A stretch of 64,000 bases of DNA from assembly GCF_963677845.1 (NCBI RefSeq), contig NZ_OY782498.1:1619518-1683517 (forward strand). Direction: 5' to 3'. Below are positions 1-64,000 of the stretch, piece by piece (position 1 is the stretch's first letter; each line of letters starts with the position of its first letter). This DNA comes from an uncultured Pseudodesulfovibrio sp. (GTDB lineage: Bacteria; Desulfobacterota; Desulfovibrionia; Desulfovibrionales; Desulfovibrionaceae). The notes below the pieces were generated by a model that ran no database searches, was not told the origin of the DNA, and saw only the letters and a program-made list of their open reading frames with translations. A program made the translations under genes and the position numbers.

Positions 1-143
1 AAATGACCAATAAAACACGTCAGGCCAAGCCCGATAATAGCCATGGGCCAGCAATCTATCAAAGCAAAGATCAAAGTGGTAAACGCAGAAATGATAATAT
101 AAGGCAGCCCTTCGAGAGCAACACCGACAGAAGGTTTCAACAT
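1..143 (-). CDS. psd: Phosphatidylserine decarboxylase, N-terminal part (cut by window edge)
   Basis: Reading the minus strand from an ATG at 143 gives a protein beginning MLKPSVGVALEGLPYIIIS and running open to base 1 (47 codons). The start resembles the short (archaeal-type) phosphatidylserine decarboxylases of Desulfovibrionaceae, which convert phosphatidylserine to phosphatidylethanolamine at the inner membrane. The segment shown is the hydrophobic N-terminus; the catalytic part and the self-cleavage site lie outside the window. An AGGAG at 155-159 on the minus strand precedes the start by 11 bases. The gene is divergent from the EamA transporter. The identity rests on a short stretch remembered from the family, so it is likely but not certain. 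Confidence 0.7.
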   Translation of the reverse strand, partial: MLKPSVGVALEGLPYIIISAFTTLIFALIDCWPMAIIGLGLTCFIGH

Positions 144-289
144 GATTTGTCATGCTCCTTTGCGTATTTTTTTCAAATTCTTATCTGCCACACAGTCAAA
201 CTGCAAGGTTTGTTTTACAATATTCCAACCAAAACGTATATACTCTACATGATATATCAAATTACTATAAGCCTGCAACTGGCCTCTCC

Positions 290-1156
290 ATGACATGGTT
301 CCTGCTTTCTATATCCGCCGCTTTTCTGATGGCCTCAAACTCGGCCTATATGAAAAAATTCTTCTCCGACGTTTCTCCGTGGGAGATGAGTATCATCCCG
401 TTTTTCTATATTGTCCCCTTATGTGCCGTGGGCCTGCTCTTCATCGAAATACCAGATATCGGCCCAGAATTTCTTCCCGCCTTGGCCTGGGTCCTCCCTA
501 TACTTATGGTCGCCATCATCCTGCATTTCCGGGCCATTCACATGTCGCCACTTTCTCTTACCCTGCCCTTCCTGAGCTTCACACCGGTCTTCGTCTTATT
601 TACCGGCGACATAATACTGGATGAAAAACTCAGCACACTCGGTGTAGTCGGAATGCTGCTCGTCGTCGCTGGTGGTTATATTCTGAATCTCGACAGCGCA
701 AAGAACGATCTATTCGGCCCCGTGAAAGCCATCTTCAAAGAGCGTGGCTCAGCGATTATGCTCGTTGTGGCAGCCCTGTACGGATTGAGTTCCGTCGGTG
801 GTAAAGTTTTGATTCTCAATTCCTCCCCCATGTTCACGGGCATGGTCCTGTTCGGACTATACGGGGTTCTACTTACCACCCTACTCGTGGCTATGGGCAA
901 AGCATCATTTAAAGTGCTCCTCCGCAAACCGCTTTTGGGGATGGGAACTGGAATGATCGTTTTTGCAGAAATACTTTGTCATAACCTCGCCATGTCCATG
1001 GTAGCCGCAGCCTACATGATCACCATCAAACGTATGGCCGGAATATTCTCAGTTTTCTATGGGTGGATATTATTTAAAGAACACGGCATCCGTTACCGAT
1101 TTGCCGGCACAGCAATAATGACCGCCGGAGCAGCCGTTATTGCGTTATATGGATAA
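290..1156 (+). CDS. EamA/DMT-family transporter
   Basis: This 288-residue, very hydrophobic protein has about ten predicted membrane segments, the usual size and pattern of drug/metabolite transporters with two EamA repeats. Such proteins export or import small metabolites such as amino acids, nucleosides or sugars; the substrate cannot be read from sequence. I chose the ATG at 290 because it begins directly with a membrane helix (MTWFLLSISAAFLMAS). The open frame extends upstream to 152, but that part is not membrane-like. No strong ribosome site is seen before 290. The gene is alone on the plus strand and ends at a bidirectional terminator shared with the convergent chemotaxis receptor. Confidence 0.85.
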   Translation: MTWFLLSISAAFLMASNSAYMKKFFSDVSPWEMSIIPFFYIVPLCAVGLLFIEIPDIGPEFLPALAWVLPILMVAIILHFRAIHMSPLSLTLPFLSFTPVFVLFTGDIILDEKLSTLGVVGMLLVVAGGYILNLDSAKNDLFGPVKAIFKERGSAIMLVVAALYGLSSVGGKVLILNSSPMFTGMVLFGLYGVLLTTLLVAMGKASFKVLLRKPLLGMGTGMIVFAEILCHNLAMSMVAAAYMITIKRMAGIFSVFYGWILFKEHGIRYRFAGTAIMTAGAAVIALYG

Positions 1157-1189
1157 AAGACATCAACCCCATCACTTAATCAGACAAAG

Positions 1190-1228
1190 AATAAGGCCGC
1201 CCGGATAATCCAAACGGCCTTATTTTAT
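1190..1228. terminator. Bidirectional terminator between EamA gene and MCP gene
   Basis: A perfect 10-bp stem, AATAAGGCCG paired with CGGCCTTATT (1190-1199 with 1215-1224), is followed by a T-rich tract on plus and preceded by A-rich sequence for the minus strand. It lies between two convergent genes. Confidence 0.8.
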
Positions 1229-1242
1229 TCTTAATCTTATTG

Positions 1243-3216
1243 TTAAAACTTTTCAAAACCTTCGTCATCGTTATCCATGGATATGACGACCCCCGAGGAT
1301 GTCGCGGGAGCATCAACCCGAGAAGACCTGGAAGCCTGAGGTAAGGATTGACGAGGAGCGACATTCGCTACGACATACTGTTGCCCCATATTGCCTGCGT
1401 TGAAAAAGCTCATAGCATCCTGCAGTTGGACACTATGACCGTTAAGCTGCTCACTCGTAGAGGAAAGCTCCTCGGCAGCTGCTGCTGTCTGCTGAATGTT
1501 TGAATCCAGCATCGATACAGCTTCGTTAATCTGGGTAGCGTTTTCGTTTTGATCAATACTGGCGGAAGCTATTTCTTGCACCAATTCGGCTGTTTTCTGA
1601 ATATCCGGGACAAGCCTTTTCAACATTTCACCAGCTTTATCTGCCACGGAAACACTTGATGTAGAAAGTTCACTGATCTCAGCTGCGGCCTGTCCACTTC
1701 TCTCAGCTAACTTTCGTACTTCTGCGGCCACGACAGCGAACCCCTTTCCATGTTCACCAGCTCGTGCGGCCTCAATCGCAGCATTCAATGCCAACAAATT
1801 AGTCTGTCGCGCAATTTCTTCGATGATAGAAATCTTTTCAGCAATATTCGTCATCGCAACCATTGCCTCGGAAACAGCATCACCACTTACTTGAGCATCA
1901 GAAGAAGCTTGGCGGGCAATATCCTCAGTTCGTTGAGCATTATTGGTATTTTGAGATATATTATTGGCCATCTCTTCCATTGACGATGATATTTCTTCTA
2001 TTCCAGCGGCCTGATCATTAGCATTATCAGACAGGCTCCCCGCTGCAGAAGACAGTTCATGACTCCCGGTAGCCACTTGCACCGATCCTTCCTGTACATC
2101 GGAAAAGACCTCACGAAGCTTATCACTCATAGATTTCATTGAACTACAAAGTTGGCCAATCTCATCTTTTTGATCAACGTTGATTGAAACCGTCAAATCA
2201 CCTGATTCAATCGCTCTGCTTAATTGAAGGGCCTTTCCCAAAGGACCTGTAATACCACGGGCAATAAGCCATGCGGCAGCCATTCCAATAAGGATAGCTA
2301 TACCAACAACAATGATGATCAAAGTTACAGCTTGTTCATTTGAGGCTTGAACTTTGGGACCAAGTTTATCCTGATCTTTTTTAACCGATAATTTAACTTT
2401 TTCGATATTCTGGGCGATAATGGGCCCAAGACGATCAAGAGTACCAGCTATTACCTGATTATTACGGTCAAAAATAATTTCGACGACTCGCTCAAATGTA
2501 GAAAAATAGAGAGCCTTGGATTTCGCAACCTGCTGAAGTGATTCGTTGAGTGTTGAATTCTGTAATTCCTTATTCAAAAGCCCAATATATTCATCCATTT
2601 TGCCCCCTTCACTGCGAACACGATCAAGATGAACCTTCTCGTTAGAGGCAAGAAATTTGGCCTGATAAAGACGAGCCAACATAAGGTGTTTGATACAAAC
2701 CGCCGCATTAAAGGCTGCTAGCGTATTATTATCACGACTGGCGGCATTCAAAATACTTGTCAACGTCTTTTCCATAAAAGGCCCTTGAACGTCCAAAGTA
2801 TTCGTTACCAAATCATTCCGCTCAGCCTGCATTCTGGCCAACTGAGTAAAGCCCGCATTGTAATCAGCAACATCTCTATCAATCTTTGCAACAAATTCAG
2901 CTCGCTCTGGTTGCTGAATTTCATTCTTTATCTCCCGCATGAATTCCTGAACGACCTGCCAATACTTTTCATATTGCTGTTTGTCGTTGTCACTATTTGT
3001 AATAATAAAATCTTTAACATTCATGCGTACCATCAACATATTTGCCTGTACTTGCCCGGATAAATTCGTATCACGAGCCAAACCTCGATACGTTGTGAAA
3101 CCGTCTAATCCGCTAGACATAGCGAAATAACCGATGCCGCCAACCAGCAGCATCAAGGTCAAGACCCCACCAAACCCCAAAGCAAGTTTCAAATTCACAG
3201 ATATATTTTTTAACAC
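1243..3216 (-). CDS. Methyl-accepting chemotaxis protein
   Basis: A 657-residue receptor with classic layout: first membrane helix at about residues 10-32, a helical periplasmic sensor domain, second membrane helix near 295-318, HAMP domain, then the cytoplasmic signalling coiled coil with the conserved hairpin tip ([18 protein letters not shown], near 475). It passes ligand signals to CheA/CheW to steer swimming. The start is GTG at 3216, supported by AAGGAG five bases upstream. The C-terminus ends DDEGFEKF and lacks a CheR-binding pentapeptide such as NWETF, so methylation probably depends on other receptors. The sensor resembles four-helix-bundle types; its ligand is unknown. It stands 400 bp downstream of the methyltransferase-like gene and probably has its own promoter. 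Confidence 0.95.
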
Positions 3217-3615
3217 CCCGGCTCCTTAAGACCTTTTTTTGCCCAGAATATTGCTATAATCTTATCCACTTGTCAGATTTCAACACAGAAATAGCAATAG
3301 TGACTATTGTTAGAAGGTGAAAGACTTATAAAAGAGGATTAAGGGTGTCAAGATATATAACAACTTAATATCACGAGTTTTAAGTAAATTTCCCATAAAA
3401 AAAAGAGAAAGAAAATCTCTCCCAAAAAGGAAGAGAATTCATTCTCATTATTTTAACAACAAAATTTCAGATTGAAGGCCAATATTTTAAACCATGACTG
3501 ACCAACTCTACGAAGATAAACTTTGTCCACAATCAATTCATTTGATCAGATTCATCAAAAAGGAACCAATATCTCAACTTTAAAACTTATTATGATGGAC
3601 AAATACGGATTACAA
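3217..3615. other. Intergenic region upstream of MCP gene
   Basis: This 399-bp AT-rich stretch holds no convincing gene. It contains a perfect short dyad CAATAG-TGA-CTATTG at 3295-3309, about 80 bp upstream of the receptor start, which could be a regulator site. Weak hairpins AGAGA/TCTCT and GAGAAT/ATTCTC lie at about 3402-3445. No confident promoter for the receptor was found by eye. Confidence 0.5.
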
Positions 3616-4626
3616 TCAGGTCAGGAATTCATAAAACTCCTGCCCCAATTTATGCATAGGAAGCAATTTCCCCTCAATAATCAACCCTTGAGGAATAAAC
3701 TTCTCATTAATAAATTCCTGCGGTGGCTGAAATCTATTTTCTTTAGCAAGAATCACTGAAGCATGAGCTATGGCACTATGAGCGATCAGCCCCTCTGGAA
3801 AAAATGCCGCCGAGTCGAGATTAACTCCCACTGCATTAAAAAAAGCCTGATATTTTCGAAAACAATTTTCAGCAGACAAAGATTGCTGAACACCTGCCAG
3901 CACTTCGTTGGCGACAAAACTAATATTTCGTCCTTGCACGACGCCGTAAGCACCCTCCCGAGTCGGATCTGCCAACATAACACTCCCCGCGCCCAAAGAA
4001 TGAACGAGGTCGTGTGTCCGTTCACCAGAGATAGGATCAGTCTGGTAGCCCAAAGTTTGAATATCGGTAAAACCATTACGCCGCGCCTGAATCTGCAAGG
4101 CAAGCAACATGATACCGGTTCCAGCACCCAAATCGACACCGACAAAAGGGCCACCACCACACTGAGGCGCTTCAGTCTGTGTAATCACTCCACGCATCAC
4201 ATGAGCGGCACGCGGGGCATCCGCCAACACACGCAAAACGGATGACCACATACGTAATCGATTCATTGTTTCGATGTCATCCGAAGGCTCATTCATGGAC
4301 TGATGTCGCGAAAACTGTTCATACAGCCCGGCCACATCTCCATATGACACAGGCTCATCATACGCATCATGCACATAAGAAAAGAAATATTTCACCGCGA
4401 CATTGAGAAGACGGGCATCCGTAACAGCCTCAGAAGGATCACACAGTAGCTCTACATCCTGCGCCAAACTCTCCGCTGAATAAAACCCTGGAGCAATGCC
4501 GGTTCCAGGCTCGTTAATAGCTGCCGTAAAATTTCTGGCCTGGATTCCTGCTGATGCCAAGGGAGAACCGATCAACCCCATACAATCGTCATGCCTGCGC
4601 TCGTATATATCTTTTATCTTATTCAT
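3616..4626 (-). CDS. Methyltransferase-like protein of unknown substrate
   Basis: A 336-residue protein with one recognisable motif, GVDLGAGTGIMLLALQ near residues 160-175, which matches the SAM-binding motif I of class I methyltransferases. The rest is not familiar. The N-terminal 150 residues look helical and could bind a substrate or partner. The start was set at ATG 4626 (MNKIKDIYERRHDD); the open frame continues upstream to 4809, but that stretch is a spurious hydrophobic tail running into the tRNA terminator. No clear ribosome site is visible. It lies between a tRNA array and a chemotaxis receptor. Whether it methylates a protein, RNA or small molecule is unknown. Confidence 0.65.
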   Translation of the reverse strand: MNKIKDIYERRHDDCMGLIGSPLASAGIQARNFTAAINEPGTGIAPGFYSAESLAQDVELLCDPSEAVTDARLLNVAVKYFFSYVHDAYDEPVSYGDVAGLYEQFSRHQSMNEPSDDIETMNRLRMWSSVLRVLADAPRAAHVMRGVITQTEAPQCGGGPFVGVDLGAGTGIMLLALQIQARRNGFTDIQTLGYQTDPISGERTHDLVHSLGAGSVMLADPTREGAYGVVQGRNISFVANEVLAGVQQSLSAENCFRKYQAFFNAVGVNLDSAAFFPEGLIAHSAIAHASVILAKENRFQPPQEFINEKFIPQGLIIEGKLLPMHKLGQEFYEFLT

Positions 4627-4792
4627 AATAATCAGGACGGTGTTCTCGGTTGGGAAATTGTTGCCACCGCGATCATAAATGCACGGACCATACCGAGAGC
4701 TAGTAAAAACGATCAAAAAAAATAAGATTTTTAAAAAGACGAAAAAAAGGGAACTCAAACAAGCGGATAAAACACACAAACGGCCCAAAACG

Positions 4793-4820
4793 AAAAAAGC
4801 CGACCTCATTGAGGTCGGCT
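4793..4820 (-). terminator. Terminator of the single tRNA-Gly unit
   Basis: A perfect stem GCCGACCTC / GAGGTCGGC with a 3-base loop (4799-4819). On the minus strand it is followed by a run of six T, so it ends the transcript of tRNA-Gly 4829-4903. Confidence 0.85.
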
Positions 4821-4828
4821 GGATTCTC

Positions 4829-4903
<75 letters not shown>

Positions 4904-4919
4904 GTTTGAAGCGAGAGAC

Positions 4920-4948
4920 TGTTTACCTACAGCCCTCTGGGATGTCAA
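4920..4948 (-). promoter_or_regulatory. Sigma-70 promoter of single tRNA-Gly unit
   Basis: On the minus strand, TTGACA (4943-4948), a 17-bp spacer and TAAACA (4920-4925) sit 16 bases before the tRNA. The -10, the spacer length and the flanking bases match the promoter at 5273-5301 in front of the other tRNA unit. Confidence 0.8.
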
Positions 4949-4985
4949 CAGAAACTTCCCAAAAAAAAACAGAAAACTTTCAAGA

Positions 4986-5011
4986 GAAAAGCCGGCCTCT
5001 GAGAGACCGGC
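4986..5011 (-). terminator. Terminator of the Gly-Cys-Gly tRNA operon
   Basis: Arms GCCGGCCTCT and AGAGACCGGC (4991-5000 and 5002-5011) pair with one wobble in the minus-strand RNA, followed by a short T-run. It ends the three-tRNA transcript before the next tRNA promoter. Confidence 0.7.
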
Positions 5012-5020
5012 TGAATTCTC

Positions 5021-5095
<75 letters not shown>

Positions 5096-5099
5096 GACT

Positions 5100-5174
<75 letters not shown>

Positions 5175-5180
5175 GAATTT

Positions 5181-5255
<75 letters not shown>

Positions 5256-5272
5256 TCTCAAAAGCGAGTCAC

Positions 5273-5301
5273 TGTTTACCCACGCACCTTCTGGGTGTCA
5301 A
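5273..5301 (-). promoter_or_regulatory. Sigma-70 promoter of Gly-Cys-Gly tRNA operon
   Basis: Minus strand TTGACA (5296-5301), 17-bp spacer and TAAACA (5273-5278), 17 bases before the first tRNA. It is nearly the same as the promoter of the single tRNA-Gly unit. Confidence 0.8.
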
Positions 5302-5480
5302 GCGGATTTTTTCTTTTTTTGCAGTTTTCTAGACTTTAAGAACCTCTTGTAATTTTTCAACTAATGGAAAGACTTTACTTTTAGTAACTTTTCGGTATAC
5401 CAACTCGCTTTGATTCAGTAGAAGAAGGTTTACACCCTTAACTCCTCAACCACTGTATAAAACTCTGAGGGGAGGTAGCT

Positions 5481-5843
5481 ATGGAAGCGAAAGATCTGCA
5501 ATACTTCAGGGAGACCCTGGCCGGTATGCTCGATGACATTCTCAAAAAAAGTGAGGAAACCATCGAAGACATGACAGAATCCGGTGAAGTTTATGCTGAC
5601 CCGGCAGACCGGGCAACTGCGGAATCCGACCGCGCGTTCACTCTTCGACTGCGAGACCGTGAACGCAAGCTGATCAAAAAGATCCAGCAGGCAGCGGACC
5701 GCATTGAAGACGGCGAGTTTGGAATCTGCCAGGAATGTGGTGATGACATCTCCATTCCCCGTCTTAAAGCCAGGCCTATGACCACGCTCTGCATTAACTG
5801 CAAGAGCAAACAAGAAGAAGACGAGGCCGTTCGCGGCGACTAG
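5481..5843 (+). CDS. dksA: DksA/TraR-family RNA polymerase regulator
   Basis: A 120-residue protein with an N-terminal coiled coil, the acidic tip motif DPADRATAESD and a C-terminal four-cysteine zinc finger (CQEC then CINC). These are the features of DksA, which enters the RNA polymerase secondary channel and works with ppGpp to repress rRNA promoters and adjust amino-acid genes. It is shorter than the 151-residue E. coli protein, as is common in this group. The start at 5481 is supported by GGGGAGG six bases upstream. It lies 33 bp before the RqcH-like gene, and the two may share a transcript. The next-door tRNA promoters are a kind of target that DksA often controls, though nothing in the sequence proves that here. 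Confidence 0.9.
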   Translation: MEAKDLQYFRETLAGMLDDILKKSEETIEDMTESGEVYADPADRATAESDRAFTLRLRDRERKLIKKIQQAADRIEDGEFGICQECGDDISIPRLKARPMTTLCINCKSKQEEDEAVRGD

Positions 5844-5876
5844 CCGTCAACACCCGTCAAATCGACGTCGCCAGAC

Positions 5877-7394
5877 ATGGAAGCCAATTTCTTCCGATTT
5901 CTCGGAGAAGAACTTGCGTCTTCGCTGGTTGGCCGCCGCATTGACAAAGTCTTTGGACCGACTCCCGGAATCTGGACAATCAAAATTCAGAATACCGGCG
6001 ATCCTCTTCATCTGATCTACAGGCCCGCCAAATCGGCGGGCCATTTATTTCTTTCGGCTACGAAACCGGCCAATCCTCAAGATGCTCCGGCCATGGCTAT
6101 GTGGTTTCGCAAACGCCTGCGAGGCCGGAAAATATTGTCCGTTCATACAAACTGGCCCCGCCTTCAAATGGCTCTGCACCTCACGCCTCGCGACGAGCCT
6201 GAATCCGGAAATTATCTGCTTATTGATTGCCGAACAGGGATGGAACTCGTGGACACTCTGGAGCATGATTTTAATCACCAACCGGAATGGCCCGCTCTGG
6301 AAGATGTCTTGACCGAGGCTGACATATGGCGTGAATACCCTCATATCTCGCCACGCCTACGCAAAGTTCTCAATTCCCTCCCCGAAGACCAAGCCCATGC
6401 GCTCTATTTTGGCGTAGCAACAGGCAGCACCGAATCATTCTATTTACCTAAGACCAAAGAGGGGTGGTCCCCACCGCTTGCGTGGTCTTCCGCCACGGAA
6501 GAAGAAACATTCCCTTCAGCCTTGGACGCAGCAAACGCTTATGGCGAACGCACGCTTTTCCCGATGATGGAGATGGAAGAAGACAAACCTCAACGCATAC
6601 TGGTCAAACGGGCTAGGAAAAAGATTCGCCGCAATCTGGCTCGACTGGATGAAGAAAAAAACCGACTCGACGTCTTGGCGCAAGAACAGATCAAAGCCGA
6701 AGCATTGCAAGCTGAACTCTATCGCTTCAAAAAGGCCGAAGGTTTAGAGGAAATAGAAGTCACGCACCCCGTGCATGGAACCATGACGGTCCCCCTCAAT
6801 CCATTTCTCTCTCCTACAGAGAACATGGCTAAATATTTCAAACTGGCTGCCAAGGCACAACGAGGATTCCCTCACATTGAACGCCGACGCAAGGAACTGC
6901 TGCGTCAATTGCAAAAGGCGGAAGACGGCACTCTTGAAATTCACCCGGCTATTCAAGCCAGTCAATCCATCGAACAGGATGGTCCTTCCGCTTTGCCGAA
7001 ACGATATCGCGATTTGGCCGTAGCCCTATTCCATTCCTCAGATGGCTTCATCATTCTTCGCGGCAAAAACAAGAAAGCCAATCATGATATGCTGAGTAAG
7101 GCGGCCAGCCCGTTCGACTACTGGTTCCATATTCAGGACGGCCCCAGCTCTCACGTCATCTTGAAACGAGACCATCCCGGACAGGATGTACCTGAAAACA
7201 CCTTAAATGAAGCTGCCATCCTGTGTGGATTGAAGAGCTACCGCAAAGACGATGACAAAGCGGACGTCATGTACGCACTGGTCAAGGATGTACGTAAGGT
7301 TAAAGGTTTCAACCTCGGCCAAGTTGCCGTCGATAAAAAAATTGGAACTCTTCGTGTAGAACTTGACCCAACTCTCGAAGACTCTCTCGGTTAA
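5877..7394 (+). CDS. rqcH: NFACT-family ribosome rescue factor (RqcH-like)
   Basis: A 505-residue protein with an N-terminal NFACT-N domain, a central charged coiled-coil region (about residues 235-360) and a C-terminal NFACT-R domain (about 380-500, with the stretch SPFDYWFHIQDGPSSHVIL). Members bind stalled 50S subunits and add C-terminal alanine tails to nascent chains, marking them for degradation; the family is also known by the older name fibronectin-binding protein FbpA. At 505 residues it is shorter than the roughly 570-residue Gram-positive proteins. It follows dksA closely and ends at a small hairpin terminator. Confidence 0.85.
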   Translation: MEANFFRFLGEELASSLVGRRIDKVFGPTPGIWTIKIQNTGDPLHLIYRPAKSAGHLFLSATKPANPQDAPAMAMWFRKRLRGRKILSVHTNWPRLQMALHLTPRDEPESGNYLLIDCRTGMELVDTLEHDFNHQPEWPALEDVLTEADIWREYPHISPRLRKVLNSLPEDQAHALYFGVATGSTESFYLPKTKEGWSPPLAWSSATEEETFPSALDAANAYGERTLFPMMEMEEDKPQRILVKRARKKIRRNLARLDEEKNRLDVLAQEQIKAEALQAELYRFKKAEGLEEIEVTHPVHGTMTVPLNPFLSPTENMAKYFKLAAKAQRGFPHIERRRKELLRQLQKAEDGTLEIHPAIQASQSIEQDGPSALPKRYRDLAVALFHSSDGFIILRGKNKKANHDMLSKAASPFDYWFHIQDGPSSHVILKRDHPGQDVPENTLNEAAILCGLKSYRKDDDKADVMYALVKDVRKVKGFNLGQVAVDKKIGTLRVELDPTLEDSLG

Positions 7395-7418
7395 TACTCT
7401 TTCTTCCTTTCTCCTTCT

Positions 7419-7445
7419 CGGCAGATAACTGCCGTTATTATTATA
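7419..7445 (+). terminator. Terminator after rqcH-like gene
   Basis: The stem CGGCAG-ATAA-CTGCCG (7419-7434) is followed by a T-rich tract TTATTATTATAC. The stem is short but perfect and sits 25 bp after the stop codon. Confidence 0.65.
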
Positions 7446-7577
7446 CTCCTCCCACTAGACAGTGTTCAAAGTGCCGTGCAAGGTGCAAGAATACCAATTT
7501 CTCCTTTTTACATGAAGATAACACCTTTCAGCTGTAAAATAGGCGAATACAACAACAAAGCACACATGGAGGCAGAT

Positions 7578-8546
7578 ATGGAAATGGTTCAATTTAATAA
7601 ATGGGATACGTATCTCGTCCACGAACATGAACTGATCGAAAGAGCCATGGCTGTCCTCAAAAAGAATATTGAAGGGCTTGAATCTGGACAATACGATGCC
7701 ACACAGCTGACCCGCGCTCTGGATTTCCTTCTCGAATTCGGCGACAAAGTCCATAATAAGAAAGAAGAAGACCACCTCTTCCCGCTCATGAACCAACTTG
7801 GCATTCCCATTGAGGGAGGCCCACTCGGCGTTATGCTCATGGAACACGAAGCTGAACGGGACCTACTTGCCCGCATGATGCTCGACATTCCCAAGCTGGA
7901 AAGTTTCCCTATAGAAAGTCTCACTAAATTCAAACAGGAAGGCATGGAATACCTTCGTATCCGTGCAGAACACATCTGGAAGGAAAATGATGTACTCTAT
8001 GCCATGGGACGCCGGGTCATCTCGGCTGATACGGCAGCAAAGTTGGTAAAGGACTTCAACGCCATTGATCAAAATGCATATGGCGACTCAGCCAAAGAAA
8101 ACTACCTGTCCATGGTTGAAGAACTGGAAAGTACAGATAACGTCCGAACCAAACTGGTAGAAAATTTAACGACAGAACAACTTCATGGTATTTTGGAAAC
8201 GTTGCCTTTTGAAGTTACCTTTGTCGACGCTAAAGATACCGTTGCCTACTTCAACAAACTCGATAAACCCAAAGTGTTTGCCCGGACACGATCCGTAGTC
8301 GGCCGCAAAGTCCAAAAATGTCATCCCCAAAAATCAGTGAATACCGTTCAAAAAATTGTTGAAGGCTTCAAAAACAAAACCCACGACAAAGCGGAATTCT
8401 GGATCAACATGGGCGATGAAACCATTATGATCCGATATTTCCCTGTCTTTGACGACAATAATAAATATCTCGGCGTATGCGAAGTAACTCAGGAAGTAGG
8501 ATGGATCAAACGGCTTAAAGGAGAACAACGCCTCCTCGACTGGTAA
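7578..8546 (+). CDS. Hemerythrin-domain protein with C-terminal PAS domain (DUF438-like)
   Basis: A 322-residue cytoplasmic protein. Residues 1-150 form a hemerythrin-type four-helix bundle with the expected His/Glu ligands (HEHELIERAM, VHNKKEEDHLFPLM, LMEHEAERD, EHIWKEND), which would bind a di-iron centre sensing or carrying O2 or NO. Residues about 205-310 look like a PAS domain of the type linked to DUF438 proteins. There is no output domain, so it may be a sensor acting through partners or an oxygen scavenger; both fit an anaerobe. The start at 7578 is preferred because GGAGG lies five bases upstream. Earlier ATGs exist in frame at 7476 and 7566. Confidence 0.8.
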   Translation: MEMVQFNKWDTYLVHEHELIERAMAVLKKNIEGLESGQYDATQLTRALDFLLEFGDKVHNKKEEDHLFPLMNQLGIPIEGGPLGVMLMEHEAERDLLARMMLDIPKLESFPIESLTKFKQEGMEYLRIRAEHIWKENDVLYAMGRRVISADTAAKLVKDFNAIDQNAYGDSAKENYLSMVEELESTDNVRTKLVENLTTEQLHGILETLPFEVTFVDAKDTVAYFNKLDKPKVFARTRSVVGRKVQKCHPQKSVNTVQKIVEGFKNKTHDKAEFWINMGDETIMIRYFPVFDDNNKYLGVCEVTQEVGWIKRLKGEQRLLDW

Positions 8547-8565
8547 ACCGTCAATCATTAAAATA

Positions 8566-8597
8566 AAAAGGGGTATGGTTAACCATACCCCTTTTTA
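8566..8597. terminator. Bidirectional terminator after hemerythrin gene
   Basis: A perfect 16-bp-arm dyad centred on GGTTAACC, with A-run and T-run flanks (AAAAAGGGGTATGGTT and its complement). It can end transcripts from both sides and separates two convergent genes. Confidence 0.9.
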
Positions 8598-8624
8598 TGA
8601 CCAAATCGCTGTCTCCCCAGACAA

Positions 8625-9650
8625 TTACACGATCCGGTTGAATTTCGTTTGACCCAGCATATTCAAAGCTAATTGTTTTTCGGAGTTCAATCTGCTGACA
8701 ACGGATTCCTGTACCCGTTTAGTTGAAGACCCGAACTGTCCTTTTCGACTGTCATACACCCCCTCAATAAGGGAAGCATTGAAATCAACTTTCTGTCCAC
8801 CTTTCACAAAACGGTCGATGACCTTATTGAAAATTTTAGCAGCCCCAGTCGGACCATGTTGAACCGATGTGGACCACAACACCTCGCGCAAAGCAGGTGG
8901 AGCGTTATCAAAATCAAGACCAGTCTGTCGCAAAATCATATTTCGTGCCGGCTGGTATGTTTCGCCGGCGATAAAATCATGTTGCAATTTCTCAAATCGT
9001 ACCGACGATTCTGCGGCTATAGCTTTCCATTCTGATGGCATGTCTCCTTTCTTGGAACCGGTATTCGCCGGACCAGCCTCTCGTAACCGCTCACTCAAAT
9101 CAGGAGCTGTCTTATCAAGATAGGACAAAAAACGATCCATTGTGCCAGGCTTTGAAGCTATTTGATACTTCCCATATGAAGTCCCGCCTACACGGTCATA
9201 GCCGATGGCTGACACACCATTTCGACCAGATTCAAACTGCGCTGACAATTCGCCGGGAACATGAACTGGAGAATTCAAAACATCACATTTTAAAGGACGT
9301 CCAATGTTGGGACTTGAATCCGGCATAACCTTACGTTGCGGAAGGGCGGCCTCATCACGCATAAGTCGCGTAATGGTTGCCAAAGCCTCCAGCATTGAGG
9401 AATCATTGATCATGGAGACATCAAACGAACCAGAGGAACTCCCCTCCCCATATGAGTCAGACCCTTCTCCAAAAAGACTTTGCGCCATGGTCATCTGGGA
9501 ATTTAAAGCTGTCTGAAACTGCTTGTTACGCACCCCATCCGTTGCCCCGGAGTGCATCCCGTTGCGAACCTGCCCACTAACCAAAGCGGCATAATCATTG
9601 ATCTTGCCAAAAGACATGCAGAACTCCTGCGTCAAAGTTTTGGCCTGCAT
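8625..9650 (-). CDS. Lysozyme/transglycosylase-like protein, function unproven
   Basis: A 341-residue protein. The N-terminal 110 residues are polar and low in structure. The middle contains a stretch SAQFESGRNGVSAIGYDRVG followed by GTSYGKYQIAS, which resembles the catalytic Glu and nearby glycines of lysozyme-fold murein hydrolases. There is no signal peptide, so export would need a special route or lysis. Two starts have good ribosome sites: 9650 (GGAGG, five-base spacing) and 9617 (GGAG, six-base spacing, MSFGKIND); I used the longer one. It is monocistronic and convergent with the hemerythrin gene. Possible roles include flagellar or secretion-linked wall remodelling; I do not recognise an exact family. 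Confidence 0.6.
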   Translation of the reverse strand: MQAKTLTQEFCMSFGKINDYAALVSGQVRNGMHSGATDGVRNKQFQTALNSQMTMAQSLFGEGSDSYGEGSSSGSFDVSMINDSSMLEALATITRLMRDEAALPQRKVMPDSSPNIGRPLKCDVLNSPVHVPGELSAQFESGRNGVSAIGYDRVGGTSYGKYQIASKPGTMDRFLSYLDKTAPDLSERLREAGPANTGSKKGDMPSEWKAIAAESSVRFEKLQHDFIAGETYQPARNMILRQTGLDFDNAPPALREVLWSTSVQHGPTGAAKIFNKVIDRFVKGGQKVDFNASLIEGVYDSRKGQFGSSTKRVQESVVSRLNSEKQLALNMLGQTKFNRIV

Positions 9651-9719
9651 ACAGACCTCCGCAAGGAGTAAAGCAAAGGGTATGCCGATTAAGACAACCC
9701 ACGATAATTAAAAAGGTAT

Positions 9720-10817
9720 TTACGCGCCTGAAAATAACGCGTCAAAGACTCTGTCTTTTTTCATGAACTCGATAAGACGACGTTGTCCCGCAGGAAAAGC
9801 ATAGGATTCCAGTTCACCTGGAAGCATAAATCCACCTTCAACCGCTTCATTAAAGACAGGAACGGAAGGCTCTTCTGCAAATCGGCAGAAAAAGCAATGC
9901 ATAGTCACATGATAGCGCGTATAATTATAAACAATGGTAGTAATCTTTTCCACCGGATCAATCGCCAGTTCGACCTCTTCCATATACTCACGCACAACAG
10001 CCTGCTCCGGAGTTTCACCCTGCTCAATCCCCCCGCCCGGGAATTCCCACAGACCGGGCCAAACATCATCAGGCTTACGCTTCTGAATAAGGATTCTCCC
10101 TTCATGCACTAACACACCGGTCGCCATATTTATACGCATGGTCTTTTGGGGTACTGGCAAAACTGGACGCTTTGACACCGTTCCAGCGCCATAGGATTTA
10201 CAATGCTTCAAAACCGGACACTGCTCACAATCAGGTTTTTTGGTACAAACCAAAGCACCCAATTCCATAATGGCCTGATTAAAATCACCGGCCCGACCTC
10301 TCGGAATAAGTGTCCGCACCTGCTTTTCTACACGAGAACGCCCCTTGGTTTCACGGACCGATTCTTTCATATTAAGCAGACGGGCAAAAACACGAAGTAC
10401 ATTGGCATCAATTGCTGGCTCAGGCTGACCAAAAGCTATGCTGCTAATAGCACCGGCTGTATACTCTCCAATACCAGGCAAACCACGGATGTCCGCATAC
10501 TCTGTCGGAAAATTACCGCCATATCCCTGAGCAATAACAGTTGCCGCCTTGAGCATATTCCGTGCTCGGGAATAATAGCCCAGTCCTTCCCAAAGTTTGA
10601 GTACTTCCTCTTCATGGGCACAAGCCAAAGAGTTCACATCAGGGAATCGTTTCATCCACCGGTCATAGTACCCAACGACACGGTCAATCTGTGTCTGCTG
10701 AGCCATAATTTCAGAAACCCAAACAGCATATGGTTCTGGAATTTTACGCCACGGCAATTCTCGGCGATTGGCATCATACCATTCAAGTAAATGTCGGGGG
10801 AATTCAGCTTCGATCAT
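9720..10817 (-). CDS. mutY: A/G-specific adenine DNA glycosylase with Nudix-like C-terminus
   Basis: This 365-residue enzyme removes adenine paired with 8-oxoguanine. Visible landmarks are SEIMAQQTQ (catalytic Glu), LPGIGEYTAGAI (helix-hairpin-helix), DANVLRV (catalytic Asp) and a four-cysteine cluster CTKKPDCEQCPVLKHC. The C-terminal 130 residues contain a near-complete Nudix signature (GIEQGETPEQAVVREYMEEV), whereas most MutY tails keep only the fold. The iron-sulfur spacing reads C-x5-C-x2-C-x5-C, one residue shorter in the first gap than the usual C-x6. The start is uncertain: ATG 10817 gives a family-like N-terminus, and the frame also allows 10865. Neither has a strong ribosome site. 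It follows the 885-residue protein gene closely on the same strand. Confidence 0.92.
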   Translation of the reverse strand: MIEAEFPRHLLEWYDANRRELPWRKIPEPYAVWVSEIMAQQTQIDRVVGYYDRWMKRFPDVNSLACAHEEEVLKLWEGLGYYSRARNMLKAATVIAQGYGGNFPTEYADIRGLPGIGEYTAGAISSIAFGQPEPAIDANVLRVFARLLNMKESVRETKGRSRVEKQVRTLIPRGRAGDFNQAIMELGALVCTKKPDCEQCPVLKHCKSYGAGTVSKRPVLPVPQKTMRINMATGVLVHEGRILIQKRKPDDVWPGLWEFPGGGIEQGETPEQAVVREYMEEVELAIDPVEKITTIVYNYTRYHVTMHCFFCRFAEEPSVPVFNEAVEGGFMLPGELESYAFPAGQRRLIEFMKKDRVFDALFSGA

Positions 10818-10895
10818 GATGAGGCAGGGTGTACCCGCTCGGGAAAAGATTTGCAACACGGCCATAGAACACGCCGTGTAAAGCCTACTGCCGAA

Positions 10896-13553
10896 TCAAT
10901 AGCGCTTACGAGATCGCTGACGATACTCTTCATCCATCTTATCAAAAAGTTCGCGCTTTTTCTTATCAAAAGTCAAAGCACTTTTCACTGCAGCAAAGGC
11001 CACGCATAGGATACTCAGAATAATGATTATCCCTTTGGATATTTCCCATCGCTTGCTTTCATCATTAAATAAATCGACAATATAATTTCCCTGAATATCT
11101 CGAGTAAAATAAATAAGCGAAGGGATACCGATAAGCAACAACCCAAGGCCAATAAGTTCCAGCCATATAAAATTACGGCCCAACATCAAAACAAAAAGTG
11201 TTGAATCACGAATAATACGCAAAGTAACAAGCCGTCGTTGGAGACTGTCAATATGATCTTCAATCTGCTCGACAAATTTCAATGACTTCCTGAAATTCTC
11301 CGCCTCATTCAAATGTTGCGTACTAATCCAGTTTATTTTATCCACGCAGGCATTGAATTCTTTGTTGAATTCCAAAAGCAATTTAGGAAAAGGAAACCAG
11401 GCTGCTTCCTTTTGAATTTGACGCACTCGTTCCGACAGGTATTCCAGATTGGAGTTAACACGTTTAATTTCACGTTTAACTTCAACATCAAGGGCAGCCT
11501 CAAACTTATCTGTTCCCCGTAAAAGCAACTGGTACGCTACAAAATTATTTGTTTCTCCTAGTAACCGCAGTCTTTCCAATTCTTCGTTTGCGGTTTCTGA
11601 ATACTCGTGATCCTGATTAAAACGTTTAGTGATATCAGTCGAAAGATCATTCACCTTGATACGAACAGACTCCACAGACTCCTCGGCCTGCGTCCACTGT
11701 TCCCACAAGGCATTCATAAGCTGTACCCGTCCTCGATCAAGCTCTGGGTCAACCAGAATACGGTTGAAAATATTAGGATCACGACCAATAAGATCAAAGA
11801 ATAGGTCCATTGCTTGACCAGTGAACCCCATCTTCACCATGCAAACGGCTTGCCTGTATGATGGTTCCAACCATGTAGGAGATTGCGAATTGGCGTGCTT
11901 GTACAAATTGATGGCATCCTTAAGATTCCCCTCAACTTCCAAGAGTCTTCCCTGAAGATAAGCCATGCACCCTTGCTGCAAAGAGGAGTAACTCAAGCGT
12001 TCGGCTTCCTGCCAATGAAACAGCGCCTGATTAAAATCTCCCTTCTCCATATACCAAAATCCCCACAAGGAATGTGGCTGGTAATTCCGAGGTGATGCAG
12101 ATTGCGCCTCCTTGATGAGGTGCTCTGCTTTTTCCAGTTCTCCGTCTTCAACAGCTCGGATAGCGTCCCAGACGAATTCACCCTCTTCAGGGGCTAATTG
12201 CTTAAATCCGTCCGCCCAGTCCTTGCCCCGACTCCGCCAAACGAGTCTCAATGTTCGAAGTTGACTTGGAGCATTAATTTCAAACACAGCACGGGCCATA
12301 ATGCTTTTCAAATCATTCTTGGCATTCATCAATTGTGAAATGCTAACGGAAAAATTCTCCATATCCACACCGGTATCGATTTCATCAAAACCACTGGAAA
12401 AATCCTGAATATCCGTCTTGGCGAGTTGACGCCATATTTGCGGCTGAGGTTTGGCTAACCCTTTTGATGGACAATTTTTAGGGCTATGGTTTTTCAAGCC
12501 ACAATAAAAACATTCAGTACCTTCCACCGAGACCAATGCGTTGGGTAATGCCACCTGCATTGACCCATACCCAATATCCTCGCCTCCTTCTTTCAATGAA
12601 ACAGTACACCAGGATTCAAGTGAAACCTGCTCGGTTCCATATCGGGCTTCGTTCATACGAAACCATTCAGAAAGAAGAAACCCATCCATGAATCGAACGT
12701 AAGGAAAATCCGGAGTCATCCGATTCCAATCCAGCCCAACCTTTTTAGGCAAATCTGCCGTAAAATGATAAGGACCTTGCAATACCGCCGCCATGACAAT
12801 TGGCCAGTACCGCTTTGTATCATCTTCTTTCGTTGTCTTGATCAATCCAAGCAACTCAGTACACAGAGTCCGAAGCAAACGGAAATTATCCAGAGGGAAA
12901 AAGAGTGCGCCTTCCTTGACATCAGAAATATATTTGAGCCCCAACCTCTGGAGTAATTCAATAATTTCTCCGGAAAAATCACGCCAACCAAGAATGCTTT
13001 CCTTATCGGACATCTTGCCCAACGGTTTGACGATAAAGTACCACTTCCTCGTGGATTCATAGTCAAGTCCCTGATCTGCCGTTATCTTGAGCCATTCAAC
13101 ATTGGCCAAGCCATCAATTCCGCCGACATTTTCGACACTCAATCCCTGAACACCGTTGACTTTTTCTTTCAGTTTGGGATGAACCACCAACTCAAATTCA
13201 TCAGGGACAGTAATCGTTTGCCGATCAAGTTCCACCGACAAGGAAACTGTATATTCAAGATCGTATCCAACCAAAAAGGTCAGTGGGACAAGCTGGCAAA
13301 ACACAGGCGTTGGATTAACACGAGTCCAAACTTGCAACCTCGCAACCGCACGAAACACCTCGTCGGAATTGCAAAACCATAAGGCCTGATCTCCCTGCCG
13401 AGCGATGCATAGCGCCCCATACTCCTGAAGAGTATTGGGAATAGCATTATGCAAGTCACCCTTCCAAGCCACCCAGACGCCATAGCCAGAGGCCACAAGC
13501 CTAGACTGACTGACTTCGGGAAGAGTCTCAATGAGTTTGGCTATATCCGCCAC
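10896..13553 (-). CDS. Zinc-knuckle / TPR membrane protein of unknown function
   Basis: An 885-residue protein that I do not recognise as a named family. Residues 1-340 form a mixed domain without known motifs. Residues 348-361 read CFYCGLKNHSPKNC, an exact C-x2-C-x4-H-x4-C zinc knuckle, a motif rare in bacteria. Residues about 450-600 form several tetratricopeptide-like helix pairs (GDFNQALFHWQEAERLSY, GNLKDAINLYKHAN). Residues 610-770 are charged and probably coiled coil. Two membrane helices lie at about 785-820 and 845-865, with a short basic cytoplasmic tail. The layout suggests a membrane-anchored cytoplasmic scaffold binding nucleic acid or protein. It lies between a GT2 gene and mutY on the same strand. 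Confidence 0.8.
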   Translation of the reverse strand: MADIAKLIETLPEVSQSRLVASGYGVWVAWKGDLHNAIPNTLQEYGALCIARQGDQALWFCNSDEVFRAVARLQVWTRVNPTPVFCQLVPLTFLVGYDLEYTVSLSVELDRQTITVPDEFELVVHPKLKEKVNGVQGLSVENVGGIDGLANVEWLKITADQGLDYESTRKWYFIVKPLGKMSDKESILGWRDFSGEIIELLQRLGLKYISDVKEGALFFPLDNFRLLRTLCTELLGLIKTTKEDDTKRYWPIVMAAVLQGPYHFTADLPKKVGLDWNRMTPDFPYVRFMDGFLLSEWFRMNEARYGTEQVSLESWCTVSLKEGGEDIGYGSMQVALPNALVSVEGTECFYCGLKNHSPKNCPSKGLAKPQPQIWRQLAKTDIQDFSSGFDEIDTGVDMENFSVSISQLMNAKNDLKSIMARAVFEINAPSQLRTLRLVWRSRGKDWADGFKQLAPEEGEFVWDAIRAVEDGELEKAEHLIKEAQSASPRNYQPHSLWGFWYMEKGDFNQALFHWQEAERLSYSSLQQGCMAYLQGRLLEVEGNLKDAINLYKHANSQSPTWLEPSYRQAVCMVKMGFTGQAMDLFFDLIGRDPNIFNRILVDPELDRGRVQLMNALWEQWTQAEESVESVRIKVNDLSTDITKRFNQDHEYSETANEELERLRLLGETNNFVAYQLLLRGTDKFEAALDVEVKREIKRVNSNLEYLSERVRQIQKEAAWFPFPKLLLEFNKEFNACVDKINWISTQHLNEAENFRKSLKFVEQIEDHIDSLQRRLVTLRIIRDSTLFVLMLGRNFIWLELIGLGLLLIGIPSLIYFTRDIQGNYIVDLFNDESKRWEISKGIIIILSILCVAFAAVKSALTFDKKKRELFDKMDEEYRQRSRKRY

Positions 13554-13616
13554 GCGCTTACCTCACACCTGAACAGGCGTTTCCTAAATTTGAACTGTCA
13601 ACCGTTCATGTCATTG

Positions 13617-14477
13617 CTAACATAATGTATTCAAGGGAACTTTTTTCCCTTCACGCACTATGCAAAACAGATTCCAAACCCGATTGGCCTCATCACTTTT
13701 CCCTCTTTTTTCACACCCTTGCATATATATCTCAACCTTTCGCTGCAAGGACGCCAGAGCCATATTCCATTGTTCTGCGTCAAGTTTACGACTTTGCAGG
13801 ATTTTTATCAAAGCACGAATACGATGAAGGTCTGCACACGGAACACAAATTGACAACTGGTCAGCACGCCCACCATGTTTAATAGTTAACTTTTCTGGCA
13901 CCAACCCAACAGGATAATATAGGCAGGCTCGAAGCCACATATCATAATCTTCACACGACGGCATATTCGTATCAAATGGCCCGATGTCGTTCCATGCTCG
14001 TCCCGTAAACATTGTGCAGGATGGACTTATCAAACACATTTCCAACGAAGCCTCAAAGAACCACCCTTCAGGCTTGGCGTACTTCTTGGGTTGATTGACA
14101 CGTTTTCCGCCACGAAACCATATCTCTTCTGTCTGGCAAATTTCGTATCCGTGATCCTCCATGTAAGCAACCTGTGTAGCGAGCTTGGCAGGCAACCACT
14201 CATCATCGGAGTCCAACAGGGCCATCATGTCCCCCCTGCAAGCCTCTATACCAGTGTTGCGTGCTCCCGACACCCCTTGATTGTCTTGATACAGATAAAC
14301 AAAACGCGGATCATCATACTGAGAAATGACGTCAACGGTCTCGTCTGTGGAACCGTCATCAATAATTATACACTCCCACTGCTCATAGGTTTGAGCCAGA
14401 ACAGATTCCAAAGCTGCTCCGATAAATCCTGCACGATTGTACGTCGGGAGAATAATAGATACGATTTTATTTTCCAT
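13617..14477 (-). CDS. Family 2 glycosyltransferase
   Basis: A 286-residue GT-A fold enzyme. The N-terminus VSIILPTYNRAGFIG and the motif LLDSDDEWL (DxD metal/nucleotide-sugar site) are typical of family 2 inverting transferases that build lipopolysaccharide, capsule or glycoprotein glycans in the cytoplasm. The start at 14477 (MENKIVSII) was chosen because it meets the family N-terminus; the open frame extends 18 codons further with non-conserved sequence. An AAGG lies ten bases upstream. It is divergent from the GT4 gene, with 71 bp between them. Donor and acceptor are unknown; it may serve the same surface glycan as its neighbour. Confidence 0.88.
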   Translation of the reverse strand: MENKIVSIILPTYNRAGFIGAALESVLAQTYEQWECIIIDDGSTDETVDVISQYDDPRFVYLYQDNQGVSGARNTGIEACRGDMMALLDSDDEWLPAKLATQVAYMEDHGYEICQTEEIWFRGGKRVNQPKKYAKPEGWFFEASLEMCLISPSCTMFTGRAWNDIGPFDTNMPSCEDYDMWLRACLYYPVGLVPEKLTIKHGGRADQLSICVPCADLHRIRALIKILQSRKLDAEQWNMALASLQRKVEIYMQGCEKRGKSDEANRVWNLFCIVREGKKVPLNTLC

Positions 14478-14548
14478 ATATCGAATACCTTGCGTTCCCC
14501 GCCTTGAACTGTCATGTTGTGAATCCAACATTCCAACAGGCGATTTTT

Positions 14549-15658
14549 ATGAAAATATTCCAAGTTATCAATGTCCGCTGGTTCAACGCCACCGCATGGT
14601 ATGCAATCACCCTGAGCCGCCTTCTGGCCGATGCAGGCCACGACGTCGTTGTCCTGACCCAAGCAGGAACCGCTCCTGATAAAATAGCCCGCGACATAGG
14701 GCTTAACACAGTCCCTATCGATCTGAACACGACGAATCCTGTCCGGTTTGCCACCGCTACGAAGCATATCATACAACTATTACGTACACACCGCCCTGAC
14801 ATCGTGAACTGTCACAGAGGTGAAGGTTTTTTCCTGTGGGGACTGCTCAAACTTATGGGCTTCAAATTCAAACTCGTCCGTACCAGGGGTGATCAACGTC
14901 CGCCCAGAAATGATATTTTTAACCGCTGGCTTCATGCAAAGGTTGCGGACAGTGTGGTTGTTACCAACCGCCGCATGGCCGAATACTTTCTAGAAAAGAT
15001 GCGCACTCCAGGTAAAGGCCTTTGGCTCATCCACGGTGGCGTAGACTCTAAAAAATTTTGCTTCGACCAAGAGGGCAGAAATCGGGTCCGCAAAGAATTC
15101 GGATTCACTTCAGACCATACTGTGGTGGGCCTACTCGGTCGTTTTGATCGGGTCAAGGGACACAAGGAAACAATCGCGGCCGTAGCCCGCTTGCGAGAAC
15201 AGGGGCACGACTCAATCCGCCTATTCCTCATAGGTTTTGACACAGCCATGACCAGTTCACAGATTCAAGAGTACATCGACGAATATTCCATAGACGACAT
15301 TACTCACATCAGCGGCAAAAGAGCCGATGTTGAAGCTTGCATCAGCGCACTTGACATTGGAGTAGTTGCATCACTCTGGTCCGAGGCCATCGCTCGATCC
15401 GCTCTGGAGGTCATGGCTGCCGGGCGCCCGTTGGTGTCAACCAATGTCGGAGTCATGCCCGATCTGGTCAGCCCCGCCATGCTCGTCAAACCAAACGACA
15501 TTGATGGTCTTGCACAAACCATTGGTATGTTAATTGAGCAGTCCGAACTCCGTAAAGAAGTCCTGGAAGCCCAAAAAAGGACTATGTCGCAACTGACTTT
15601 GGAAGAGTTCCTCAAAAGGACACTGAACCTCTACCAAAGTCTACTTGATGAAAGTTGA
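14549..15658 (+). CDS. Family 4 glycosyltransferase
   Basis: A 369-residue GT-B enzyme starting MKIFQVINVRWFNATAWYA. The C-terminal half has the nucleotide-sugar site in the form ARSALEVMAAGRPLVSTNVG, close to the usual EX7E-type motif of retaining family 4 transferases. These enzymes add sugars to lipid-linked or LPS intermediates at the inner membrane. The start at 14549 begins the Rossmann strand directly; the upstream extension to 14504 is not conserved-looking. It is divergent from the GT2 gene and convergent with the MltB-like gene, leaving 14 bp. The acceptor cannot be stated. Confidence 0.9.
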   Translation: MKIFQVINVRWFNATAWYAITLSRLLADAGHDVVVLTQAGTAPDKIARDIGLNTVPIDLNTTNPVRFATATKHIIQLLRTHRPDIVNCHRGEGFFLWGLLKLMGFKFKLVRTRGDQRPPRNDIFNRWLHAKVADSVVVTNRRMAEYFLEKMRTPGKGLWLIHGGVDSKKFCFDQEGRNRVRKEFGFTSDHTVVGLLGRFDRVKGHKETIAAVARLREQGHDSIRLFLIGFDTAMTSSQIQEYIDEYSIDDITHISGKRADVEACISALDIGVVASLWSEAIARSALEVMAAGRPLVSTNVGVMPDLVSPAMLVKPNDIDGLAQTIGMLIEQSELRKEVLEAQKRTMSQLTLEEFLKRTLNLYQSLLDES

Positions 15659-15672
15659 CGAAAACAGACGAT

Positions 15673-16602
15673 TTAACCGCCAAATAAATCCTTTGTTTTT
15701 CTGATCTTGTCAGCAACAGAAAGAATGGTCATGGCGTAACTGTCTGAATGGTTATATCTGTACAACACTTTATGCTTGCCTTCAGGCGACAAACTGTTTT
15801 TCCAACCATGTTCAGCTATGAAATTTGCCATGCTGTGTAAGGCATCACGAGTTTCAAACAAATCAACACGCCCATCACCTGTGCCATCTTTGCCATAATG
15901 CTCTGCGCTGGTTGGCATGAACTGGCATTGCCCAATGGCTCCATACATAGAGCTCGGAATGGAAAGCGGGTTCTGACCATTCCCTTCAGCATATCTCAAC
16001 AAGGCTTTCAGTTCCGTATATGCCCAACTCGCCTTTTGCTGCGTTCGTTTAACCAGCCATTTCATGATGTCATCAGAAACATCTGTCCTTTTTATACCAG
16101 CCTTAATCAATGAAAAATCTCGTGATAACGCCATACTTGCCAAGATGGTAAACGCATTACTGTCACCAACGTTCGTCCCGAGACGAGTCTCCACAAGCAA
16201 AAGTGAGGTCAGCAACTCCCCCGGCACCCCATAGCGCTCCTCGATAATGGCAAACTCAGCTCTATTTTCACGATAAAAGGCATACGCCCCTGCAATCAAA
16301 ATAGGATTGAGATACCGAACCATGACCTCGGGTTCCTTGGGAGGCCCGGGCTTCTTCGTAGAAAGTTTGATGTTAAGTAGTGAATTCATCTTCCGGGCCA
16401 TAATCTGTGGAGAGAATTCCAAGTCGGGGCTGGAAAAAAGATAGGTCATATGGGCTTGATCAAAACCGTCATCAACCAACTGACTAACCAATGGCTGCCA
16501 AAGCTCCTGATCTTCTGCCTTTGCAAAAGGAGACATTGAACAAAAGAAAACGGCGGCCAACGCAAACACGAAGGCCGCACGTTTCATGCGAGTAAAATTC
16601 AT
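15673..16602 (-). CDS. Lytic murein transglycosylase, MltB-like
   Basis: A 309-residue exported protein with a signal peptide (AAFVFALAAVFFCSMSPFAKA) and the MltB-type catalytic region: LLLVETRLGTNVG supplies the Glu, and GAIGQCQFMPTSAEHYG is a strong family motif. It cleaves the glycan backbone of peptidoglycan in the periplasm, releasing anhydro-muropeptides. The signal peptide has no clear lipobox cysteine, so it is probably soluble rather than lipid-anchored. Starts at 16602 and 16587 are both possible; the longer frame to 16686 overlaps the upstream small gene and is rejected. It is third in a tolC / dual-CXXC / mltB run. Confidence 0.9.
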   Translation of the reverse strand: MNFTRMKRAAFVFALAAVFFCSMSPFAKAEDQELWQPLVSQLVDDGFDQAHMTYLFSSPDLEFSPQIMARKMNSLLNIKLSTKKPGPPKEPEVMVRYLNPILIAGAYAFYRENRAEFAIIEERYGVPGELLTSLLLVETRLGTNVGDSNAFTILASMALSRDFSLIKAGIKRTDVSDDIMKWLVKRTQQKASWAYTELKALLRYAEGNGQNPLSIPSSMYGAIGQCQFMPTSAEHYGKDGTGDGRVDLFETRDALHSMANFIAEHGWKNSLSPEGKHKVLYRYNHSDSYAMTILSVADKIRKTKDLFGG

Positions 16603-16606
16603 GGAA

Positions 16607-16813
16607 TCAGATACGATCCATCGGGACAAACTCCATCTCCTCCTCGAAGTCATCATCCATTTTGGAGACAAACTCCTTGAGATCATACGTTTCCCCGCAT
16701 TGAGGACATCGTAGGGTCACCTCTTGGCACCCTCTATAAGCTGTCAGGTCGAATCCGCACAGTTTGCACTCCATGCCATCAGCACGCCAAGTGCGTTTAC
16801 GATGAACAAACAT
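16607..16813 (-). CDS. Small dual-CXXC zinc-ribbon protein
   Basis: A 68-residue protein with two CxxC pairs (MECKLCGFDL and LRCPQCGETYDL) separated by 21 residues and followed by an acidic tail (DDDFEEEMEF). It should form a zinc ribbon. It resembles a small protein family in sulfate reducers known for two CXXC motifs, some members of which carry selenocysteine; here all four positions are cysteine codons. The ATG at 16813 begins one base after the tolC stop, which favours translational coupling; a second ATG at 16774 begins just before the first CxxC. The cellular role is unknown. It ends five bases before the mltB-like start. Confidence 0.7.
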   Translation of the reverse strand: MFVHRKRTWRADGMECKLCGFDLTAYRGCQEVTLRCPQCGETYDLKEFVSKMDDDFEEEMEFVPMDRI

Positions 16814-16814
16814 G

Positions 16815-18179
16815 CTATTTGGCGTCTTTCAGTCCGAGGTTCTTCTCACCCATGGCAACATACAGAGCAGAAACGGCTGTGCCGTAATCAGCCAAAGCCT
16901 GAGAAAGTTGTGCCTCGCTGGCTGTCAGTCTTTCCTGAGCATTCAACACATCCGTGTTAGTACCGACCTGAGCCTGATACCGAGCCACAGCCATGCGATA
17001 GGCTTCTTCTGCAGCAGTCACGGACTTCTTAGCAACAGTAATACGGTCGGCGGCCTCTTGAATGCTCAACAAAGCACGCTTGACTTCAAAACCAGCATTG
17101 AGGCGAGTGTTTTCCAAGTCCGCTTGCAACTGCTTCACAGTTTGATCGAACTGCTTGGAATCGTAATAATCGGAACCCCATTCGAAAATGGACATTGATG
17201 CACTCACGCCGGCAGTCCAGTATTCAGAACCTTCATGAGTATAGTCTCCGCCGCCATTCAAACCGGCGTTATCACCCCGGTTAACGTAATCCCATGTAGC
17301 GTCAACCGAAGGATAAAAACTGCTTTCGGAAATAGTCACGTCCTTCTTGGCAATCTCAACACTCTTTTCACCAATCAACAAGTCGGGACGATGATCATAA
17401 GCACGAGTCAGGCACTCTTTGAGGGAAAGATCAAAAGGAACGTATTGAAGTTGACCAACATATTCCACATCCATTTCGATAGGAATATTCAACAAAGTGT
17501 TGAGTTGAGCTTCTTGAGTAAAAACATTGTTGCGCGCAGTCAAAAGCCCCTGTTTGGAAGTCGCCAAATCAACTTCAGCGTCCAGCACTTCGGCTTTAGG
17601 CCTGAGGCCAACATCATAAAATGCACTGATAACCTTAAGCTGAGATTCCAGTCGTGCAACAGAATCTTCCGCGCTCTTCACATCCATCCGAGCCTTTAGC
17701 AAAGACAAAAACGTCGTCTGAACATTTTCAACAAGGGTCAACTCGACGTTGGTCAAAGAAGCCATCGTGGATTCTTCAGTCAGTTGAGCCTTCTGCCAAG
17801 TGGCAAGCAGATTAAACCCCTTAAAAACAGGCTGCGTGACGTTAACACCAGCAACCCAATCGGATTGTTTCCCACTCGATGTGTACCCACGATCATAATG
17901 CTTATAGCCATAAGTCGCACTCAAAGCAGGCCCAAAATCACCCATGGATGAACGTGTTCCGAACTTGGTGCCCTGCAACTGAGCACGAATTGAAGTCATG
18001 CTCGGATTAAGGTCCAAAGCGCGTTGCACGCACCGCTCCAAATCAAAAGGACCAGTGATTTCCGCAGATTTGGATTCGGATCCCATAGCGGGATCAGCGT
18101 CTTGGGCAAAAGCCAAGGTAGAAAAGGCCAGAACGGCCACGAGGGTCAAAACAAAAAGAGAAAACCGATTACGGCTCAT
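16815..18179 (-). CDS. tolC: TolC-family outer membrane efflux protein
   Basis: A 454-residue exported protein with a signal peptide (FVLTLVAVLAFSTLAFAQ) and two outer-membrane-efflux repeats of about 190 residues each, with the alternating helix/strand pattern of TolC. As a trimer it forms the outer-membrane duct for type I secretion and multidrug efflux. No inner-membrane pump or adaptor is beside it. Instead it precedes the dual-CXXC and mltB-like genes, so it may serve several exporters, possibly including the one for the giant adhesin. The start at 18179 matches the signal peptide. Confidence 0.92.
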   Translation of the reverse strand: MSRNRFSLFVLTLVAVLAFSTLAFAQDADPAMGSESKSAEITGPFDLERCVQRALDLNPSMTSIRAQLQGTKFGTRSSMGDFGPALSATYGYKHYDRGYTSSGKQSDWVAGVNVTQPVFKGFNLLATWQKAQLTEESTMASLTNVELTLVENVQTTFLSLLKARMDVKSAEDSVARLESQLKVISAFYDVGLRPKAEVLDAEVDLATSKQGLLTARNNVFTQEAQLNTLLNIPIEMDVEYVGQLQYVPFDLSLKECLTRAYDHRPDLLIGEKSVEIAKKDVTISESSFYPSVDATWDYVNRGDNAGLNGGGDYTHEGSEYWTAGVSASMSIFEWGSDYYDSKQFDQTVKQLQADLENTRLNAGFEVKRALLSIQEAADRITVAKKSVTAAEEAYRMAVARYQAQVGTNTDVLNAQERLTASEAQLSQALADYGTAVSALYVAMGEKNLGLKDAK

Positions 18180-18283
18180 AGTGCGTTCCTGCTTGGTATC
18201 ATATGAAGTTCAGTTGCATTAGCAACGATTAACAATTCAACCTTGTATCAACTCTCTTCGGGAGTCGCAACCCCTAAAGGGAC

Positions 18284-19075
18284 TCACTCTTTTCGTAAAA
18301 GTGCACAATCAGACGGATCACCCTGCAACTTTTGCAAAGTATGACGCAAGGTTGGCAAAAGAGGTTCGAGACATTCTGCCACAGCCCTGGGACTCCCCGG
18401 CATATTAACGATCACCGTCTGCCCCAACGTGCCAGCAACGGCACGAGAAATAGCACCGTGTGGAGTCTTAAGAAGGCTGGCTGCTGTCATAGCCCGTTCA
18501 TACCCCGGGAGTCGTTTTTCAATCACAGCTAAAGTTGCTTCGGGAGTAACATCTCGAGGTCCGACTCCTGTCCCGCCAGTTGTCAAAATAAGATCAACGC
18601 CCTGATTCAACGCTAAATCCACCAGAAGTCCTTTAAGTTGAGAAACGTCATCGGGAATGACGAACCCCTGAACAAAGTTAAGCGCAAGCTTTTCGGCAAC
18701 CAGTGTTCCGACAAGCGGACCTGACTCGTCCACCCTTTTTCCCTGTGAACCTTTGTCACTCAATGTAATCCAGGCCAACGCATACCCTTCTCGGACAATA
18801 CCACATTCCAATAAACCGGCTTTCACATCCTGCATGGCTTCAACAAGGTACACAGGTGTTGACGGCTCACCGATATCACCGGGGAGCCATGTCACAGCTT
18901 GCACAAGGAATTCACCTGCATCAGAGGTCAAACGAGTGCCTACCCGCAGGTTAGGCAATGAATCGGCCGTTGCAATCACGGAAACCGGCGGTGTCACACC
19001 GGCACAACTCAGGTACCCGCGGTCACCAGAAGCAATCGATATTTTTACAGTCAGGAAAAAAGTGGAGGCTAACAT
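18284..19075 (-). CDS. MogA/MoaB-type molybdopterin protein with N-terminal extension
   Basis: A 263-residue protein. Residues about 95-245 are a MoCF-binding domain with TTGGTGVGPRDVTPEAT and VNMPGSPRAVAE, as in MogA and MoaB, which adenylate molybdopterin before metal insertion into enzymes such as formate dehydrogenase. Residues 1-90 form an unfamiliar beta-rich domain (SDAGEFLVQAVTWLPGD) not present in E. coli MogA; it might be a MOSC-like or regulatory fragment. The start at 19075 has AGGA seven bases upstream. It follows the DUF1614 gene by 21 bp, so they likely form an operon. Confidence 0.85.
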   Translation of the reverse strand: MLASTFFLTVKISIASGDRGYLSCAGVTPPVSVIATADSLPNLRVGTRLTSDAGEFLVQAVTWLPGDIGEPSTPVYLVEAMQDVKAGLLECGIVREGYALAWITLSDKGSQGKRVDESGPLVGTLVAEKLALNFVQGFVIPDDVSQLKGLLVDLALNQGVDLILTTGGTGVGPRDVTPEATLAVIEKRLPGYERAMTAASLLKTPHGAISRAVAGTLGQTVIVNMPGSPRAVAECLEPLLPTLRHTLQKLQGDPSDCALLRKE

Positions 19076-19096
19076 TATGACTTCCTATTAATGGAG

Positions 19097-19828
19097 TTAG
19101 GCCAAAAGCACGGACAGAATTCCCGCAATAAACACACCGCCAAACGTTCCCGGCCCACCAATGGAAACAACGGGCGTACCAACAGAATTGCGAAAACGGG
19201 GAATGAGTAATGGAATCAAGTTGCCACCGATAATGGCTCCCATAGTGCCTGCAATATATGCAGCAACGGGCCTGAACGGTTCAGGCACAAAAAAATACAC
19301 AGAAAGAAACGTCATAATTGCAGGAAGAACCAAGGGGATACGCAATCCCGTCAGAACATCCGGCTTTGCAGTGATATAGCAACCAAGTGTAACCATAATC
19401 ATGGCAAATCCAATCCAAAGATAAACCCCGTCCGTTTGCCCAATCATGTGTTGACGAATCAAAAAGGTCAGACTGAGCAAAAGCGGCAACAAAAAACCGC
19501 CTACATTGACAGCGAAAACCTGCTTTTTCAGTTCGTTGGTGCCATCTTCTTCAATCTGAACCGGCCTTCCGAATTCATCCAAACCAAAGCTGACCGAACG
19601 CGGTTTTGGAACCACAATAAGCCTCTCGCTCGTAAAAAACGGTATATTCATAGCCCTGCCAACAAGAATGGCGATGAACATCAACACACCTTGAGCGGGA
19701 GTCAAACCGAGCTTGGAAAACGCCTCGGCTACCATAGAAACCGGCAAAAAAATAAAGAGAAAAAAGAGCGCTACCAATAAAAGTAGTGCCGGAATCATGC
19801 CGCCTGAAAACTGAAAATACGGATACAT
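19097..19828 (-). CDS. DUF1614 family membrane protein
   Basis: A 243-residue integral membrane protein with about seven hydrophobic segments and a soluble loop near residues 68-100. It matches the look of DUF1614 proteins (GRAMNIPFFTSERLIVVPKP; C-terminal SIGGPGTFGGVFIAGILSVL), whose function is not established. It is the first gene of a two-gene unit with the MogA-type gene, so a link with molybdate or cofactor handling is conceivable but is only inference. Divergent from rfbA with 137 bp between. Confidence 0.75.
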   Translation of the reverse strand: MYPYFQFSGGMIPALLLLVALFFLFIFLPVSMVAEAFSKLGLTPAQGVLMFIAILVGRAMNIPFFTSERLIVVPKPRSVSFGLDEFGRPVQIEEDGTNELKKQVFAVNVGGFLLPLLLSLTFLIRQHMIGQTDGVYLWIGFAMIMVTLGCYITAKPDVLTGLRIPLVLPAIMTFLSVYFFVPEPFRPVAAYIAGTMGAIIGGNLIPLLIPRFRNSVGTPVVSIGGPGTFGGVFIAGILSVLLA

Positions 19829-19965
19829 TCATTCACCTTGCATTTCCATTCGTCAAATGCCAGTTGATTTTTCTGTTATCCCGCCCCTATACTAGGGCAG
19901 AAGTCATGCAATTGGGATGTAACCCAACTCGAACTTGATGTAAATTACAGGACCAAGAGGCACCC

Positions 19966-20859
19966 ATGAAAGGCATTATCCTCGCAGGCGGCTCCGGCAC
20001 GCGACTCCATCCCCTGACTCGCGTCGTCAGCAAACAACTCCTGCCCGTTTATGATAAACCTATGATATATTATCCTTTGTCTACACTTATGCTCGCAGGT
20101 ATAAGAGACATACTCATCATATCCACCCCTCAAGATTTGCCCAATTTCAAGAAATTGCTGAACGACGGCTCGCAACTCGGGCTGAATATTTCATATAAAA
20201 TACAACCGAAACCAGAAGGATTGGCCCAGGCCTTTATCATTGGCGAAGATTTTATTGGCAATGATTCCGTATGTCTGGTCTTGGGCGACAACATCTACTA
20301 TGGACACGGCCTTGGATCCATTCTCAAAAAAGCTGGAGACTTGGAAAAAGGCGGTATTGTTTTCGCCTATCTGGTTAAAGATCCAGAACGATACGGTGTG
20401 GTTGAATTCGATACCAACTTCAAAGCATTATCCATAGAAGAAAAACCCGAAAAACCAAAATCAAAGTATGCAGTCACGGGACTGTATTTTTACGACAATG
20501 ACGTCATCGAAATAGCAAAATCACTCAAGCCCTCAGCTCGCGGCGAATTGGAAATCACCGACATCAACAAAATATATTTGGAAAGGGAAGAGCTTGAAGT
20601 GCAAACGTTGGGCCGTGGATATGCATGGCTCGACATGGGCACCCACGAATCCTTGCACGGAGCGTCAAGCTTTGTTCAGGCAGTTCAAGCCCGTCAAGGA
20701 TACGTTATTTCCAGCCCAGAAGAAATCGCGTTTCGCAGAGGCTTCATATCTCGCGATCAACTCAAAGACTTGGCGTGCAAAATGAGCAATAACAGCTATG
20801 GTCAATACCTTTTGGATGTGGTCCTTGAAGATTCGACAGACTCTTGTCCAAGCACATAA
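19966..20859 (+). CDS. rfbA: Glucose-1-phosphate thymidylyltransferase
   Basis: A 297-residue enzyme beginning [18 protein letters not shown], the nucleotide-binding signature of RmlA/RfbA. It makes dTDP-glucose from glucose 1-phosphate and dTTP, the first step to dTDP-rhamnose and related surface sugars. Further landmarks are [11 protein letters not shown] and [12 protein letters not shown]. The length equals that of E. coli RmlA. The start has AGAGG eight bases upstream. The other rml genes (rfbB, rfbC, rfbD) are not next to it, so the pathway must be completed elsewhere. It ends at overlapping terminators facing the small membrane-protein gene. Confidence 0.93.
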
Positions 20860-20863
20860 AAAA

Positions 20864-20892
20864 ACCGCTTTCCCCCCAAGGAAAGCGGTCTA
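20864..20892 (-). terminator. Minus-strand terminator of the 47-residue protein gene
   Basis: The stem ACCGCTTTCC / GGAAAGCGGT lies just after the rfbA stop and is preceded on plus by a run of seven A, which is a T-run for the minus strand. It therefore ends the leftward transcript. Confidence 0.75.
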
Positions 20893-20905
20893 ACATCAAT
20901 AATCT

Positions 20906-20935
20906 AAACGCGGCGAATTCGTCGCGTTTTTTTGT
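20906..20935 (+). terminator. Plus-strand terminator of rfbA
   Basis: The dyad AAACGCG-N9-CGCGTTT followed by TTTTG, 47 bp after the rfbA stop. The T-run on the plus strand marks it as the rfbA terminator; it ends right at the stop of the opposing small gene. Confidence 0.75.
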
Positions 20936-21079
20936 TTAATGATGGTCTTCGTTCATGGCTTCACGAACTCGGATAATACCGATAGTCAGAATCCATGCGA
21001 GATAAATGAAAATCAAAGATACGCCGACAAAGCCGGGACCCGAACTATGAGCCATTCCAGAAAGCAGTTCGCCAATCAT
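20936..21079 (-). CDS. 47-residue small membrane protein
   Basis: A short frame on the minus strand encodes MIGELLSGMAHSSGPGFVGV followed by one strong membrane helix (SLIFIYLAWILTIGIIRV) and a charged tail ending NEDHH. A very good ribosome site AGGAGG lies six bases before the ATG, and a terminator follows the stop. These signals together make it a convincing gene in spite of its size. It could be a subunit or regulator of a membrane complex or transporter; no partner is adjacent. The function is unknown. Confidence 0.7.
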   Translation of the reverse strand: MIGELLSGMAHSSGPGFVGVSLIFIYLAWILTIGIIRVREAMNEDHH

Positions 21080-21273
21080 CTTATTCCTCCTCGATCATCC
21101 GCTTTTTGCTTGAAAAGATGTATCTAATTGCTCACCAAAAGGACAAATTGTCAACCCTATTCCGCAAAAATGACTCAGAGAATATCATCGTTCACGGATC
21201 ACTTGTCATAGACTCTTCTTTTCAATACAATTCTATGCAAGTTTTCATCAATCAGCAGCAAAAGTGGTGAACA

Positions 21274-21897
21274 ATGGGCCTTCTCAACTTCTTGAAAAAC
21301 ATCCTCTCCTCGTCAAAAACTACCACCCACAAAAAGAATCAGGGACCGACGCCCACAAAAACAAACAAATTAAAGAAAACGGCACGCAAAAAAAAACCTG
21401 TCCCAAATTCTTCAGGCATGTCCCTCAAGGTCCAAACAAAGGGAAAAGGCCGAAAAAAATCCAAACAAATATCTTCCGACCCTATTGATGAAACGGCTCT
21501 CGGCTTCAGTATTTCTCTCAAATCCGATGATGCCTATGCAAAAAAACGCAATGCCATTCGCATCTCGGTAGATGGCTTGGCTGTCAATATCCCTCGACTT
21601 AAAAAGACCTTCGAAGTCTCTGACATCAGCGCAACAGGACTCGGCTTCAAATTCGCAAAACCCCGTATCAAGGCCGGAGTCAAAATCAAGATGGACCTCA
21701 TTCTCAAGGGTACAAATTTGGCGACAAATGTATTGTGCCAAGTCAGACGCCACGAAAAAGGAAATGTCGGTTGTGTTTTTGTTGAACTCGACCGAGCACA
21801 GGACGACGCCGTCCACAAAATCGTTCTTATCGGCCAAAAAGAACAAGCTGCCCGAAAAGCAGCTAGAAAAGATCAGGATTTCAAACTCCCAAGCTAG
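21274..21897 (+). CDS. PilZ-domain protein with basic N-terminal tail
   Basis: A 207-residue protein. Residues 1-65 are extremely lysine-rich and likely disordered after a short amphipathic start (MGLLNFLKNILSSS) that could touch the membrane. Residues about 88-190 form a PilZ domain with KKRNAIRISV (RxxxR) and VSDISATGLGF (D-x-S-x-x-G), the two motifs that bind cyclic di-GMP. It probably reports c-di-GMP to motility, adhesion or surface polymers. It shares its stop region with the convergent downstream gene. The giant adhesin in this window would be a logical c-di-GMP-regulated process, but no direct link is visible. Confidence 0.85.
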   Translation: MGLLNFLKNILSSSKTTTHKKNQGPTPTKTNKLKKTARKKKPVPNSSGMSLKVQTKGKGRKKSKQISSDPIDETALGFSISLKSDDAYAKKRNAIRISVDGLAVNIPRLKKTFEVSDISATGLGFKFAKPRIKAGVKIKMDLILKGTNLATNVLCQVRRHEKGNVGCVFVELDRAQDDAVHKIVLIGQKEQAARKAARKDQDFKLPS

Positions 21898-22265
21898 GTC
21901 AGTTGGCGTAAATCCTCTATATATGTCTCAAGATCGTTGGGTTCCCCCGGTTTGTGGTCTTCCGGATAAAGTAACGCTGTCATAAAAAAGACACTCCCGA
22001 TACGCAGGGCTGCACCTGCGCTTGTGGAGAACTGTTCAAGTCGCGTAGAAATCTCTGCTCCCAATGCCCCTTCAATTTTTTCGGAATATTTCCACGCATT
22101 TTCACCAAGAGCGGAAAGAATTTTAGCCTTTTCTTCCAACTTGATCTGGAAATCGCGTTGCCCTCCGTTTTGCAAAGCTTCTTCTCCTTCAGCTTCCAAA
22201 CGAATAACATCCACATTGGTTTTTTCAAGAAATTCTATTAAATCCAACAAAACATGATCGGGCAT
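21894..22265 (-). CDS. Conserved-looking small helical protein, unknown
   Basis: A 123-residue, acidic, helix-rich protein (MPDHVLLDLIEFLEKTNVDV start) with no motif that I recognise. The start at 22265 has CAGGAG five bases upstream and was preferred over the longer frame to 22340. It contains no cysteine cluster or signal peptide and is probably cytoplasmic. It converges on the PilZ gene with the two stop codons overlapping at a CTAG (21894-21897). It is divergent from the RdgC-like operon. Confidence 0.65.
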   Translation of the reverse strand: MPDHVLLDLIEFLEKTNVDVIRLEAEGEEALQNGGQRDFQIKLEEKAKILSALGENAWKYSEKIEGALGAEISTRLEQFSTSAGAALRIGSVFFMTALLYPEDHKPGEPNDLETYIEDLRQLT

Positions 22266-22427
22266 AATTTTCTCCTGTTTGCTGCCATGTACCCTCTGCT
22301 CATCAGGAAAACAAGCAGACAGGCTCAAATATGAAACCATTCATGTCCCAAAATTTCTGGACAAAAGCACGCATTGATCTTACCTCAAAGGCTCCCCCGA
22401 AACACATATCTACTCGAGGAGACTCAG

Positions 22428-23042
22428 TTGAGCATACTCTCCGCCAGCCTTGGGCTGACACGATACCGCATCATTGAAGATGTTCCCAAGGACTTGTTGC
22501 AAGAAGTCCCGGAAAAACTCCAGAAATTCTGTTTTGTCGACATAGATGCCACAGCCGATGAACGGTCTTTCGGTTGGTCCAACATTGATGACATGCTGGA
22601 CATGAACTGGACACAATCTCCGCCTGAAAAAGCGGAATACTTCGCCTTTGGCCTGCGTCTGGACACACGCCGCATCCCACCCGCAGTACTCAAGAAGCAC
22701 ACGACAATTGCGCTCAACAAAGAGCTTGAGCACAACAAAGAACAGGGCAAGAATTTCGTGTCCCGAGACCGCAAACGGGAACTCAAGGAACAGGTCACAC
22801 TCAGACTGCGTGCACGGACGTTACCGATTCCGGCCATGTTTGATATTATCTGGAATCCATCAAGCAATCGTCTCTATCTGACCACCACCAACTCAAAGGT
22901 CTGCGCTCTTTTTGAAGACTACTTTGCCCTGACCTTCGATCTCCATCTGGAGCCTTTGACTCCATTTTTCATGGCCATGGATGTCCTCGGCGAAGATGCC
23001 GCACCCAAGTTGGAAAATCTCGATCCCACAATTTTTGTATAA
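22428..23042 (+). CDS. RdgC-like recombination-associated protein (short form)
   Basis: A 204-residue protein resembling the RdgC family, notably SFGWSNIDDMLDMNW near residue 47 and FDIIWNPSSNRLYLTTTN. RdgC is a ring-shaped DNA-binding protein that restrains RecA. The E. coli protein has about 303 residues, so this is a shortened form lacking the usual N-terminal MWFKN-type start. Start chosen: TTG at 22428, with GAGGAG six bases upstream; the longer frame to 22374 also starts at TTG but has no ribosome site. It heads a tight run with an unknown gene, an SGNH hydrolase and a YcaO gene. Confidence 0.7.
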   Translation: MSILSASLGLTRYRIIEDVPKDLLQEVPEKLQKFCFVDIDATADERSFGWSNIDDMLDMNWTQSPPEKAEYFAFGLRLDTRRIPPAVLKKHTTIALNKELEHNKEQGKNFVSRDRKRELKEQVTLRLRARTLPIPAMFDIIWNPSSNRLYLTTTNSKVCALFEDYFALTFDLHLEPLTPFFMAMDVLGEDAAPKLENLDPTIFV

Positions 23043-23054
23043 GGATTTCAGTTC

Positions 23055-23576
23055 ATGGATCTTTCACTCGTCGAACGCGAAAACACTCTGCTCGGTCAGG
23101 ATTTCCTGACATGGCTCTGGTACAAGACCGACAATGAAAACGTACTTTTCTCTCTAGAGGACAAACGTACCTTCACCCTACACATGGAGCAAAAACTCTC
23201 GGTTCAAGGTGGCGAAGGTGAAACTAAGGCCACAGCCACAGTATCCAGCCCTGCAGGAGAATTATCTGAGGCCAAAACAGGCTTGGGGACCGGCAAAAAG
23301 GTCAGCAAGGCACAGCTCCTCTTTTCAATGGATCAAGACGACTGGCTGGTGTCGGTAAACGCCGCAGATTTTGGTCTTTCCGGTCTCAAAACGCCCAAGA
23401 TAGCCACAAAAGACGATGAAGGCGACGACCCAGACGCAAAATTCCTTGAAAAAATGTTTCTGCTGGAACGATGTCTGGAAATGCTCGATATCGTCTTCAC
23501 CCAATTCCTTAAATTGCGCATGAGCAAAGCGTGGAAAGAGGAATCTGCCAGTGTCAAACTCTGGATAAACGGCTAA
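23055..23576 (+). CDS. Unknown protein partnered with RdgC-like gene
   Basis: A 173-residue acidic protein starting MDLSLVERENTLLGQDFLTW, 12 bp after the RdgC-like gene. No domain is recognised. Its N-terminal 60 residues look like beta strands; the C-terminal 40 are helical (FLEKMFLLERCLEMLDIVF). The spacing and shared strand suggest that it acts with the RdgC-like protein, perhaps in a DNA-binding complex, but that is inference from position alone. Confidence 0.75.
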   Translation: MDLSLVERENTLLGQDFLTWLWYKTDNENVLFSLEDKRTFTLHMEQKLSVQGGEGETKATATVSSPAGELSEAKTGLGTGKKVSKAQLLFSMDQDDWLVSVNAADFGLSGLKTPKIATKDDEGDDPDAKFLEKMFLLERCLEMLDIVFTQFLKLRMSKAWKEESASVKLWING

Positions 23577-23578
23577 CA

Positions 23579-24154
23579 ATGACACACAGGCCTCTGCGAA
23601 TAGCTTGCTTCGGCGATAGCCTGACCGAAGGATACGGCCTTGCCCCGGACGAAGCTCTACCCAAAGTTCTGGAACGTCTGCTGGCCGACGAAGCCATTCA
23701 TGCAACCTGCCTTAACTTTGGTGTTTCCGGTGACACTTTCGAAGACGGGCTCAACAGAATCGACATGGTTCTGCAAGCCCGGCCAGATGCTGTGATTCTT
23801 GAGTTCGGGGCCAATGACAGCTTCATGACTTATCCTGCTGACGATATTATGGCTACCGCCACGACTGTCATCAAAGCCCTTCTCACTCATGGTTTACCTA
23901 TCCTTTTGGTAGGTATCACTGCCCTGCCTGACATGGGGGCAAAGTACAAACACAGCTTCGATCCAATATTCCCGACATTAGCCACAAATTTCGGACTTCC
24001 GCTATTCCCGGATATCCTCAGTAGCTATTTCGGAGACTCTTCATTGACATTACTCGACGGGATGCACCCCAATGCAAGCGGTGTCCAAGCTATTGCCCGC
24101 TCTCTGCTTCCGCAAACCCGTGAATTGATCAACACAGTACAGACGAGGGATTGA
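23579..24154 (+). CDS. SGNH/GDSL-family esterase (TesA-like)
   Basis: A 191-residue hydrolase with all four SGNH blocks: IACFGDSLTEGYGL (Ser), a Gly block at NFGVSGDTFEDGL, EFGANDSF (Asn) and DGMHPNASG (Asp, His). Relatives such as E. coli TesA are thioesterases, arylesterases or lysophospholipases. Unlike TesA it has no signal peptide, so it should work in the cytoplasm. The start ATG 23579 lies two bases after the upstream stop; the longer frame overlaps that gene. Its stop overlaps the next ATG by one base, so translation is coupled to the YcaO gene. Confidence 0.88.
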   Translation: MTHRPLRIACFGDSLTEGYGLAPDEALPKVLERLLADEAIHATCLNFGVSGDTFEDGLNRIDMVLQARPDAVILEFGANDSFMTYPADDIMATATTVIKALLTHGLPILLVGITALPDMGAKYKHSFDPIFPTLATNFGLPLFPDILSSYFGDSSLTLLDGMHPNASGVQAIARSLLPQTRELINTVQTRD

Positions 24155-25836
24155 TGCGCTACAAGCTGCAAATGATGGATACGGACTTCGGAGTTGGCAT
24201 GTTCGCCGCTATGCCTGACGTCAATCTGAGTTTCAACGAAATGACAGATTATCTGCGAAAGCATCCGTATGATGACTACATGCATGAATTCGTGCTTCAG
24301 GGATTCAAAGATTTTCGCACCCGAAAGCTACAGAAACTCATTAAAGAAGTAATGAAAGATAACGGTCAATCCGACCCGGTTCTCACCGCTGTCATGTATG
24401 AAGCATGCATCTGCCATTCCCGACAAGCTCCCTTGCTTCCTTTATTTGAAGGTCTGGATCCGGCATATTTGCTCGACTTCACTCCGGCGATACACATCCG
24501 TTCGCGACTCGTAAAAGATCAACCGCTGCATCGTGAATGGATCAATCTTTTTGGGGAAAACATCTTCACTCTGGCTCCGCTGCCCGCACCAGATGACGCA
24601 CCAGAACCGCTGTATTCGCAAGTCGATTTGGACGTACCCATTTCAGTCTCCGCAGGCGAGGTGCGCAAAGAATTGAACTGCCAACTCCCACCAGCTAACC
24701 CTCGTTGTCCATTGGAAAAAACAATTGAGCGGGCATTCGGAGCACTGGACAAAGTGGACGCCTTCCTTGGGCCGGTCATGGCACACAAGGCCTCCTTGTC
24801 GCCCATAGCCAGCCTGCGTCACTGGATGGTCAAAACGCGCTCGGTAAACGGAACGCTTTCTAATTCACTTGAGGGTATCCAAACGAGTTACGGTCGAGGC
24901 TTGTCCCGAAAACAGGCAGACGCTTCCTGCTGTATGGAAATGGCCGAAAGATTCTCTTCATACGCCAGCGCCAACAAAGACGGTCTTGTCGGTTACAAAC
25001 AAAAGTACCCGCTGACATATGGAACATATGACGAATTAAGCCAGGACGCGATCAATCCAAACGACGTTCGACTGGAAGTCCCTTACGCAAGTCAAAAACT
25101 CCATTGGTTGGAAGGCCAACGACCAGATGGAAACGGCGGGACAACATCCATCCTGATCCCGGCCCAATTTATATTTCTTTTCTGTAATCTGGACGAACAA
25201 AGCTTGTTCAGTGCCCTTGGCTCTACCGGTTTAGCCTCAGGCAACACCATTGCCGAAGCAAAAGTTGCCGCGTTGACAGAGGTTATCGAACGAGACTCTG
25301 ATGCAACCATGCTTTATGATCCGAAACACTGTTTCCGCATTGAAACAGATGATCCGGGAATTTCTAAGTTACTCGAAGGCTACAAGACTGACGGCATTGA
25401 TGTGTGGTTCATGGATATGACCACAGAACTTGGCGTACCATGTTATAAATCAGTCGTCCTCGGCAAACATGGTGATGTAAACAAAGGCGGCGGTTGTGGC
25501 CTAAATGGAAAATCCGCCCTGATCTCCGCCATGACAGAAACAGCATACCCATACCCTGGCCCCGCAAGCGGATCAGCCCCGGAAGGACTTGAAACCAGAC
25601 GCCTAGAAGACCTGCCTGATTATTCCACAGGAAGCGCTGAGGGAGACCTCATGGTCCTTGAAAAGACGCTCATGGACAATGGATACACGCCAGCTTACGT
25701 GGATCTGACCCGTAAAGATTTGGACATACCAGTTACCCGCGCCGTTATCCCCGGCCTTGAGCTTATTTCCGACTTTGACCAGTACTCCAGAGTCAGTCCC
25801 CGGCTGTTCAAAAATTATTTAGCAATATTCAAATAA
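24154..25836 (+). CDS. YcaO-domain protein, substrate unknown
   Basis: A 560-residue protein. The YcaO core spans about residues 220-480, with the ATP-binding acidic helices visible as SCCMEMAERFSSY and EAKVAALTEVIERDS (ExxER pattern) and the GGGCGLNGKSAL stretch. YcaO enzymes use ATP to activate peptide amides, making azolines, thioamides or amidines, or assisting RimO on ribosomal protein S12. The N-terminal 210 residues are family-specific. There is no precursor peptide, dehydrogenase, TfuA or RimO gene nearby, so it is a solitary YcaO. Start ATG 24154; a TTG one codon earlier is also possible. It is the last gene before tRNA-Leu. Confidence 0.85.
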   Translation: MRYKLQMMDTDFGVGMFAAMPDVNLSFNEMTDYLRKHPYDDYMHEFVLQGFKDFRTRKLQKLIKEVMKDNGQSDPVLTAVMYEACICHSRQAPLLPLFEGLDPAYLLDFTPAIHIRSRLVKDQPLHREWINLFGENIFTLAPLPAPDDAPEPLYSQVDLDVPISVSAGEVRKELNCQLPPANPRCPLEKTIERAFGALDKVDAFLGPVMAHKASLSPIASLRHWMVKTRSVNGTLSNSLEGIQTSYGRGLSRKQADASCCMEMAERFSSYASANKDGLVGYKQKYPLTYGTYDELSQDAINPNDVRLEVPYASQKLHWLEGQRPDGNGGTTSILIPAQFIFLFCNLDEQSLFSALGSTGLASGNTIAEAKVAALTEVIERDSDATMLYDPKHCFRIETDDPGISKLLEGYKTDGIDVWFMDMTTELGVPCYKSVVLGKHGDVNKGGGCGLNGKSALISAMTETAYPYPGPASGSAPEGLETRRLEDLPDYSTGSAEGDLMVLEKTLMDNGYTPAYVDLTRKDLDIPVTRAVIPGLELISDFDQYSRVSPRLFKNYLAIFK

Positions 25837-25845
25837 CCAAAACCA

Positions 25846-25873
25846 TTGACGTCCTGCCTTTTTGCGGGATAAT
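25846..25873 (+). promoter_or_regulatory. Sigma-70 promoter of tRNA-Leu
   Basis: TTGACG (25846-25851), a 16-bp spacer and GATAAT (25868-25873), ending 15 bases before the tRNA. Both boxes match the consensus at five of six positions. Confidence 0.75.
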
Positions 25874-25888
25874 GAAACAAAACTTCGC

Positions 25889-25975
25889 GCCTGGGTGGTG
25901 GAATTGGTAGACACCAGGGACTTAAAATCCCTTGATCGCAAGGTCGTGCGGGTTCAAATCCCGCCCCAGGTACCA
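25889..25975 (+). tRNA. tRNA-Leu(TAA)
   Basis: An 87-nt class II tRNA: acceptor GCCTGGG paired with CCCAGGT (first pair G-T), anticodon loop CTTAAAA (anticodon TAA), a long variable arm and GTTCAAATC T-loop, with encoded CCA. It has its own promoter and terminator. Confidence 0.96.
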
Positions 25976-25983
25976 GAAATTAT

Positions 25984-26018
25984 GGGCTTATGTCTTGTGA
26001 CATAAGCCCTTTACTTTT
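25984..26018 (+). terminator. Terminator of tRNA-Leu
   Basis: The perfect stem GGGCTTATGTC / GACATAAGCCC with a TTGT loop (25984-26009) is followed by TTTACTTTT. Confidence 0.88.
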
Positions 26019-26129
26019 AAGCAAAGTTTATAAATAATTTTGAGCGATTATCGAGGCGCTCTGACAAAGACAAAACAGTGACTCAAAATTTGCAAAACCA
26101 ATTAAGTCAAACTTACGCAGGATAAAGAT

Positions 26130-26249
26130 ATGAACTGGTGGGCAACACTTCCTGTTTTTTGGAAAGGTTTTATTTGTGGAGGCATTTCTATCCCTGCCGC
26201 TATTATCTTCATTGAAATCATACTTAAATTTACTGTTCACAAGAAATAA
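26130..26249 (+). CDS. Possible 39-residue membrane peptide
   Basis: A short frame MNWWATLPVFWKGFICGG followed by a hydrophobic stretch (ISIPAAIIFIEIILKF) and a basic end. An AGGA lies seven bases before the ATG. The composition is that of a one-helix membrane peptide, and the region has no other gene. No promoter or homologue was identified, so it may be chance. Confidence 0.35.
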   Translation: MNWWATLPVFWKGFICGGISIPAAIIFIEIILKFTVHKK

Positions 26250-26734
26250 AACAGATAATCACACCCAACATCCTCTGAATAGATCATCTTTTCAGACCTC
26301 TCCAAAATCCGCTTAAAATGGACCTTTCATACGCCAACAGACCGCTCTCCCAATAGCGGCACTTTCTGCATCCCCTCCAAATATTGGTATCCCAATTAAG
26401 CTCAGTTGAATCATTAGAATAGCTATCTGCTAGCATTTAAAACGAACTGTCGTTTTAATACGTAAAGAAAAGTAAAAGCACTCCACGAAACTCACGATGA
26501 AGAAAAACTACAAAAATATCAAAAACAAGATACGAGGCAATATAAACCACCCTTCCACGGAAGGACATGTAGTATTGCTAACTTTTTAAAAATATAAATA
26601 AAGCATATATTTCAATATTATATACGTATTAACCAAAAAGAGAAAGTCATATTGACACGATGCCGCAATAATGTTGTAATTTTACAAGAACGACGGACCA
26701 AAGTGTCAAACAGTGACTTTATCAAGAGGAATAC
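26250..26734. other. Regulatory region upstream of RpiR operon
   Basis: This 485-bp AT-rich region holds no convincing gene. It contains a perfect dyad TTAAAACGA-ACTG-TCGTTTTAA at 26437-26458, a small hairpin CCTTCC-ACGG-AAGG near 26550, and the operon promoter and operator-like palindrome at 26652-26687. Confidence 0.6.
26652..26687 (+). promoter_or_regulatory. Promoter of RpiR operon with overlapping operator-like palindrome
   Basis: TTGACA (26652-26657), a 17-bp spacer and TGTAAT (26675-26680) form a strong sigma-70 promoter. The perfect palindrome TTGTAA-TT-TTACAA at 26674-26687 covers the -10 box. It resembles the TGTAAT-type half-sites of HexR/RpiR regulators, so repression by the operon's own RpiR protein is likely. 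That link is inference. Confidence 0.75.
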
Positions 26735-27574
26735 ATGGATATTTTTGAAACAATTCGTTCAGAAATGCCTACAATGCGAAAATCTGAACAAAAGGTAGCA
26801 GACCTTGTTTTAAGATCACCTGACATCGTTATGAATGGCTCCATCTCCGAGGCAGCCACTCTGGCCGAGACAAGTGACCCAACGGTTGTCCGTTTTTGCA
26901 AACAACTGGGTCTAAAAGGATTCATGGAGCTCAAGCTTCGTCTGGCCAGTGCACACCCTATCGACAAGACAGTCCTTGAAGACATCACCGAAACCGACTC
27001 GGTCAATTCCATCTTTACTAATGTCATGCGCTCTGTGGTTGAAGCTGTAAGTAGCACCGAACGAGGCATGGACCGACGGATGCTCGAAGATGCAGTGGAC
27101 ACGATGGTTGCCGCCACCCGTTGGGAATTCTACGGCATGGGCGGCTCAGGTGTCATCGCGCTGGATGCACATCATAAATTTTTCCGTCTCGGCGTCCCGT
27201 GTGTTGCTTACAACGACTCTCACATGCAGGTCATGAGCGCAGCACAGCTTGACGAAAAAGCTGTCGCGGTCGTCATCTCCCACTCCGGTGCCACCAAAGA
27301 CATCATCGAATCCGCCGAAATTGCAAAAAAAACCGGCGCTAAGGTCATCGGTATTCTGGGCAAAAAGAACTCTGAAGTCGCCAATCATTGTGATATCCCT
27401 CTGTGCGTTTCCTCTCGGGAAATAGCCCTTCGTCTCGCCCCAAAAGCTGGCAGACTCATGCAGCTTGCCCTACTCGACACGCTCTTCGTTGCTGTTGCAA
27501 TGCGTCTCGTGAACGAAGAAGGCTTCGACCGGCTGGACAAGGTGAAACGCGCACTTCTCGGAAAAATCATTTAA
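26735..27574 (+). CDS. RpiR/HexR-family transcriptional regulator
   Basis: A 279-residue regulator with an N-terminal helix-turn-helix domain (residues 1-77, AATLAETSDPTVVRFCKQLG) and a C-terminal SIS sugar-isomerase-fold domain (about 125-255, YGMGGSGVIALDAHHKF and VISHSGATKDII). RpiR proteins bind phosphosugars; HexR responds to KDPG and controls Entner-Doudoroff genes. Here it heads an operon with KDPG aldolase and KDG kinase genes, so KDPG or a related keto-deoxy acid phosphate is a reasonable ligand. The operator-like palindrome over its own -10 box suggests self-repression. Confidence 0.93.
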   Translation: MDIFETIRSEMPTMRKSEQKVADLVLRSPDIVMNGSISEAATLAETSDPTVVRFCKQLGLKGFMELKLRLASAHPIDKTVLEDITETDSVNSIFTNVMRSVVEAVSSTERGMDRRMLEDAVDTMVAATRWEFYGMGGSGVIALDAHHKFFRLGVPCVAYNDSHMQVMSAAQLDEKAVAVVISHSGATKDIIESAEIAKKTGAKVIGILGKKNSEVANHCDIPLCVSSREIALRLAPKAGRLMQLALLDTLFVAVAMRLVNEEGFDRLDKVKRALLGKII

Positions 27575-27579
27575 TCATG

Positions 27580-27592
27580 CCGGTCCGACCGG
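27580..27592. repeat. Short perfect palindrome CCGGTC-C-GACCGG
   Basis: A 13-bp perfect dyad just after the RpiR stop codon and about 65 bp before the binding-protein gene. It is too short and lacks a T-run for a clear terminator; it may be an operator or an RNA hairpin. Confidence 0.4.
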
Positions 27593-27658
27593 ACTCGTAT
27601 GAAAAAATAGGTGTGGTTTAATAATTGCGGTTCAATCATCAAAAGCAGGAGGAATTCT

Positions 27659-28465
27659 ATGCGTAAAATCTGGTTACTGTCTGCCTTGGCACTCATCATG
27701 ACTTTCGGCCTCGGTTCTGTCGCTTCCGCCCAGACCGATCTTCTGGACAAAATCAAAAGCGACGGCAAAATTGTCATCGGCACCACTCTGGCTGCCCCAC
27801 CTTTTGCCTATCGTAACGACAAAGGCGAGCCCGAAGGTTTTGAAATCGATCTGATGAACAAACTCGGCGAGTACATGGGCGTTGAAGTTGAAGTTGCAGA
27901 CATGGCATGGGGCGGCCTGATTCCTGCTCTGCTGTCCCAGCGTATCGATCTGATCGGTGCTCGCATGTCCGCTACCATGGAACGCGCTACCAAAGTCGTT
28001 TTCGCTCACCCTTGGCTCATGACCGGAACTTTCGCTGTTGCCCGCGACGGCAAAGGCTACAAGTCCTGGGAAGACCTGAACAAACCCGGCGTGAAAATCT
28101 GTGCTATCGCTGGCGCCATCGGTGCCACCGTTGCCAAAAAGAAACTCCCCAACGCTGAACTCGTCACCTATGAACTGGACGGCGATCAGCTCAAGGCACT
28201 GAAAGACGGCCGTGTCGATGCAGCTCTGAATGATGAACTCATCGTCATGAGCTTCCCCAAAAAGGTCAAGGGTCTGGCTATGCTCGAAGGCAACATCCAG
28301 CCTGATGCTTACGCATACGCAGTTCGCCCGGACTTCGAATCCTACCGCATGAAGAACTGGCTGGACCTGTTCTTCGCCACCATCATGCGCACTGGCGAAT
28401 ATGGTGAAATCTACGAAAAGTGGCTCGGCAAGCCTTGGCAGGCCGACTGGAACATGCATCCGTAG
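27659..28465 (+). CDS. Polar-amino-acid-type ABC transporter, substrate-binding protein
   Basis: A 268-residue periplasmic protein with a signal peptide (LSALALIMTFGLGSVASA) and the family 3 solute-binding fold (IVIGTTLAAPPFAYRND, GFEIDLMNKLGEYMGV). It captures a small polar solute, amino-acid-like by family, and hands it to the permease pair encoded downstream. The start at 27659 has AGGAGG upstream. A strong hairpin terminator follows, so this protein should be made in excess over the membrane subunits. The solute is unknown; operon context suggests an amino-sugar acid or a hydroxy amino acid. Confidence 0.92.
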   Translation: MRKIWLLSALALIMTFGLGSVASAQTDLLDKIKSDGKIVIGTTLAAPPFAYRNDKGEPEGFEIDLMNKLGEYMGVEVEVADMAWGGLIPALLSQRIDLIGARMSATMERATKVVFAHPWLMTGTFAVARDGKGYKSWEDLNKPGVKICAIAGAIGATVAKKKLPNAELVTYELDGDQLKALKDGRVDAALNDELIVMSFPKKVKGLAMLEGNIQPDAYAYAVRPDFESYRMKNWLDLFFATIMRTGEYGEIYEKWLGKPWQADWNMHP

Positions 28466-28485
28466 ACGATAATGACACATGTCAT

Positions 28486-28516
28486 CGGGGCAGGGGAAAT
28501 CCCTGCCCCGTTTTTT
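28486..28516 (+). terminator. Hairpin attenuator between binding-protein and permease genes
   Basis: The perfect stem CGGGGCAGGG / CCCTGCCCCG with a GAAAT loop, followed by TTTTTT. Being inside the operon it likely acts as a partial terminator, lowering expression of the downstream genes. Confidence 0.85.
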
Positions 28517-28539
28517 CACCTGTTAAAACGGTCTAAATA

Positions 28540-29199
28540 ATGAATTACGATTTCAACTATCAGATGATGGTCAATTACATGCCTGATATTATGACAGGCT
28601 TGCAAAATACCATCCTCATTTCTCTTATCAGCATCGTGCTCGCCGTGGTGTGGGGTGTGTTGGTGGCATTGGCCCGCCTTTCACACAAGCCATGGCTGAA
28701 ACGAGCAGCAACCGCTTACGTGGAGTTCATCCGCTCAACACCGCTTTTGGTACAAGTGTATTTTCTCTTTTTTGGTCTGCCTGAATTCGGTATTATACTG
28801 CCAGCCTTTCTGGTGGGTGTAATGGCTCTGATGCTCAACTCTGGAGCCTATGCTGCCGAAATTATTCGAGCGGGCATCGAGTCAATCCATACAACTCAAT
28901 ATGAAGCTGCTGATTGTCTGGCAATGTCGTATTCGCAAAAAATGCGATATGTTATTTTGCCACAGGCATTTCGAAACATCTTTCCTCCGCTCATCGGACA
29001 AGCATCTTATCTGGTCAAAGACTCCGCCCTTGTTTCAGTTATGGGTGTTGTTGACCTGACCAAAGCTGCCGCCGTTACCCAAGCTGTGACCTTTCGCCCA
29101 ATGGAAGCGTTTCTTCCGGCAATGGCATTTTACCTCGTGATCATCCTGACTCTTATCTACGGGACCTCGTTCCTCGAAAAACGCATGAGGAGATGGTAA
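28540..29199 (+). CDS. Polar-amino-acid ABC transporter permease 1
   Basis: A 219-residue inner-membrane subunit with about five helices and the EAA loop (YEAADCLAMSYSQKMRYVIL) that contacts the ATPase. It also has the family motif VEFIRSTPLLVQVYFLFFGL. It pairs with the next gene to form the heterodimeric channel. Four bases separate the two genes. Confidence 0.93.
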   Translation: MNYDFNYQMMVNYMPDIMTGLQNTILISLISIVLAVVWGVLVALARLSHKPWLKRAATAYVEFIRSTPLLVQVYFLFFGLPEFGIILPAFLVGVMALMLNSGAYAAEIIRAGIESIHTTQYEAADCLAMSYSQKMRYVILPQAFRNIFPPLIGQASYLVKDSALVSVMGVVDLTKAAAVTQAVTFRPMEAFLPAMAFYLVIILTLIYGTSFLEKRMRRW

Positions 29200-29203
29200 G
29201 ATA

Positions 29204-29863
29204 ATGGATATACTTTCATTGACTGGTAATCTTTTCGTTCTCCTTGCAGAACGAGGGCTGCCAGCGACCCTTCTTCTGGCCGTCGCAGGCTTCGTCGTAG
29301 CCATACTCTTTGGCATTATCACTGGCCTGATTAGATTCCTGAAAATACCGGTACTGTCACAGATCCTTCGCATTTATGTTGACTTCATGCGGGGACTGCC
29401 TTTCCTAATGATTTTGTTCTTTCTGTTCTATGTACTACCGTTTTTTGGACTGCGACTTTCCGCACTGACAACTGGCATTTTGGCTTTATCCATGCATTCA
29501 GGAGCATATGTTTCTGAAATCATCCGCAGTGCCTTGCAGTCAATCCCTACGGTTCAACATGAAGCAGCAAAAGTACTGGCACTGACTACATACCAACGCA
29601 TGAGGTATGTCATCATTCCTCAAGCCTTTAAACTGACACTACCGCCTCTTTCCGGGCAAATTGTCCTGCACATCAAGGACACATCCGTTGTTTCCGTCAT
29701 CGCCTTAACCGAGTTGACCCGCGTAGCGCGAGTTCAGATGCAGTCCAACATGGAACCACTGATTACATTCGCGGTTCTGTCTGTGTTCTACTTTGCGCTC
29801 TGCTACCCGATTCTCCACCTTTCAGCGAATCTGGAAAAGCGGCTCAAACAAAAGACAACTTAG
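29204..29863 (+). CDS. Polar-amino-acid ABC transporter permease 2
   Basis: A 219-residue partner permease with the HEAAKVLALTTYQRMRYVII loop and DFMRGLPFLMILFFLFYVL motif. It starts four bases after permease 1 (ATG 29204, AGGAG upstream) and is followed after 16 bases by the ATPase gene. The equal lengths of the two permeases suggest ancient duplication. Confidence 0.93.
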   Translation: MDILSLTGNLFVLLAERGLPATLLLAVAGFVVAILFGIITGLIRFLKIPVLSQILRIYVDFMRGLPFLMILFFLFYVLPFFGLRLSALTTGILALSMHSGAYVSEIIRSALQSIPTVQHEAAKVLALTTYQRMRYVIIPQAFKLTLPPLSGQIVLHIKDTSVVSVIALTELTRVARVQMQSNMEPLITFAVLSVFYFALCYPILHLSANLEKRLKQKTT

Positions 29864-29879
29864 TTTCAAGGAATACATT

Positions 29880-30614
29880 ATGCCTATAGTATCAGTTAAC
29901 AATCTTCACAAAAGCTTTGGTCCCCTTGAGGTTCTCCGAGGTGTCGGCTTTGATGTTGAACCTGGAGAAACCGTCATCTTTGCCGGTCCCAGTGGCTCAG
30001 GCAAATCAACCCTGCTCCGTTGCCTTAACGGTCTTGAAAAAATTCAGGCAGGCGAAATTATAGTCGACGGGACATCGGTTCACGCTCCAGAGACAGACCT
30101 GCTCGACCTGCGTCGCAGAGTCGGCATGGTATTCCAAAGCTTCAACCTTTTTCCGCACCTGACCATTATAGAAAACATCACTATGCCTTTGACCAAGGTC
30201 CTGAACAAGGAATTGGATGAAGCCCGTGAAATCGGACAGTCATTGCTGAAAAAAGTCGGCATCGTGGACAAGGTGGATGTCTACCCGGACAACCTCTCTG
30301 GTGGCCAGCAACAACGTGCAGCCATAGCTCGCGGCTTGGCCATGAATCCTCATGTCATGCTGTTCGACGAACCAACATCTGCGTTGGACCCAGAACTCAC
30401 CGGTGGAATTCTTGATGTCATGGATGAACTCAGCAACTCGGGCATGACTATGCTCGTCGTCACCCATGAAATGGGATTTGCCCGCAAAGCTGCTGACAGA
30501 ATGATCTTCATGGATGGCGGAGTTATTGTCGAAGAAGGCGCACCTAGCCAGCTCATTGATAATCCGCAGAATGAACGCACGCGTCAGTTCATGCACCAAA
30601 TTACCCACGACTAA
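29880..30614 (+). CDS. Polar-amino-acid ABC transporter ATP-binding protein
   Basis: A 244-residue ATPase with Walker [10 protein letters not shown], the signature LSGGQQQR, Walker [13 protein letters not shown] and the switch histidine VVTHEMG. It is typical of GlnQ/HisP proteins that power uptake. The start at 29880 (MPIVSVNNLHKSFG) was chosen over the frame at 29793, which overlaps permease 2. Next comes the aldolase gene after 23 bases. Confidence 0.95.
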   Translation: MPIVSVNNLHKSFGPLEVLRGVGFDVEPGETVIFAGPSGSGKSTLLRCLNGLEKIQAGEIIVDGTSVHAPETDLLDLRRRVGMVFQSFNLFPHLTIIENITMPLTKVLNKELDEAREIGQSLLKKVGIVDKVDVYPDNLSGGQQQRAAIARGLAMNPHVMLFDEPTSALDPELTGGILDVMDELSNSGMTMLVVTHEMGFARKAADRMIFMDGGVIVEEGAPSQLIDNPQNERTRQFMHQITHD

Positions 30615-30637
30615 TCCAGCATCTACAAGGAAATACA

Positions 30638-31558
30638 ATGCAAAAAATATTAAAAGCAATTCAAATCGCCGGCATCTTCCCTGTCGTCGAAATCGAACGA
30701 CTTGAAGATGCTGTGCCTGTTGCCAAGGCCCTTAGAGATGGTGGCATTGCCGCCATGGAAATCACACTCCGCACAGATGTCGCTTGCGATGCAATTAAAG
30801 CCGTACTGGAAGCCTATCCAGACATGCTCGTTGGCGCTGGAACAGTTTTGACCCCGGAGCAGGTAGAAGAAGTTAAAGAAGCCGGTGCATGTTATATAGT
30901 TACCCCTGGCTTCAACTCCAGGGTTGTATACCATTGTGTTGATAACGACTTCCTCATCATTCCCGGCATTGACAGCCCCACGGGTATTGAACTGGCACTC
31001 GAAGCAGGTTTACCTGCCGTCAAATTCTTCCCCGCTGAATCGAGAGGCGGCATGAAGGGATTGGCATCAATGGCAGCACCGTTCAAAGAACGTGTTAAGT
31101 TCCTGCCATTGGGTGGCATCAGCCCCGACAACATCACCAGCTATGCAAAAAGCAATTCCGTTTTGGCTGTAGGTGGAACATGGATCGCCAAACAAAAGTA
31201 CATTCAGGCTGGTGAATTCGAACAGATCACCCGCAATGCCAAGGAAGCCATGGCTCTGCTTCATGGTTTTGAACTGCTCAGTGCAGAAATTGGCACAGGC
31301 GCAGACAATGCGGGCTCGACAATGCTTGACACACTTGCCATGGCATTTGCGCCGTCAACAGTTCCCGGCTTCACCCCGCTTTCTGCTACAGGAGATGCCC
31401 CCGGCACACTCCGCATTGCGTGCAACAACATTCAACGAGCAGTCGCATGGCTTGAAAGCAACGGCCAAAAGGTCGAAGCTATCGATACCAAAACAAATTC
31501 TGCGTGGATGGCTGAAACCGCTGGCGGCATTTCCATCCAACTCATTGAAAAGCAGTAG
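30638..31558 (+). CDS. KDPG/KHG aldolase with VOC-like C-terminal extension
   Basis: A 306-residue protein. Residues 1-210 are a class I aldolase of the Eda type (AAMEITLRTD with catalytic Glu, VGAGTVLTPEQ, PAVKFFPAES with the Schiff-base Lys, LPLGGISPDN). It splits KDPG to pyruvate and glyceraldehyde 3-phosphate, and members also cleave 4-hydroxy-2-oxoglutarate. Usual length is about 210. The extra 95 residues resemble half of a vicinal-oxygen-chelate (glyoxalase) fold (GTLRIACNNIQRAVAWLES, AGGISIQLIEK), an extension I also recall in some clostridial aldolases; its role is unknown. Lies 23 bp after the ATPase gene and 9 bp before the kinase. Confidence 0.88.
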   Translation: MQKILKAIQIAGIFPVVEIERLEDAVPVAKALRDGGIAAMEITLRTDVACDAIKAVLEAYPDMLVGAGTVLTPEQVEEVKEAGACYIVTPGFNSRVVYHCVDNDFLIIPGIDSPTGIELALEAGLPAVKFFPAESRGGMKGLASMAAPFKERVKFLPLGGISPDNITSYAKSNSVLAVGGTWIAKQKYIQAGEFEQITRNAKEAMALLHGFELLSAEIGTGADNAGSTMLDTLAMAFAPSTVPGFTPLSATGDAPGTLRIACNNIQRAVAWLESNGQKVEAIDTKTNSAWMAETAGGISIQLIEKQ

Positions 31559-31567
31559 GAGGAAACC

Positions 31568-32593
31568 ATGACACGGTATGCCATGTTAGGTGAAATCATG
31601 ATGCGACTCAAAGCCCCTGGCTATGAAAGACTCTTTCAAACGCCGTCACTTGAAGTGACCATGGCCGGAGCCGAGGCCAATGTCGCAGTTGGTCTTGGAC
31701 GACTGGATGAAGATGTTTCCTTCATCACCGCACTTCCGACAAATGACCTCGGAAACGCAGTGCGTGACGAATTGCGGAAACACGGCGTGGATGTTTCAAA
31801 AATTGCCCACCACGAGGGTCGTCTCGGATTGTACTTTGTTGAAACCGGTGCCAACCAGCGCCCTATCAAAGTCGTCTATGATCGAGCCGACTCCTGCATT
31901 GCCAAAGCCGAACCAAAAACTTTCGACTGGCGTAAATTATTGGCTGATCGGGACTGGTTCCACATCACCGGCATCACACCCGCTATTTCTGAGACAGCCA
32001 TGCGTTGTACCCTTGAAGCTATGAAAACAGCCAAAGAAATGGGGCTGACGGTTTCATGTGACCTGAATCTTCGTGCAGCACTCTGGCAATACGGCTTCAA
32101 TCATGTAGACGTATACCGGCGCATGATGGAATATGTGGATGTGCTGGTCGGTAACGAAGGCCACTTCGATTCCTGCCTCGGCCTGTCTGCTCGGGTTGCC
32201 GAAAACGATATCTACGACAACCCGTCTGCATATCGCCCGATGGCCGATGAAGTGTTCGAACAATGGCCTAACATCAAAAAAATCGCCATTACTGTCCGCC
32301 GAACACGTTCCGCTGATCACCAGTCCACTGTCGCCATACTTGCAACACCTGATGAAATGTGGACTTCCCCTGTCTTTGAAATGAAAAACATCGTCGACCG
32401 TATCGGTGGTGGAGATGCCTTCACCACAGGCTTTCTGTATGCCCTCGACAAGACTGGCGACTCTCAGGAAACCATTGATTTCGCGGTTGCGGCCGGAGCT
32501 ATAAAGCACTCCATTCCCGGCGACTTCCTCCGCGCAACAAAAGAAGAAATACAGGCCCTTGCCGATGGTGCAGCTGGCCGAGACCAACGATAA
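31568..32593 (+). CDS. kdgK: 2-keto-3-deoxygluconate kinase, PfkB family
   Basis: A 341-residue sugar kinase. It has the N-terminal GAEANVAVGLGRL motif and the C-terminal DRIGGGDAFTTGFLYAL with the catalytic Asp in GGGDAF. By sequence type and neighbours it most likely phosphorylates KDG to KDPG, feeding the aldolase encoded just upstream. GGAGG lies six bases before the ATG. PfkB substrate calls are uncertain without structure; the aldolase context is the best support. Confidence 0.82.
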   Translation: MTRYAMLGEIMMRLKAPGYERLFQTPSLEVTMAGAEANVAVGLGRLDEDVSFITALPTNDLGNAVRDELRKHGVDVSKIAHHEGRLGLYFVETGANQRPIKVVYDRADSCIAKAEPKTFDWRKLLADRDWFHITGITPAISETAMRCTLEAMKTAKEMGLTVSCDLNLRAALWQYGFNHVDVYRRMMEYVDVLVGNEGHFDSCLGLSARVAENDIYDNPSAYRPMADEVFEQWPNIKKIAITVRRTRSADHQSTVAILATPDEMWTSPVFEMKNIVDRIGGGDAFTTGFLYALDKTGDSQETIDFAVAAGAIKHSIPGDFLRATKEEIQALADGAAGRDQR

Positions 32594-32617
32594 CCATAAG
32601 TATCACAGGAAAAAATT

Positions 32618-33766
32618 ATGAAGACTCTCTGCGAATCCCTGAACAAGATGCCCCGTTCCGGAATCCGTGTCATCATGGATCTGGCCATGGGAATGGAAGA
32701 CGTCATCCACATGGAACTCGGCGAGCCCGGCTTCCAGACCCCGGATCACATCAAAGAGGCCGCCTGCAAAGCGATCCACGACGGATTCACCAAGTACACC
32801 GCCAACAATGGCCTTCTCTCACTGCGCGAAGCTGCTCTCAATAAAATATCCAGAGATGGTGCTGAAATTGGCATTGACCAGATCGGCATTGCCCCCGGCT
32901 CCGTTTTCGCTCTGGCTCAAGCCATGATGGCCGTCACCAATCCCGGTGACGAAGTGCTGCTGTCCGATCCGGGCTGGCCGAACTACTACATGCAGACCAT
33001 CGCCATGGAGCGCACCCCGGTATTCTACCCGCTGCGCGAAGAAAACGGATTCGAGCCGCTCATCGAAGATTTGGAACCACTGATCACGCCCCGCACTCGG
33101 GTCATGCTCATCAATACTCCGTCAAATCCTACCGGCGGTGTGTACTCCAAGGAAACCGTCGAAAAGCTTGTTGAATTTGCCAAAAAGCACGACATCTACA
33201 TCATTTCTGATGAAGTCTACGACAAAATCGTGTTTGACGGAGAGCACCACTCCCCGCTGAATATCGACCCCAATGGCAATGTAATTTCCATCTATGGAGT
33301 GTCCAAGGCATATGCCATGACAGGCTGGCGTGTAGGTTACTACAGCGCCCCATCCGAAGTTGCTCCGCAGATGAACAAAATCCTTGAGCCTTACGTTTCT
33401 TGCGCTTCCGCAGTCTCTCAGAAGGCAGCAGAAGCCGCATTAAACGGCCCTCAGGATTGCATCGGAACAATGGTCGAAGCTTACCGCGAACGTCGGGACC
33501 TCGTCCTCGACAAGTTGTCCGCAGAAGGCTTTGAGTTCTCCCGTCCCAAGGGGGCTTTCTACCTCATGGCCAACGTGTCCAAGGCAGGAATGGATTCCTA
33601 CACATTCGCAAAGGAACTGCTCAAGGAAACAGGCGTTGCCACCGCGCCCGGCCTGACCTTCGGCCAAGATTCCGACAAATTCATCCGCTTCTCCTTCTGC
33701 GCTGACACCGAGCAAATCAGAGAAGGCATCAATCGCTTCTGCTCTTTCTATAAAAGCAGAGTTTAA
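32618..33766 (+). CDS. Class I/II aminotransferase (aspartate aminotransferase-like)
   Basis: A 382-residue PLP enzyme with the lysine motif GVSKAYAMTGWRVGY, the NTPSNPTGGVYS loop and SDEVYDKIVFDG. It transfers amino groups between an amino acid and a keto acid in the cytoplasm. Being last in an operon with a keto-deoxy-sugar-acid kinase and aldolase, it could turn an imported 2-amino acid or sugar acid into the 2-keto compound. Relatives also include general aspartate and aromatic aminotransferases. A strong terminator follows. Confidence 0.9.
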   Translation: MKTLCESLNKMPRSGIRVIMDLAMGMEDVIHMELGEPGFQTPDHIKEAACKAIHDGFTKYTANNGLLSLREAALNKISRDGAEIGIDQIGIAPGSVFALAQAMMAVTNPGDEVLLSDPGWPNYYMQTIAMERTPVFYPLREENGFEPLIEDLEPLITPRTRVMLINTPSNPTGGVYSKETVEKLVEFAKKHDIYIISDEVYDKIVFDGEHHSPLNIDPNGNVISIYGVSKAYAMTGWRVGYYSAPSEVAPQMNKILEPYVSCASAVSQKAAEAALNGPQDCIGTMVEAYRERRDLVLDKLSAEGFEFSRPKGAFYLMANVSKAGMDSYTFAKELLKETGVATAPGLTFGQDSDKFIRFSFCADTEQIREGINRFCSFYKSRV

Positions 33767-33821
33767 CAAAGAATCGACCGTTTCCTTCCTAGGACACGGA
33801 TATCCCGATCAATCAATGCTT

Positions 33822-33855
33822 AAAGGCCCGGAAGGTTTTCCTTCCGGGCCTTTTT
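33822..33855 (+). terminator. Terminator of the RpiR operon
   Basis: The perfect stem AAAGGCCCGGAAGG / CCTTCCGGGCCTTT with loop TTTT, followed by T residues, 56 bp after the aminotransferase stop. Confidence 0.92.
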
Positions 33856-33899
33856 GTCTGTCATTTATAGCAAAACAATACACCAGATATGAGAAACAA

Positions 33900-33936
33900 A
33901 AAAACCCCGGACTCGGCAAATGCCGAATCCGGGGTT
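33900..33936 (-). terminator. Terminator of the giant adhesin gene
   Basis: Arms ACCCCGGACTCGGCA and TGCCGAATCCGGGGT (33904-33918, 33921-33935) pair with one mismatch. The A-run on plus at 33897-33904 is the T-run for the minus strand, 15 bp after the adhesin stop. Confidence 0.88.
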
Positions 33937-33951
33937 GTACATTTTGATTAA

Positions 33952-36900
33952 TTAATTCTTGTCAGGTGAATCAATGATGGTCTGAATCAAGGAATTCAAG
34001 GACTCGTGGTCGCTGGAGATATCCATGTGACCAGTCGGCAAATCCATTTGATCGACGCCGTGGAGTGAGTAGTCCGTCAAAGTGATGGTATAATCATCAC
34101 CAGGATTCACATCCCCAGCCCCTTCATTGATAGTCAAAACCGTGTCATTCCCAGAATGGTCGATGGAGATGAACATGTCGCCCATATCATTCAGGACCAA
34201 TTCGTCGCCGTCACCGAAACCGGATACCGTGATGTCGCCACCGGCAGTACCGATGTAATCAGGGTCAACGATAATGGTATCATCGCCGCCATCTGTCAGG
34301 TTCACCATGGTGGCGTCATCCGCGATGTAGATAAGATCTTCACCGATTGTACCATCCATTACGTAATCGCCTGTCGCGGTATCTAATGCTGCATCCGTCA
34401 CGACATTGGCATCAACGTGAATCGGAATTTCGAGGTTAGCAACATCCGTAGCACCATGGCTATCGGACACCGTGTACTCGAAAGTCTCGGTAACCGTGTG
34501 ATCAAGATCCTGCCAACCATCATGGAGCGTGTAATCATACGAACCATCAGCTTCAATTGTCAGATCACCGTAAGTACCATGAATGGTAGTCTGACCGGAT
34601 GCACTGACATCGTCACCATTAACGTCAATAACACTCAGGGTATCACCGGTATCAACATCGAAGTCGTTTGCGAGGACATCGCCGGTAATAGCGCCAGTAC
34701 CGTTATCAAAAGAGCCAAAGTCAATCTCTGCTGGAATTGCGGCACTGCCAGGGTCAGTCATAATGGCATCGGGAACAGAAACCGATGAGATAGTGAAGTT
34801 ATCGTAATTACCCCACTGAGCCTTGGGGCCAACTTCAATATAATCAATCTGATGGAAGACTCCTCTGTGATCAGTCCATCCACCTAATTCAATTGTATTG
34901 TTATGATTGCCCAAGTAATTATCAGAGTAACTTCTGTTAAACACATGATCAGTGCCTTCAAAGTAAACCCAAACTTCGACATCATCATTGCTGTCAATAG
35001 AACCAACGGTCACGTTAACAGCATCAGCTCCTTCACTCACATCAATCCTAATTTCTTCATACCCATAATGACCATCAGAATCAATTTGCTGATTTCCATC
35101 ACCAGAATCGATACCAAGTTCACCATTAGGCAACTGAACAAGTTCAGCCTGATTGTTAGACCAATGACTGACGCTGATGGTGATTCCATCATTTGTAACG
35201 GAACCATTCGCTGCAGTGCTAAAATCATTCAAAACTGCATCCTGATAAGTAGGCAAAACAGCGTCAATACCAGAGGTTATGTTAATTTCCTGATAACTGT
35301 CATTAATCGCCACAGGCGCGTCATTGGCACCGTTAACTTCGAAGCTGACCGTTGCCGAGGCCTCTCCGCCGTTACCATCAGAAATGGTGTAGGTGAAAGA
35401 CTCGGTTTCGGAATCGCCTTGATTCAAAGCATTTGCGGCAGCCTGATCCGGTGTGTACTCGTAAGAACCATCACCGTTAATGGTCAATGTACCGTAAGTA
35501 CCAACAATGGTTGCAGACGGATTGTCTACACCGTCATTAGTGCTGTCTACGAGGTCTACCGTATCTGTATCATTAGCGATGGATATGACACTCAATGCGT
35601 CGCCATCGGGATCGGAGTCATTGGTCAACACGTTGCCTTCAGCGGTCGTGGCCGGAATGGTCGTCTGGGACAAAACGTCCTGAAGCAGACCATTTAAACC
35701 GTTGCCATCCAGCATGGAAGCGTCATTTCCTTCATCGATAAGGTCCATATTCCCTTTGTACTGAGCAGGCATATTGACACCAACGGCAATGAGATTGACA
35801 TCTGGATTATCCTGTATGGGAGTGATCAGATTCTTCCAACCATTTCCACCTTCCGTAGGTTCGCCATCAGACATGAAGATAACTTGAGTCGGATCAGGAT
35901 CCGGACCAAGTAAAGCCGTAGCGGCCCGGAATGCTGCCGTATAGTCAGTGCCACCACCAGGGGAAAACGTTCCAATAAAACCAACAGCAGCATCGTAAGC
36001 AGTTGAGTCTCCACCAGTAAGGGTGAAGGTGTCGATATCAGTCCTATCCCAGAAATTGATGATGCTCACCTTGGATGTAGCACCATCCGCCAAACTCCCC
36101 TGCAAAGTATGAAGCATATTAGTAAGAGCTGTCTGCGTCTGAGCCATTGCTGTATGGCTCAAGGACCCAGATGTATCCACGATAAGCATGTAATCAGACG
36201 GGTTGGTAGAAGTACTGATTCCGCCTTCAGTTGCTGAAGTGTCTGCTCCACCAGCTAAATCGTTTACAGCGTTAGGAGCTCTATTGTCGTCTTCACCGTT
36301 AACGGTGACCTTGATATCCGTGAAGTCGTTACCATCCTCGGTGTAGACTCGGAAGTACTCGTCAAAGCTCTCGCCACGATCCTGATTCTGAACTTCAGGC
36401 AGGGAGTTATCAATCTTGTACTCCCATACTCCGGCATCATTAATAGTCAATGTTCCGACATTCGCAGTCGACAATACGTTACCGTTTGCATCCACTGCAT
36501 CAATGTGTGTGGTGTTCATGGCACCATCGCCGTCGGCGTCGGAGAAAGTGACACTGCCGGACTCAACCAGGAAACCATTTCCATCCAAATCAGCAGGAGC
36601 ATCTTCATGAACGGCTCCATCTGTGTGATCGGTAATGCTGGTCGGATCATCTACGCCAACCACCGTAATGGTGGATTGAGCCGGATTACTCCAGTCTTCG
36701 CCGTCATTCACACGGATGGTTATTTCACGCGTACCGTCTTGTAATGTCTCTGAGTCATTCTCGAAGGTCAGGCTTTGCAGCAATTCTTCGTAATCAGCCT
36801 TGGAAGCATCGCCGGAGATTGTCCAGGTCACGCTGCCATCAGAATTGGTAACAGTCCCTTCGTCGACAAAGGAACCGAGGTCAACATCCAAAGCATCATG

Positions 36901-39900
36901 CTCTTCTGGTGTATAGGTAATTTCAACCTTGGTGATGGTATCAGAATCAACATCAGAGATGTCCACGGCACCGGTAACCGAGAGCGGAGCGTCACCTTCA
37001 GTAAAGGTCGCGCCATGATCCGCGCCAGCCGCGCCAGGATTCTCATCGGCAAGGACGTCATCGAAGTCATCGTCATCAACAGAACTCTGCTGATCATCGA
37101 CTTCAATGTCATTGTTATTATTAAGACTATCGCCAAAGGTAGCTTCAGAGTCATTCGGATTCAACGTTGCATCGTCAAAGTGAACGTTCTGAGTCGTGGT
37201 GCCACCATCAAAAGAGATATCCCACTCATTGTTGGCTGCATCCCACACAAACTCAGGGGTTCCGGTAGGAGTGGAACCGTATCCAACATCAACCAGGAAG
37301 TAATGCAGGTCCTGACCGTCACCAAATGTGGTGAGGACATCGCCAACATTTGCATCCTGCACATCTTCCATAATGATTTCAGGATTCACGGGCTTACCGT
37401 CAACCATCTCATAAACACCAATCATGTTATGGTAGCCGGCGGTATGACCTTCGAAAGTCACTGTACCGGCTGAGAGGTCGAGAGTCGGAGCGTCATTCTC
37501 GGATTCTACCGTAATGGTAGAAACTGCGGAATTACTGGCCTCACCCTGATCGTCGTAGACTGTAATGGTGAATTCTCTGTCCCCATCAAGCGGAGACTCA
37601 TCAGCTGCATTGCCGAAGGTTATACCATCAAGGACGGACTCAAAATCACCCATGGTCATATCATCACCGTTGGGACCAGTGATCGTCCAAGTTATTTCTC
37701 CGGTAACAGGATCAACAGAACTTGTAGCATCCCAACCCGTAGGCAGATTCAAATCAAGAGCAGTTACGTCAGCATCCTCAAGCGGAGTGTAGGAGACAGT
37801 CGCCTTGGAAACCATTGCATTATGGTCCACATCAGCGATATCCGCATCACCCGTAATGGAAATCGGAGCTGCATTTTCAACATATGTATCAGCAAAGTTG
37901 AAACCATCAGCATCGGCTGACAGGTCCAAAGTCGGAGTATCGTTAGAACCAGTAATGGTAATGTAAAGAGAGGCCTTAGAGTGAGTCTCTCCATCAAATA
38001 CCGTGTAATCGACCTTAATGGGGCCGTCACCATAGACTTCGCCTGCTGCCAGAGACTGATAGAAAGACGGATCAAAGGTGTAGGAACCATCCGGATTGAA
38101 GGTCAAACCTTCGGGGGCATCGGCCGGGTTATCGAGGGAGAACTCAAGTTCACCAAGCGTATTATCAAGATCGATATCATTGTCGCCGACGTTCAGACCG
38201 GTCGCCGTTGTATCGTCTTCATTAATGGTCAAGAAATCATCTGCCGCTTCGACTTCCTGATTCACAGGGCCGTCAGGCTGGATGTTGATGGTAACTGTGG
38301 AGGCTCCATCGGGATCAACCAATGCGCCGTCGTTACCAGGCTGACCGGAATCAACAGGGATGTAATCAAAGGAATCAGTATCGGTGAACTCTGCATCAAT
38401 ATAGCGAAGTTCCCAGTTAGAACCATCCGCATCGGAAGCGGTGCTAAAAACTATTGTATCGAATTCAAAGCCAGAGACCGTGATGGAATTGAACAAGTCT
38501 CCGTCGCTGCTAACAGAGCCGGAGTTCACTTCTTCACCGTTCAGGTACGCGGTCCATTCTGCAGTCGCATTCTGATAACCATTTGCGTCAGGATCAAAAT
38601 GCCCACCCAAACCGTCGAAGCCGATTTCTGCGTATGAAACGGTTGCGCCATTAAACCTCACGGTCAATTCATCACTACCAGGTCTATCTGGTCCAGCATT
38701 GAGCCCCTTGTCATTACCACCGTTACCAGTGGCATCAGCGATACCAAATCCTATATGATTTGCCTGCCCATGGAACTGCTGGAGTTCAGCGGCTACTCCA
38801 TCACTGGTCACGCTGGTGGTTACGGAGACACCATCGCCAAGGTCCATAACGCGGTTCAGACCATCGGATTCACCCCAGTTATCAAGAGTTACATCACCTG
38901 CAAGACGAGAACCAAGGAGCACACCGTCAATGCCGTCGGAGTCAGGAACATAGGTCAAACCATTCAGATCAAACTGAGTGCCGTTGTCGTCGATAATCCC
39001 GTCGCCATCAGCATCGCTTGCCAAATCGGCTTCAGTCACTTCCTGCCCGTTGTACATCAACTTGCCACCCGTAGGCAGTTCGGTGATCATAACGTCAAGA
39101 GCATCAGCATCATCTTCCGGGTCAGACACATGATCAGCGTTGTCACCAATGCCACCTTCTGACCCGTCAGCACCGAGGAAGTCGACTGAGCCGCCGTCAA
39201 GACCGACGGTCATGGTGAAGTCCTCGCCGCTCGGAGCTTCGTTCACATTGCCAATCTGGACATTAATATCAACGGACTGCCCAACACCACCCTGCGAGTC
39301 CACTGGGGATACGGAGATGGTGTACTGGTTGTTTGCTTCGTAATCGAAGGTCGCACCGTCTGCGGTCACAACCTGGTTCCCATCGATAGCGAACATGAGA
39401 TCGGCGCTATCAACCGGGTTACCATCTTGATCGTAATATTGGCCGTCAGCACCAAGCTCGACATATTCGGTATCCGAAATCTCGATCTTGTTGATGACGT
39501 AATGCACATCCTGTCCTTCCATGTCGCTGGAGGCCAGTTCTGCAACAGCAACGGAACCTGTCACGTTTTCAACAACCGTGAAGATAGGATTGCCATCAGC
39601 ATCAACTGAGCTGACAGCCAAGTTGTCAATACCAAAGGATTCGTCGTTGAGATGGCTATCCAAATCAGCGGAAAATTCAAGATCAACCTGCCCATCCGGG
39701 TTCGGGATAGTGATAGTCACATGGTGAATCTGATCAGTACCCCACTGCCAAGTATCGCCAGGCTCCAGATTTTCAGCATCGCCAGTCATCGGTGTAACCG
39801 TGAAGGTCACACCATTGGGACCGGTGAATGTACCATCTGTAATCTCACCGTCGATTCCGCGCCAAGACAAAATGGTTCCGTTCAAAGCATCGTTGTGTCC

Positions 39901-42900
39901 CAAATTGATTTCAGCGGAATCACCGTTGACAGACATAATGAAGTTTTCGTTATCCCAAGAGTCAATTTCATAAAGATCAAACTCTATGGTCATGGTGTCA
40001 GTGCCGTCGGCAACTGCAAAAGTCTTGGTCAGGGTATCGTTACCACCAAGACGGCCAAGGTAATCAGTCAACGGTCCATCAGTCTCAGTAACAGGGACAT
40101 CTCCACCATTGACCAACCAACCATCAGCGCCGTCCTCAAAATCTTCCACAGGAGCAGAGACATTGGTGATAACCGGAGCATCGTTGGTGCCGTTAATCGT
40201 TACGGTAATAACCTGTGTTGCCGTCCCGTCGTAAGAAGTAACCGTTACGGAGTCCGTCAAGCTTTCGCCGTCACCAAGCTGCTGGATCGCGGCCTGATCA
40301 TTGCTGGCCGTATACGTCCAGTCGCCATCTGCATTAATGGTAAACGTGCCGTAACCATTGCTGCCCGGTGCGTCAGTCAGCGGTTGGAAAGTATCTTCAA
40401 TATCAGGATTGGTGTTGCCCGGAACCGAGGGATCAGGATTGACTTCATGAACATCAGGATCACTCACTTCAAGAGACCCCCCGATGGTCAAATTCCCACC
40501 ATCAGGTTCAACGACATCACTACCGGACTGATACTGAGCGCCATCAGGCAGATCTTCGAGAGTATTTGCATTGTCATCCGTCTCGTTGACAGAAGCGATA
40601 ACCACGCCTTCGTCATTCATAACACCTTCAGCAACAGAGATAGTTGCGGAATCGTTTACGCCTGAGACTGATATGGTCAATGTAGCGGTACTCGTGACAT
40701 CGCCATCGGTCACGCTGTACGTAAAGACATCGTCAACCGGGTCACTGCCAGCGGCCAACTCATTGGCTGCATCTTGATCCGCCTCATAGGTGTAATTACC
40801 GTCAGCATCGATCTTCAAAGTACCGTAGGTACCGACAATAACAAGATTACCTTCTGCATCAAAGGAGTTAACGAACTGGGAACCGTATTGGATTCCGGCG
40901 ATATGCAGAACGTCTCCAGTGTCAACATCAGAATCACCGGTCACTGCGTCTGTAAGTACATTGCCGGTAGCTGGGACCAAAGCGGCATCATCAACGGCCT
41001 CAGAGGCAGTATTCACGTCGTTCACTGCGATCGGAGCGTCGTTGGTACCATTAATAGTAATGGTCAGATCAGCCGAGTCGCTGCTAACGCCATCCTGCCA
41101 ATCATTCGTAGTAACGTAAGAGAAAGTCTCGGTAAGAATTCCGCCATCATCGAGCGCATTAACTGCGCCATTTTCATTATCAAGAGTATATTCATACTCG
41201 CCGTTTTCCCAGACCCTCAGTGTACCGTAATCACCGTCAATATCGACATATTCATTGGTACCGTCATAGTCATAAACAGCCTGAGTATTGTCACCATGGC
41301 TAATGGTTTCAACAAAAATCTGTGTATCATCTGCATCAGAATCCACATCGCCATCGGCATTCACATCAGTGATAACATTACCAGTTACCGTACCGATATA
41401 TTCAACATCTTCGAAGATATGCCCGAATTCACGAATTGAATTCGCATCAGAAAACGCCTCGGGAGCATCGTTGGCACCGTTCACTGTAAAGGTGAGGTTG
41501 GCATAACTCAGGGCACCGGAGTCATCCATAATTGCGTATGTAAAGGAATCCGTACCGGAATTATCATAATTCAATGCCTCAAGATCAGCATTCTCACCAT
41601 CATTATCCAATGTATACGTATATGAACCATCATTATTGATGGTCAAAGAACCGTAGTGACCTTGAACGGAGAATGAAGCCTGTGAAGGTTCAACCGCTCC
41701 TTCTAAACCACCGTTCACGAGCGAGGCATCATAATCAAGCTGATCGTCGATGTTATCCGAAGGATGTTCTGAATAAACACCCATGACGAAAAGACCGGAT
41801 TCTTCACCGGGCTCATTGACCATGTCGTTGTCATCAACGTCCGAATCGTTTTCCAAAACGTTGCCGGAAGCATTATACGGTCCTTCGGAATAGGGATGAT
41901 ACTCTTCTTCTCCGTCGGAAAGTCCTGTTTGTTCAGTATCAATGTATGGGAAAGGTCCGTCAGAATCTCCATGCTCAACAGCCTGCACGTTTGTATCAGC
42001 CACGGCCGTCGGCGCATCGTTAGAACCATGAACCGTAATGGTCAAACTGGCCTGATTGCTCACCGAACCGGAAGGATCTTCGATAGTATAATTGAAAACC
42101 TCGTCGTAATCTTCGCCTTCTTCAAGGCTATCAGCCAAGTCTTCATTTAATGTATATATATAAGAACCATCAGATTGAATAACCAAAGTCCCGTACAGCC
42201 CTTCAACAGTCTGCCCGGTTGACGGAATCTCGACCGGGCCAGGGTTCTGACCTGTGGAATCAACGCCATCGTAATCGATGGAGTGCATAAGCAATGTATC
42301 ATTAGAGTCTGAGGCGTCAGGATCGAAATCATTATCAATGACATTGCCTTCAATCGGTTCTTGAATTTGTGGACCATCAGTTTGATAATTGACGACAAAA
42401 CCTTTGCCTTCCTCACCAAGACTAAAGAAATCACCTTCAAGGTCGCTATCGTAAAGTTCTTCTTCCTCAGACACGAAAGTGACGTGCTCACTCCCGTTAA
42501 AATCGGCATCACCTATTTCAGTGATCTCATTAAAATCGTCATTGGCTATGGGATTTGTATTATCTCCCGCCGTCCCGGAAACAGCTGTCAAAGCGCGACT
42601 GGCATATGCATCACTCTGTCCGCCCAAAGCATCAACCCCATCACCGATCTGACCGGGATCATCCGAGTACTCACCTGCACCAGACCCGCCACCGTTGGCA
42701 TCACCTGCGGTCTCCAACCCGGCATCAGCGCCATCAACGCCGTCGGCAAAAGCGAAGAGATACACATCACCGGCAACCTGTTCTCCATCCAGCATTTCAA
42801 AAATAGGCATGGACCCCGCATCTGCGAGAGCCTGATAATTTTCGAGAACAACCGTACCACCATTTTCAATGGCAATCGTAAGATTACCGTTGTTGCCGGT

Positions 42901-43023
42901 AAAAACGGCTTCGGAAATATCGAAAGTAAATTTGACGGGAACATCAGCGGTCATCTGATAGGTGGTTGTCTGTCCTGCGCCGGGGAGAGAGACTTGAAGC
43001 ATTTGAGTCTTGGGGTCAGCCAT
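33952..43023 (-). CDS. Giant VCBS-repeat adhesin with von Willebrand domain
   Basis: A single open frame encodes 3023 residues, highly acidic and rich in Asp, Asn and Gly. Residues 1-110 are a distinct N-terminal module without signal peptide. From about 158 at least nine VCBS-type repeats follow (motif GTYGTLTI-x2-DGSYTYT then NGANDAPVA), interrupted by three beta-rich modules (about 958-1141, 1378-1548, 2591-2751) and cadherin-like segments. A von Willebrand A domain lies near 2270-2460 with the metal site DTSGS. The last 125 residues look like a type I secretion target domain with degenerate RTX repeats. The protein is expected on the cell surface, acting in adhesion or biofilm. Start 43023 has GGAGG five bases upstream. 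No type I exporter is adjacent. Confidence 0.9.
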
Positions 43024-43622
43024 GAGGTCCTCCAGTTGGGAATATTTGAGCATGGAATATGAGTTGTACAAGCAATTCGAATAATTCGAGCAGTTCAAAG
43101 AACTTTTAAGATTCGATACACTTTATACATATCGCGCATTTTTTAGTCAATCCGAAAAAAGGTCAATAAACCAAGATGTTGTCATGTGGATAGCAAGATT
43201 AGCCACCTTAAACCCCTTAAACTCGCTGACAAAATCAACTATCGGTGTTTTTTATATTTATTACAGATTTATCATTTTTATCCACAGCATGTTGTTGATA
43301 ACTATTTTAGATATTCACAGTTTTCCACCGCTCCGCTCCTACAAATAAACCCATTAATACGCTGATATTATGGAATAAAAGAATAAAAAATATTCCATAC
43401 CAAGTCCGGCAAAAAAAAAGGACATAAAAGACAAGGGGGGAAAACAACTTGCAAAAAAATGAAAGGCAAGAATCTATTAACGACAATCATTATTTAAACA
43501 TTTTCACTCACAACTCTGAATTGACATGAAATCAATTCCCACATAAGGACTTTTTTTACAGACAACACATCACCTGAATAAAAGACATAACAACCCTAAA
43601 TAAAAGATTATTTTTTAAAGTT
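43024..43622. other. Divergent regulatory region between adhesin and HD gene
   Basis: No gene is seen in this 599-bp AT-rich region. It holds the adhesin promoter (43122-43150), two perfect small palindromes in the adhesin leader (43077-43089 TCGAAT-A-ATTCGA; 43092-43104 AGTTC-AAA-GAACT), DnaA-box-like sites at 43185-43193, 43278-43286 and 43311-43319, and a dyad TGGAATA-N13-TATTCCA at 43371-43397. Confidence 0.6.
43122..43150 (-). promoter_or_regulatory. Sigma-70 promoter of the adhesin gene
   Basis: On the minus strand, TTGACT (43145-43150), a 17-bp spacer and TATAAA (43122-43127). The transcript would start about 90 bases before the adhesin ATG. Confidence 0.75.
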
Positions 43623-44255
43623 ATGAATAAGATCCACACTAACATCTGGGACATAGCTCTTCCTTATCAAGATAAAAGGGACGATGCAGGGCATGCCTTC
43701 ATTACTCTGGAATTTGCGAAGCAGCTGGTTGATCTGGAAAACGGCAATCAAGACGTTGTATTACCCGCCATCATTTTACATGACACAGGGTGGAGTCAGT
43801 TATCACGCGCTGAATGGCAAGTGGTTTTCAGCTCTGACAAAACCCCGGAAGAAGAAATGACCGTCCGCCTCCGACATCAGGAAGAAGGCGTCAAAATTGC
43901 CCAGAAAGTTTTGCAGCAAGTCAACTACCCAAAAGACCTAATAACCGAGATCGTCGAGATCATAGCCGAACACGACACACGGCAAGGCTTCATCTCAAAA
44001 AATGAAGGATTAGTCAGAGATGCAGATAAACTGTGGCGTTTTTCCAAGACGGGTTTTGATGCAGATGTTGAACGCTTTCAATTTGCCCCTCAAAACCTTC
44101 ATGACACAATATATCCACAAATAGCATCTGATGGTTTTTTCTACTGTGACACCTCACGCGACTTGGCTTACCTTGAACTCGAAAGACGACAACGGGAATT
44201 CACACGGGCCGCACGCGCACACTTAAACGACACCGATTACGCCCATGTAAGCTAA
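43623..44255 (+). CDS. HD-domain phosphohydrolase-like protein
   Basis: A 210-residue protein with an HD-type metal site: His in DDAGHAFITLEF, the pair ILHDTGW, and later histidines (RLRHQEEG, IIAEHDTRQGF). HD proteins hydrolyse nucleotides or phospho-esters; the substrate here is not known. No signal peptide, so it is cytoplasmic. It lies 150 bp before the MsbA-like gene and probably forms its own unit. No strong ribosome site is visible before ATG 43623. Confidence 0.8.
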   Translation: MNKIHTNIWDIALPYQDKRDDAGHAFITLEFAKQLVDLENGNQDVVLPAIILHDTGWSQLSRAEWQVVFSSDKTPEEEMTVRLRHQEEGVKIAQKVLQQVNYPKDLITEIVEIIAEHDTRQGFISKNEGLVRDADKLWRFSKTGFDADVERFQFAPQNLHDTIYPQIASDGFFYCDTSRDLAYLELERRQREFTRAARAHLNDTDYAHVS

Positions 44256-44405
44256 TCACTTAACGGCTCTACGTCCTACAACGATAAAGACTGACTTCAT
44301 TGGTCAGCCTTCACTTTCTTATTATCCTATACTATGAAGCCCCAACGCCTTATTTGAAAAATCCGCGGCGGTCCTACGCCACATAGTGATATCCGAGGAG
44401 ATATT

Positions 44406-46184
44406 TTGGCTCAAAAAGTTAAACTCCATAAAATGAGTAACCGATACCTGCTTAAACGCAGCATCGGCTATTTCGGTCCATACAAAGCACGAGTCGTCCT
44501 TGCAATTATCGCCATGCTTTTGTACGCGCCAATCGCTCCTGCCCTGGCTTGGCTGACCAAATTCATTACGGACGAAGTACTTATAGCCAAAGATATAAAC
44601 ACCTTAGAACTCTGCATATATGGATTTGCTGGTCTCATAATTCTCAAGGGAATGCTTCAATTGGGACAGGTTTACGTGATGAACGCAACAGGCATACTTG
44701 TATTGCGAGACTTGCGTCATGACCTTTTCAAGAAAATAATCCGCCTTCCCATGCCCTACTTCGCTGAAAGTGAAATCGGCATGCTCATGAGCCGAATCGT
44801 GGCCGATGTTGTTGCAGTCCGCGTCTGTCTGCCCAGCGGAATCATGTTTGTCAGACAAGTTTTCACCCTGATAGGTCTGATCGGCACAACCATCTATCTT
44901 GATGCATATCTGGCTTTCTGGAGCCTGATTGTCATGCCTGTAGCGATCTATCCGTTTGTCTTTTTCGGTCAGAAAATCCGCAAATACGGCCGCAAAATGC
45001 AAGCCGAACTTTCAGGCATCAACGTTGTTCTTGAAGAAAGCTTTTCAGGCATCAAAGTTATCAAGGCCTTTGCCAATGAACTCCGTGAAGAATCAAAATT
45101 CAACAAGGAAAACAACAACCTGACAAGAATGATTATTCGCCGTATCCTCTACAGTGAAGGATCTTCAAGAATCATGGATCTTATAGCTGCCGTGGCTGGT
45201 GGAACCGTTCTTTGGGTCGGCGGCAGCCGCGTCATCAACGGTTTGATGTCTCCGGGCGACCTCACGGCGTTCCTCGTCTGTCTCGTTCAATTGTATGACC
45301 CCATCAAAAAACTTAACGCCTCCAACCATCAGATTCAAGGAGGGCTTGCAGGCGCAGAACGTGTTTTCGACATTCTTGATTCACCAGATATTCTGGCTGA
45401 AAAGGATGGCACCATCGCCTTTAGTGGCACACTCAAAGAGCTTACTTTCAACAATGTCAGTTTTACCTATCCGAATACATCGGAACCTGCGATCCAGGAC
45501 CTTTCTCTCTCTATCAAGGCAGGACAGCGTGTGGCCATTGTCGGTCCCAGCGGATCTGGCAAGACCACACTGGTCAACCTGATTCCGCGATTTTACCTGG
45601 CCCAACAGGGCGACATAAAAATCAATGGCACATTACTTCAGGATTACACATTGGACAGCCTGCGTCTCAATCTCGGTCTGGTCTCACAGGACACATTTCT
45701 GTTCAATGCTTCCGTAACAGAAAACATCGCTTATGCGCAGGATGAATACGACACAAAAACAGTCACTCAAGCAGCACAAGGTGCGTTCGCTCATGAATTC
45801 ATCATGAAAATGCCCGAAGGCTACGACACTGTAGTCGGCGAAGGCGGCGTCAAAATATCTGGTGGACAAAAACAGCGTCTGACCATTGCTCGCGCCATAA
45901 TGAAAAACCCGAGTCTTCTCATTTTGGATGAAGCCACAAGCGCACTGGATACCGAATCCGAAAGAGTTGTCCAGAAAGCACTGGATAATTTGATAGAGGA
46001 TAGGACTTCGATTGTCATCGCACACAGATTATCGACGATTATGTCCGCAGATGTTATAGTGGTCATGGAAAAGGGCCGGATTGTGGCTCAGGGTAAACAC
46101 GACAACTTACTCGAATCATGCCCTCTGTATAAACGCCTGTATCAGATGCAATTTGAAAACTTTTGTGATTCAGGGGAAAAATAA
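44406..46184 (+). CDS. MsbA-like ABC exporter (lipid A flippase type)
   Basis: A 592-residue half-transporter with an N-terminal six-helix domain (about residues 30-330) and a C-terminal ATPase: Walker A GPSGSGKTT, signature ISGGQKQR, Walker B LLILDEATSALD and switch AHRLST. It is closest in style to MsbA, which flips lipid A-core to the outer face of the inner membrane; multidrug export is possible. The start is TTG 44406, supported by GAGGAG five bases upstream; the in-frame ATG at 44433 lacks a ribosome site. It is followed after 10 bases by the secreted HExxH gene. Confidence 0.88.
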   Translation: MAQKVKLHKMSNRYLLKRSIGYFGPYKARVVLAIIAMLLYAPIAPALAWLTKFITDEVLIAKDINTLELCIYGFAGLIILKGMLQLGQVYVMNATGILVLRDLRHDLFKKIIRLPMPYFAESEIGMLMSRIVADVVAVRVCLPSGIMFVRQVFTLIGLIGTTIYLDAYLAFWSLIVMPVAIYPFVFFGQKIRKYGRKMQAELSGINVVLEESFSGIKVIKAFANELREESKFNKENNNLTRMIIRRILYSEGSSRIMDLIAAVAGGTVLWVGGSRVINGLMSPGDLTAFLVCLVQLYDPIKKLNASNHQIQGGLAGAERVFDILDSPDILAEKDGTIAFSGTLKELTFNNVSFTYPNTSEPAIQDLSLSIKAGQRVAIVGPSGSGKTTLVNLIPRFYLAQQGDIKINGTLLQDYTLDSLRLNLGLVSQDTFLFNASVTENIAYAQDEYDTKTVTQAAQGAFAHEFIMKMPEGYDTVVGEGGVKISGGQKQRLTIARAIMKNPSLLILDEATSALDTESERVVQKALDNLIEDRTSIVIAHRLSTIMSADVIVVMEKGRIVAQGKHDNLLESCPLYKRLYQMQFENFCDSGEK

Positions 46185-46194
46185 GGATACCACC

Positions 46195-46764
46195 ATGCGC
46201 CGCCTGCTCTTGGCATTCTGCATTCTGTTGCTTTTGACTTCTTCCGCTCTGGCAGACGTGGTCAGAACTGTCAGCACGGAGTATTATTTGGTGGAAGGAC
46301 GTGATCCAAAGACTATTTTTACCAACCTGAAGAACCATTCGCCATTAAACAAAGGGATTAAGACCTATCAGGCCCACACCCTGACGAACATCAAATACAA
46401 CCTTAAATGGCGTAATGCGGGTGGAAAGTGCACCGTTACACAGGCAACGATCTACCTTCATCTTACATACAAATATCCAAAACTTGTTCACAGTGTGGAT
46501 TACAAAACTCGCAAGTGGTGGAAAGAATTCATGACGAATCTGGAAGAACATGAACTCATCCATGGCGAGATATCAACCAAAGCGGCCCATTTGCTTGACG
46601 ACACCTTGGAATCTTTTCCGACGACAAGCTGCATTAATTTCAAGGCCGAAATCAAAAAACGTGCGACCCGTATTCTGGACAAAATGAAAAGAGATCAAAA
46701 GGAATACGACAGGTTGACAGAACATGGCTTGAAGCAAAAACGAAATATGGGACGATACCCGTAA
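46195..46764 (+). CDS. Secreted DUF922-like protein with HExxH motif
   Basis: A 189-residue protein with a signal peptide (LLLAFCILLLLTSSALA) and the zinc-protease-type motif HELIH inside NLEEHELIHGEI. It resembles DUF922 proteins, predicted zinc-dependent peptidases of the cell envelope. The C-terminal 40 residues are charged helices. The start at 46195 directly precedes the signal peptide. It is the second gene after the MsbA-like exporter, so the two may be co-expressed. Activity is not shown by sequence alone. Confidence 0.8.
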   Translation: MRRLLLAFCILLLLTSSALADVVRTVSTEYYLVEGRDPKTIFTNLKNHSPLNKGIKTYQAHTLTNIKYNLKWRNAGGKCTVTQATIYLHLTYKYPKLVHSVDYKTRKWWKEFMTNLEEHELIHGEISTKAAHLLDDTLESFPTTSCINFKAEIKKRATRILDKMKRDQKEYDRLTEHGLKQKRNMGRYP

Positions 46765-46780
46765 CCCGTTGATACAGACA

Positions 46781-46816
46781 AAAAAAGGCGGCGAGAGATT
46801 CTCGCCGCCTTTTTTA
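46781..46816. terminator. Bidirectional terminator between DUF922 gene and glutamate synthase operon
   Basis: The perfect stem AAAGGCGGCGAGA / TCTCGCCGCCTTT with A-run and T-run flanks, lying between two convergent units. Confidence 0.92.
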
Positions 46817-46829
46817 ATCATTCCCAAAA

Positions 46830-49160
46830 TTACTCCAACGGAGCCGGATTCTTCATATCCCAAATACCACAAGGACAAGAATCAGCGCAAAATCCGCAAG
46901 CAATACACTTGTCAGGATCAACCACCCGTTCAAAACCACCGTCCGGTAATTCGTTCCGACTAATGGCAGCCTGTGGACAAATCGTGTCACAGATGTAGCA
47001 ATCCCGACAGGAACCACAGGAAGAACACTCAGCCCCACAATGATTCATATCACTGAATTCAATGACACGTGGGTCAAAATATTCCAACGTCATGCGGGTA
47101 TAATCAATCATCTCACGAGTATCACTCTGAGGTCGACGATTGTTCAAGATGTCATCGATAACCTCGGCTGCACGGCGCCCATGACCAATGGCATGGGTCA
47201 ACAAACCGGGACGCACGATATCACCGATGGCAAACACGCGAGAATCCGTGGTCTGATAGTCATCGTTGACCACCACATGGCCACGGTCCAAAGCAATGGT
47301 ATCCGGCAGGAAGTCCACATCCGGCTGATCTCCGATGGACATGATAACCGTGTCAGCTTCCAGCAATTCACCGCTTTGAAGCAAAACTCCTTCAGCAGTA
47401 ATTTCCTTGGTAAAACAAGGCCACTTGAACCGAGCGCCCACGGCTTCGGCTTCCTTGCGTTCCTTACCGAAAGAAGCCGGTTCCTGAATATCGATGAGCA
47501 TGATGTCTTCGGCACCAACAGTCGCCGCGACAGTCGCCACGTCACATCCGACATTGCCCGCGCCGATAATGACCACACGCTTACCGGATTTCATCTCGCC
47601 ATTTTTCACTTCCTGCAAAAACGTCAGGGCCGGAATGATCCGTTCATACCCGGGTACGGGAATCATCCGAGGTTTCTGCGCGCCAATGGCCAAAACCACG
47701 TAATCATATTCCGCTTTCAGTTCTTCAAATTCCTTTGATTTCAATTGCTGTTGCAGATGCACATGCGGCAATACCTTGGCAGCACGTTCAACCTCAGCTT
47801 CGACAATTTCTTTGGGCACACGACTATAGGGAATGGCCGAGGCAATCTTTCCACCAAGTGTCTTTGCCATATCAAAGACAACGGCTTCGTGCCCCTTCAT
47901 ACGAATCTGCCACGCCACGGAAATACCGGCCGGTCCGCCACCGATGACAGCGACACGCTTGCCGGTCAATTCTGGCAACTTCGGAGCAGCTGACTTGTAT
48001 CCTTCTCGACCAAGTTTGGTGATATCCACAGCGGCCATGCCCTGTTGTGTGGAACGGGTACATCCCTCCATACACAAATTGGGACAAAGATAGCCGCAAA
48101 CCGTGGCTGGAAACGGCGTATACGCCAAAGCAAGGTCAACGGCTTCATCAACCAATCCATCACGTACCAATTGCCACCGTTTTTGTACTGGCATCCCCGT
48201 AGGACAACTGGACTGACAAGGAGCCATATATTTACGATTTTCCCACACAGGGACTCGACGACGAAGATCACCATGAACCACCAACGGGATCGGCGAACGA
48301 TCAAGTGATGTCAGATCTCCAATCATACCACCCTGCCCTAATTCAGCATCCCAAACATTGGAACGGAAATCGGCCATGGACCGACGGACCTTTCCTTTCT
48401 TTTCAAACGGCGTCTTTGCCCGAATAAGCTGCCATTCCTCACGCCGAGTGAGTCGTTGAAGCAACCGGCTCCGTCGTATTTTCTTGAGAAAAACGGTCAA
48501 ATTTTCTGTCAGCCATGCCCATGTCTCGTCGTCAATGGGTTCCATCATGGCATCGGCCTGAGAGAATCCCTCAATAGGCCCACGAACAAAGATTTGCCCA
48601 CCCACCATGCCGACACACGGCCGATATCCAAGGACATTATTCGGACTTTGCGACTCATGACCACAAACAACAGCAGTACCGCCAGCCATGAATTCAGCAA
48701 AATAATCACCCACCGAACCGAGCACCCAGAGTTCTGGCGGATCGAAACGGGGATTAGTCTTGGTCATGGTCATACAACGAGAACCTGTATTGCCACCGAT
48801 AAAAACTTTTCCCTGAGCCATGGCATTACATGCCCCGTTGGAAGCATTCCCATGCACAATAATTTCGGCTCCGGCATTCAACCAACCAAGGTCATCAGAG
48901 ACAGGCCCCATGACCTCAATAGTCGTACCCGGAAACCCCTTGGAACCAATACGCTGCCCGGGCGAGCCGGTGATGGTCAGGGTAATCGGCTCTTCCTTGG
49001 AAATCCACAACCGCCCACCAATACCGTGCTGGCCCATGGCCTCGATTTCAAACTTGCGGCCACCTTGGCGAACAGCACTTTGAATACGCTCCTCAAGGAT
49101 ACGCGATTCAAGGCGGCCACCATCTTCGTGACCTTGTATGCGATATATTTTCTTTGCCAT
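46830..49160 (-). CDS. Glutamate synthase component: GXGXG domain plus FAD/NAD(P)H oxidoreductase and ferredoxin domain
   Basis: A 776-residue fusion. Residues 1-240 match the C-terminal GXGXG beta-helix of GltB. Residues about 310-390 have the Cys cluster of GltD-type subunits (CQSSCPTGMP, CGYLCPNLCMEGC). FAD (VAVIGGGPAGISVAW) and NAD(P)H (VVIIGAGNVGCDVA) sites follow. The C-terminal 75 residues hold further iron-sulfur motifs, including the ferredoxin-type CIACGFCADSCP. It should bring electrons from NAD(P)H to the FMN subunit encoded upstream. Start 49160 has GGAG six bases upstream. Third gene of the operon. Confidence 0.9.
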   Translation of the reverse strand: MAKKIYRIQGHEDGGRLESRILEERIQSAVRQGGRKFEIEAMGQHGIGGRLWISKEEPITLTITGSPGQRIGSKGFPGTTIEVMGPVSDDLGWLNAGAEIIVHGNASNGACNAMAQGKVFIGGNTGSRCMTMTKTNPRFDPPELWVLGSVGDYFAEFMAGGTAVVCGHESQSPNNVLGYRPCVGMVGGQIFVRGPIEGFSQADAMMEPIDDETWAWLTENLTVFLKKIRRSRLLQRLTRREEWQLIRAKTPFEKKGKVRRSMADFRSNVWDAELGQGGMIGDLTSLDRSPIPLVVHGDLRRRVPVWENRKYMAPCQSSCPTGMPVQKRWQLVRDGLVDEAVDLALAYTPFPATVCGYLCPNLCMEGCTRSTQQGMAAVDITKLGREGYKSAAPKLPELTGKRVAVIGGGPAGISVAWQIRMKGHEAVVFDMAKTLGGKIASAIPYSRVPKEIVEAEVERAAKVLPHVHLQQQLKSKEFEELKAEYDYVVLAIGAQKPRMIPVPGYERIIPALTFLQEVKNGEMKSGKRVVIIGAGNVGCDVATVAATVGAEDIMLIDIQEPASFGKERKEAEAVGARFKWPCFTKEITAEGVLLQSGELLEADTVIMSIGDQPDVDFLPDTIALDRGHVVVNDDYQTTDSRVFAIGDIVRPGLLTHAIGHGRRAAEVIDDILNNRRPQSDTREMIDYTRMTLEYFDPRVIEFSDMNHCGAECSSCGSCRDCYICDTICPQAAISRNELPDGGFERVVDPDKCIACGFCADSCPCGIWDMKNPAPLE

Positions 49161-49188
49161 TGTATTCTCCAATTGCCTGAGACTTCGA

Positions 49189-50823
49189 TTAGATCACGTA
49201 CTTAATATCGAGACGGTCAGCCGCATCCTTATCCGAGATGCCCAAAGCATCGGACATGCCGACAGGCAGAGATGTGGACCGACCAAGCGGTGCGAACACC
49301 TTGCGCAATTCCGTGTCAAAACTCAGGTAGAAGTCCACCACTCTTTCAGCGACCTTTTCCGGGTCAAGACGGCGATAGACCCGTGGGTCCTGTGAAGTAA
49401 TACCTTTGGGACAAACACCAATGTTGCACACATTACAGCGATCCTTTTCACTCCCAACACATCCAGCTGCGGCCTGCATGACGTATTTACCAATCTGGAC
49501 CATAGATGCACCAAGCATGATAAGTGCCGCCGCATTGGCAGCCAAATTGCCCTGTTTACCGATACCACCACCAGCAATGAGCGGAATCTCATTCTGCGCA
49601 CCGGCCAAACACAAGGTTTTGTAGCAATCTCGCAAATTCGAAGCGATTGGATGCCCCATGTGATTCATAGAAACGTTGTATGCTGCGCCTGTACCACCAT
49701 CTTCACCATCAATGGCAAGACCTGCTGCATACGGATTACGCACAAGATTATTAAGCACTGCCAACGATGTGGAGGAAGCGGAAATCTTGGGATAAACAGG
49801 CACCCGGAATCCCCAGGCCATGGACATGGACTGAATCATCTTGGCCACGGCTTCCTCAATGGAATACTTGGTCTGATGCGTCGGAGGACTGGGTAAACTC
49901 ACACCTTTGGGAACACCGCGAATCGCGGCAATAAGGCTGTTCACCTTATGCCACATGAGCAGCCCACCATCACCGGGTTTTGCTCCTTGTCCATATTTGA
50001 TTTCAATGGCACACGGGTCTTCCTTCATCTCAGGAATGGCATGAATGATTTCATCCCAACCAAAATACCCGGAAGCAACCTGCAAAATCACGTATTTAAG
50101 GAAACGGGAACGCAACAGGCGCGGGGGGCAGCCACCCTCGCCCGTACTCATACGCACCGGCATATTCATTTCTTCATTGAGGTATGCCACGCCCATCTGA
50201 AGGCCTTCCCACATGTTCGGAGAAAGCGCGCCAAAGGACATACCACCAATAACAAGTGGGTATATTTCACGGACTGGTGGTTTCCAACCGTTATTTTGAA
50301 AACACTTGATTTCTTCTTCAGGTGGCAACACACGACCGAGCAAGGTCCGCATTTCAAACTCATGACGACCAGCATCCAAAGCGGGATCGGTCAACATGGA
50401 AATACGGATAAATTTGATCTGATCCAGCAAAGATTCAGAACTGTTCCGACGTCCACCACGGGTTCGGGACTGTCCGCCGCCATTATTGTGAAACTGAAGC
50501 GTGGTCGAGTCGTACTGCCGACTCGGCTCAATAGCGTTATTCGGACAGACCATATTACACATGGAGCAGCCAATACACGCATAGGCTGGGTCCGTACGCT
50601 GCCGGATGCCATAAAAAGTTGAGAATTCGGTTGTCGGCTTGGCTGCAAGGCCCATAGTAGTCTTAATATCCCGTTTACGGAACACGCCAAGTTCAATGGC
50701 ATTAACCGGACAAACCGCCGTACACCGACCACACTTGGTACATGTATTGATGTCCCACTTGATCTGCCAAGGCAGATCCTTGCGACTTAACGTTGAGGGC
50801 GTAATGGGTCTTTCTGAGAGCAT
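49189..50823 (-). CDS. Glutamate synthase FMN subunit with ferredoxin domain
   Basis: A 544-residue enzyme. The N-terminus holds two 4Fe-4S motifs (CTKCGRCTAVCP, CIGCSMCNMVCP). The rest is the GltB-type FMN barrel with GEGGCPPRLLRSRFLKY, AGGGIGKQGNLAANAAALI and a cluster motif CNVCNIGVCPKGI. It makes glutamate from 2-oxoglutarate and ammonia released by the amidotransferase subunit. Start 50823 has GGGAGG seven bases upstream. The gene overlaps the end of the amidotransferase gene by 37 bases, so translation is probably coupled. Confidence 0.92.
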   Translation of the reverse strand: MLSERPITPSTLSRKDLPWQIKWDINTCTKCGRCTAVCPVNAIELGVFRKRDIKTTMGLAAKPTTEFSTFYGIRQRTDPAYACIGCSMCNMVCPNNAIEPSRQYDSTTLQFHNNGGGQSRTRGGRRNSSESLLDQIKFIRISMLTDPALDAGRHEFEMRTLLGRVLPPEEEIKCFQNNGWKPPVREIYPLVIGGMSFGALSPNMWEGLQMGVAYLNEEMNMPVRMSTGEGGCPPRLLRSRFLKYVILQVASGYFGWDEIIHAIPEMKEDPCAIEIKYGQGAKPGDGGLLMWHKVNSLIAAIRGVPKGVSLPSPPTHQTKYSIEEAVAKMIQSMSMAWGFRVPVYPKISASSTSLAVLNNLVRNPYAAGLAIDGEDGGTGAAYNVSMNHMGHPIASNLRDCYKTLCLAGAQNEIPLIAGGGIGKQGNLAANAAALIMLGASMVQIGKYVMQAAAGCVGSEKDRCNVCNIGVCPKGITSQDPRVYRRLDPEKVAERVVDFYLSFDTELRKVFAPLGRSTSLPVGMSDALGISDKDAADRLDIKYVI

Positions 50824-51923
50824 TGGATAACCTCCCGGCAATCAGGTCCAACGATTGCGGTATCGAGATGCATGGGTTGAAAATCCTTGGTCCGATCACG
50901 TTCGGGAATAGCGGCATTCAGCCCGCAAATCTCGGAAGAAAATCCGTAAATACCAAGTTCAGGGTTACCACCGACAACACCAGGACGTAATTTTTTACGA
51001 TCCTGCGCCATAAACATGGAACCGTCAGGCAAACACCCTATAATACAGTTAGGGCCATCGATAATCAGCTTGCGGCATGATCGTTTCAAATTGGACAAAA
51101 ACTCACGGTCTTGATGCCCAGCCATTTCTTCATCACTCATAGGCGTGATGACATGTTTATAGGAACTGATATCCAGACCAAGTTTTTTGGTGGTGAAATG
51201 GGCGATATGGGTAAACACCTCGGAATCGGACTGGTAGCCCTGATACCCGGTGACACCTCGGGACATGAGATATTCGCGAATGGGAAGAAACGCCGTATTC
51301 TCACCATTGGTCATGGTCGAGATTCCTTCAATAAAGAAAGGATGACAAGCGTACAGGTCGATGGCGTAGTTGGTATTTTGACGACCCTGCGCCATAATAT
51401 GCCTGGCGTGCAATTCCTTACGACCAAGCCGAAGATATTCCCCGATGGCCATGGGATCGCCTACTTCCTTGATCATGATAGTGTCCCGCCAAAAGGAAAA
51501 AACCATGATACCACCAGACTCCTCGCCCATGGCTCGCAGGTCGAGTCGCATCTGTACCAGACCACGATCAATCTCTTCCTGCGTCCGAGCACCCCACTCT
51601 TTAGGAATCTTATAAGCAATGGAAGCGTAGGTTCCCCGCTTGGGAGTCCCGACAGGTGGTTCTGAATCAGGCTTGAACATAACTGAGTATTTGGACCGAA
51701 ATCCCTTGTCTGCCATGTATTCGAAAACACGGGCCAAACCTGGTTCGGTAAAAATGCCAGAAAGGACAGGGTACTCCTTCAATTCCTCAAAGGCTCCTCC
51801 CAATCCGCTTAAAAAAAGTCCCACGCCAGAACCATCATGCCCTTCCTTCATCACATTAAGGGCATCAATGGCGCGCATGGGCGACACCGGATCACGGCTT
51901 GTCAGCGCAAATAAACGGCACAT
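50787..51923 (-). CDS. Glutamate synthase glutaminase subunit (class II amidotransferase)
   Basis: A 378-residue protein beginning MCRLFALTS; after removal of Met, Cys2 is the catalytic nucleophile of class II glutamine amidotransferases. It matches the N-terminal domain of GltB as a separate protein, the archaeal-type arrangement. It releases ammonia from glutamine. The order amidotransferase, FMN subunit, GXGXG/FAD subunit gives a complete split glutamate synthase for nitrogen assimilation. GAGG lies seven bases before the ATG. Confidence 0.9.
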   Translation of the reverse strand: MCRLFALTSRDPVSPMRAIDALNVMKEGHDGSGVGLFLSGLGGAFEELKEYPVLSGIFTEPGLARVFEYMADKGFRSKYSVMFKPDSEPPVGTPKRGTYASIAYKIPKEWGARTQEEIDRGLVQMRLDLRAMGEESGGIMVFSFWRDTIMIKEVGDPMAIGEYLRLGRKELHARHIMAQGRQNTNYAIDLYACHPFFIEGISTMTNGENTAFLPIREYLMSRGVTGYQGYQSDSEVFTHIAHFTTKKLGLDISSYKHVITPMSDEEMAGHQDREFLSNLKRSCRKLIIDGPNCIIGCLPDGSMFMAQDRKKLRPGVVGGNPELGIYGFSSEICGLNAAIPERDRTKDFQPMHLDTAIVGPDCREVIQCSQKDPLRPQR

Positions 51924-52376
51924 GCTCTCGCCTCACTCCATCGTTACAGGATGATTGGATCACATACGGGAGAGTCAAAGCGACTGTTGGTGAAAATTGA
52001 GAAGAACCCAATGGCTCCGAGAGCCGCCAAACTCCCGAATTCGAAAAGCAGTAAGCGCACTCCTTTCGTCTAACCGTTGCTTTATCAACCTTGGCATCGT
52101 CGAAATGAGGAGACATTCACAATTATGCAAGAAGGCTAACAACAACTATCACAAAGGAAGGAGCACGCTCACTTTTCTCCCTCTGTGAAAACGGTAGGGG
52201 AAAACAGATAAAGCCGCAACCCCAACACATTCATAGATTTTAACAAAAATGTGCAGCTTTTTTTTCAAACAATGAAAGGCGAATACCGTAGGTCTCACAA
52301 AAAACAGGATAAAAATAATCCCATTTTTCAGAGTAGAATTATAAAATAATAACAAGAAAAATAAAATTATTCAGAC
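51924..52376. other. Region upstream of glutamate synthase operon
   Basis: No certain gene in 453 bp. On the minus strand a hydrophobic 35-38-codon frame ends at 51944, about 20 bp before the amidotransferase ATG, and contains a hairpin GGCTC-CGA-GAGCC (52013-52025). The left-hand half of the transcript leader could thus be regulatory. The stretch 52150-52376 is AT-rich with no clear signal. Confidence 0.45.
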
Positions 52377-52778
52377 TTACCCGTCAAATTCATCAGAATC
52401 GAGTGCATTTCTGGCTGCCATAGCGAAAAAGTCAGCGGGCGAGATGTTGTTTTTCCGACAACTCTTCTCAATTCGCTCCAAAAGATGCGTATGCATAACG
52501 AGTTCAAACTCTTCAAAGTCAGTTCCATCTCCTTTGACGGAAATATTGATAGCTTTTTTTGACTTATTTTCGATTTGCGCCAGAATTTTTTTCTTTTTTG
52601 AGGGCTCAGGCAACACTTTCCCTTCTTCGACAAGGTATTCTACGAACATAGCCAAGGCTTCATGTGCGTGATCAACAGCCTCGTCCAACGTTTCACCACA
52701 CGTTGTACACGCGGGGAAATCTGGAAAGACAACCGAATATCCCTGCTTGTCTTTTTCAAATAACGCTACATATTGCAC
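52377..52778 (-). CDS. HicB-like antitoxin without HicA partner
   Basis: A 133-residue protein. Residues 1-60 match the HicB partial RNase H-like fold (FEKDKQGYSVVFPDFPACTTCGETLDEAVDHAHEAL). The C-terminal 60 residues look like a DNA-binding ribbon-helix-helix or similar helical end. HicB proteins neutralise HicA mRNA interferases and repress their own operon. No HicA-like frame is found on either side (36 bp to mltA; 450 bp without gene downstream), so it is solitary. It could be a leftover or a repressor with another role. Confidence 0.8.
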   Translation of the reverse strand: MQYVALFEKDKQGYSVVFPDFPACTTCGETLDEAVDHAHEALAMFVEYLVEEGKVLPEPSKKKKILAQIENKSKKAINISVKGDGTDFEEFELVMHTHLLERIEKSCRKNNISPADFFAMAARNALDSDEFDG

Positions 52779-52814
52779 TAATCTGTCCTTTTATTGTAAA
52801 ATCTTCCTACTGAC

Positions 52815-54044
52815 TTAATTTGCATTTCCTGTAGCCGAAACAAGAACCTTCCGACTCACGAGCATAAACACCTCGGAATCCGCCTGAAGATGACCAGCCA
52901 AAACTTCGGCCTCATCACCAGAACCACAAAACAAATCCATTCGAGTTCCCTTGATAGCTCCGCCAGTATCTTGAGCCAATACTAACGACATAAACGGATC
53001 AGAACCGCCATCGGCCGTAAGCAATGACGTTTTAAGTGCCACAACGCTTCCCAACGGGATCATATTTCTATCAACAGCTACACTCACGCGCGGCGTCAGG
53101 ATACCGCCAAAGGAACCATACGGGCCTTCATCAGCCAACCGAAAAAAGACATAGCTCGGATTTGCATAGAGAATCTCTTCTATCTTGTCTGGATTTTCAG
53201 TAAGAAAAGTACGAATGCGCTGCATACTCATCTCTTCTTTGGGGACATATCCCTTGTCAATAAGCAAACGGCCAATGGAAACGTATTGACGCCCATTTTT
53301 CCCTGCGTACAGGATATGTTTGGTGCTACCGTCAGGGAAAGCTAACCGCCCGGAGCCTTCTATCTGAAGAAAAAAAGCGTCTACCAAGTCTGAAGTCCAA
53401 GCAATTTCCTGCCCCTTTCCATCCAACACACGCTCTCCATCGATTGCAGCACGATCATGGTATGGTTCAATACCGTTCTCGCCCATTCGATAGACAAGAG
53501 ATTGTCCTTTCCACCGAGGATGAAAACCATTTAAACTGGTCGTTTTTAAATCATCAGGCACACCATAAAGCGGGAACTTGTAGGTTTCATCTGGGGTCAA
53601 AGAAGCAGCCAACCATGGCTCGTAATACCCAGTCAGCAATGTTCGGGGTGCAAGCTTCAACCATTGGAAACGCTCCGCTGCCAAACGCGGATTTTTATCC
53701 AGCTGATCAAGCATACCAAGAAGTTCCGTGACAGATTCTCCAAGCTGTGCCCATGTCAATTGCAAACCGGATTGATCTACACAAATCGCTTCCTGCGGAC
53801 GAGAACGTATGTAGCGAAGATTCAGTTCCAACGCAGGTCGAAGCTCCGTCCATGATTGCATTCCCTGCAACAGACTGGACAAGTCGTCGGCCAGGTCCTC
53901 GGCTTCACTCATATCAAGTGGAATATATGTCGGCTTGTCATCGATGGCAGGCATTCGAGTAGTTTCAGGTCCACATCCCAAAAACGAAATGAGTAAAGCA
54001 GCCAGAATCAAAGGTAGAATCAATCGCACACGCATTATTCGCAT
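52815..54044 (-). CDS. mltA: Membrane-bound lytic murein transglycosylase A
   Basis: A 409-residue lipoprotein: signal peptide RLILPLILAALLISFLGC with lipobox FLGC. The MltA domain (LTGYYEPWLAAS) and C-terminal 3D domain with catalytic Asp residues (LAQDTGGAIKGTRMDLFCGSG) are clear. It cleaves peptidoglycan strands at the outer membrane. The gene overlaps the AI-2E gene by ten bases; ATG 54044 or 54035 are both possible starts. It is likely co-transcribed with the upstream AI-2E gene. Confidence 0.92.
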   Translation of the reverse strand: MRIMRVRLILPLILAALLISFLGCGPETTRMPAIDDKPTYIPLDMSEAEDLADDLSSLLQGMQSWTELRPALELNLRYIRSRPQEAICVDQSGLQLTWAQLGESVTELLGMLDQLDKNPRLAAERFQWLKLAPRTLLTGYYEPWLAASLTPDETYKFPLYGVPDDLKTTSLNGFHPRWKGQSLVYRMGENGIEPYHDRAAIDGERVLDGKGQEIAWTSDLVDAFFLQIEGSGRLAFPDGSTKHILYAGKNGRQYVSIGRLLIDKGYVPKEEMSMQRIRTFLTENPDKIEEILYANPSYVFFRLADEGPYGSFGGILTPRVSVAVDRNMIPLGSVVALKTSLLTADGGSDPFMSLVLAQDTGGAIKGTRMDLFCGSGDEAEVLAGHLQADSEVFMLVSRKVLVSATGNAN

Positions 54045-55141
54045 TCCTCGGAGTCCTTGAGGTCTTCGGCATATTCCTCAATATAGATTTGCAGCATGAC
54101 CATGACGAAACTCAGGATAAGCGGGCCATAAAAGATGCCCAGCATACCAAAGGAATAAACGCCGCCGAGAATGGCCAGAAGTATGTAAAAGGTAGAAACG
54201 CGAGCAGCCTCACGCATGAAAATCGGTCGAAGTATCGTGTCGATACCCACCACGAATATCCCACAATACAATGCTAAAAACAAAGCCATTTTCCAATCCC
54301 CAACCAAGAAAAGGTATACCACGGATGGTACCCAGATCAATCCGGTGCCAAGGACTGGAATCAACGAAGACAGAGCCATCATGGCACCCCAGAAAAATGC
54401 GGGAATACCGACTACCGCCAGCCCAATCCCTCCGGCAACGCCTTGCAGAATGGCTACCAGCAGGCAGCCCATGAGCACTCCTCGTGCTACTCGCTTGAGA
54501 GAGTCGATAATAAAATCTTCCTGTCGTCTTCTCAGCGGAGACAAGTGCTTGATATATTCAACCATCTTGGCGCCATCTCGTAAAAAATAAAACAAAATAA
54601 AAACCATAAGCAGAAAATGTAAAATAAACTTTGCACCGTTTCTTACCAAATCAGTGCCGAAGGTAAGCATCCCCTGCGCAAATTGTCTGGAATACTGAAT
54701 CACGCTTGCCTTGATATCGACTTCATCAATCCGCAGAAACGGCAATTGTTCATTGAGCATATGGACATATTTATCCAACATATCAAGACTCATATGAGAC
54801 TTATACAGCCCCTGGGCCACCCATTGGTTCAAAGAAACAAGCGATTCAACCCCTTGACCGATAAGGGCCATAAACAAAAAGGCCATCGGCAAAATCAAAG
54901 CAAAAACGATGATGGATACGGTCATGACTGATGCCAAATTGCGCCGTCCTTTACAGACCTTCAAAGCCCAGACAAAAACCGGAGCAAAAAGCACAGCAAG
55001 CACCGTAGAAAAAATCAAAGTATGTAAAAAGGGCGCGATCAAAGAAAAGCCTAGGTACAGGGATAAAGAAAAAAGCAGGAGAAAGAAGACCTTGTAGATC
55101 CCTCCGTCCAGTAACGGGACCGATTTCTTTTTGTCACTCAT
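54035..55141 (-). CDS. AI-2E family transporter
   Basis: A 368-residue membrane protein with about eight helices and the family layout: a membrane start, a soluble segment near residues 110-150, and a C-terminal PILGTGLIWVPSVVYLFLVG stretch. The family includes TqsA and sodium/proton antiporters; the solute cannot be told. It follows the hybrid kinase gene by 40 bp and overlaps mltA, suggesting a kinase/AI-2E/mltA transcript. Confidence 0.88.
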   Translation of the reverse strand: MSDKKKSVPLLDGGIYKVFFLLLFSLSLYLGFSLIAPFLHTLIFSTVLAVLFAPVFVWALKVCKGRRNLASVMTVSIIVFALILPMAFLFMALIGQGVESLVSLNQWVAQGLYKSHMSLDMLDKYVHMLNEQLPFLRIDEVDIKASVIQYSRQFAQGMLTFGTDLVRNGAKFILHFLLMVFILFYFLRDGAKMVEYIKHLSPLRRRQEDFIIDSLKRVARGVLMGCLLVAILQGVAGGIGLAVVGIPAFFWGAMMALSSLIPVLGTGLIWVPSVVYLFLVGDWKMALFLALYCGIFVVGIDTILRPIFMREAARVSTFYILLAILGGVYSFGMLGIFYGPLILSFVMVMLQIYIEEYAEDLKDSEECE

Positions 55142-55181
55142 AATAAATCACGCTCCACAGGGTGCCGAAATGCCGACATTT

Positions 55182-56753
55182 TTACTCATTGTTCAGCGTT
55201 GATTGTATGATAGCGGCGATGGTGTCAATATCCACGGGCTTAGAAACGTAATCGTTCATACCCACATGAATACATCGTTGCTCGTCTCCCCACATTGCAC
55301 GCGCTGTCAATGCGACGATAGGAACATCAGGATCCAAACAGCCCGTATCCACCTTTCTTATAAGTCGAGTCGCTTCGATACCATTCATAACAGGCATTTC
55401 AACATCCATAAAAACGATATCGAACGCCTGCTCTTTGAGCACATCCACTGCCTGCGCTCCATTTTCTGCCAAAAGGACATTGCACCCCATTTTCTGAAGT
55501 AATCTGACAATATATCGCTGATTAACCAAATCATCTTCCGCCACAAGGACATTCGCCCCCTTGAGCGGGGATTGATCACTCAATACGGTCGCCGATGGGG
55601 CCTGATCTTCATAACGACTCCTCTTAAATGGGAGAATAACGGAAAAGATACTCCCCTTCCCTTCAACACTGGAACATTTGATCACACCACCAAGAACACT
55701 CACAAGCCTGCTGACAATAGCGAGACCTAAACCCAATCCCCCTGTCGCATGCCGCAAATGGTCCTCGGCCTGATTGAAACTCTCAAAAATATCATCCAGT
55801 TTTTCTGCGGGAATACCAATTCCTGTATCCTGAACCAATACTTGAACTGCCAAATCGACATCTCTATCAGTCGCAAACGTTTCATCGCCATTACTGGGCG
55901 GAGACACATCCACCATAACCTGTCCGGAGGAAGTAAACTTCACGGCGTTGTTGATGAGATTGCCCAATATTTGCCTAATTTTGGTGGTATCACCTCTAAT
56001 CCAGCCAGGAACATCCGGGGAGATGGAATATTCAAGTGTAACGCCTTTAATTTTTGACGTCCGTTTATACTGAGACAACAGACCGGATACCATGTCCTCA
56101 AGACGAAAATCCATCTCTCGAACCGGAAGTGAACTGGCCTCAATTTTGGAATAATCAATAATCTGATTTAATACAGACAATAAAGACATGGACGATTCTC
56201 GAATAAGCTGAACATTCTCACGATATTGAGCATCAATATCGGACATAAGCAGTAATTCGGTCATACCGAGTACACCATTCATAGGTGTTCTCAACTCATG
56301 ACTGACTGTAGCCAGAAAAGAAGTCTTGGCCCTATTCGCAGCCTCAGCTTCTCTCCTTGCCTTTTTCAGTTCTCGTTCCATTTGGTGTTTGTATAGACCA
56401 ACTTCAATCGCTAATTTAAGTTCATTGCGGTCAACTGGTTTTACCAGATACCCCAAAGGACCCGTATTTTTAGCCCAATTTAAAGAGGCCGCATCGACCA
56501 CCACAGTTAAATAAATGACCGGAATGTCAAAACGACGAAGAATCTCCCCTGCGGCTTCAACGCCATCCATGACTCCTTCAAGCTGAATATCCATAAGCAC
56601 AAGATCAGGATTAAAGGATTCTGCCATCTCAATGGCTCTTTCTCCACTTGTGGAGTAGCCGACGATATCATATCCAGCCCGCTCCAAGGCAACCTGAATA
56701 TCAAGTCGGACGACAGCATCGTCTTCCACAAGCAAAATCTTTTCTGTTGGCAT
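55182..56753 (-). CDS. Hybrid histidine kinase, REC-HisKA-HATPase-REC
   Basis: A 523-residue cytoplasmic protein with no membrane helix. Residues 1-125 are a receiver domain (phospho-Asp near 55 in LVLMDIQL). A coiled coil leads to HisKA with FLATVSHELRTPMNGVLGM (His near 150), then an ATPase domain (NLINNAVKFTSSGQ, DTGIGIPAEKLDDIF), and a second receiver with FMDVEMPVMNG (Asp near 448). It takes input from another kinase through the first receiver, so it is a relay rather than a direct sensor. No response regulator is adjacent; output is unknown. Confidence 0.93.
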   Translation of the reverse strand: MPTEKILLVEDDAVVRLDIQVALERAGYDIVGYSTSGERAIEMAESFNPDLVLMDIQLEGVMDGVEAAGEILRRFDIPVIYLTVVVDAASLNWAKNTGPLGYLVKPVDRNELKLAIEVGLYKHQMERELKKARREAEAANRAKTSFLATVSHELRTPMNGVLGMTELLLMSDIDAQYRENVQLIRESSMSLLSVLNQIIDYSKIEASSLPVREMDFRLEDMVSGLLSQYKRTSKIKGVTLEYSISPDVPGWIRGDTTKIRQILGNLINNAVKFTSSGQVMVDVSPPSNGDETFATDRDVDLAVQVLVQDTGIGIPAEKLDDIFESFNQAEDHLRHATGGLGLGLAIVSRLVSVLGGVIKCSSVEGKGSIFSVILPFKRSRYEDQAPSATVLSDQSPLKGANVLVAEDDLVNQRYIVRLLQKMGCNVLLAENGAQAVDVLKEQAFDIVFMDVEMPVMNGIEATRLIRKVDTGCLDPDVPIVALTARAMWGDEQRCIHVGMNDYVSKPVDIDTIAAIIQSTLNNE

Positions 56754-57269
56754 GCAGCATCTCCCTCGCGCATTAATTCAACCACAATATAGTTATCATA
56801 ACCCAGAACCAAGGGTAACCCTCTTAAAATCATTATTTTCTAAAGGACGACGCATTATTACACTATTGTCAACAATCCGCCGGGCGCTCACCTTTGTTGC
56901 ACTATAAACACCTGAAAAACTCTTCTACCGATAAAAGCCCTGATTTCCTCTTCTATATGAATGACGTTGAAAACGGCACTATAGCTGAACAACATGAAAA
57001 CTTTCTTGATATTTCTTACTATTAAAGCTAAGTAATAATTTCGCTCAATAGACAATTTTGTTCACTGAGCGGGTGTCAAGGACCCAAAACCTCATCATGT
57101 TGTTTTAACCCGGACAACAGAACGAGGCATAGGGCCCAAGCCAACAGCGCGTTGTTTTAACCCGGACAACAGCCTTGGCAAAGGCTCCAAAGCCTCTGAC
57201 TTGTCGTTTAACCCGGACGACATTTCAAGGTATGGGCATACCATAACCCCAATTTTACTGGAGGAAAGG
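56754..57269. other. Regulatory region upstream of second amino-acid ABC operon
   Basis: A 516-bp region with no gene. It holds a 30-bp imperfect dyad (CGCTCA-N18-TGAGCG, 57042-57071) and three stem-loop units at 52-bp spacing (57098-57242). A GGAGG ribosome site at 57260-57264 serves the binding-protein gene. The kinase gene upstream runs the other way, so part of this region must hold its promoter. Confidence 0.75.
57098..57242 (+). repeat. Three tandem stem-loop repeats, 52-bp period
   Basis: Three copies of a short inverted repeat share the loop TTTAACCCGG: TGTTGT/ACAACA (57098-57119), GTTGT/ACAAC (57151-57170) and TGTCG(T)/ACGACA (57202-57222). Equivalent bases are exactly 52 bp apart. 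In copy 3 a T-to-C change in the left arm is matched by A-to-G in the right. Copies 2 and 3 are followed by a further hairpin (57182-57195; 57229-57242). They lie just before an ABC operon. Confidence 0.85.
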
Positions 57270-58094
57270 ATGAAACGCATCATTACCATTCTGGCTGCGC
57301 TGTCTCTGCTTCTGTGCGCCGCCATATCAGCTCAGGCGGCTGACATCGATCTTGCTAAAAAATCGACCCTGGAAAAGGTCATCCAAAGCGGCGAACTGCG
57401 CATTGGAACCGAAGCTGGCTACATGCCCTTCGAAATGACGGACAAAAAAGGGCAGGTTGTCGGTTTCGACATCGACATGTGTAAAGAAATGGCCAAAGCC
57501 ATGGGTGTCAAATTGACCATCGTCAACACGGCTTGGGATGGGATTATCCCCGGCCTCCTGTCCAACAAATATGACCTCATTGCCTCTGGCATGACCGTCA
57601 ATCAGGAACGCAACCTGAAAGTCAACTTCGCCAACCCGTATATCGTTGTGGGGCAGACCGCTCTGATCAACAAAAAATGGGCTGACGAAATCAAGACATA
57701 CAAAGACCTGAACAACCCCAAATACACCATTACTTCCAAACTCGGCACGACTGGTGAACAGGCTGCAAAACGCATGTTTCCCAAAGCGCAGTACAAATCA
57801 TTTGAAATGGAAGATCAGGCCATGCTGGAAGCTCTGAACGGAAAGGCCACCGCCACCGTTTACGACCTGCCTATGACCTCCATTTTCTACGCTCAACGCG
57901 GTAAAGACGCTGACATGAAATTCTTGAACGAACCCTTCACTTACGAGCCTCTGGGCTGGGCCATCAACAAAGGTGACCCCGACTTCCTGAACTGGCTCAA
58001 CAACTTCCTCGTTCAGATGAAGAACGATGGCCGCTACGACCGCATCTACAATAAGTGGTTCGGTTCCAACAAGTGGCTCAAAGACGTTCAGTAG
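57270..58094 (+). CDS. Amino-acid ABC transporter, substrate-binding protein (second operon)
   Basis: A 274-residue periplasmic protein with a signal peptide (ITILAALSLLLCAAISAQA) and the family 3 fold (GELRIGTEAGYMPFEMTD, GFDIDMCKEMAKAMGV). It should bind a polar amino acid such as glutamine or a similar solute. Start 57270 has GGAGG five bases upstream. The long leader with three stem-loops is unusual, and a strong terminator follows the gene before the permease gene. Confidence 0.92.
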   Translation: MKRIITILAALSLLLCAAISAQAADIDLAKKSTLEKVIQSGELRIGTEAGYMPFEMTDKKGQVVGFDIDMCKEMAKAMGVKLTIVNTAWDGIIPGLLSNKYDLIASGMTVNQERNLKVNFANPYIVVGQTALINKKWADEIKTYKDLNNPKYTITSKLGTTGEQAAKRMFPKAQYKSFEMEDQAMLEALNGKATATVYDLPMTSIFYAQRGKDADMKFLNEPFTYEPLGWAINKGDPDFLNWLNNFLVQMKNDGRYDRIYNKWFGSNKWLKDVQ

Positions 58095-58108
58095 ACTTCA
58101 TAGAATCT

Positions 58109-58145
58109 TCCGGGGATCGTGCACACACGGTCCCCGGACTTTTTT
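58109..58145 (+). terminator. Hairpin attenuator after binding-protein gene (second ABC operon)
   Basis: Arms TCCGGGGATCGTG and CACGGTCCCCGGA (58109-58121, 58126-58138) pair with one mismatch, then CTTTTTT. It separates binding-protein and permease expression, as in the first ABC operon. Confidence 0.85.
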
Positions 58146-58172
58146 CCGTTCTTTACCTTACCGAGTAAATCA

Positions 58173-59183
58173 ATGACAGATACTGCGACCGTTGGAACTC
58201 CCAAGGGATTCAATAAAAATACTTTTTGGAAGGCAGTCTACTTTGTCCTGCTCTTCGTTGTCATCGGCGGCTTCTATTGGGCCACAGAACAAGCTGATTA
58301 CATCTGGAGATGGAACCGTCTTCCCAGATATTTCTACTACGTCGAAACAATAGACGTAACGGCCGAAATCGAAGGAGAAGTCGCCTCCATCACCCAAAAG
58401 GATGATGATTCCGTCGTCATAATCGAAGGCGGAGGCGAATCAGAATATTACACCATCCCCGGTTCTGACGTTCGCGTGGACGTTGGCGACACTATTTATA
58501 TGGGGGATCCCATAGGGGTCTATGAAGAAGGCAGAATGGGCCTGCTTCTTGATGGTCTGTTGGTGACCATCGAGGTCAGCCTTGTTTCCATCTTTCTCGG
58601 TATTCTTCTCGGCCTGTTCACCGGCCTTGCCAGAATATCCAGTAACCCCTGTCTAAAATGGGGAGCCATTACATACATTGAATTGATCCGAGGTTCTCCC
58701 CTGCTTGTCCAGATCATGATCTGGTACTTTGTTCTTGGAACCATCATCAACAATCTCTTGGCAAAAGCCGACTTGTTCCAAATTCCCGAACTATGGTTTG
58801 CAGTAGCATCCCTTGCTATTTTTGCCGGCGCCTATGTAGCCGAAATCGTTCGTGCAGGCATCCAATCCATCCATAAAGGACAAATGGAAGCAGCCCGATC
58901 TCTCGGAATGACCAAGGCGACTGCGATGCGCAAGATCATCCTGCCCCAGGCCTTCAAACGCATACTGCCTCCATTGGCTGGTCAGTTCATCAGTCTGATC
59001 AAAGACTCATCTCTGCTCGGCGTCATCGCAATACGCGAGCTGACCAAAGCAACACGTGAGGCGGTCACCACCAGTCTCATGCCCTACGAACTCTGGTTTC
59101 TGTGCGGCATCATGTACCTCGTGATTACATTCACTCTGTCCATGTTTGTTCAATATCTTGAAAAAAGGACAGCGGAGGTCTAA
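58173..59183 (+). CDS. Amino-acid ABC permease with extra N-terminal beta-rich insert
   Basis: A 336-residue permease, longer than the usual 220. The C-terminal 220 residues are a standard polar-amino-acid permease with the loop [20 protein letters not shown]. The N-terminal part has a first helix ([16 protein letters not shown]) followed by about 75 residues rich in beta strands and acidic residues ([17 protein letters not shown]) before the second helix. This insert would lie outside the membrane and might assist in binding-protein docking. Only one permease gene is present, so the channel is a homodimer. Start 58173 was chosen as the first ATG after the terminator. Confidence 0.88.
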
Positions 59184-59187
59184 AAAA

Positions 59188-59919
59188 ATGATAGACGTCA
59201 AAAACGTATACAAGACCTTTTTTGTCCCGCATGAAATTCAAGCTTTGCATGACGTGTCCTACCACATCAATCCGGGCGAAGTGGTTGTTGTCATCGGCCC
59301 GTCAGGGTCAGGCAAGTCCACGTTCCTTCGATGCCTCAATCGTTTGGAACATGCCAACTCCGGCCATATAATGATTGATGGCGTTGACGTCCTCGATCCC
59401 AAGACCAATATCAACAAAGTTCGCATGGAAGTAGGCATGGTCTTCCAGTCCTTCAACCTCTTCCCGCATCTGACCGTGCTTGAAAATGTCACCGTAGGCC
59501 AAACATCCGTTCGTAAACGTGGCAAAAAAGAATCTGCGGAAAATGCCATGACCTTACTTAACAAAGTAGGCATTCATGCCAAGGCAGACAACTACCCGGC
59601 CCAACTCTCCGGCGGCCAAATGCAGCGCGTCGCTATAGCCCGTGCTCTAGCAATGGACCCCAAGGTCATGCTCTTTGATGAGCCAACCTCAGCACTGGAC
59701 CCTGAAATGGTCGGCGAGGTTCTCGACGTCATGAAAGCCTTGGCTAAAGAAGGCATGACCATGGTCGTCGTTACCCACGAAATGGGCTTTGCCCGCGAAG
59801 TGGCCGATCATGTCGTCTTTATGGATGAAGGAAAGATCGTCGAAGTCGGTAACCCCGAACATTTCTTTACCACCCCCGAGCACGAACGCACCAAACTCTT
59901 CCTAAGCCAAATATTATAA
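59188..59919 (+). CDS. Amino-acid ABC transporter ATP-binding protein (second operon)
   Basis: A 243-residue ATPase with Walker [10 protein letters not shown], signature LSGGQMQR, Walker [13 protein letters not shown] and switch VVTHEMG, typical of GlnQ. It begins five bases after the permease gene with GGAGG upstream. It completes a three-gene importer (binding protein, one permease, ATPase). Confidence 0.95.
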
Positions 59920-59946
59920 ATTGGCTAAAATCCTCATTACTAAATC

Positions 59947-59979
59947 AAAAGGGTTGCGGTTTGCCGCAACCCTTTTTTT
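59947..59979 (+). terminator. Terminator of second ABC operon
   Basis: The perfect stem AAAAGGGTTGCGG / CCGCAACCCTTTT with loop TTTG, followed by further T residues, 28 bp after the ATPase stop. Confidence 0.92.
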
Positions 59980-60213
59980 CATAAAAAACAAAATTCGACA
60001 CTCTCCACCCATATATTTCCTTGTTATTGTAAATGTCATTCACCAGTCTCTAAATCCATTCCCAAAATGAAAAAACCTACCCCTTGTGTGTGAGGAAAAA
60101 CACGTATACTAACTCCCAACATAGACTTATATGAGAAATGAAAAATCATTGCCGTGCGTTATTCGGCTCGATAATTTTCTATAATTGCTCCAACAAACGA
60201 TCATAGAACCATA

Positions 60214-61248
60214 ATGAAAGATATCTCAAACATTCACCCCAAAAGAATTCTGGCTTGCCAGCTCCGGCAAATCGGAGATGTCGTGCTCGCTACGCCATCT
60301 ATTCGGCTGCTCAAAGAACGATTCCCGAATGCAAAACTCGATGTATTGACAGAAAAAAAATGTGCATCGGTTTTAGAAAACAACCCACATATCGATCACA
60401 TTTGGACTATTGACAAAAAGGCTCTTAGCAACCCTTTGACCGCTTTAAAATACTATCGAAAAGTTGGCAAAAGCGGCTATGATCTTATTGTTGATTTTCA
60501 ACAACTCCCGCGCTGTAAATGGGTCGTTCGTTTTTCAACGGCTCCAGTTCGTTTGACCTTTCAACCTCCATGGTACAACCGTCATCTCTACACTCACTGG
60601 ACAACGCCCCTCAACGGCTATGCGGCCAAGTGCAAAGCAAGTGTTCTCCGCCCCTTGGGCATTGAGTGGAAAAACGAACCACCTGAAATTTTCTTCACAA
60701 AAGTAGAAAAGGACTGGGCCAAAAATTTCATTGCCTCACAAGGCATGGAGCCATGCCGCTTTGTTACTATCGACCCCAGCCATCGCCGGATCACCCGGAA
60801 ATGGCCTGAACGGCACTTTGCCGGCCTCATTCAGCTCATGAAAAAACGCTATCCTGATCTGAAATTCTTCATATTGTATGGCCCTGGAGAACTACCGGTT
60901 GCGCAAGAAGTAGCCCAAATAGCCGGAGATGGTGTTATCATCTCCGACAACATGCTTTCCCTCCGCGAAATGGCTGCAGTCCAATCCATGGCAGCACTCC
61001 ATGTAGGAAACTGTTCAGCCCCCCGACACTTTGCCGTAGCGGTAGACACACCTTCTTTGGTTATTCACGGTGCCACTGGCTTTGGTTGGCGATTTCCATC
61101 AGACGAACACGTCAGCTTGGATAAGGGATTGCCTTGCCGTTCCTGCAACCAAAACAAATGTGAAACCCGAGAATGTCTGGAAACTTTCCATCCCGAAGAG
61201 TGTTTAGACGAAGCCTTACGGCTCCTCGCCTTAAGGTATGTTTCCTAA
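60214..61248 (+). CDS. Family 9 glycosyltransferase (heptosyltransferase-like)
   Basis: A 344-residue GT-B enzyme beginning near KRILACQLRQIGDVVLATPS, the GT9 signature seen in WaaC/WaaF/WaaQ heptosyltransferases. The C-terminal half has HVGNCSAPRHFAVAVDTPS, the donor site region. It builds lipopolysaccharide core or related surface glycans. The C-terminal CRSCNQNKCETRECLE cysteine cluster is a common feature of this subgroup. It is followed 155 bp later by the Leg genes and likely has a separate promoter. Confidence 0.88.
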   Translation: MKDISNIHPKRILACQLRQIGDVVLATPSIRLLKERFPNAKLDVLTEKKCASVLENNPHIDHIWTIDKKALSNPLTALKYYRKVGKSGYDLIVDFQQLPRCKWVVRFSTAPVRLTFQPPWYNRHLYTHWTTPLNGYAAKCKASVLRPLGIEWKNEPPEIFFTKVEKDWAKNFIASQGMEPCRFVTIDPSHRRITRKWPERHFAGLIQLMKKRYPDLKFFILYGPGELPVAQEVAQIAGDGVIISDNMLSLREMAAVQSMAALHVGNCSAPRHFAVAVDTPSLVIHGATGFGWRFPSDEHVSLDKGLPCRSCNQNKCETRECLETFHPEECLDEALRLLALRYVS

Positions 61249-61403
61249 TTTTACATTTGAAAATGTCCAAAATCAAAATATTGACATAAATAGACATATC
61301 ATCCTCTGACGCTCTCATATTCCTCTCTTGCCTTCCTCTAATGGAGGACATATGTTCACAATAAATTACAAGATCTTCCGTCTTAAACAGGAATGGGTAT
61401 AGT

Positions 61404-62414
61404 ATGAATCTAAAAGGAAAAAAAATTCTCGTCACCGGCTCAGATGGTTTTATTGGTTCCCATCTGGTCGAATATCTAATTCGCCAAGGGTATTCAGTCC
61501 GCGCCTTTGTCCTTTATAATTCCTTCAACTCTTGGGGATGGCTCGACGAATCTCCAAAAGATATAATAGACAATTTGGAAATATTCTCTGGTGACGTACG
61601 CGACCCTAACGGGGTACGCGAAGCCATGAAGGGATGTGATGTGGTCATGCATCTTGCTGCACTCATCGCTATCCCGTATTCCTACCACTCTCCGGACACG
61701 TATGTTGATACCAATGTCAAAGGCACTCTGAATATCGTTCAAGCTGCCAAAGACCTTGGCGTAGAACGTGTTGTGGTCACTTCCACAAGTGAAGTTTATG
61801 GTACAGCGCAATTTGTTCCCATCACCGAAGATCATCCGCTTCAAGGTCAATCTCCATATTCAGCCACAAAGATCGGTGCTGACCAGATAGCTATGAGCTT
61901 CTACAATGCCTTTGAAACACCCGTATCCATCATTCGTCCGTTTAACACCTATGGGCCTCGCCAGAGTGCTCGAGCGGTCATTCCAACCGTTATTACGCAA
62001 ATTGCCAATGGTGCGGAGACTATCAAACTCGGCGCACTCACACCCACTCGTGACTTCAACTATGTATCCGATACAGTCCGCGGTTTTGAAGCCGTAGCAG
62101 CATCTGACGACTGTATAGGGGAAGTGGTCAACGTGGGGAGCGGATTTGAAGTATCAATAGGTGACACAGCACAAGCCATTGCCGATGTGATGGGAGCAAA
62201 TATCGAAATAGTCTGCGATCAGGAACGAATTCGCCCTAAAAACAGCGAAGTTGAAAGATTATTTGCCGGAAATGAGAAGGTCAAAAAACTTTGTGATTGG
62301 GAACCGAAATTCAACGGGTTGGATGGTTTCAAACGCGGCCTTGAATTAACAGCCAAATGGTTCGCTGACGGTGAAAATCTTAAACGCTATAAAGCAGACA
62401 TATACAATATTTAG
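61404..62414 (+). CDS. legB: NAD-dependent 4,6-dehydratase, LegB type
   Basis: A 336-residue SDR enzyme with the nucleotide site VTGSDGFIGSHL and the catalytic YSATK motif. It matches LegB, which makes the 4-keto-6-deoxy intermediate from nucleotide-linked GlcNAc in legionaminic-acid synthesis. The order legB, legC, legI supports this. It starts at ATG 61404 and is nine bases from legC. Confidence 0.88.
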   Translation: MNLKGKKILVTGSDGFIGSHLVEYLIRQGYSVRAFVLYNSFNSWGWLDESPKDIIDNLEIFSGDVRDPNGVREAMKGCDVVMHLAALIAIPYSYHSPDTYVDTNVKGTLNIVQAAKDLGVERVVVTSTSEVYGTAQFVPITEDHPLQGQSPYSATKIGADQIAMSFYNAFETPVSIIRPFNTYGPRQSARAVIPTVITQIANGAETIKLGALTPTRDFNYVSDTVRGFEAVAASDDCIGEVVNVGSGFEVSIGDTAQAIADVMGANIEIVCDQERIRPKNSEVERLFAGNEKVKKLCDWEPKFNGLDGFKRGLELTAKWFADGENLKRYKADIYNI

Positions 62415-62423
62415 GATAGCCTA

Positions 62424-63551
62424 ATGTTTGACGACGTACTCTCTTTCATCAGACAACTCTATCGGGAGCCCGAGGGATTCATCCCTCTCCATGCACCTAT
62501 TTTTTTCGGACACGAAAAAGAATATCTATGCGACTGCATCGACTCCACTTTTGTTTCCAGTGTGGGAAAATATGTTGACCGATTCGAAGATATGGTCTGC
62601 GACTTCACAGACGCGGCCCGAGCTATTGCCGTAGTTAATGGCACCTGCGGCCTCACCGCAGCCTTGGGTATGGTCAACGTACGTCCTGGCGATCTCGTCC
62701 TGACTCAAGCATTAACCTTTGTAGCCTCAGCCAACGCCATCAGCCACACCGGAGCCAAGCCCGTTTTCCTCGACTCGGACAAAGATAGTCTGGGGATGAG
62801 TCCTGACGCACTGAAAACATTTTTAAAAAGTCATAATCCTGCTAATGGGCATATCGCCGCATGTGTACCGGTTCATATTCTGGGCCACGCCTGTCGTATC
62901 CGTGAAATCTGCGAAATTTGTGCAGAATACGACATTCCGGTGGTAGAAGATGCCGCCGAGGTCCTTGGGAGTCGTTACGAAGGACAGCATCTCGGCACTT
63001 TCGGTACTTTTGGGGTCCTCAGCTTTAACGGAAACAAAACCATTACCACTGGTGGTGGAGGTATGATCCTGACAAAAGATGCTGAGTTAGGTGCGCACGC
63101 CAAGCATATGACCACCACCGCCAAAATCCCACATAAATGGGAATTTCGCCACGACAACATTGGCTGGAACTATCGCATGCCAAACGTCAACGCTGCCTTA
63201 GGCTGTGCGCAAATGGAAAAACTTGACGCCATCCTCAGGGACAAACAGGTAATTGCTTCGGCTTACAAAACTTTCTTTGAGGGGAAAAAAGATATTACGT
63301 ACATTGATGCACCAGCCAATTGTACGGCTAATTATTGGTTAAACACCATCCGATTTGAATCACAAGAACAACGCGACCATTTCCTAACCGCAAGCAACGA
63401 TGCAAGTATCATGACTCGTCCCCTGTGGACCTTAATGGCCGACTTGCCCATGTATGCAAACAACCTCAACGACGGTTTGATTAACGCCAGATATCTGGCT
63501 GCCCGCACCGTCAACCTACCAAGTAGCCCCCGCAAGGAGGAATGTGTATGA
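62424..63551 (+). CDS. legC: LegC-family PLP aminotransferase
   Basis: A 375-residue DegT/DnrJ/EryC1-type enzyme (LTQALTFVASANAISHTGA, VVEDAAEVLGSRYEGQHLG, FNGNKTITTGGGG with the PLP lysine). LegC adds the amino group at C4 of the sugar made by LegB. Its TGA overlaps the next gene's ATG (ATGA at 63548-63551), so translation is coupled. Confidence 0.9.
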   Translation: MFDDVLSFIRQLYREPEGFIPLHAPIFFGHEKEYLCDCIDSTFVSSVGKYVDRFEDMVCDFTDAARAIAVVNGTCGLTAALGMVNVRPGDLVLTQALTFVASANAISHTGAKPVFLDSDKDSLGMSPDALKTFLKSHNPANGHIAACVPVHILGHACRIREICEICAEYDIPVVEDAAEVLGSRYEGQHLGTFGTFGVLSFNGNKTITTGGGGMILTKDAELGAHAKHMTTTAKIPHKWEFRHDNIGWNYRMPNVNAALGCAQMEKLDAILRDKQVIASAYKTFFEGKKDITYIDAPANCTANYWLNTIRFESQEQRDHFLTASNDASIMTRPLWTLMADLPMYANNLNDGLINARYLAARTVNLPSSPRKEECV

Positions 63552-64000
63552 ACCGCAATTCGGTCTTTATAATCGCCGAAGCAGGGGTCAATCACAACGG
63601 AGATATGAGTCTCGCTCGCCAACTGATAGAGGTGGCAGCCAAAGCCGGAGCGGATGCGGTTAAATTTCAGACTTTCAAAGCCAAAGAAATCGTCACAGAT
63701 CTGGCCCAAAAGGCAAACTATCAAAAAGAGACTTCTGGAGCTGAAGAATCCCAGTTTGCCATGTTAAAGAAACTCGAACTGGATACAAAGGCGCACGAAG
63801 ACCTCATCGCTCATGCCCAAAAACACAATATAGAATTTCTCTCCACCCCCTTCGATGCAGACAGTCTGGACATGCTTCTTGAACTCGGTGTTAACACTAT
63901 TAAAATCCCATCTGGAGAAATAACAAATCTCCCCTATCTACGCCGAGTGGGCAACAAGGGAGTCCCCATGGTCATGTCTACAGGCATGACCACGTTGGAA
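63548..64000 (+). CDS. legI: N-acetylneuraminate/legionaminate synthase, N-terminal part
   Basis: A truncated frame of 151 codons running to the window end. It has FIIAEAGVNHNGD, VKFQTFKA, FLSTPFDADS and IKIPSGEITNLPYLR, the barrel motifs of NeuB-type synthases that condense phosphoenolpyruvate with an N-acyl amino sugar. Position after legB and legC makes legionaminate (or a close nonulosonic acid) the likely product. Start 63548 overlaps the legC stop. The C-terminal antifreeze-like domain lies outside the window. Confidence 0.9.
   Translation, partial: MNRNSVFIIAEAGVNHNGDMSLARQLIEVAAKAGADAVKFQTFKAKEIVTDLAQKANYQKETSGAEESQFAMLKKLELDTKAHEDLIAHAQKHNIEFLSTPFDADSLDMLLELGVNTIKIPSGEITNLPYLRRVGNKGVPMVMSTGMTTLE

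Follow-up and report, generated by a model that had tools for sequence, protein, structure and literature searches.

The window analysed here is a 64,000-nucleotide stretch of DNA from an uncultured Pseudodesulfovibrio sp., and the question raised by one of its loci is what kind of element is formed by three closely spaced inverted repeats lying immediately in front of an amino-acid ABC transporter operon. The operon begins with a gene for a substrate-binding protein of 274 amino acids (57270..58094, plus strand), whose ATG at 57270 is preceded by GGAGGAAAGG. It continues on the same strand with an ABC permease (58173..59183), which has about 120 amino acids ahead of its permease-domain match, and an ABC ATPase of the GlnQ-like type (59188..59919). 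The best solved relative of the binding protein is 3k4u (E = 1.9e-92), presumably a structure solved with lysine, and the protein is also near AncCDT-1; the substrate of the operon is probably a cationic amino acid. A divergent gene of the response-regulator/histidine-kinase type (55182..56753, minus strand) was typed from its sequence alone. Elsewhere in the window, 4829-5255 on the minus strand contains a cluster of four tRNA genes, of which three are tRNA-Gly(gcc) and the fourth is tRNA-Cys(gca).

The region 57079-57243 consists of three tandem hairpin units of about 60 nucleotides each, in which an ACCCGG loop lies within an outer helix, and these units follow a promoter-like block and precede the start codon at 57270. 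The three inverted repeats with a common loop described in the initial annotation were recovered, with TTTAACCCGGAC starting at 57104, 57156 and 57207; with one mismatch allowed, 0.21 copies are expected by chance, and three copies were reached in 0 of 100 shuffles. The exact 52-bp period proposed for them applies only to the left arms (52/52). The third loop lacks one base relative to the other two, which shifts the right arms, and the motif itself advances by steps of 52 and 51; in three-copy relatives the units are spaced 53/52, 53/52 and 50/54. When folded as RNA, the region 57060-57270 gave a z-score of -3.09 against dinucleotide shuffles, 1 of 200 shuffles being equally good.

Unit 1 (57079..57138, plus strand) carries GGACCC and the outer helix CCTC/GAGG (57090-57093/57124-57127), and its inner stem TGTTGT/ACAACA (57098-57103/57114-57119) closes the loop TTTAACCCGG; it scored 60.3 bits with the covariance model R1. 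The 3' GG..CC block of unit 1 is common to unit 2 (57131..57189, plus strand), which carries GGGCCC, the outer helix GCCAA/TTGGC (57140-57144/57175-57179) and the inner stem GTTGT/ACAAC (57151-57155/57166-57170) with the same loop TTTAACCCGG, and which was only a partial R1 match (E = 0.003 at whole-genome scale). Unit 3 (57182..57243, plus strand; 55.1 bits) has GGCTCC, the outer helix CCT.TGA/TCA.AGG (57193-57199/57225-57230) and the inner stem TGTCGT/ACGACA (57202-57207/57217-57222), with the loop TTAACCCGG followed by GGGCATACCA. The paired T-to-C and A-to-G change reported for this third copy is real, and the distance of unit 3 from the start codon is that of the single copy in other species. 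A second, different hairpin had also been assigned to copies 2 and 3. In copy 2 the arms in question, GCCAA/TTGGC, are those of the outer helix surrounding the inner stem and form no hairpin of their own; in copy 3 the hairpin GGTATGGGCATACC (57229-57242) is present, but of the 25 remaining hairpin loci just two, L035 and L036, retain it. The window's own genome contains no further copy of GTTTAACCCGGAC at up to one mismatch. As the motif is confined to these three places, with no other R1 match in that genome, a repeat or mobile element was rejected.

The distribution of the element was examined in 36 Pseudodesulfovibrio genomes. A binding-protein ortholog (E <= 1e-70) was found in 31 of them, and 26 of these 31 have the element in the leader; one leader without it despite an ortholog is that of genome G248 (L121/L164). 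The ACCCGG of the nearest unit lies 57-67 nucleotides 5' of the start codon in every one of the 26 hairpin genomes. Three units are found in the window and in L035, L036 and L037, two adjacent hairpins in L038, and a single unit in the remaining 21. On a tree of 63 binding proteins (quick method) the hairpin genomes form one clade with a branch support of 100, and the midpoint root adjoins the branch separating the 26 hairpin rows.

The covariance-model search that the initial annotation had suggested for related genomes returned conserved pairing, always in front of the same gene. Of 288 family genomes, R1 detected the element in 26, which are all Pseudodesulfovibrio and, by coordinates, all have it just 5' of the binding-protein gene; no second R1 place was found in these 26 (E <= 0.05, strict filters). 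One extra family match (G072, E = 0.034) has a sequence without the ACCCGG loop. Among 395 phylum genomes there were seven weak matches besides the own genome (E = 9e-4 to 0.046), a number within chance since about 20 are allowed at 0.05 over 395 genomes; three of the seven alignments were inspected, and stem pairs are broken in the best of them. The family and the phylum scans were both run with stricter filters and could therefore have missed weak relatives. Matches to a 13-base pattern across the family were, by eye, no commoner than those of a reversed control.

The earlier statement that the pattern belongs to no named class holds as far as Rfam 15, in which zero families reached the gathering threshold on the element. 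A permissive scan of 56850-57350 (E up to 10) gave four matches (E = 4.2-9.9), each falling far short of its gathering score; those touching the element were LhrC (16.9 of 110 bits) and, on the other strand, rdlD (13.6 of 50). The loci of four relatives gave no Rfam match at E up to 1. No description of the element was found in the literature, as judged from titles and listings, and it is in the sense of this search together with Rfam that we regard it as not in print. The element is real, wider in scope than first noticed and absent from Rfam.

For the structure, 30 units were aligned, 24 gene-proximal and 6 from upstream tandem positions; L036, a near copy of L035, and the double hairpin of L038 were left out. 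A MAFFT alignment of whole leaders had just four consensus pairs, and trimming to units improved the alignment. The resulting layout is GG..CC, outer helix P1, a small internal loop, inner stem P2, a loop of 8-10 nucleotides ending in ACCCGG, the returning arms P2' and P1', and GGnATACCA. The loop letters T, A, C, C, C and G are invariant in the 30 units, and the next G is nearly so. The arms vary freely, with inner stems such as TGTCGT/ACGACA, GGTGT/ACACC, GCCAT/ATGGC, CCGT/ACGG and CGG/CCG, and two-sided changes are seen in all six inner pairs. These pairs had a covariation score of 0.416, whereas shuffles averaged 0.172 (0 of 500 reached the observed score) and partners slid out of register scored at most 0.189; with the outer GG..CC pairs added, the score was 0.295 against 0.145 in shuffles. 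The energy of the inner stem with its own partner was -4.5 kcal/mol, compared with -1.9 kcal/mol for permuted 3' arms, none of 2000 permutations being as low. The outer helices were tested by energy because their lengths vary, and gave a mean of -9.4 kcal/mol against -6.4 kcal/mol when permuted (sd 0.45), again with 0 of 2000 as low. The permutation result holds likewise in a less redundant subset of 18 units; all of these shuffle and permutation controls ignore descent and relatedness. Of the inner cells in the alignment, 81% are paired and 19% unpaired, and by a simple rule at least four uninterrupted inner pairs occur in 24 of 30 units; in L045, L056, L057, L058, L059 and unit 2 of L035 the inner stem is cut by a mismatch to 1-3 pairs. 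Conservation is also high in the two flanking blocks, GGAnCC and GGnATACCA, which may pair with one another. Here GG is paired with CC in 94% of cells and shows a single double change, and CC is paired with GG (helix 6-7/58-59) in 71.7% and shows none; support for this outermost pairing is only partial.

The initial annotation had also pointed to the self-complementary CCGG of the loop as a possible site of loop-loop contact in RNA. This idea is weakened by the units of L035/L036 and L037, which have CCCGA instead, and by the single-copy relatives; the CCGG palindrome is not essential.

A promoter-like block, TTGATA-17-TAAGTA (57006..57034, plus strand), lies ahead of all three units and predicts a transcription start near 57041. 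A transcript starting after 57222 had been named as evidence that would exclude an RNA function; the block is upstream of that point, and the start deduced from it precedes the array. All 26 hairpin loci have a CTTG...-17-TA block 5' of the element, its spacer being exactly 17 without exception, and 21 of them have the stricter second hexamer TA(A/T)(G/A). A sigma-70 consensus scan of 56850-57300 gave no promoter above threshold, the promoter-like block included. The window leader has no terminator-like site, and an attenuator was rejected on this ground.

At the other end of the leader, in the ribosome-site region (57247..57269, plus strand), local folding predicted that CCCCA at 57247-57251 can pair with TGG.AGG at 57259-57264 over the Shine-Dalgarno sequence. 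In 16 of the 26 leaders the same method predicted a start-codon hairpin in which upstream bases pair with ATGAAAC and the Shine-Dalgarno sequence is enclosed. It was not predicted in the other 10, that of the window included; in the clade of the window (L034-L037), the predicted partner of the Shine-Dalgarno sequence is CCCCA or CCCA instead. The start-codon hairpin is outside the reach of covariation because ATGAAAC is protein-coding.

In other genera, the place of the element is occupied by a small gene. Their leaders contain a gene of about 50-60 amino acids, its starts placed by eye. It encodes a pair of CxxC motifs, of which the first is CxxH in a few, within the pattern VEVxCPKCRxTxIVYxP..MPKCPxCKxEMIIKEVLTEGK. 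This predicted zinc-ribbon gene lies 5' of the binding-protein gene in loci L094-L121 and L147-L166, mostly from other genera, for example at L118:348-527 on the minus strand. A profile of it matched 57 of 288 family genomes (E <= 0.001). Fifty-six of these, excluding a weak match in G128, are among the 85 with a binding-protein ortholog, and in 56 of 56 the ribbon gene is on the same strand, 31-402 nucleotides 5' of the binding-protein match. The 85 genomes are thereby split into 26 with the hairpin, 56 with the ribbon, 3 with neither and 0 with both; the profile matched 0 of the 26 hairpin genomes, and the ribbon gene is present in 56 of the 59 that have the ortholog without the hairpin. Ribbon genomes also occur in Pseudodesulfovibrio outside the hairpin clade (G222, G229 and G248), and the ribbon state needs six changes on the binding-protein tree (quick method). 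The three genomes with neither are G236 (L119), G254 (L062) and G125. The leader of G236 appears by eye to contain pieces of a decayed ribbon gene and may possibly represent an intermediate of the ribbon-to-hairpin swap.

The genomic surroundings were compared in nine neighbourhoods from the genus, three with the ribbon, two with neither and four with the hairpin. All nine have orthologs of the two genes at 52815-55141 next to the operon, and eight have an ortholog of the divergent regulator gene there, L183 being the exception. As the surroundings are syntenic in these neighbourhoods, the swap occurred in place, and on these comparisons the hairpin RNA took over the place of a small gene predicted to encode a zinc-binding protein. 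An origin of the RNA from the ribbon gene itself was rejected: the hairpin leaders showed no sequence trace of it, and they aligned no better than two-base block shuffles with the loci compared, namely the ribbon loci of G222, G229 and G248, the G254 leader and the decayed G236 locus. For each locus, no more than 1 of the 26 leaders outscored its 20 shuffles. What is observed is a conserved structure of the RNA type that arose once and occupies a fixed position in the leader, at a site taken by a protein gene in relatives.

How might such an element act? We favour, with moderate confidence, a structured leader RNA that acts in cis from the 5' untranslated region of the ABC uptake operon, in which a partner would bind the loop and control would be exerted at the Shine-Dalgarno sequence. 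Compensatory changes in the arms across species and a constant place in the 5' untranslated region, both features of such a leader RNA, were found; the tandem structured RNA (riboswitch-like) or RNA-protein array first suggested is supported, since the arms covary over 26 genomes around a nearly invariant loop and a promoter-like block lies 5' of the units. The element would be transcribed in the 5' untranslated region of the binding-protein operon, and the partner, which could be a protein, the amino acid that is transported or a metabolite related to it, would recognise the loop and the internal loops. Its binding would alter access to the Shine-Dalgarno sequence and so translation initiation, local hairpins being predicted to cover that sequence in the majority of leaders; tandem copies might raise sensitivity or gain. 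Probably, the element governs the amount of transporter made. Since the loop is near-invariant, a specific partner is favoured over plain protection of the mRNA. However, if the partner is a metabolite, the restriction to one operon per genome in one genus is unusually narrow.

The partner could be accommodated in either of two more specific ways. In the first, the unit, tandem here, would be the aptamer of a metabolite riboswitch that senses the amino acid taken up (lysine/arginine type) or one of its products. A conserved core (loop, GGAnCC and GGnATACCA) directly 5' of a transporter operon would fit, as would the relationship of the binding protein to 3k4u and AncCDT-1, and tandem aptamers occur among known riboswitches; a cationic amino acid is the first ligand candidate because 3k4u is the nearest solved relative. 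We hold this reading only tentatively, however, given a single operon in a single genus and the lack of a second R1 place in the 26 hairpin genomes. In the second, for which we would likewise claim rather little likelihood, the units are sites for an RNA-binding protein, acting in autoregulation or as a global regulator such as CsrA. Protein-bound RNA operators are typically short hairpins in which the loop hardly varies and the stems are free to change, and the units fit this description. CsrA is a candidate because GGA recurs in the flank, at the loop edge, also within GGAGGAAAGGATG, and in the Shine-Dalgarno sequence. The CsrA operator consensus, however, is a conserved unpaired ANGGAN in the loop, and the loop here is TTACCCGG, with the A following GG in the closing pair; the invariant CCC would also be left unexplained, and the GGA of the flank becomes GGC or GAA in several species.

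It is rather improbable that the units are simply 5' hairpins stabilising the mRNA, or targets for pairing with a small RNA via the C-rich loop; their 5' position and stable fold would suit such a role, but pure stabilisers require no conserved loop. A DNA operator array phased on the helix, proposed at first as a regulator array on one DNA face and attractive in that the 52 bp seen in the window come close to five turns, is very improbable because the period is neither exact nor conserved, and it was rejected, the spacing varying as given above, 21 of 26 genomes having a single copy, the arms diverging freely among species around a non-palindromic centre, and the units lying 3' of the promoter-like block.

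Returning to the leader RNA, the element took over the place, and perhaps also the regulatory job, of the ancestral zinc-ribbon gene. The fullest version of this proposal, a riboswitch-like class of single Pseudodesulfovibrio origin that functionally replaced a zinc-ribbon protein regulator and was later triplicated in the clade of the window, is speculative and we consider it unlikely as a whole. If the RNA did functionally replace a ribbon regulator, it would be a natural instance of an RNA taking over from a protein. The swap at a syntenic locus offers a testable case of protein-to-RNA regulatory turnover, and a first functional lead on an unnamed microprotein family preceding amino-acid transporter genes. 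A compact motif with natural single, double and triple versions before one operon is also a system in which to ask why leader RNAs duplicate.

Among known systems, the element most invites comparison with the tandem-aptamer riboswitches (glycine, guanidine-II/mini-ykkC and NAD+-I), with which it has in common repeated leader units, conserved loops, variable stems and a transporter or metabolic gene downstream. It differs from them in matching no Rfam model at threshold, in its ACCCGG loop, and in having mostly one unit, at one operon and in one genus. The lysine riboswitch (L-box of Rfam) is found upstream of cationic amino-acid genes, as the element probably is, whereas the latter is a unit of about 60 nucleotides with one stem-loop and without a match to the covariance model of that class. 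The guanidine-III riboswitch contains ...UACCCGG... with a pseudoknot, and thus has a short ACCCGG string near a hairpin as well; given the different layout and gene context and the lack of a covariance-model match, this likeness is treated as a coincidence. The hairpin operators of CsrA/RsmE resemble the element in having GGA at the loop edge and in the Shine-Dalgarno sequence; the element differs by its invariant CCC, a flank GGA that is not kept and a longer loop. Finally, the ribbon protein matched no Pfam or NCBIfam family at cut-off, and its weak best likenesses include S27e. Zinc-ribbon microproteins of the S27e/eS27 shape are weakly resembled by the ancestral gene at the place of the hairpin, which encodes a protein and is unmatched in the hairpin genomes.
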